DNA of 20,303 bases, taken from positions 1 through 20,303 of IMG/VR virus record IMGVR_UViG_3300047512_000010. One strand, written 5' to 3'. Shown one piece after another: positions 1 through 20,303 of the stretch (the first letter of the stretch is position 1; each line of letters starts with the position of its first letter). The stretch comes from a virus. A program made the position numbers and the translations under genes. A model generated the notes under the pieces. The model had not been told where the DNA came from and ran no database searches. It saw only the letters and a program-made list of their open reading frames with translations.

Positions 1-2
1 GT

Positions 3-1058
3 CAGGTAGATAACGTATACAGACGGATGCGGATTAAAGGTGAGGCAATCATTCAACAATGGAAAGATGCCAATATTCCATCGGATCTACAAACCAAGAT
101 AGACAACAAGCCAACAGAAGACTTTGAGTTGATTGAGGCCACAGTATTTGATCCAAAGCGTGGTGACTATTGCTATCACGTTATCCATAAAGAGTCTAAG
201 CAAGAGTTGGTCTATCGCAGATTAAAGACTAGCCCTTGGGTAGTAAGCCGTTATATGAAGGTGGCTGGTGAAATCTATGGCAGAGGCCCATTGATTACCG
301 CATTGCCTGATATCAAGACATTAAACAAGGTTAAAGAGTTGGTATTAAAGAACGCATCTTTAGCCATATCTGGTGTATATACAGCCGCTGATGATGGAGT
401 CCTTAACCCAGCAACTGTAAAAATTATCCCCGGAGCAATTATCCCAGTAGCTCGTAATGGTGGCCCACAAGGCGAATCATTGAAACCTCTACCACGCTCT
501 GGGGATTTCAATGTGTCTCAATTAATCATTAATGACTTAGTGCAAAACATCAAACGTATGTTGTTGGATGAGAGTTTGCCTCCGGATAATATGTCTGCTC
601 GTTCCGCAACCGAAGTCGTAGAACGTATGAAGGAATTGAGTCAGAACCTCGGATCTGCATTTGGCCGATTGATTAATGAGACCATGATTCCACTTGTTGC
701 AAAAATACTACAAGTGATGGATGACCGCGGCATTATTGATATGCCATTGCGTGTCAACGGTCTAGAAGTTAAGGTAGCTCCAATTGCTCCATTGGCTATG
801 GCTCAGAATATGGAAGACGTAACCAATGTTATGCAGTTCGTGCAAATGGCTCAAGGCTTTGGCCCAGAGGGTCAGGCAACTCCTAAGATGGGCGAGATTA
901 CAGACTACATTGCTGAAAAATTAGGCATCCCAACCAAGTTGCGTAATGATGCGGTTGAGCGGGAATACAACCTCAAGCAGATTGCCCAACAGGCCGCACA
1001 AGTTGTTGAGCAGAATCCAGAGGCTGTACCAGAAATGCTAAAGATGGCTGGAGGCTAA
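3..1058 (+). CDS. Portal (head-to-tail connector) protein, 5' end missing
   Basis: The frame is open from base 3, so the gene is cut by the left window edge; the ATG at 27 is an internal methionine and not the start. About 350 residues remain, against roughly 536 in T7 gp8. The sequence carries the family's recognisable stretch YGRGPLITALPDIKTLN (bases 276-326), then the Met/Pro-rich segment MLLDESLPPDNMSARSATEV and a helical C-terminus rich in Gln and Met. These features fit the podovirus head-to-tail connecting family (T7 gp8 type). The portal forms the dodecameric ring at one capsid vertex through which DNA is packaged and ejected, and onto which the tail tube docks. It is followed after 3 bases by the Bbp19-like gene. 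Family identity is confident; the N-terminal length is unknown. Confidence 0.93.
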   Translation, partial: QVDNVYRRMRIKGEAIIQQWKDANIPSDLQTKIDNKPTEDFELIEATVFDPKRGDYCYHVIHKESKQELVYRRLKTSPWVVSRYMKVAGEIYGRGPLITALPDIKTLNKVKELVLKNASLAISGVYTAADDGVLNPATVKIIPGAIIPVARNGGPQGESLKPLPRSGDFNVSQLIINDLVQNIKRMLLDESLPPDNMSARSATEVVERMKELSQNLGSAFGRLINETMIPLVAKILQVMDDRGIIDMPLRVNGLEVKVAPIAPLAMAQNMEDVTNVMQFVQMAQGFGPEGQATPKMGEITDYIAEKLGIPTKLRNDAVEREYNLKQIAQQAAQVVEQNPEAVPEMLKMAGG

Positions 1059-1061
1059 TGA

Positions 1062-1328
1062 ATGAATATTGATGGATGGGCTGGCTTAGAAAGCATCGTT
1101 ACAGATATTCGTGATGTTGACCAATCAGTAGAAGACTTAAACAAATTATGCCTCCGAGTTCTCAGCTCAGAGGATGGCGAAAAACTAATGAAGTGGCTAA
1201 GAACTACTTTGTTAGAGCAGCCAGTTGCCTTGCCTGGTGCTGATCCTAGTTATGCTTTTTATCGAGAAGGACAAAACAGCGTGATTCGGGATCTTGAAGC
1301 AAGGATTCATAAAGCGAGGAAAATGTAA
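1062..1328 (+). CDS. Bbp19-like small phage protein
   Basis: An 88-residue protein whose centre and C-terminus (LRVLSSEDGEKLMKWL, then a Pro-containing linker, DPSYAFYREGQNSVIRDL) match the pattern of the Bbp19-like family. That family is a small protein often found beside the portal gene in BPP-1/epsilon15-type podoviruses. The pattern is a helix ending a 'segment/last-residues' motif, a short linker, then 'FREG' followed by a helix. Its function is not established. The ATG at 1062 is chosen because GGAGG at 1050-1054 sits 7 bases upstream; the ATG at 1058, overlapping the portal stop, gives only a four-codon frame. It sits between portal and scaffold, so a role in head assembly or packaging is inferred only from position. 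Confidence 0.7.
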   Translation: MNIDGWAGLESIVTDIRDVDQSVEDLNKLCLRVLSSEDGEKLMKWLRTTLLEQPVALPGADPSYAFYREGQNSVIRDLEARIHKARKM

Positions 1329-1330
1329 AA

Positions 1331-2107
1331 ATGGAAACTACCGAAGCAGTCCAGCCCACAGAGGAAGGTGGCCTACTGGACTCAGTAACAACTGAGGACA
1401 GCCAAGGTACAGAGCAACAAAACCCAGAAGCATCACAGATATCTCATCTAGCAGAGGAAGAAGACGATACTCCGCTAGACAGGCCTGATTGGTGGCCTGA
1501 GAATTTTTGGAAGAAAGACGATGCCGCGCCCGATCTTGAGGGCATAGCAAAATCGTGGATGGACTTGCGTAAGCAGATATCGCAAGGCAAACACAAAGCC
1601 CCAGCAGACGGCAAGTACGACACATCCGCATTTGGTGCAATTCCAGAAAACGATCCAATTCGCAGCCATGTTATGGATTGGGCTAAGGAGAATGGGATAT
1701 CGCAACTCGCCTTAGATAGCTTAGTTGGCAAGGTTGTTGGCATGAGTGCAGAGAAAGTAGAAACCGTTACTCGGTCAATTGCCGAAGAAAAGGCAGCACT
1801 TGGCCCTAACGCAGATGTCATTATTAAAGGAATGACCGATTGGGCTAGAGGCCTTGTAAACAAAGGGGTTTGGGGTAAAGATGACTTTGAAGAGTTTAAG
1901 TACATGGGCGGTACAGCCAAGGGCTTAAAGGCTTTGATGAAATTGCGTGAGACGTATGAAGGCTCTCGCATTCCCACCGAGTCAGTACCCATTGAAGGTG
2001 CGCCATCAAAAGATGAGTTGTACCAAATGGTTGGTGATCCTAAGTACAAGACGGATCCAGCCTACCGAGCCAAAGTTGAGCGAATGTTTGCTCAGAATTT
2101 CGGCTAA
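1331..2107 (+). CDS. Capsid assembly scaffolding protein
   Basis: A 258-residue, strongly acidic and Gln/Glu-rich protein. The first ~50 residues are low in hydrophobics (many E, Q, T, S, D). They are followed by RPDWWPENFWK and a helical 'LEGIAKSWMDLRKQI' segment, then KAPADGKYD. The C-terminus has the motif GDPKYKTDPAYRAKVERMF, which recurs at the end of T7 gp9-type scaffolds in related phages. T7 gp9 is about 307 residues, so this one is a little shorter. Scaffolds of this class co-assemble with the coat protein inside the procapsid and leave on DNA packaging; the C-terminal helix is the usual coat-binding part. The gene starts 2 bases after the preceding stop and is the last of its transcription unit, since a strong terminator follows at 2139. 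Confidence 0.88.
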   Translation: METTEAVQPTEEGGLLDSVTTEDSQGTEQQNPEASQISHLAEEEDDTPLDRPDWWPENFWKKDDAAPDLEGIAKSWMDLRKQISQGKHKAPADGKYDTSAFGAIPENDPIRSHVMDWAKENGISQLALDSLVGKVVGMSAEKVETVTRSIAEEKAALGPNADVIIKGMTDWARGLVNKGVWGKDDFEEFKYMGGTAKGLKALMKLRETYEGSRIPTESVPIEGAPSKDELYQMVGDPKYKTDPAYRAKVERMFAQNFG

Positions 2108-2138
2108 AATAAGGAATCTCCTCACGAGAGTGACCCTC

Positions 2139-2167
2139 CCCCCGGTGCAGTTTGCCGGGGGTTTTTT
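2139..2167 (+). terminator. Intrinsic terminator after the scaffold gene
   Basis: A 7-bp all-GC stem (CCCCCGG at 2139-2145 with CCGGGGG at 2155-2161), a 9-base loop and an immediate run of six T (2162-2167) form a textbook rho-independent terminator 31 bases after the scaffold stop. It lies inside the structural gene block, so the capsid gene downstream probably has its own promoter or depends on partial read-through. Confidence 0.92.
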
Positions 2168-2170
2168 ATT

Positions 2171-2220
2171 CAACATTTAGTAAAAATTAAAAATATGCAA
2201 CTAGATGTTGTATTTTTTCT
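2171..2220 (+). terminator. Second hairpin with T-tract, possible back-up terminator
   Basis: CAACATTTAG (2171-2180) can pair over ten positions with CTAGATGTTG (2201-2210), with a single G-U pair. The stem is followed at once by TATTTTTTCT (2211-2220). The loop is long (20 bases) and almost all A/T, which weakens it as a terminator. Its position directly behind the first terminator suggests a tandem arrangement. An alternative is an operator-like inverted repeat overlapping the candidate promoter that starts at 2208. Confidence 0.4.
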
Positions 2221-2236
2221 ACACTTCTGCTAGAAA
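2208..2236 (+). promoter_or_regulatory. Candidate extended -10 promoter for the capsid gene
   Basis: TTGTAT (2208-2213), a 17-base spacer, and TAGAAA (2231-2236) preceded by TGC (2228-2230) resemble a sigma70-type promoter with a poor -35 and an extended -10. A start about 7 bases downstream would fall near 2243, just before the structured leader. The match is weak. A promoter for a phage-encoded RNA polymerase elsewhere in this gap is an equal alternative. The main argument is context: something must restart transcription between the terminator and the capsid gene. Confidence 0.25.
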
Positions 2237-2245
2237 CTCATTTAA

Positions 2246-2329
2246 GGCATACCAATTTATTGGCCCTTGATGCAGATGAATCTGACGATTGGCTACCGCA
2301 AGTGGCAAGCATAGGCCCTGGCAACAGGC
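2246..2329 (+). ncRNA. Candidate structured 5' leader RNA of the capsid mRNA
   Basis: Four small hairpins lie in 77 bases: CCAA/TTGG with loop TTTA (2252-2263); CAGA/TCTG with loop TGAA (2273-2284); GCTAC/GTGGC with one G-U pair and loop CGCAA (2292-2306); and CCTG/CAGG with a GCAA (GNRA) tetraloop (2317-2328). GCAT at 2247-2250 or 2309-2312 can pair with ATGC at 2270-2273, and GGCC at 2262-2265 with GGCC at 2314-2317, giving possible closing or long-range stems. No supported reading frame runs through it: the frame shared with the capsid opens only at a TTG (2289) without a ribosome site. I do not recognise it as a named RNA family. An mRNA-stabilising leader like that of T7 gene 10 is the most modest explanation; a regulatory RNA is possible. 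Confidence 0.45.
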
Positions 2330-2346
2330 ACACCAAAGCAAAAACC

Positions 2347-2372
2347 TATTTTATTTTTTACCTTTTTGGGAG
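2347..2372 (+). promoter_or_regulatory. U-rich translation enhancer and Shine-Dalgarno of the capsid gene
   Basis: A T-dominated stretch (2347-2367) ends in GGGAG (2368-2372), 6 bases before the ATG at 2379. U-rich tracts just upstream of the Shine-Dalgarno are typical ribosomal protein S1 binding sites in highly expressed messages. This ribosome site decides the capsid start at 2379 rather than the upstream in-frame TTG at 2289. Confidence 0.6.
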
Positions 2373-2378
2373 AAACAT

Positions 2379-3221
2379 ATGAGCATTTCGTTATCTAATG
2401 CCTTTGTAACTCTATTTGATGCTGAGGTAAAACAGGCTTATCAGGGCAAGGCTATGCTGGTAGGTGCTGTTCGTCAGCGCAGAGGAGTTGAAGGTTCTAC
2501 CGTTAAGTTTCCAAAGGTTGGCAAAGGTGTGGCTACCCCACGCGTTGCACAATCTGACGTAACTCCATTAAACGTAGCATTTTCAAATGTAACTTGCACC
2601 CTATCTGACTACAATGCAGCTGAGTACAGCGACATTTTCAGCCAGGCTAAAGTTAACTTTGATGAGCGTCAAGAGCTTGTACAAGTCTTGGGCAACGCTA
2701 TCGGCCGCCGTCAAGACCAATTAATTCTTGATGCTTTGGCTGCATCTAGCACTTCTTTGACCGTTTCTAACGATATCGGTGGTTCTGATACCAATATGAA
2801 CGTAGCAAAGTTGCGCGAAGCTAAGAAGTTGTTGGATAAAAATAACGTACCTCCAGAGGGCCGTCATATTATCCTCCACGCAAACGGTTTGGCATCGTTG
2901 TTGTCTGAGACCGCAGTAACCAGCTCTGACTTCAATACTGTTAAAGCACTTGTTGCTGGTGAAATCAATACGTTCTTAGGCTTTACTTTCCATATCCTTG
3001 GTGACCGCTCTGAGGGTGGCTTGGCAATTGATGGGTCTAATGACCGCACTTGCTTTGCTTTCCATCGCGATGCCATCGGCTATGCAGAAGGTATTGCCCC
3101 ACGCACCGAAGTTAATTACATCCCTGAGAAAACCTCGTTCCTCGTGAACAGCTTGTTCTCTGCTGGTGCAATTACCATCGATGCTGAAGGTATTGTCCAA
3201 ATCACCGCTCGCGAATCTTAA
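2379..3221 (+). CDS. Major capsid protein
   Basis: A 280-residue protein beginning MSISLSNAFVTLFDAEVKQAY. It has the coat-protein pattern of environmental podoviruses: an N-terminal helix ending in Q-AYQG, a 'VRQRRGVEGSTVKFPKVGKG' strand-rich arm, a conserved 'VNFDERQELVQVLGNAIGRRQDQLILDAL' spine-helix region near residues 90-120, then LREAKKLLDKNNVPPEGRHII and a closing strand INTFLGFTFHILGD. This layout is expected for an HK97-fold coat protein of the T7 gp10 type (gp10A is 345 residues, so this one is compact). It is the main shell subunit, acting with the scaffold and portal. It is set apart from them by a terminator and a structured leader, consistent with a need for far more copies. The gene ends 17 bases before the next one, with AAGGAGAG between. 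Confidence 0.93.
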   Translation: MSISLSNAFVTLFDAEVKQAYQGKAMLVGAVRQRRGVEGSTVKFPKVGKGVATPRVAQSDVTPLNVAFSNVTCTLSDYNAAEYSDIFSQAKVNFDERQELVQVLGNAIGRRQDQLILDALAASSTSLTVSNDIGGSDTNMNVAKLREAKKLLDKNNVPPEGRHIILHANGLASLLSETAVTSSDFNTVKALVAGEINTFLGFTFHILGDRSEGGLAIDGSNDRTCFAFHRDAIGYAEGIAPRTEVNYIPEKTSFLVNSLFSAGAITIDAEGIVQITARES

Positions 3222-3238
3222 TCTAAGGAGAGACTGAT

Positions 3239-3511
3239 ATGGCATATTCTGCTGATGGTTTAGTAACCGTATGTGCATCGAAGGCTGGTAATGCTCCATC
3301 GATGTATTTGTATAAAACCGCTGATACTCAAGCTACTGTTAATACAGTTGGGTATTTTGCATCTTTAAAAGATATGCTTAAAGTTGGTGACATTCTTTTT
3401 GTATATGACACCACAACTCCAAGCCTAGTCTTGACGTATGTAAACTCAGTAACGTCAACAACTGTTGACATTGCTGATGGTACAACTGTAAGTGCAACCG
3501 ATACTGATTAA
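3239..3511 (+). CDS. Small beta-rich protein, possible capsid decoration protein
   Basis: A 90-residue protein with few charged residues, rich in Val, Thr, Asp and Tyr. It has alternating hydrophobics typical of a beta-sandwich and a central LKVGDILFVYDTTT stretch. It has no signal peptide or membrane helix. It follows the capsid gene after 17 bases with a strong AAGGAGAG ribosome site, so high expression together with the coat protein is likely. Small genes in this place in related phages often encode head decoration or head-fibre proteins. No sequence motif proves that here, so the role is inferred from position, size and composition. Confidence 0.6.
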   Translation: MAYSADGLVTVCASKAGNAPSMYLYKTADTQATVNTVGYFASLKDMLKVGDILFVYDTTTPSLVLTYVNSVTSTTVDIADGTTVSATDTD

Positions 3512-3525
3512 TCTTAATTAGTATC

Positions 3526-3567
3526 AAGATGGGCTATTGCTGGCAAAACTGGCGATAGCCCATTCTT
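3526..3567 (+). other. Long hairpin between decoration-like gene and tail tube A gene
   Basis: ATGGGCTATTGC (3529-3540) pairs with GCGATAGCCCAT (3552-3563) over 12 bp with one G-U pair. Three more pairs (two G-U) close a 5-base CAAAA loop (3544-3548). AAG/CTT outside a one-base bulge lengthens the stem to about 18 bp. No real T-run follows (TTCTTACATT), so it is a poor intrinsic terminator. An RNase III-type processing or mRNA-stabilising hairpin, as found between late genes of T7-like phages, is the better guess. It may also lower expression of the tail genes relative to the capsid. Confidence 0.6.
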
Positions 3568-3582
3568 ACATTGGAGATTTAA

Positions 3583-4197
3583 ATGGCAGCTGGCGATACC
3601 GCTTTATCAATTTGTTCTGATGCTTGCGTAATGCTAGGCGCAAAGCCCATCTCCTCTTTTGACGAAGGAACCGATGAGGCATCTATTGCAGATCGTTTAT
3701 ATAACGACATCCGCAATCAAGCCCTTATGCTTTACCCTTGGTCATTTAGTTTTAAAAAGACCTCAATTGCTCAATTAATTACAACTCCTACTAACGAATA
3801 CCGTTATGAGTATCAGTTGCCTGGAGACCGCTTAGGATCGCCTAGAGCCGTATACGATACAAATGCTGTGGGCATCCCACCGCGCAAAGAATACAGAATC
3901 ATGGGCAGCAAGTTATTGACTGACTACGAACAAGTTTATATTGATTATCAATATGCTGTACCCGAATACGATATGCCTAGTTATTTTGTGCAGCTGCTCA
4001 AATACATGATGACTTGGCATCTTGCTTTGCCCATTACAGATCAGACCGAGAAAAGCCAGTATTGGCAGTCTGTAGCTATTGGGTCACCAGCTGAGAATGG
4101 TAGGGGTGGATATTTAAGACAGGCCATGAATATTGACGGCCAAGGCCAACCAACCAATGCCATTAATGACTTCTCACTTATTGCTGTGAGGTATTAA
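3583..4197 (+). CDS. Tail tubular protein A (T7 gp11-like)
   Basis: A 204-residue protein, close to the 196 of T7 gp11. It carries the family's pattern: an N-terminal 'AxSICSDACVMLGAKPI' helix, a middle 'RNQALMLYPWSFSFKK' segment, 'YEYQLPGDRL', and a late 'YFVQLLKYMMTWHLALPIT' helix followed by the Tyr/Gln region ending in the genome-typical YLRQAMNIDGQGQP. Protein A forms the ring that binds below the portal and carries the nozzle (protein B) and fibres. The ATG at 3583 has GGAG upstream. The stop shares its last A with the start of the next gene (TAATG), so A and B are translationally coupled. Confidence 0.9.
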   Translation: MAAGDTALSICSDACVMLGAKPISSFDEGTDEASIADRLYNDIRNQALMLYPWSFSFKKTSIAQLITTPTNEYRYEYQLPGDRLGSPRAVYDTNAVGIPPRKEYRIMGSKLLTDYEQVYIDYQYAVPEYDMPSYFVQLLKYMMTWHLALPITDQTEKSQYWQSVAIGSPAENGRGGYLRQAMNIDGQGQPTNAINDFSLIAVRY

Positions 4198-6191
4198 TGG
4201 CTCGCTTTGTCTCCATTCAGACAAACTTTTCTACTGGAGAATTAGACCCATTGCTCCGCGCAAGGGTTGATTTGACTGCCTATCAGAATGCATTAGAAGA
4301 GGCTACCAATGTGGTCTGTCAGCCACAAGGCGGTATTCGCCGCAGACCCGGCACAAAGTACATTGCTACATTACCAAACACAAGCACAGAGTCTGCTGGT
4401 AACGGCACACGTTTGGTTGAGTTTGAGTTCAGCACATCAGATTCCTATATGCTTTGCTTTACGCATAATCGGATGTATGTATTCAAAAACAAGGCTCTTG
4501 TTACAAACATTAATGGCTCTGGCAACCCATATCTTGACACGTCAGGAGTTGGCTTAACTGGCGCACGTTTAAGCAATGTTGTTTGGACTCAATCGGCTGA
4601 TACGTTGATTGTGGTTCACCCAGACATTAACCCAGTAAAAATTGTAAGGGGAGGTACTGATGCTACCTGGACTGCTTCTGCTATTACCTTTGATTCTATT
4701 CCGAAGTATGCTTTCACCGCTTCTTTTTCTAATCCAGCCGGTACACTCACACCGTCCGCAGTCTCAGGCAAGATTACATTAACCGCATCGTCTAGCGTGT
4801 TTACTGCTGGTAGTGTTGGCCAATACGTCAATGCTAGTCCACAAGGCAGAGCTAAGATTGTCCGATACAACTCTGGTACGTCAGTTGATGCAATTACTGA
4901 GTTCCCATTTTTTAACACATCAGCTATTGCTAATGGCTCATGGGAATACGAGTCTGGCTATGAGGATGTTTGGTCTGCTGGTAAAGGTTGGCCACGCTCG
5001 GTAACATTCCATGAAGGCCGTCTATATTTTGGTGGATCGAAATCGCGCCCATCAACCATATGGGGATCTAAGGTTGGATTGTTCTTTGACTTTGACCCAA
5101 CAGAAGGTTTGGATGATGATGCGGTAGAGGCAACTCTAGACACCAATACATTTAACGCTATTGTTGACATTATCTCTGGCCGCGACTTGCAAGTATTTAC
5201 TACAGGAGGTGAGTTCTATGTTCCTCAAAACGGTCTTGATCCAATTACTCCAACGAATTTCTTTGTTAAAACAGCGAGCCGTAATGGCATTAAAGAAGGC
5301 ATTCGGGTTCAACAATTAGAGTCTGGTACATTGTTTGTACAAAGACAAGGGAAGTCATTAAATGAGTTTGCTTATACGGATACGCAACTTACATACGTCA
5401 CGCAGAAGATATCGTTACTTGCTGGCCATCTCTTGCGTACTCCAACTCGTCTTGCTTTGCGTAGGTCTGTGGCTACTGACGAAAACGACTTATTGCTAAT
5501 TACCAACAGCGATGACGGCACAATGGCCGTATTCTCGTTATTACGCGCTCAGAATGTTATTGCTCCATCAGAGTTTTTAACCGTTGATGGATCGTTTGTT
5601 GATGTTGGTGTAGATATCTCAACCATCTATGCAGTTGTCAAGCGCAATGTAAACGGCACATTCCAGTATTTTGTTGAGGCTTTTGACAATGATTTGTTAA
5701 CAGACTGTTCCAAGACTGGTGGAGCTGCGGCATCGGTCTCAATGAGCCATGTAGCCACAGAAACAGTTAATGTTATTTTGGATGGTTCTGTGCAAGCAGA
5801 CCAAGCAGTACCAGCTGGAGGCACAGTTACATTTCCGCGCTCATCAACCACAAGCTATGAGGTTGGCTTGCCAATTACAATACGAGCCGTAACCATGCCA
5901 GTTGATCTAAAGTTACAGACAGGCACACGTATTGGATTTAAGAAGAGAATCGTTGAGGTTAACGCATTGGTTGCCGACACCCAGCATCTAAAGATTAATA
6001 CTATCCAAGTGCCATTTAGAGCGTTTGGCGATATATTGGATGAGCCAATTGCTGAGTTTACCGGCACAAAGACATTGCATGGCATATTGGGTTATACGAC
6101 AGAGGGCAAGATTACTGTAGAGCAAGACGTGCCATTAAAGATGACCTTGCTCGGTTTAGAGTACAAAGTAGCAACACATCAAGGAACTTAA
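4197..6191 (+). CDS. Tail tubular protein B / nozzle (T7 gp12-like, stabilisation-protein type)
   Basis: A 664-residue protein (T7 gp12 is 794). The N-terminus, with 'NFSTGELDPLLRARVDLTAY', 'EEATNVVCQPQGGIRRRPGT' and then 'VEFEFSTSDSYMLCFT', is the hallmark of the tail-nozzle or stabilisation proteins of environmental, BPP-1- and epsilon15-type podoviruses. It is followed by a long beta-propeller-like region with repeated aromatic strands, including 'FHEGRLYFGGS' and 'PSTIWGSKVGLFFDFD' around residues 270-295, and a further strand-rich C-terminal part. It extends the tube below protein A and plugs it before infection. It is coupled to the A gene at its start, and a 1-base gap separates it from the next gene, with AAGGA in front of that start. 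Confidence 0.88.
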   Translation: MARFVSIQTNFSTGELDPLLRARVDLTAYQNALEEATNVVCQPQGGIRRRPGTKYIATLPNTSTESAGNGTRLVEFEFSTSDSYMLCFTHNRMYVFKNKALVTNINGSGNPYLDTSGVGLTGARLSNVVWTQSADTLIVVHPDINPVKIVRGGTDATWTASAITFDSIPKYAFTASFSNPAGTLTPSAVSGKITLTASSSVFTAGSVGQYVNASPQGRAKIVRYNSGTSVDAITEFPFFNTSAIANGSWEYESGYEDVWSAGKGWPRSVTFHEGRLYFGGSKSRPSTIWGSKVGLFFDFDPTEGLDDDAVEATLDTNTFNAIVDIISGRDLQVFTTGGEFYVPQNGLDPITPTNFFVKTASRNGIKEGIRVQQLESGTLFVQRQGKSLNEFAYTDTQLTYVTQKISLLAGHLLRTPTRLALRRSVATDENDLLLITNSDDGTMAVFSLLRAQNVIAPSEFLTVDGSFVDVGVDISTIYAVVKRNVNGTFQYFVEAFDNDLLTDCSKTGGAAASVSMSHVATETVNVILDGSVQADQAVPAGGTVTFPRSSTTSYEVGLPITIRAVTMPVDLKLQTGTRIGFKKRIVEVNALVADTQHLKINTIQVPFRAFGDILDEPIAEFTGTKTLHGILGYTTEGKITVEQDVPLKMTLLGLEYKVATHQGT

Positions 6192-6192
6192 T

Positions 6193-6792
6193 ATGATATT
6201 TTCTAGACAAGACCTTAAAAACTTTGATGGCCCAATTGGTGATCCGTTTAATGGCCCAGCAGTAAATAAACATCTTGGTCAAAAGTATCAAGACCCAGTA
6301 ACCGCAACTATTGCTCTTACATTGACAGCGGTTAGTGCAGCTGGCTCTATTAAGGCCGGGCAAGACCGCAACAAGATGTATCAGATGCAAGCCAAGCAAG
6401 CAGAGGTTGAGTCTGACCGCAGAGCTGTGCAATATGAGTTACAGGCTAACGAAATTCTTAGACGTACCAATCAAGCCAACGCAGCCGTAGTGGCTCGTGG
6501 CTTTGCTGGTGGCACACAGGGCTTTGAGGGATCTGCTGGATTAATACAGTCCATCAACAATACTCGCGGTGGCAAAGAATTTATATTTGCTTTACAAAAT
6601 GCTGACATGACAAAGCGTAGTGGTCTTATCCAATCAAGTTTATATCAAGGCGCTGGACAAATTGCTGAACAAGCTGGCTACTTTGATGCTGCTGGTAAAT
6701 TAGGTCAAGCCGCATTTATGTATTCAAAAATTGGTAGCGCTCCTAGCACAGATGGCGGGTTTCGTACAACTGGTGAAGATTGGGGTAGTTAA
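6193..6792 (+). CDS. Small internal virion (ejection) protein, T7 gp14-like
   Basis: A 199-residue protein, nearly the length of T7 gp14 (196). It has one hydrophobic, Ala/Thr-rich segment near residues 35-55 (DPVTATIALTLTAVSAAGS), then a long charged helix rich in Gln, Glu and Arg with 'YELQANEILRRTNQANA', then a Gly-rich part ('GFAGGTQGFEGSAG') and a further helix. This layout of a membrane-inserting segment followed by a coiled helix is usual for the smallest ejection protein, which leaves the head first and makes the pore in the outer membrane. Position between tube B and the next ejection gene supports it. Stop and next start overlap by one base (TAATG). Confidence 0.75.
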   Translation: MIFSRQDLKNFDGPIGDPFNGPAVNKHLGQKYQDPVTATIALTLTAVSAAGSIKAGQDRNKMYQMQAKQAEVESDRRAVQYELQANEILRRTNQANAAVVARGFAGGTQGFEGSAGLIQSINNTRGGKEFIFALQNADMTKRSGLIQSSLYQGAGQIAEQAGYFDAAGKLGQAAFMYSKIGSAPSTDGGFRTTGEDWGS

Positions 6793-8420
6793 TGGCTGAA
6801 CTTCCACGTTACCAACCAACTGGCTATTTGCCAGCAGACGTTCCACGTTTAGACTTTGCTAATCTTAAAGAGTCTGTAGCAATGACTCAGGGAATTAGCG
6901 CTGCTCTAGATCGTTTGTCTAATTTTGCTTTTAAAGAAGCAGAAGAAAAAGCAAGACGTGAGGGTATGCAATGGGCGCCAGAAAATGCACCAACCCCAGA
7001 ACAAGTGTTGGCGGCAAAAGATGACCCAAATGCTTTACAAAAGTTGTTTGCAAAGCCTGGCACAGCATTTGGCGATGCGGCCAGAAAGATTCAGGCCATT
7101 CAATTAAGAACCGAACTTGAATCAATTGGAAGGCAAAAACTAGCAGAGTTAAGTATTAAGTCAGAAAAAGAAGGATACACTCTTGACCAAATTCAGCAAG
7201 AAACAAAATCCTTAACCAATGGATACGCTAGAGCAATTAGCGCTGTAGATGCTGAAGAAGGCTCTAGGTTTAGAGCATCCATATCCATGGTTGGAAGCTC
7301 CCTTATTGCTACCGCTGCAAAAAAATTTGAAAATACTTTGATTGAACAAAGGGCAGCGCTTGTAACAGAGCATTTGGCATCAACACCAGTAACCCTTGCA
7401 AACCATATTAAAACAGTATCCGATCCAGTAGAATTGCAAGCGCTTATAAATGCCGAATTTGAAAAGATACTTTCAGCTGCTGGATCTGTAAACATTCCAG
7501 GATTTGTAAAAGAAAAAGCACAAGACTTTGAAAAATTTAAACTTAATGCAATTATTGAATATGCAATTAGTAAAGATTTTGCGCCAACAGAGATAGACGG
7601 ATACAGAAGATTAATTACTGGAGATTATGGAAAATTATCTGAGGTAATGAAAAAAGTAAACCTTGACAAATTAAAGACTCAATGGCTTGAAAAAACAGGC
7701 AATATTATTGAATCAAATAATAAAGCAAACGCATTAAGTCTTTCAATAAATCAAGATAAAGTAAATCAAATTTTAGAAAATCATGCTGCTGGAAAAATAG
7801 GCGGTCAAGATGCATATCGTCAAATAAAAGCATTAAACGTAACTCTTCCTGATGGCCAAATGAGAGCTTTGCTTTCTGGCGAAGGCGCCGGGGCTACACC
7901 AAAAGAATTTGGTAATTATGAATCAATGACTCAGCGTGGACTGCTTGGAGAAAATGAAATAAACAATCTTGCTGAAAAAGGAAAGATGAGTTGGACACAA
8001 GCAAACAAACTTAAACAGCAAGCTCGAAACCCAGATACACAAATGAGAGATGCATTAAGTTATGGAAGAGCAGCTGTTGGAGCGCCAGGAGAAATGACGT
8101 TTGGCTTTGGATATGAAAAAGGAAGATATGAAAGACTCCAGGGGCAGTTGCGTGTACAAAAATATGAGGCATTGCAAGCTGGTAAACCATTTGATCCAAT
8201 GCAAGTAATGATAGAACTTGTTAAAAAAGATAATGCAACAGCAGAGCATCAGCAATATGAAAATGATTTAAATGATTTTAAAACTAGGCTTATAAGAAAC
8301 GGAATTAAGTTTGACAATAATAGAATTTATACAGAAAAAGACTTAAAAGATGTTGGCAAAAGAGAAAGAGATATATTGCTTGATATGCAGTCTAAATTAA
8401 AAAGGGATAAGGATCAGTAA
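6792..8420 (+). CDS. Internal virion (ejection) protein, T7 gp15-like
   Basis: A 542-residue protein, almost all predicted helix, with strong Lys/Glu/Gln content and no membrane segment or enzymatic motif. The N-terminus has 'YQPTGYLPADVPRLDFANLKES', the usual opening of the second ejection protein in related phages (short Pro/Arg stretch, then amphipathic helices 'ISAALDRLSNFAFKEAEEKAR'). T7 gp15 is 747 residues, so this is a shorter relative. The role is inferred as part of the periplasmic conduit built with the proteins before and after it. Base composition becomes visibly more A-rich from about 6900 to 8420 than in the tube genes. It overlaps the next gene by one base (TAATG). Confidence 0.72.
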   Translation: MAELPRYQPTGYLPADVPRLDFANLKESVAMTQGISAALDRLSNFAFKEAEEKARREGMQWAPENAPTPEQVLAAKDDPNALQKLFAKPGTAFGDAARKIQAIQLRTELESIGRQKLAELSIKSEKEGYTLDQIQQETKSLTNGYARAISAVDAEEGSRFRASISMVGSSLIATAAKKFENTLIEQRAALVTEHLASTPVTLANHIKTVSDPVELQALINAEFEKILSAAGSVNIPGFVKEKAQDFEKFKLNAIIEYAISKDFAPTEIDGYRRLITGDYGKLSEVMKKVNLDKLKTQWLEKTGNIIESNNKANALSLSINQDKVNQILENHAAGKIGGQDAYRQIKALNVTLPDGQMRALLSGEGAGATPKEFGNYESMTQRGLLGENEINNLAEKGKMSWTQANKLKQQARNPDTQMRDALSYGRAAVGAPGEMTFGFGYEKGRYERLQGQLRVQKYEALQAGKPFDPMQVMIELVKKDNATAEHQQYENDLNDFKTRLIRNGIKFDNNRIYTEKDLKDVGKRERDILLDMQSKLKRDKDQ

Positions 8421-10507
8421 TGATTGAGGATCGTTTTGCAGATTTAATTAGACACAGCTATCGGTTGCCAAATGAAGATGGTCAGTCTCAAGATACTTTA
8501 TTGGGATCAAATCAATCTCGTGACCCAGTTGGTACAGTTACTGTTACTGGATACCAAGAGCCACAAGTAATGACTGACGTTATGCCAGAAGGCGCTGGCA
8601 TGGTTGCAAAACCATCAGATGTACGAGTTGGCCGCGGTGGCTTAACTCTTGAACAGTCTGCACAGGCTGGTAACTTGGATCGTCCATTGATGGCTTTGGC
8701 AGATATGTTGGCTGGAGCTGGGCGAGGAGCTGTATCACAGACGATTGGTATTGGCGGGGATGTAGAGAGCATTTTTACTGGATTAAAAAATGTTTTCACC
8801 AATCCAAATAACAAATCAATGGTAGATGCATTTTTAGAAGGAATGTCTCAGCCAACCACATTGCCAACAACTCAGCAAATTAGTACAGAAGGTTTTACGC
8901 TGCCTGGTACAAATCTTAATGTGCCACCATTGGCTCCTGTTGTGCCACCTAGTGCGCCAGCACAAGCAGAGCGCCAAGCAAGCGCAGAGTATGGCCAAAC
9001 TGGTGGAGAGTTCTTGCCATTTCCAGGGGCAGTTGATGCAGCCAAGTTGGCTGTAAAAGCAATCAAGGCAACTAAGGGTATGCCGGTTGGTTTAAGCATT
9101 AAAGACGTTAGCGGTACAAAAGAAATAGCATTTGCTACGGCTAAACCAATAGCCCTTACAAATATTGACCAGCAAAGTTTGCCAGCAATACAAAAAATTG
9201 TTTCTGATGGTATTGCATCTAGTATGTCAGGATCAAAAATTATTCAAATGGTTGAAACTCAGACTAAAACAAAATTAACTGGAAAACAAAAAAAAGAATT
9301 AAAAGATTATGTTTTTGAAAATGTTCCAAAAGGGCAAATATATTCTGACCAAGCATTTAAAGATTTAATTGCTCAACCATTACCATTTGAACCATCAACA
9401 CAACAATTTACTAAAGCATTTGATGCTGCAATAAATTGGCTTAAAACGCTTAATCCAGAAGAAATTAAAAATGCTGCCATTTTAGCGGATCAGCGTTTAA
9501 AACCAATATTAGGGGTTGATGCTGAAGGAAATGTTAATCATTTACTTGCAACTAATGGCAAATTATTAAAAACAGAAAAAGGTATTGAGGGTGGTACACC
9601 AATTGAGTTGCCAGACGGCCGCAATATAGAAAGCGCTGGTTTATCAATATCACCAGCTTTTAAGGTTGGCAAATTTAGTACTTGCCCAAATTCTGCAAGT
9701 TGCGCTCAAGAATGTCTTGGTAAGACTTCTGGAGGATATTTTACCTATGGCGGTGGCCGAGATTTGGATGCTATGAAAGGCGCTCGTTTACGCAGTTTTA
9801 GAATGACACAGGCTATGTTTAGAGAGCCAGAGGCTTTTGCAATTAAGCTCAATGAAGAAATCTTCTCATTAAAGAAAGCAGCAGAAAAGAACGGCAATGC
9901 TTTTGCAGTTCGCCTTAATATGCTTTCAGATATTGATCCTAAAGTACATAAGTCGATTATTGAAGCAAACCCAGACGTACTCTTCTATGACTACACAAAG
10001 ATGAAATACCGCCCAGTTGCGCCTAATCATCATTACACATATAGCTCAACAGGATTGTCGCAGAAGGCTGGTCAGAATGGCTTAACTGTAGATGTTGATA
10101 ATCCACACTCCAATTGGACACAGATGCGCCAATGGCTTGACGATGGCCAAAATGTAGCAATGGCATTTAGCCGCAAATATAGCCTACCAGAATCTGTGCT
10201 TGATGAAGCCACAGGCAAAACCTATCGAGTTATTGATGGCGATGCCTATGACTTTAGACCAATGGATGCACAGCCACCAGGCTCAGATGGGGTAATTGTC
10301 GGTCTAAAAAATAAAGCTATGACCCGCAAAGAGTCTATGGCGGCACAGGATTCCAATGGATTCTTTGTACAGTACGATCCTAAGCTCGGCACACAAGTGA
10401 CTATCCCGCGCCAAAAGAAAGAGGTTATTATGCTCAAAACGGAAGGTCAAGAAACACCATCCGTTATGGAAACTGGTGAGCAGATTACAGAGAGGGCAAA
10501 GAAATGA
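8420..10507 (+). CDS. Large virion protein with GP88-like C-terminal domain
   Basis: A 695-residue protein in the place of T7 gp16. Residues ~85-120 (RPLMALADMLAGAGRGAVSQ, then GIGGDVESI) match a segment common near the N-terminus of large internal proteins of podoviruses. Residues ~140-200 are a Pro/Thr/Ala linker. From about residue 410 on the sequence resembles the GP88 family (mycobacteriophage gp88-type, function unknown): a Cys cluster C422-x5-C428-x3-C432 in TCPNSASCAQEC, the strand VRLNMLSDID at 497-506, FYDYTK at 522-527, and NVAMAFSRK at 578-586. I see no lytic transglycosylase motif. The three cysteines could bind a metal or an Fe-S cluster; that is inference. The gene overlaps the 59-aa gene by 4 bases (ATGA). 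The GP88 half is less A-rich than the middle part, so a fusion is likely. Virion location is inferred from context. Confidence 0.65.
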   Translation: MIEDRFADLIRHSYRLPNEDGQSQDTLLGSNQSRDPVGTVTVTGYQEPQVMTDVMPEGAGMVAKPSDVRVGRGGLTLEQSAQAGNLDRPLMALADMLAGAGRGAVSQTIGIGGDVESIFTGLKNVFTNPNNKSMVDAFLEGMSQPTTLPTTQQISTEGFTLPGTNLNVPPLAPVVPPSAPAQAERQASAEYGQTGGEFLPFPGAVDAAKLAVKAIKATKGMPVGLSIKDVSGTKEIAFATAKPIALTNIDQQSLPAIQKIVSDGIASSMSGSKIIQMVETQTKTKLTGKQKKELKDYVFENVPKGQIYSDQAFKDLIAQPLPFEPSTQQFTKAFDAAINWLKTLNPEEIKNAAILADQRLKPILGVDAEGNVNHLLATNGKLLKTEKGIEGGTPIELPDGRNIESAGLSISPAFKVGKFSTCPNSASCAQECLGKTSGGYFTYGGGRDLDAMKGARLRSFRMTQAMFREPEAFAIKLNEEIFSLKKAAEKNGNAFAVRLNMLSDIDPKVHKSIIEANPDVLFYDYTKMKYRPVAPNHHYTYSSTGLSQKAGQNGLTVDVDNPHSNWTQMRQWLDDGQNVAMAFSRKYSLPESVLDEATGKTYRVIDGDAYDFRPMDAQPPGSDGVIVGLKNKAMTRKESMAAQDSNGFFVQYDPKLGTQVTIPRQKKEVIMLKTEGQETPSVMETGEQITERAKK

Positions 10508-10683
10508 TTAGCAATGTTCAACTAAAAGAAGAAGACTTTCTACAGCAATTCCCACGAGCAACTGAATTTATGCAAGATGGATTACCATTTGTTAATTGGT
10601 GGGAAGCCGGTGAGGATAGAACCTCGCAAGGCAAACCTATCAATGTAGCCGATTTGGCAGCAATGAATAAGGGAATTGGATAA
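10504..10683 (+). CDS. Small uncharacterised protein (59 aa) between the two large ejection proteins
   Basis: A 59-residue frame, ATG 10504 to TAA 10681-10683. It begins MISNVQLKEEDFLQQF, has a Trp-Trp pair (FVNWWEAGED) near residue 32, and ends LAAMNKGIG. GAGAGGG lies just upstream of the start. The start overlaps the preceding stop by four bases (ATGA), and its stop shares one base with the next ATG (TAATG), the same coupling used by its neighbours, so it is very likely translated. Without it there would be an unexplained 175-base gap in an otherwise seamless block. I do not recognise the family. A small accessory or chaperone for one of the flanking large virion proteins is only a guess. 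Confidence 0.75.
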   Translation: MISNVQLKEEDFLQQFPRATEFMQDGLPFVNWWEAGEDRTSQGKPINVADLAAMNKGIG

Positions 10684-13610
10684 TGTCTATAAAGCCATTA
10701 AACGAGCGGTTAGATGAGCTAGACTCCGCTGAAAAAGATGTTGCTGAATTGCCAATAAAAATATCGGCAACTGAGGATACTTTTCCAAGCGCTGAAGAAC
10801 AGCCTCAGTTTGAACCAGTACAAGTTGCTGGATTGGGTGACTTAAAAAAGCTAGGTAATATTTTTAAGCAAAGCAAAAAATCTGAAAGACCTTTAATTAA
10901 ACCAGGCAAAGAACAGGAAACTGTTGGGCCATATCAGGTTATACCAGAGGCAACAACAAAAAAAGCAGAAGAGATTTTGCAAGAAGCTCCAACAATGCCA
11001 GTTACTGGCAAGCCATCCCCTACATCAGCAGAGGTTGCTGCTGGTGTACCAGAGACCGCATTTAATCTAGACTTGATTAAAGACGATGATGGTGTCAAAC
11101 AGTTTATAGAGGCTACGGCTAGATCCTATGGCGCAGACAAAATAGAAAAAGTTAGTTATAAAGAAATAGCAACCAAAGTTGCCGCCGAAGGATATGATGA
11201 GGCTTTCTTGGCTAGGATTCTCAATCCGTTGGAAGCCACTAAGGCCAATCCTAGCGATGCTTACAAAATGCTATTGGCATTGACAGATGCTGGTAAAAGA
11301 GCGTATGAGCTTGGGGTTAAGGTAACAAAGGCAACAGGAGATGGAACATTAAATGCTGATTTGGCAAGCGAGTTTCAGCAAGCTGTTGCATTAGAGGGGG
11401 CTTTGCTTAAAGCAGCAAGAGGCCGTCAGGCAGACATTGCAAGAACCCTTGGTATATTTTCTGAAGCAAGACAGTCGACCGCAGAAAGAGGCAAAGTTCT
11501 TGAAGCAATTATGAACGAGTCTGGCGGGATTAAATCAGTACATGATTTTGCAACAAAATATATTGCACTTGATTCAAGAGCGGCAAGGGCTGAAATGGCA
11601 TCATCTGGTTATGCAAGCGATTTCAAAGGTGTGGCCGGTAGAGTTACAGATATTGTTCTGACTACATGGATTAATAGCATATTGTCTAGTCCAATTACAC
11701 ACGCTAAAAATATTGCTGGTAATACATTTTTTGGGGCATATCAAATACCAGAAAGATTGGTTGCCTCTGGCATTGGTAAGGTTAGAAATGTTCTTTTCCC
11801 AGGCGGTGAAACAGGAATTAAATTAAACGAAATACAGGCACACGCAATTAGCTTTGTTACGTCTCCAAGAGAGGCTTTTGAAATTGGTCTAAGAGCTTAT
11901 AAAAACAATACACCAACTGATCCGTTTACAAAGATTGAGTCTACTAGATACAACAGAGATCCATTTTCTATTGATGCAGAAACTGATTTTGGAAAATCAA
12001 TGGCAAAGGCTTTGCAGTTATATGGTTCATTTGTAACCATACCAGGCAGAGCCTTGATGGCAGAGGACGAAATTTTTAAAGCATGGGGATTTAGAAACCA
12101 TATAAATCTTTTGTCTATCCGAGAGGGTAACAAAATGTTTGAAGAACTCATTAAAAAAGGTATTGATTCAGATTCTGCTGCCAAGCAAGCAGAGGCTTTA
12201 ACGCTTAGTTTGCAAGCCAACCCAACAGAAGAACTTATGCGAGCAGCAACAGCAGAAGCAAGAACGCTAACTTTCACCAAAGAGTTAGAGGGATTTCTTG
12301 GGGATGCTGCAAAAATGACACAAAGTCCTTTAATAAAAATGTTTGTGCCATTTATTAGAACCCCAACAAACATTATGTTGGAAACAATTAGTAGAACACC
12401 AGTTGGTGTTTTAACTCCAAAGTTTATTAGCGACATTAAAGCCGGTGGAATACAAAGTGATATAGCAATGGCAAAGATTGGGCTTGGTTCACTCGTTATG
12501 TACTCTGTTGCAGCTGGCCCATTAGAAGGCAAACTAACAGGATACGGCCCAATGAGGAAGGGCGATAAACAAGTCCTAGAAGGTACTGGCTGGCAACAGT
12601 TTAGCTATGTATTAAGAAGAGACCAAGTCAGCGATGAGCGACTCAAAGAGTGGGAAAAGCTAACAAAGGTAAGCGTTGGGAAAGATAAGGTATATATAAG
12701 TTATGCTGGCCTAGAGCCGTTGGCATCATTATTGGCTATTGCTGCAAGCGCTGGTGAATACTCAATGCAAGAGGCATCAGAAGCAGATTTAACAAAAATA
12801 TTTACTGGTGGTGTTCTTGGTTTATACAATTACATGAGCGAACAGCCAATGCTAAAAGGCATTAGTGAAATGATGAGCGTTCTTAAATCATCTGCGCAAG
12901 ATGAAGAACCTTTCTTATATAACTTGTTTGCTCAAATGTCTAAACAAATGACAAGCGTTCTAATTGGTGGAAGCCCATTGGGTATACACAGTTCATTTGT
13001 CGCTAATATAGAGCGGTTTATAAATCCAGAACAATCTTTAGTTATGGAGGCAAGGTCACCATTAGATGACAATCCATTTAATGGAATTAAAAAAGGAGCA
13101 ATGGAGGCTATTGGTCAAGCCATGTCGAGAAATCCATTAACTTCAGATATGCTACCTCCTAAGATAGATCCATTAACTGGAGTTACAAAAAAAACTGGCG
13201 AGGGTAATTGGAACGAAACATTCAATCCATTTAAAACATCAGAGGGCAAAGACAGTCCAGCCCATATGATTTATGCCCAGTTCCGTCTGCCAATGTATAT
13301 CCCAGAAAAGAAAATAAATGGGGTTGAGTTAAATGATGAGCAATATACAAGGCTTATTGAGCTGGCAACCAAAGGCAATAAGATTGAAAAGGGCTTATTA
13401 ATGCTTGCCAATGATCCAAACTTTATAGCTTTTGCTAAGACTACAAATGATCCAAATAAAGGCTTTGCTAAAGCACAGGCAATAGTACAAAGGGTTGCTG
13501 AGTCTGCTTATGCGGAGGCTAGAAAGATATTAATTATGGAAGATTCCAGTTTGCGTATGGATATCGGTGACGTTAAAAAACTAGAGCAATTTGAAGGCAA
13601 GTTTAGGTAA
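10683..13610 (+). CDS. Large internal virion / DNA ejection protein
   Basis: A 975-residue protein and the largest gene here. Residues 1-130 are acidic, Pro/Gln-rich and probably disordered. They are followed by helical segments and, at about residues 325-365, the stretch TWINSILSSPITHAKNIAGN, with a hydrophobic 'TFFGAYQIPERLVASGIG' after it. This is typical of the large ejection proteins of pelagiphage-like and other environmental podoviruses. Further hydrophobic or amphipathic helices are near 600-625 (IGLGSLVMYSVAAGPL) and 675-690 (LEPLASLLAIAASAGEY), consistent with membrane contact. It has no recognisable peptidoglycan hydrolase. With the 695-aa protein it probably replaces T7 gp16 (1318 residues), carrying the leading DNA end through the inner membrane. 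It ends 40 bases before the fibre gene, with AGGGAA in between. Confidence 0.72.
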   Translation: MSIKPLNERLDELDSAEKDVAELPIKISATEDTFPSAEEQPQFEPVQVAGLGDLKKLGNIFKQSKKSERPLIKPGKEQETVGPYQVIPEATTKKAEEILQEAPTMPVTGKPSPTSAEVAAGVPETAFNLDLIKDDDGVKQFIEATARSYGADKIEKVSYKEIATKVAAEGYDEAFLARILNPLEATKANPSDAYKMLLALTDAGKRAYELGVKVTKATGDGTLNADLASEFQQAVALEGALLKAARGRQADIARTLGIFSEARQSTAERGKVLEAIMNESGGIKSVHDFATKYIALDSRAARAEMASSGYASDFKGVAGRVTDIVLTTWINSILSSPITHAKNIAGNTFFGAYQIPERLVASGIGKVRNVLFPGGETGIKLNEIQAHAISFVTSPREAFEIGLRAYKNNTPTDPFTKIESTRYNRDPFSIDAETDFGKSMAKALQLYGSFVTIPGRALMAEDEIFKAWGFRNHINLLSIREGNKMFEELIKKGIDSDSAAKQAEALTLSLQANPTEELMRAATAEARTLTFTKELEGFLGDAAKMTQSPLIKMFVPFIRTPTNIMLETISRTPVGVLTPKFISDIKAGGIQSDIAMAKIGLGSLVMYSVAAGPLEGKLTGYGPMRKGDKQVLEGTGWQQFSYVLRRDQVSDERLKEWEKLTKVSVGKDKVYISYAGLEPLASLLAIAASAGEYSMQEASEADLTKIFTGGVLGLYNYMSEQPMLKGISEMMSVLKSSAQDEEPFLYNLFAQMSKQMTSVLIGGSPLGIHSSFVANIERFINPEQSLVMEARSPLDDNPFNGIKKGAMEAIGQAMSRNPLTSDMLPPKIDPLTGVTKKTGEGNWNETFNPFKTSEGKDSPAHMIYAQFRLPMYIPEKKINGVELNDEQYTRLIELATKGNKIEKGLLMLANDPNFIAFAKTTNDPNKGFAKAQAIVQRVAESAYAEARKILIMEDSSLRMDIGDVKKLEQFEGKFR

Positions 13611-13650
13611 TAGACTTTTATGAAAAAATCAACTAGATTAGGGAAATATT

Positions 13651-15309
13651 ATGGCTGATTATGCGATATCTAACGTAGCACGAAGAGTGGTCTATGCCAA
13701 TACTGGTGTAGGGCCATACTCGTTTACGTTTGAAATTCTTGCTAATACCGATATCGCTGTATATCGCGGCAGTACATTATTGACTCTGACCACAGATTAC
13801 AGCGTAACCATTAATGCTAACGGCACAGGGTCAGTTACCCTGGTAACCGCTGGCACAGGCAATATTACGATTGTTGGCGCAAGAGCAATTCAACGCACTA
13901 GCGACTATACGACAGGCGGTGATTTGTTCGCCAGCACCCTTAATACTGATCTAGACTCTCAGACCATCTACGCACAACAAGTGGCTGAGACCGCAGAGCG
14001 TGGACTCAAGGCTCCAGTAGTAGACCCGACTGACATCAACATGACCTTGCCAGCAAAGGCATCTCGTGTTGGTACAGTCCTAGCATTTAATGCAACAACC
14101 GGTAACCCAGAGGCTGGCCCAAGCATTGGCGCTGTAACCACAGTTGCAGCTCAGTCAGCCAACATTAATACTGTAGCGACAAATATTGCAAGTGTTAACA
14201 CAGTTGCTGGCAATGTCGCTAACGTCAATACAGTTGCTGGTATATCTGGTAACGTAACGACAGTTGCGGGGATTAGTGCTAACGTCACATCGGTGGCTGG
14301 CAACTCATCCAATATTAATACTGTTGCTGGTAACAACGCAAACATTACGACAGTTGCTGGCATCTCAGGCAATGTGACTACGGTTGCCGGGATATCGGCT
14401 AACGTAACGACAGTCGCTGGAATCAATGCAGCTGTATCTACTGTGGCCACTAACAATGCTAACGTATCAACAGTAGCCACAAACATTGCATCAGTTAACA
14501 CAAACGCTACAAACATTGTTGCAATTCAGAATGCATCAACTAACGCAACCAATGCGGCCAACTCCGCTACCGCAGCCAGTAACGCACAGACAGCAGCCGA
14601 GGCAGCTCGTGATGCAACGCTAAGCGCATACGATAACTTTGATGACAGATATCTTGGCAGCAAGACTAGTGATCCAACACTAGATAATGATGGCAACGCT
14701 CTAGTCGCTGGCTCTCTGTACTTCAACTCAGTATCGGGAGCAATGAAGGTATACACAGGATCTGCTTGGGTAGCAGCCTATGTATCCGGCACAGACTATC
14801 TTGCTAAAGCAAACAACTTATCTGATTTGACTTCAACATCAACAGCCAGAACAAACCTTGGGCTGGGAACAATTGCTACACAGGCAGCAAGCAATGTATC
14901 AATAACTGGCGGATCAATTACAGGCATTACCGATCTAGCGGTAGCCGATGGCGGTACTGGCTCATCAACCGCTAGTGGTGCAAGAACAAACCTATTAGCA
15001 GTTGGCTACACAGCCACTACAGGCTCTGCGATTATTCCGTCTGGCACAACTGCTGAGAGAGATGGCTCACCAGCCAATGGTTACTTTAGATATAACACTT
15101 CTGTTAACTCATTTGAGGGTTATGTCAATGGAGCCTGGGGTGGTGTCGGCGGCGCACAAGCTGGTGGAGTTATCTTTGAGAACTCATTAACGATTAGCTC
15201 AAACTATACGCTGACATCTAACAAGAATGGATTAAGTGTTGGGCCAATCACCATTGGAAGTGGTGTAACTGTAACCGTTCCAAGCGGTGCTAGATGGGTG
15301 ATATTGTAA
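13651..15309 (+). CDS. Tail fibre protein (T7 gp17-type N-terminus)
   Basis: A 552-residue protein (T7 gp17: 553). Residues 1-~150 form the virion-binding domain of the T7 fibre family: 'VYANTGVGPYSFTFEIL', 'DYSVTINANGTGSVTL', 'RAIQRTSDYTTGGDLFAS', 'TLNTDLDSQTIYAQQVAE'. Residues 170-289 are twelve 10-residue repeats, and 290-325 an Ala/Asn coiled-coil stretch. The segment 'ALVAGSLYFNSVSGAMKVY' follows, then two fibre modules ('LSDLTSTSTARTNLGLGTIA' and 'VADGGTGSSTASGARTNL'), and a C-terminal strand unit ending VTVPSGARWVIL. These are standard parts of phage fibres; no enzymatic or chaperone domain is seen. It attaches to the A/B tube junction. The very short C-terminal tip suggests the receptor-binding work is done or completed by the adhesins downstream. 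Confidence 0.9.
   Translation: MADYAISNVARRVVYANTGVGPYSFTFEILANTDIAVYRGSTLLTLTTDYSVTINANGTGSVTLVTAGTGNITIVGARAIQRTSDYTTGGDLFASTLNTDLDSQTIYAQQVAETAERGLKAPVVDPTDINMTLPAKASRVGTVLAFNATTGNPEAGPSIGAVTTVAAQSANINTVATNIASVNTVAGNVANVNTVAGISGNVTTVAGISANVTSVAGNSSNINTVAGNNANITTVAGISGNVTTVAGISANVTTVAGINAAVSTVATNNANVSTVATNIASVNTNATNIVAIQNASTNATNAANSATAASNAQTAAEAARDATLSAYDNFDDRYLGSKTSDPTLDNDGNALVAGSLYFNSVSGAMKVYTGSAWVAAYVSGTDYLAKANNLSDLTSTSTARTNLGLGTIATQAASNVSITGGSITGITDLAVADGGTGSSTASGARTNLLAVGYTATTGSAIIPSGTTAERDGSPANGYFRYNTSVNSFEGYVNGAWGGVGGAQAGGVIFENSLTISSNYTLTSNKNGLSVGPITIGSGVTVTVPSGARWVIL
14158..14517 (+). repeat. Twelve tandem 30-bp units coding a 10-residue fibre-stalk repeat
   Basis: Residues 170-289 of the fibre read as 12 units of ten residues with consensus A-N-(V/I)-(T/N)-T-V-A-(G/T)-(I/N)-(S/N/I). 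Examples are ANVNTVAGIS, GNVTTVAGIS and ANVTTVAGIN. At DNA level the 30-bp units are diverged by synonymous changes. The hydrophobic positions (V/I at 3, V at 6) recur strictly, as expected for a trimeric beta-structured or coiled stalk. Length changes by slippage or recombination would lengthen or shorten the fibre. Confidence 0.88.
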
Positions 15310-15310
15310 G

Positions 15311-15352
15311 ATGAAAACCACTAAAATATACAAATACTTAGGAGTTCAATAA
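15311..15352 (+). other. 13-codon micro-ORF before the first adhesin gene
   Basis: ATG 15311 to TAA 15350-15352 encodes MKTTKIYKYLGVQ, and its stop shares a base with the ATG of the next gene (TAATG), the coupling used throughout this region. Only a weak ribosome site precedes it. A similar micro-ORF (13620-13658, MKKSTRLGKYYG) precedes the fibre gene. Either could be a coupling leader, a remnant of a removed fibre module, or chance. Confidence 0.2.
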
Positions 15353-15936
15353 TGGCATCCATAGTCGTAACAGGCGATACAAGCGGTTCAATTACCTTAT
15401 CTGCGCCAGCAGTAGCGGGAACAAACACGCTTACATTACCCGCCAATACAGGAACAGTCATCACAACTGCATCAAGCGGTCAGTCTATTCCTAAAGCCGC
15501 ATTACCTACTGGTTCTGTGTTGCAAGTGGTTAGTGCTACTTATTCAACAGCCACAAGTAGGTCATCAAATGTTTATGCTGATACAGGATTGTCTGCTTCA
15601 ATTACACCAACAAGTTCGACAAGCAAAATATTGGTTATGGTTAGCCATAATGGTTGCCGTAAAGATACAAATAATACAAACTTGCAAGTAATTTTATTAA
15701 GAGGTTCAACTCAAATTAGTGGAATTGATGGTGCTGGCGGTTTTACAAACTCAACAGCAACTAATGATTTTGGTGGAATTTCAATATCATATTTAGATTC
15801 ACCAGCAACAACATCTTCCACAACATATAAAACTCAATTTAGAAGTGAAGCAAATAATGCAACGGTTTATGTAAATAATAGTAATGGAAGTGGTTCAACT
15901 AATTCAACAATGACTTTAATGGAGATTGCGGCATGA
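15352..15936 (+). CDS. Fibre-tip / adhesin protein 1
   Basis: A 194-residue protein. Residues 1-60 are a Thr/Ser/Ala-rich strand region (GTNTLTLPANTGTVITT) of the kind used to graft small fibres onto phage tails. Residues ~62-194 form a beta-rich tip with the recurring fibre-domain pattern 'DTGLSASITPTSSTSKILVMVS', then 'LQVILLRGSTQI' and a closing 'TMTLMEIAA'. Such domains are usually receptor-binding, lectin-like sandwiches, but no sugar specificity can be read. AGGAG lies 8-12 bases before the ATG. The distal part is noticeably more A/T-rich than the first 180 bases, suggesting exchange of the tip. It is coupled by ATGA overlap to the 93-aa gene, its likely partner. Confidence 0.75.
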   Translation: MASIVVTGDTSGSITLSAPAVAGTNTLTLPANTGTVITTASSGQSIPKAALPTGSVLQVVSATYSTATSRSSNVYADTGLSASITPTSSTSKILVMVSHNGCRKDTNNTNLQVILLRGSTQISGIDGAGGFTNSTATNDFGGISISYLDSPATTSSTTYKTQFRSEANNATVYVNNSNGSGSTNSTMTLMEIAA

Positions 15937-16214
15937 ACCACGAAGCCATATATAAATTAAATCCATCTGTTGTAATGATTCGTGGCGAAACCGCTTACGA
16001 TGCAGACGGCAACGAAGTCGCATACGATAAAGCCGCAGTTCAGGCTTATGTAGATGCTCATGCTTATATTGCTAAACGAGCCGCAGAATACCCACCGATT
16101 ACCGATTTTGCTGATGCTTATTATTGGGCGCAAAAAGGTAAGACAGAATTGATGGATGCGTATGTAGCGAAGTGTGATGCTATTAAGCAAAAATATCCGA
16201 AGGGAGTAGCATAA
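15933..16214 (+). CDS. Small helper, possible tail-fibre assembly protein 1
   Basis: A 93-residue protein overlapping the adhesin stop by ATGA, with GGAG 8 bases upstream. The N-terminal half (YKLNPSVVMIRGETAYDADG) forms strands around a 'DADGNEVAYD' turn. The second half is helical with EYPPITDFADAYYWAQKGK, a variant of the 'yP-p-xdqLDa-y' motif found in XkdW-like and other tail-fibre-associated proteins. No membrane segment is present. I infer an assembly chaperone or small structural partner of the preceding adhesin. Its stop shares one base with the next adhesin gene. Confidence 0.62.
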   Translation: MNHEAIYKLNPSVVMIRGETAYDADGNEVAYDKAAVQAYVDAHAYIAKRAAEYPPITDFADAYYWAQKGKTELMDAYVAKCDAIKQKYPKGVA

Positions 16215-16867
16215 TGTCCTCAGTTATAAATGCAACGACATCTTCAGGAATCGCTGTATCGGGCGATAACTCAGGTCAGCTTGAAATCCAAACTAATAGT
16301 GGCACTACTGCAATTACTGTTACTACAGGACAAGGTGTTAAGGTCAAGAATACGATTGGTGTAGGCGATGCCACCCCATCAACAAGCGGTGCTGGTATTA
16401 CATTCCCAGCTACTCAATCAGCAAGCACAGACGCTAATACATTAGATGATTATGAGGAAGGGACTTTTACTCCTACTTTGGGGACAAGTGGTGGAACAAC
16501 TGGTAGCCCAACATACACTAGTCAAAACGGTAGATACATAAAAATCGGCAGACTTGTAACTGTTCAAATTTACATGTCATTTAGCAAAAATACTTTAAGT
16601 GGTGGTTATATTGCTTACATAAATGGATTACCTTTTACAAGTGCCGCATCTGCAAGTTTTTCATTAACGACTAATTGGTCTGGTTGGTATAACCCATCAG
16701 GAACATCATTTATAAATGTTCAAGCTATTGTGCCAAACAATAATACTAGATTTGATATGTATCGAATGACTGCGGCTGGTGTTGATTCCGCACCATTACC
16801 AATAGCGGTTTCAGAAATGGGAACTTCAATTACTTGGTATTTAAATGCATCTTACTATACGGATTAA
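16214..16867 (+). CDS. Fibre-tip / adhesin protein 2
   Basis: A 217-residue protein. The N-terminal ~60 residues are Thr/Ser/Gly-rich strands (GQLEIQTNSGTTAITVTT) used as an attachment module in many short phage fibres. From about residue 75 comes the well-known tip domain 'NTLDDYEEGTFTPTL', 'YTSQNGRYIKIGRLVTVQIY', ending in strands to ITWYLNASYYTD. The tip folds as a beta-sandwich and probably binds the receptor. AGGGAG precedes the ATG. As in adhesin 1, the DNA for the tip (from about 16470) is more A/T-rich than that for the N-terminal module. Its partner gene follows after 2 bases. Confidence 0.78.
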   Translation: MSSVINATTSSGIAVSGDNSGQLEIQTNSGTTAITVTTGQGVKVKNTIGVGDATPSTSGAGITFPATQSASTDANTLDDYEEGTFTPTLGTSGGTTGSPTYTSQNGRYIKIGRLVTVQIYMSFSKNTLSGGYIAYINGLPFTSAASASFSLTTNWSGWYNPSGTSFINVQAIVPNNNTRFDMYRMTAAGVDSAPLPIAVSEMGTSITWYLNASYYTD

Positions 16868-16869
16868 TT

Positions 16870-17130
16870 ATGGCACTCACAGAATCTACAAAAATTGACC
16901 AAATTGAAGTCGTAAACGACTGGAACATCCAAGTCCGTCAAGCAACCATTATTGAACGAAATGGTGAATTTGTATCAAGAACATTCCATCGTTGGGTATT
17001 AACTCCTGATTCCGACATTAGCGACCAAGAACAAAAGGTTAAAGATATTTGCACTGCGGCATGGACACCTAAAGTTCGCCAAGCATACGAAACATTTAAG
17101 GCTGAACAAGCCAACAGATTAGGAGCGTAA
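16870..17130 (+). CDS. Small helper, possible tail-fibre-associated protein 2
   Basis: An 86-residue protein with an alpha/beta layout: MALTESTKIDQIEVV, then 'NIQVRQATIIERNGEFVSR' strands, 'TFHRWVLTPDSDISDQ', and a C-terminal helix with WTPKVRQAYETFKAE. It resembles the small 'IEVV...VRxxTxIxxxGxxxSRxxHR...PxxD' proteins that sit beside fibre genes in other phages; their function is unknown. The ATG at 16870 is preferred over an in-frame ATG at 16834, which would lie inside the adhesin 2 tip and has no ribosome site. It is followed after one base by the endonuclease gene. Confidence 0.68.
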   Translation: MALTESTKIDQIEVVNDWNIQVRQATIIERNGEFVSRTFHRWVLTPDSDISDQEQKVKDICTAAWTPKVRQAYETFKAEQANRLGA

Positions 17131-17131
17131 T

Positions 17132-17824
17132 ATGGCATTTGTGCCTAGCCCTGAAGCCGTTAGCTGTGTTTATTGGGTTCACAGACCCGAACATACTGAC
17201 ATCTTGCGTCAAGGCTATGTAGGCATTTCTAAGCGGTTTGAACGCAGAATTTGGGAGCATCTTAAATTAACCCAAAACAGATACTTAAAAAACGCAATCA
17301 ACAAGTATGGTTGGGATAACTTAATTAAAGAAAAGGTGTTAATTGGCAAAGAAGATTACTGTTTAGAAATTGAAGCAAAGCTACGACCAACAGATAAGAT
17401 TGGCTGGAACTTGGTCAAAGGCGGTAACAAGCCACCAGTAAATAATGGTTTTTTTAAAAAAGGTCATATACCTTGGTTAAAGGGTAAAAATCAGCCCGAA
17501 GAAACCAAAGCTAAAGTTAGTGCTGGTGTAAAAAAGCTATGGCAAAACCCTGAATATCGTCAGTATATGTCAGATGTTCACAAAGGCAGAATATCTCCTA
17601 TGGCTGGCAAAAAGCATACACCTGAATCTATTGAGCGTATGCGCCTGTCAAAAATTGGCAAACCATCAAAGAAAAAAGGCAAACCAATGTCAGAAGAAGC
17701 ACGATTAAAATTAACACAAACAATGCAATCTCAGCTATGGACTTGCCCGCATTGCAATACAAGCGGACATAGTAAAGGCGCTGGAAACAGATGGCACTTT
17801 GATAATTGTAAAGGAGCAAGATAA
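17132..17824 (+). CDS. GIY-YIG homing-type endonuclease with NUMOD3 repeats and zinc finger
   Basis: A 230-residue protein. Residues 13-98 fit a GIY-YIG nuclease: VYWVH (GIY position), GYVGIS at 28-33 (YIG), R38/R39, and E79/E81 in CLEIEAKLRP, closing with GWNLVKGG. Residues ~105-195 hold NUMOD3-like DNA-binding units (GHIPWLKGKNQPEETKAKVS; GKKHTPESIERMRLSKIGKP; GKPMSEEARLKL), all very Lys-rich. The C-terminus is a Cys/His finger, C205-x2-C208...H222-x3-C226. The enzyme should nick or cut DNA at an intron-less cognate site and promote its own spread; no intron borders are visible. Unlike most free-standing homing genes it has no promoter gap: one base before its ATG and a one-base TAATG overlap behind tie it into the adhesin operon. 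All key residues appear intact. Confidence 0.85.
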   Translation: MAFVPSPEAVSCVYWVHRPEHTDILRQGYVGISKRFERRIWEHLKLTQNRYLKNAINKYGWDNLIKEKVLIGKEDYCLEIEAKLRPTDKIGWNLVKGGNKPPVNNGFFKKGHIPWLKGKNQPEETKAKVSAGVKKLWQNPEYRQYMSDVHKGRISPMAGKKHTPESIERMRLSKIGKPSKKKGKPMSEEARLKLTQTMQSQLWTCPHCNTSGHSKGAGNRWHFDNCKGAR

Positions 17825-18954
17825 TGCCACCGATTACGCTCGATGGAAGTTCGGGAATAACAACTCCCATGTATGGTGGGAGTATTACTGCTAATGCGGT
17901 AACTCCATCCGTTAATATGAAGAACCGCATCATCAATGGTGCGATGGTGATTGACCAGCGTAATGCTGGTGCTAGTGGGTCAACTTCAAATGTTTATACT
18001 GTTGATAGATGGAGATTTAATAATTCTGTTGCATCAAAACTTACATATCAACAAAACGCTGGTTCAGTGACTCCTCCCGCAGGATTTACTAACTATCTTG
18101 GTCTTACATCTTCTTCTTCCTATGCCATTAGTTCATCTGATTATTTTGGAGTAAATCAACTTATTGAAGGCTACAACATTGCCGACTTAGGATGGGGTTC
18201 AGCTAACGCTAAAACTGTTACTTTGTCATTTTGGGTACGCAGTTCTTTAACTGGTACTTTTGGCGGTGCAATACGAACAGGTGACTCTGCAAATTATTCA
18301 TACCCTTTTTCATATAGCATATCTTCTGCAAATACTTGGGAACAAAAATCTGTAACTATTGTTGGTCCAACCGCTGGCACTTGGAATACAACTAATGGGC
18401 AAGGATTAGATGTTTGGTTTGGTCTAGGAACTGGTTCTACTTATAGCGGAACCGCTGGAGCTTGGGTGGCAGCTAATTATGTATCAGCTAACGGAGCAAC
18501 ATCCGTAGTTGGCACAAACGGAGCAACTTTCTACATCACAGGAGTTCAGTTTGAAGTAGGCTCTACAGCTACTAGCTTTGATTACAGACCTTATGGAACT
18601 GAATTGGCTTTGTGTCAGAGGTATTTTGAAAAGTCTTATGATACTACTGTAGCACCAGCTACAAATACAACAACAAATGCTGTTTACAATTACGGAAGCA
18701 CAGACCAATATTCTTCTTTGGTTGCTTCTGTGCCATTTAGGGTTGAAAAAAGAGCCGCACCTACAATGACCGCATATCAAACTGGCGGCACAAGTGGTTC
18801 TTGGGCTTATGGAAGAAGCGGTGCAACTGGAACTGCAACTGCTAACTTTTATGACACAGGAACAACTAGATTTACTCAGTATATGACAATTGGTGCTAGT
18901 GCTTATGCATCAGCAAATTGTATTGGTCATTGGACTGCTTCTGCGGAGTTATGA
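17824..18954 (+). CDS. Fibre-tip / adhesin protein 3 (carbohydrate-binding-like tail fibre)
   Basis: A 376-residue protein. A short N-terminal attachment part (MPPITLDGSSGIT) leads to the common phage fibre pattern NRIINGAMVIDQRNAG, 'TVDRWRFNN', a jelly-roll-like region with 'GVNQLIEGYNIADLGWGSA', 'TVTLSFWVRSSLTGTFGG', and then FYITGVQFEVGSTATSFDYR followed by 'ELALCQRYFEKSYD'. The last ~100 residues are a separate strand-rich tip. This architecture is that of long phage tail-fibre or minor tail proteins with carbohydrate-binding-module-like folds. It is the largest adhesin and lies just behind the endonuclease gene. A GGAG within its last codons serves the next gene. The DNA is A/T-rich from about 17980 on. 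Confidence 0.82.
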   Translation: MPPITLDGSSGITTPMYGGSITANAVTPSVNMKNRIINGAMVIDQRNAGASGSTSNVYTVDRWRFNNSVASKLTYQQNAGSVTPPAGFTNYLGLTSSSSYAISSSDYFGVNQLIEGYNIADLGWGSANAKTVTLSFWVRSSLTGTFGGAIRTGDSANYSYPFSYSISSANTWEQKSVTIVGPTAGTWNTTNGQGLDVWFGLGTGSTYSGTAGAWVAANYVSANGATSVVGTNGATFYITGVQFEVGSTATSFDYRPYGTELALCQRYFEKSYDTTVAPATNTTTNAVYNYGSTDQYSSLVASVPFRVEKRAAPTMTAYQTGGTSGSWAYGRSGATGTATANFYDTGTTRFTQYMTIGASAYASANCIGHWTASAEL

Positions 18955-18956
18955 TT

Positions 18957-19157
18957 ATGTATAAACTAATAAAATTACCGAATGGTAGTCTTGCTAATAG
19001 TGTTGAAAATTTAGACAACAACACTTTTATCCCATTTGACCAAGCCAACACCGACTACCAAACCTTCAAAAAAGAAGTCTTAGCTGGTGCAGAACTGCAA
19101 GATGCCGATGGGAATGTGATGACACAAGCAGATGCTTTCATAGCGACTTTGCCATGA
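18957..19157 (+). CDS. Small helper, possible tail-fibre assembly protein 3
   Basis: A 66-residue protein starting MYKLIKLPNGSLANSV, followed by IPFDQANTDYQTFKKEVLAG. This 'IPxDxxNxDYxxY/F' motif is very common in small proteins encoded beside tail-fibre genes and in fibre-assembly chaperones. The ATG at 18957 is preferred because GGAG (18945-18948) is 8 bases away; the in-frame ATG at 18951 is only 2 bases from it, and the one at 18918 lies inside adhesin 3. It fills the same place behind adhesin 3 that the 93- and 86-aa genes fill behind adhesins 1 and 2. It overlaps the 49-aa gene by ATGA. Confidence 0.7.
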   Translation: MYKLIKLPNGSLANSVENLDNNTFIPFDQANTDYQTFKKEVLAGAELQDADGNVMTQADAFIATLP

Positions 19158-19303
19158 TGTTCATAATTGATTGGATATTCGATAAGATGGGCTATACACA
19201 AAAAGCCTCATTAGAGTTCCCTATTGCCAAACCAGTTACCGTTAAGCCAGCTCGCAAGGCTGTCAAAAAAGTAGTACGCAAAACCGTGCGTAAGAAAGCG
19301 TAA
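19154..19303 (+). CDS. Small protein (49 aa) with histone-like basic tail
   Basis: A 49-residue frame, ATG 19154 to TAA 19301-19303, with an ATG repeated at 19157. The N-terminus MMFIIDWIFDKMGY is amphipathic and hydrophobic. The second half is a Lys/Arg/Val/Ala/Pro repeat (KPVTVKPARKAVKKVVRKTV, then RKKA) like the tail of histone H1 or bacterial HU-like tails. It is coupled to the preceding gene by an ATGA overlap, and the next gene starts 2 bases after its stop, which supports translation. The role is unknown: nucleic-acid or membrane-phosphate binding through the basic tail is possible. The N-terminus could dock to the membrane as in small lysis proteins. Confidence 0.65.
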   Translation: MMFIIDWIFDKMGYTQKASLEFPIAKPVTVKPARKAVKKVVRKTVRKKA

Positions 19304-19305
19304 CC

Positions 19306-19491
19306 ATGGCACAACTGACTGACAAAGAACTAGAAGATATCGTAGAGAAGGTGACCGAGCGAGTCATCGAAAAGGTCTATACCAATATCGGTAAGTCTGT
19401 GGTTACCAAGTTCTTTTGGATTGTCGGTGTCGGAGCCGTTGGTCTCGTTACATTCCTAGCTGGGATGGGTCACATTAAGATCGGCTCCTAA
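19306..19491 (+). CDS. Small membrane protein, holin-like
   Basis: A 61-residue protein: a charged amphipathic N-terminal helix (TDKELEDIVEKVTERVIEKV), then one transmembrane helix (residues ~35-54, KFFWIVGVGAVGLVTFLAGM) and a short tail HIKIGS. Proteins with this size and layout are common after the fibre genes of environmental podoviruses and are often annotated as holins or small membrane proteins. A holin would form the inner-membrane lesion that starts lysis. With one helix it could instead be an accessory (antiholin- or pinholin-like). The following gene starts with GTG two bases after its last A. Confidence 0.6.
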   Translation: MAQLTDKELEDIVEKVTERVIEKVYTNIGKSVVTKFFWIVGVGAVGLVTFLAGMGHIKIGS

Positions 19492-19492
19492 T

Positions 19493-19939
19493 GTGTCAGA
19501 TCAGTTCGGATTCCTAGAGGGTGCAAAGGGTGTCAGCAACTCTCTAAACGCTAGTCGAGAGGTTAGCAAAGAGCTATCTAAAAGCATAGCGGATACCCAG
19601 AAAGAGGCATCTGATCTAGCAGTACAGCGTAACCTCGATAGACGAAGAGAGCTGCGTGAGAACGAAGTCCGCAAGGAGTTGTTCTTAAAGCGTGTGTTGA
19701 TTGTCTGGGAACATGAAGAGCAAGTACGCAAAGAAGAGGCAAGACTGCGAGCAGAGTTCTTAAAGAAGTATGGAAAACGGTGGGCAGAGGTTGAGGCTTT
19801 GAAAGCAAAGCTAGAGAAACAAGAGAAGGAGTTGCAGAAAGCATTTGATTCTGATCTAGCCAAAGCCAAGTGGGCGCAGTTCTGGTGTTTTGCAGTTGCT
19901 GCATGGATAGCTTATTACATGGTATGGGGATATAAATAA
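19493..19939 (+). CDS. Coiled-coil protein with C-terminal membrane helix
   Basis: A 148-residue protein with a GTG start at 19493; the ATG at 19491 gives only an 8-codon frame. It begins SDQFGFLEGAKGVSNSL, followed by about 90 residues of continuous, highly charged helix (ELRENEVRKELFLKRV, then the stretch through RKEEARLRAEFLKKYG and KLEKQEKELQKAF). It ends in a single transmembrane helix (~residues 125-145, WAQFWCFAVAAWIAYYMVWG). This tail-anchored coiled coil lies within the presumed lysis cluster. Spanins usually have the membrane anchor at the N-terminus, so a spanin is unproven. Similar proteins recur in T7-like environmental phages without known function. TAA overlaps the next ATG by one base. 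Confidence 0.6.
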   Translation: MSDQFGFLEGAKGVSNSLNASREVSKELSKSIADTQKEASDLAVQRNLDRRRELRENEVRKELFLKRVLIVWEHEEQVRKEEARLRAEFLKKYGKRWAEVEALKAKLEKQEKELQKAFDSDLAKAKWAQFWCFAVAAWIAYYMVWGYK

Positions 19940-20303
19940 TGTTTACTTTATTGACAACGTTGGTTTCGTTCTTGGCTGGTGGCTTACCAAAGCTGTTAGA
20001 TTTTTTCCAAGATAAATCAGACAAATCACATGAGTTAGAACTAGCTCGTATGCAGACTGAGCGTGAGTTACAGATGCTAGAGCGTGGCTATGCTGCACAA
20101 GCCAGAGTAGAAGAGATCCGTACAGATCAGATTGCAATACAGTCCGCAGAGAAAGAGCGTGAGTCGCTCTATGCTCATGACATAGCTATTGGCCAAGGCG
20201 CATCTACATGGGTTATCAATGCTCGTGCAATGGTGCGCCCAGCAATTACCTATGGAATGTTTATCTTATTTGCTTTCGTAGAAATCTTTGGCTTTGTTTA
20301 TGC
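19939..20303 (+). CDS. Holin-family-like membrane protein, 3' end missing
   Basis: The frame opens at ATG 19939 and is still open at the last base, giving at least 121 residues; the end lies outside the window. It has a hydrophobic N-terminal segment (MFTLLTTLVSFLAGGLPKLL), then DFFQDKSDKSHELELARMQT and a long charged helix to about residue 80. It continues with 'ASTWVINARAMVRPAITYGM' and a second transmembrane helix (FILFAFVEIFGFVY). The order of membrane helix, charged coil, 'N/A-R-x-x-VRP-x-x-TY' and membrane helix is typical of the phage holin-like family related to the three-helix holins of gene-transfer agents, so a third helix may follow beyond the edge. It is the strongest holin candidate in the window and is coupled to the previous gene by TAATG. 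Confidence 0.68.
   Translation, partial: MFTLLTTLVSFLAGGLPKLLDFFQDKSDKSHELELARMQTERELQMLERGYAAQARVEEIRTDQIAIQSAEKERESLYAHDIAIGQGASTWVINARAMVRPAITYGMFILFAFVEIFGFVY

Follow-up and report, generated by a model that had tools for sequence, protein, structure and literature searches.

In the window, meaning the whole 20,303-nt stretch of viral DNA that was analysed, a 695-aa gene (8420..10507, + strand) lies within the ejection genes of a T7-type phage cassette and joins a carrier module, which probably resides inside the virus particle, to a conserved, enzyme-like GP88 domain. The reading considered likely is that the gene encodes a virion-delivered effector occupying an exchangeable cargo slot of the cassette. 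GP88 is present in many phages, and finding it as exchangeable cargo alongside ADP-ribosyltransferases suggests that it acts within minutes of the start of infection.

The fusion protein and its GP88 domain

The fusion consists of an N-terminal carrier (residues 1–215; 8420..9064), a linker placed by sequence comparison and inference (residues about 216–377; 9065..9550), the GP88 domain (residues about 378–640; 9551..10339), and a C-terminal tail identified by comparison with relatives (residues about 641–695; 10340..10507), all on the + strand. Residues 378–633 matched the Pfam family GP88 (PF17338; hmmscan, E = 6e-18) over positions 6–219 of the 230-position profile at 66 bits, compared to a curated cut-off of 24.4 bits, and residues 401–639 matched PHROG phrog_1617 at 113 bits, while PF17338 matched none of the 14 control genomes. 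The GP88 observation made in the first-pass annotation is thereby confirmed, and the profile search that it had proposed recovered the family across most of its length with the Cys triad and YDYTK kept, the latter two being features found invariant here and not drawn from a published definition. The annotation had placed the domain at 9620–10507, but its start is earlier, close to residue 378 (about 9551), and it stops near residue 640 (about 10339), such that the last ~55 residues constitute the tail. There were no matches to GP88 in PADLOC or NCBIfam, nor in a sequence search of the PDB.

All of the motifs reported in the first pass were found in the fusion (VRLNMLSDID at residue 497, FYDYTK at 522, AFSRK at 582, and C422-x5-C428-x3-C432, 9683..9715, + strand), though AFSRK does not hold as a family pattern, as the compared relatives have AFSSK. 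The predicted conservation of the Cys cluster was borne out, with C422, C428, and C432 invariant in GP88 alignments of 13 and of 63 sequences and the triad kept in 28/28 complete distinct fused homologues, located through an adjoining small ORF; one fused homologue without the full triad is cut off by a contig end and falls outside the 28. Based on alignment columns converted to protein numbering, K381, K384, R498, N500, D504, S542, Y523-D524-Y525-T526-K527, D608, D611, and K632 are also invariant. The fusion shares its profile, Cys triad, and YDYTK with the GP88 family (PF17338/phrog_1617), but differs from the stand-alone members in being joined to a carrier in an ejection block, in several insertions, in a linked 59-aa ORF, and in the spacing of the triad (C-x5-C-x3-C compared to C-x6-C-x3-C in most stand-alone members). 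The fusion is not unique, since GP88-named proteins in the BFVD already include fusions of 995–1211 aa with the domain.

A variable cargo slot in a T7-type ejection cassette

The window also encodes a portal, a T7-type scaffold, a major capsid protein, tail tube proteins, and tail fibres (profile matches), with a GIY-YIG homing endonuclease carrying a NUMOD3 motif among the tail-fibre genes (17132–17824, + strand). The cassette is anchored upstream by the tail nozzle, or tubular protein B (4197..6191; phrog_376), followed by a gp14-type internal virion protein (6193..6792; phrog_418), a gp15-position protein assigned by position and by a relative in Methylophilales phage MEP301 (6792..8420), the fusion, and a gp16-type internal virion protein (10683..13610; phrog_6651 and relatives named ‘internal virion protein’), all on the + strand. 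The arrangement of gp14- and gp16-type genes 3' of the tail tube genes (phrog_418, phrog_6651, phrog_376) is that of a T7-type cassette, and the gene sits inside the ejection block, as the first-pass annotation had proposed, with the gp15- and gp16-type genes on either side. T7 uses three ejection proteins (gp14/gp15/gp16; PMC8954989), and the window has the same gene block in the same order, but with an additional slot separating gp15 from gp16, in which enzyme-like C-termini can be swapped. The description of the N-terminus as ejection-protein-like was not supported by sequence, as the carrier did not match any of the known ejection proteins; it is counted as virion-type on the grounds of gene order and of its presence in slot proteins bearing different cargo. 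A possible relationship of the gp16-type protein to LPD38 (P = 0.048 across 35 columns) was dismissed.

The nearest isolate by gp15- and gp16-position proteins is MEP301 (gp16-type, 34% over 96%), a phage of an OM43 methylotroph, whose complete genome has no GP88 and whose slot position holds only a 161-aa gene. This gene (gp25) had no significant BLASTP match to the carrier and is a positional counterpart only. In MEP301, the gp16-type protein is annotated as overlapping gp23 and gp24 (14031–17130, − strand), compared to a single 975-aa ORF in the window, possibly reflecting a frameshift or sequencing error.

Using the gp16-type protein to search viral contigs, it was possible to survey 40 loci, and the order gp14-gp15-slot-gp16 held wherever an upstream gene could be seen. 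Slot proteins ranged from 176 to 986 aa and GP88 occurred in only seven. Other cargo included the ADP-ribosyltransferase ART-PolyVal (L188, L196, and L206), DUF7178 (for example L181, L183, L186, L189, L197, L203, and L204, the last assigned by a match to phrog_3842 and 81% identity to L181), and part of a giant phage protein, matching phrog_7348 (L175, L178, and L193), while two loci had bare carriers of 176–178 aa (L179 and L190). The N-terminal ~215–250 residues of the window protein matched most slot proteins, with every cargo type represented (BLASTP), though the distant carriers of L193, L194, L197, L200, and L202 had no direct match. Replacement of the C-terminus was apparent between close relatives, both between the window and L175 (nozzle, 95% identity; gp14, 91%; gp15, 81%; gp16, 97%; carrier, 51%; C-terminus, no similarity) and between L202 and L193 (nozzle, 97%; gp14, 77%; gp15, 93%; gp16, 91%; carrier, 78%; C-terminus, no similarity). 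The position is a variable cargo slot, in which the carrier and flanks are kept and the C-terminus is replaced, and as close relatives have unrelated cargo or none, no particular cargo is required for assembly. Two further loci (L004 and L005) resembled the window in the nozzle (95–98%), carrier (82–83%), and GP88 (91–92%), with lower identities for gp15 (44–45%) and gp16 (51–52%), and from these sequences the ejection proteins appear to have been exchanged around the slot.

Directly after the fusion is a 59-aa ORF (10504..10683, + strand) that overlaps both the stop codon of the fusion (ATGA) and the start codon of gp16 (TAATG) and is shorter than the length limit of the first ORF listing. 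A search with this ORF alone recovered 35 loci, all with a GP88 fusion directly upstream (35/35) and nearly all, where enough contig was left, with a gp16-sized ORF downstream. In the slot survey, the companion was found in 7/7 GP88 slots and 0/22 slots with other cargo. Amino-acid changes in the companion are far rarer than synonymous changes (pN, 0.05–0.29; pS, 0.38–0.83), showing that it is coding, though it had no significant Pfam or PHROG match. No conserved companion was identified for stand-alone GP88, where the downstream genes vary among lineages, and the 59-aa ORF is therefore particular to this cassette lineage.

Among the cassette parts tested, GP88 is the most constrained. Between the window and L009, GP88 is 88% identical (dN, 0.085), compared to 26–34% for the carrier, gp14, gp15, and gp16 (dN, 0.74–0.90), with the nozzle at a dN of 0.19. 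Synonymous change in GP88 has reached saturation (pS, 0.82), which rejects recent transfer as the source of the high identity and indicates that GP88 is old in the lineage and strongly maintained. A more distant locus, L028, also has the order nozzle-gp14-gp15-slot-gp16, with a GP88 that is 45–49% identical.

GP88 in other phages and its predicted fold

Most relatives of GP88 are stand-alone proteins of 225–270 aa, consistent with part of what the first-pass annotation had said of the family, though the plasmid proteins it also mentioned were not recovered, as none of the relatives matched were from plasmids. In HMO-2011 (gp01) and the Pelagibacter T7-like phages, GP88 is a left-end or early gene located before RNA polymerase or replication genes, while in mycobacteriophage Peaches it is near the right genome end. 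A scan of 84,980 species genomes with a smaller GP88 alignment identified at least nine loci, a lower bound because a single pattern was used. Larger proteins with the domain include a 2822-aa phage protein with GP88, ART-PolyVal, and LPD38 domains (L029, 2161–10629), Tunturi_5 gp272 (InPase and GP88), which adjoins a protein with NUDIX, ART-PolyVal, and GNAT domains, and a 1319-aa version (L033) that looks to be within a head gene region. A GP88-named protein from a Nitrosopumilus spindle-shaped virus (BFVD A0A514K2X2) was a weak structural match (E = 0.1), with the predicted models hinting that the family may extend to archaeal viruses.

Polyvalent proteins are multidomain proteins predicted to be injected with DNA and include antirestriction modules (Iyer et al. 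2017, PMC5512222). GP88 is not named in its main text, but ART-PolyVal, an alternative cargo of the slot, belongs to the polyvalent domains, and proteins of this kind also contain GP88 (L029 and Tunturi_5). Polyvalent proteins carry at least two disparate functional domains; the window protein has one carrier and one cargo domain, and its relative L029, with three domains, fits this description. The T4 Alt and MuF-fused effectors (PMC5512222) have an enzyme domain that is packaged in the head and coinjected with DNA, and the window protein is proposed to work likewise, though it belongs to a different family and differs in its head module and type of phage.

AlphaFold2 models of the window GP88 domain (pLDDT, 85.4; pTM, 0.85) and of a stand-alone relative (pLDDT, 91.3; pTM, 0.88) both consist of alternating strands and helices. 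The structure prediction suggested in the first pass thus returned a model, and there was no significant match to this fold in the PDB, where the weak matches include many TIM barrels. Assignment to the radical SAM enzymes was not supported, as the motif is C-x5-C-x3-C with CX3CX2C absent and there is no significant PDB fold match. We know of no enzyme activity for any GP88 protein. Set in a predicted alternating beta/alpha fold, the K, R, N, D, Cys, and YDYTK residues that never vary look catalytic.

The fusion had no hmmscan match above the cut-off to Gp37/Gp68 (PF07505, DUF5131), a family with the SD, TK, and N-x-L-x-x-S motifs in an order common to GP88. In a profile-profile comparison (hhalign P = 0.014–0.024, with 2 and 1 of 300 column shuffles equal in score) these motifs aligned in register, and the Gp37/Gp68 C-x6-C-x2-C resembles the GP88 C-x6-C-x3-C, though the triad falls outside of the aligned region. 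The sequence comparison is suggestive of a remote link between the families, and that the GP88 active site is itself remotely related to that of Gp37/Gp68 is tentatively offered as a possibility. No solved structure was detected for DUF5131.

Possible role at the start of infection

As a virion-delivered effector, the protein would enter the particle through its N-terminal ~215 residues with the gp14/15/16-type proteins, as gene order and the shared carriers suggest. The enzyme-like GP88 domain, possibly metal-bound, would be ejected with the DNA, crossing the tail unfolded and refolding in the host to act in the cytoplasm at the very onset of infection, where it would most likely modify a macromolecule or small molecule of the host through a predicted metal- or Fe-S-dependent active site. 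The companion, based on its linkage, would most likely hold GP88 in a folded, inactive, or loadable state while still in the producing cell. That an enzyme may be delivered along with the DNA, as raised in the first pass, is strengthened by the ADP-ribosyltransferase cargo swaps and by GP88 inside of polyvalent proteins. Whether expressed early, as in some phages, or delivered by the particle, GP88 would be present as infection begins, a timing more in keeping with an enzyme of host takeover or counter-defence. A more specific version is rather doubtful, in which a two-gene virion cargo consists of an ejected GP88 enzyme with a non-canonical cluster-binding triad and a 59-aa partner keeping it inactive while particles assemble, with the lineage trading GP88, ADP-ribosyltransferase, and DUF7178 on the carrier.

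The slot protein could instead be mainly a fourth structural ejection protein, with GP88 having a mechanical or DNA-binding role in the ejection channel. Functional domains are known to move among ejection proteins (PMC8954989) and the gene is inside the ejection block, between gp15- and gp16-type genes, but close relatives have unrelated domains or no cargo (176–178 aa in L179 and L190; 161 aa in MEP301) and other phages have GP88 as a separate, early gene, making this explanation unlikely. A DNA-protection or anti-restriction domain acting on the incoming phage DNA or in its vicinity, as opposed to a host-directed enzyme, would suit the timing of the ejected and early-expressed forms alike and has precedent in the antirestriction modules of polyvalent proteins (PMC5512222); the catalytic appearance of the invariant residues and the lack of a PADLOC match leave it quite improbable. 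Though the mosaic C-terminus and its sharp boundary might indicate a recently acquired passenger without a maintained function, this is contradicted by the low dN at saturated synonymous divergence, by the Cys triad in 28/28 complete fused homologues, and by the identical synteny of L028 at 45–49% GP88 identity, and is regarded as highly implausible.

For the preferred reading of a virion-delivered effector, the slot provides a natural comparison set of phages that differ in cargo but have near-identical flanks, the carrier could serve as a packaging tag in short-tailed phages, and the product of the linked 59-aa gene is a candidate for the binding or inhibition of GP88. The other slot cargoes would be ejected too, and DUF7178, which recurs in the slot that also carries GP88, is a candidate injected domain.
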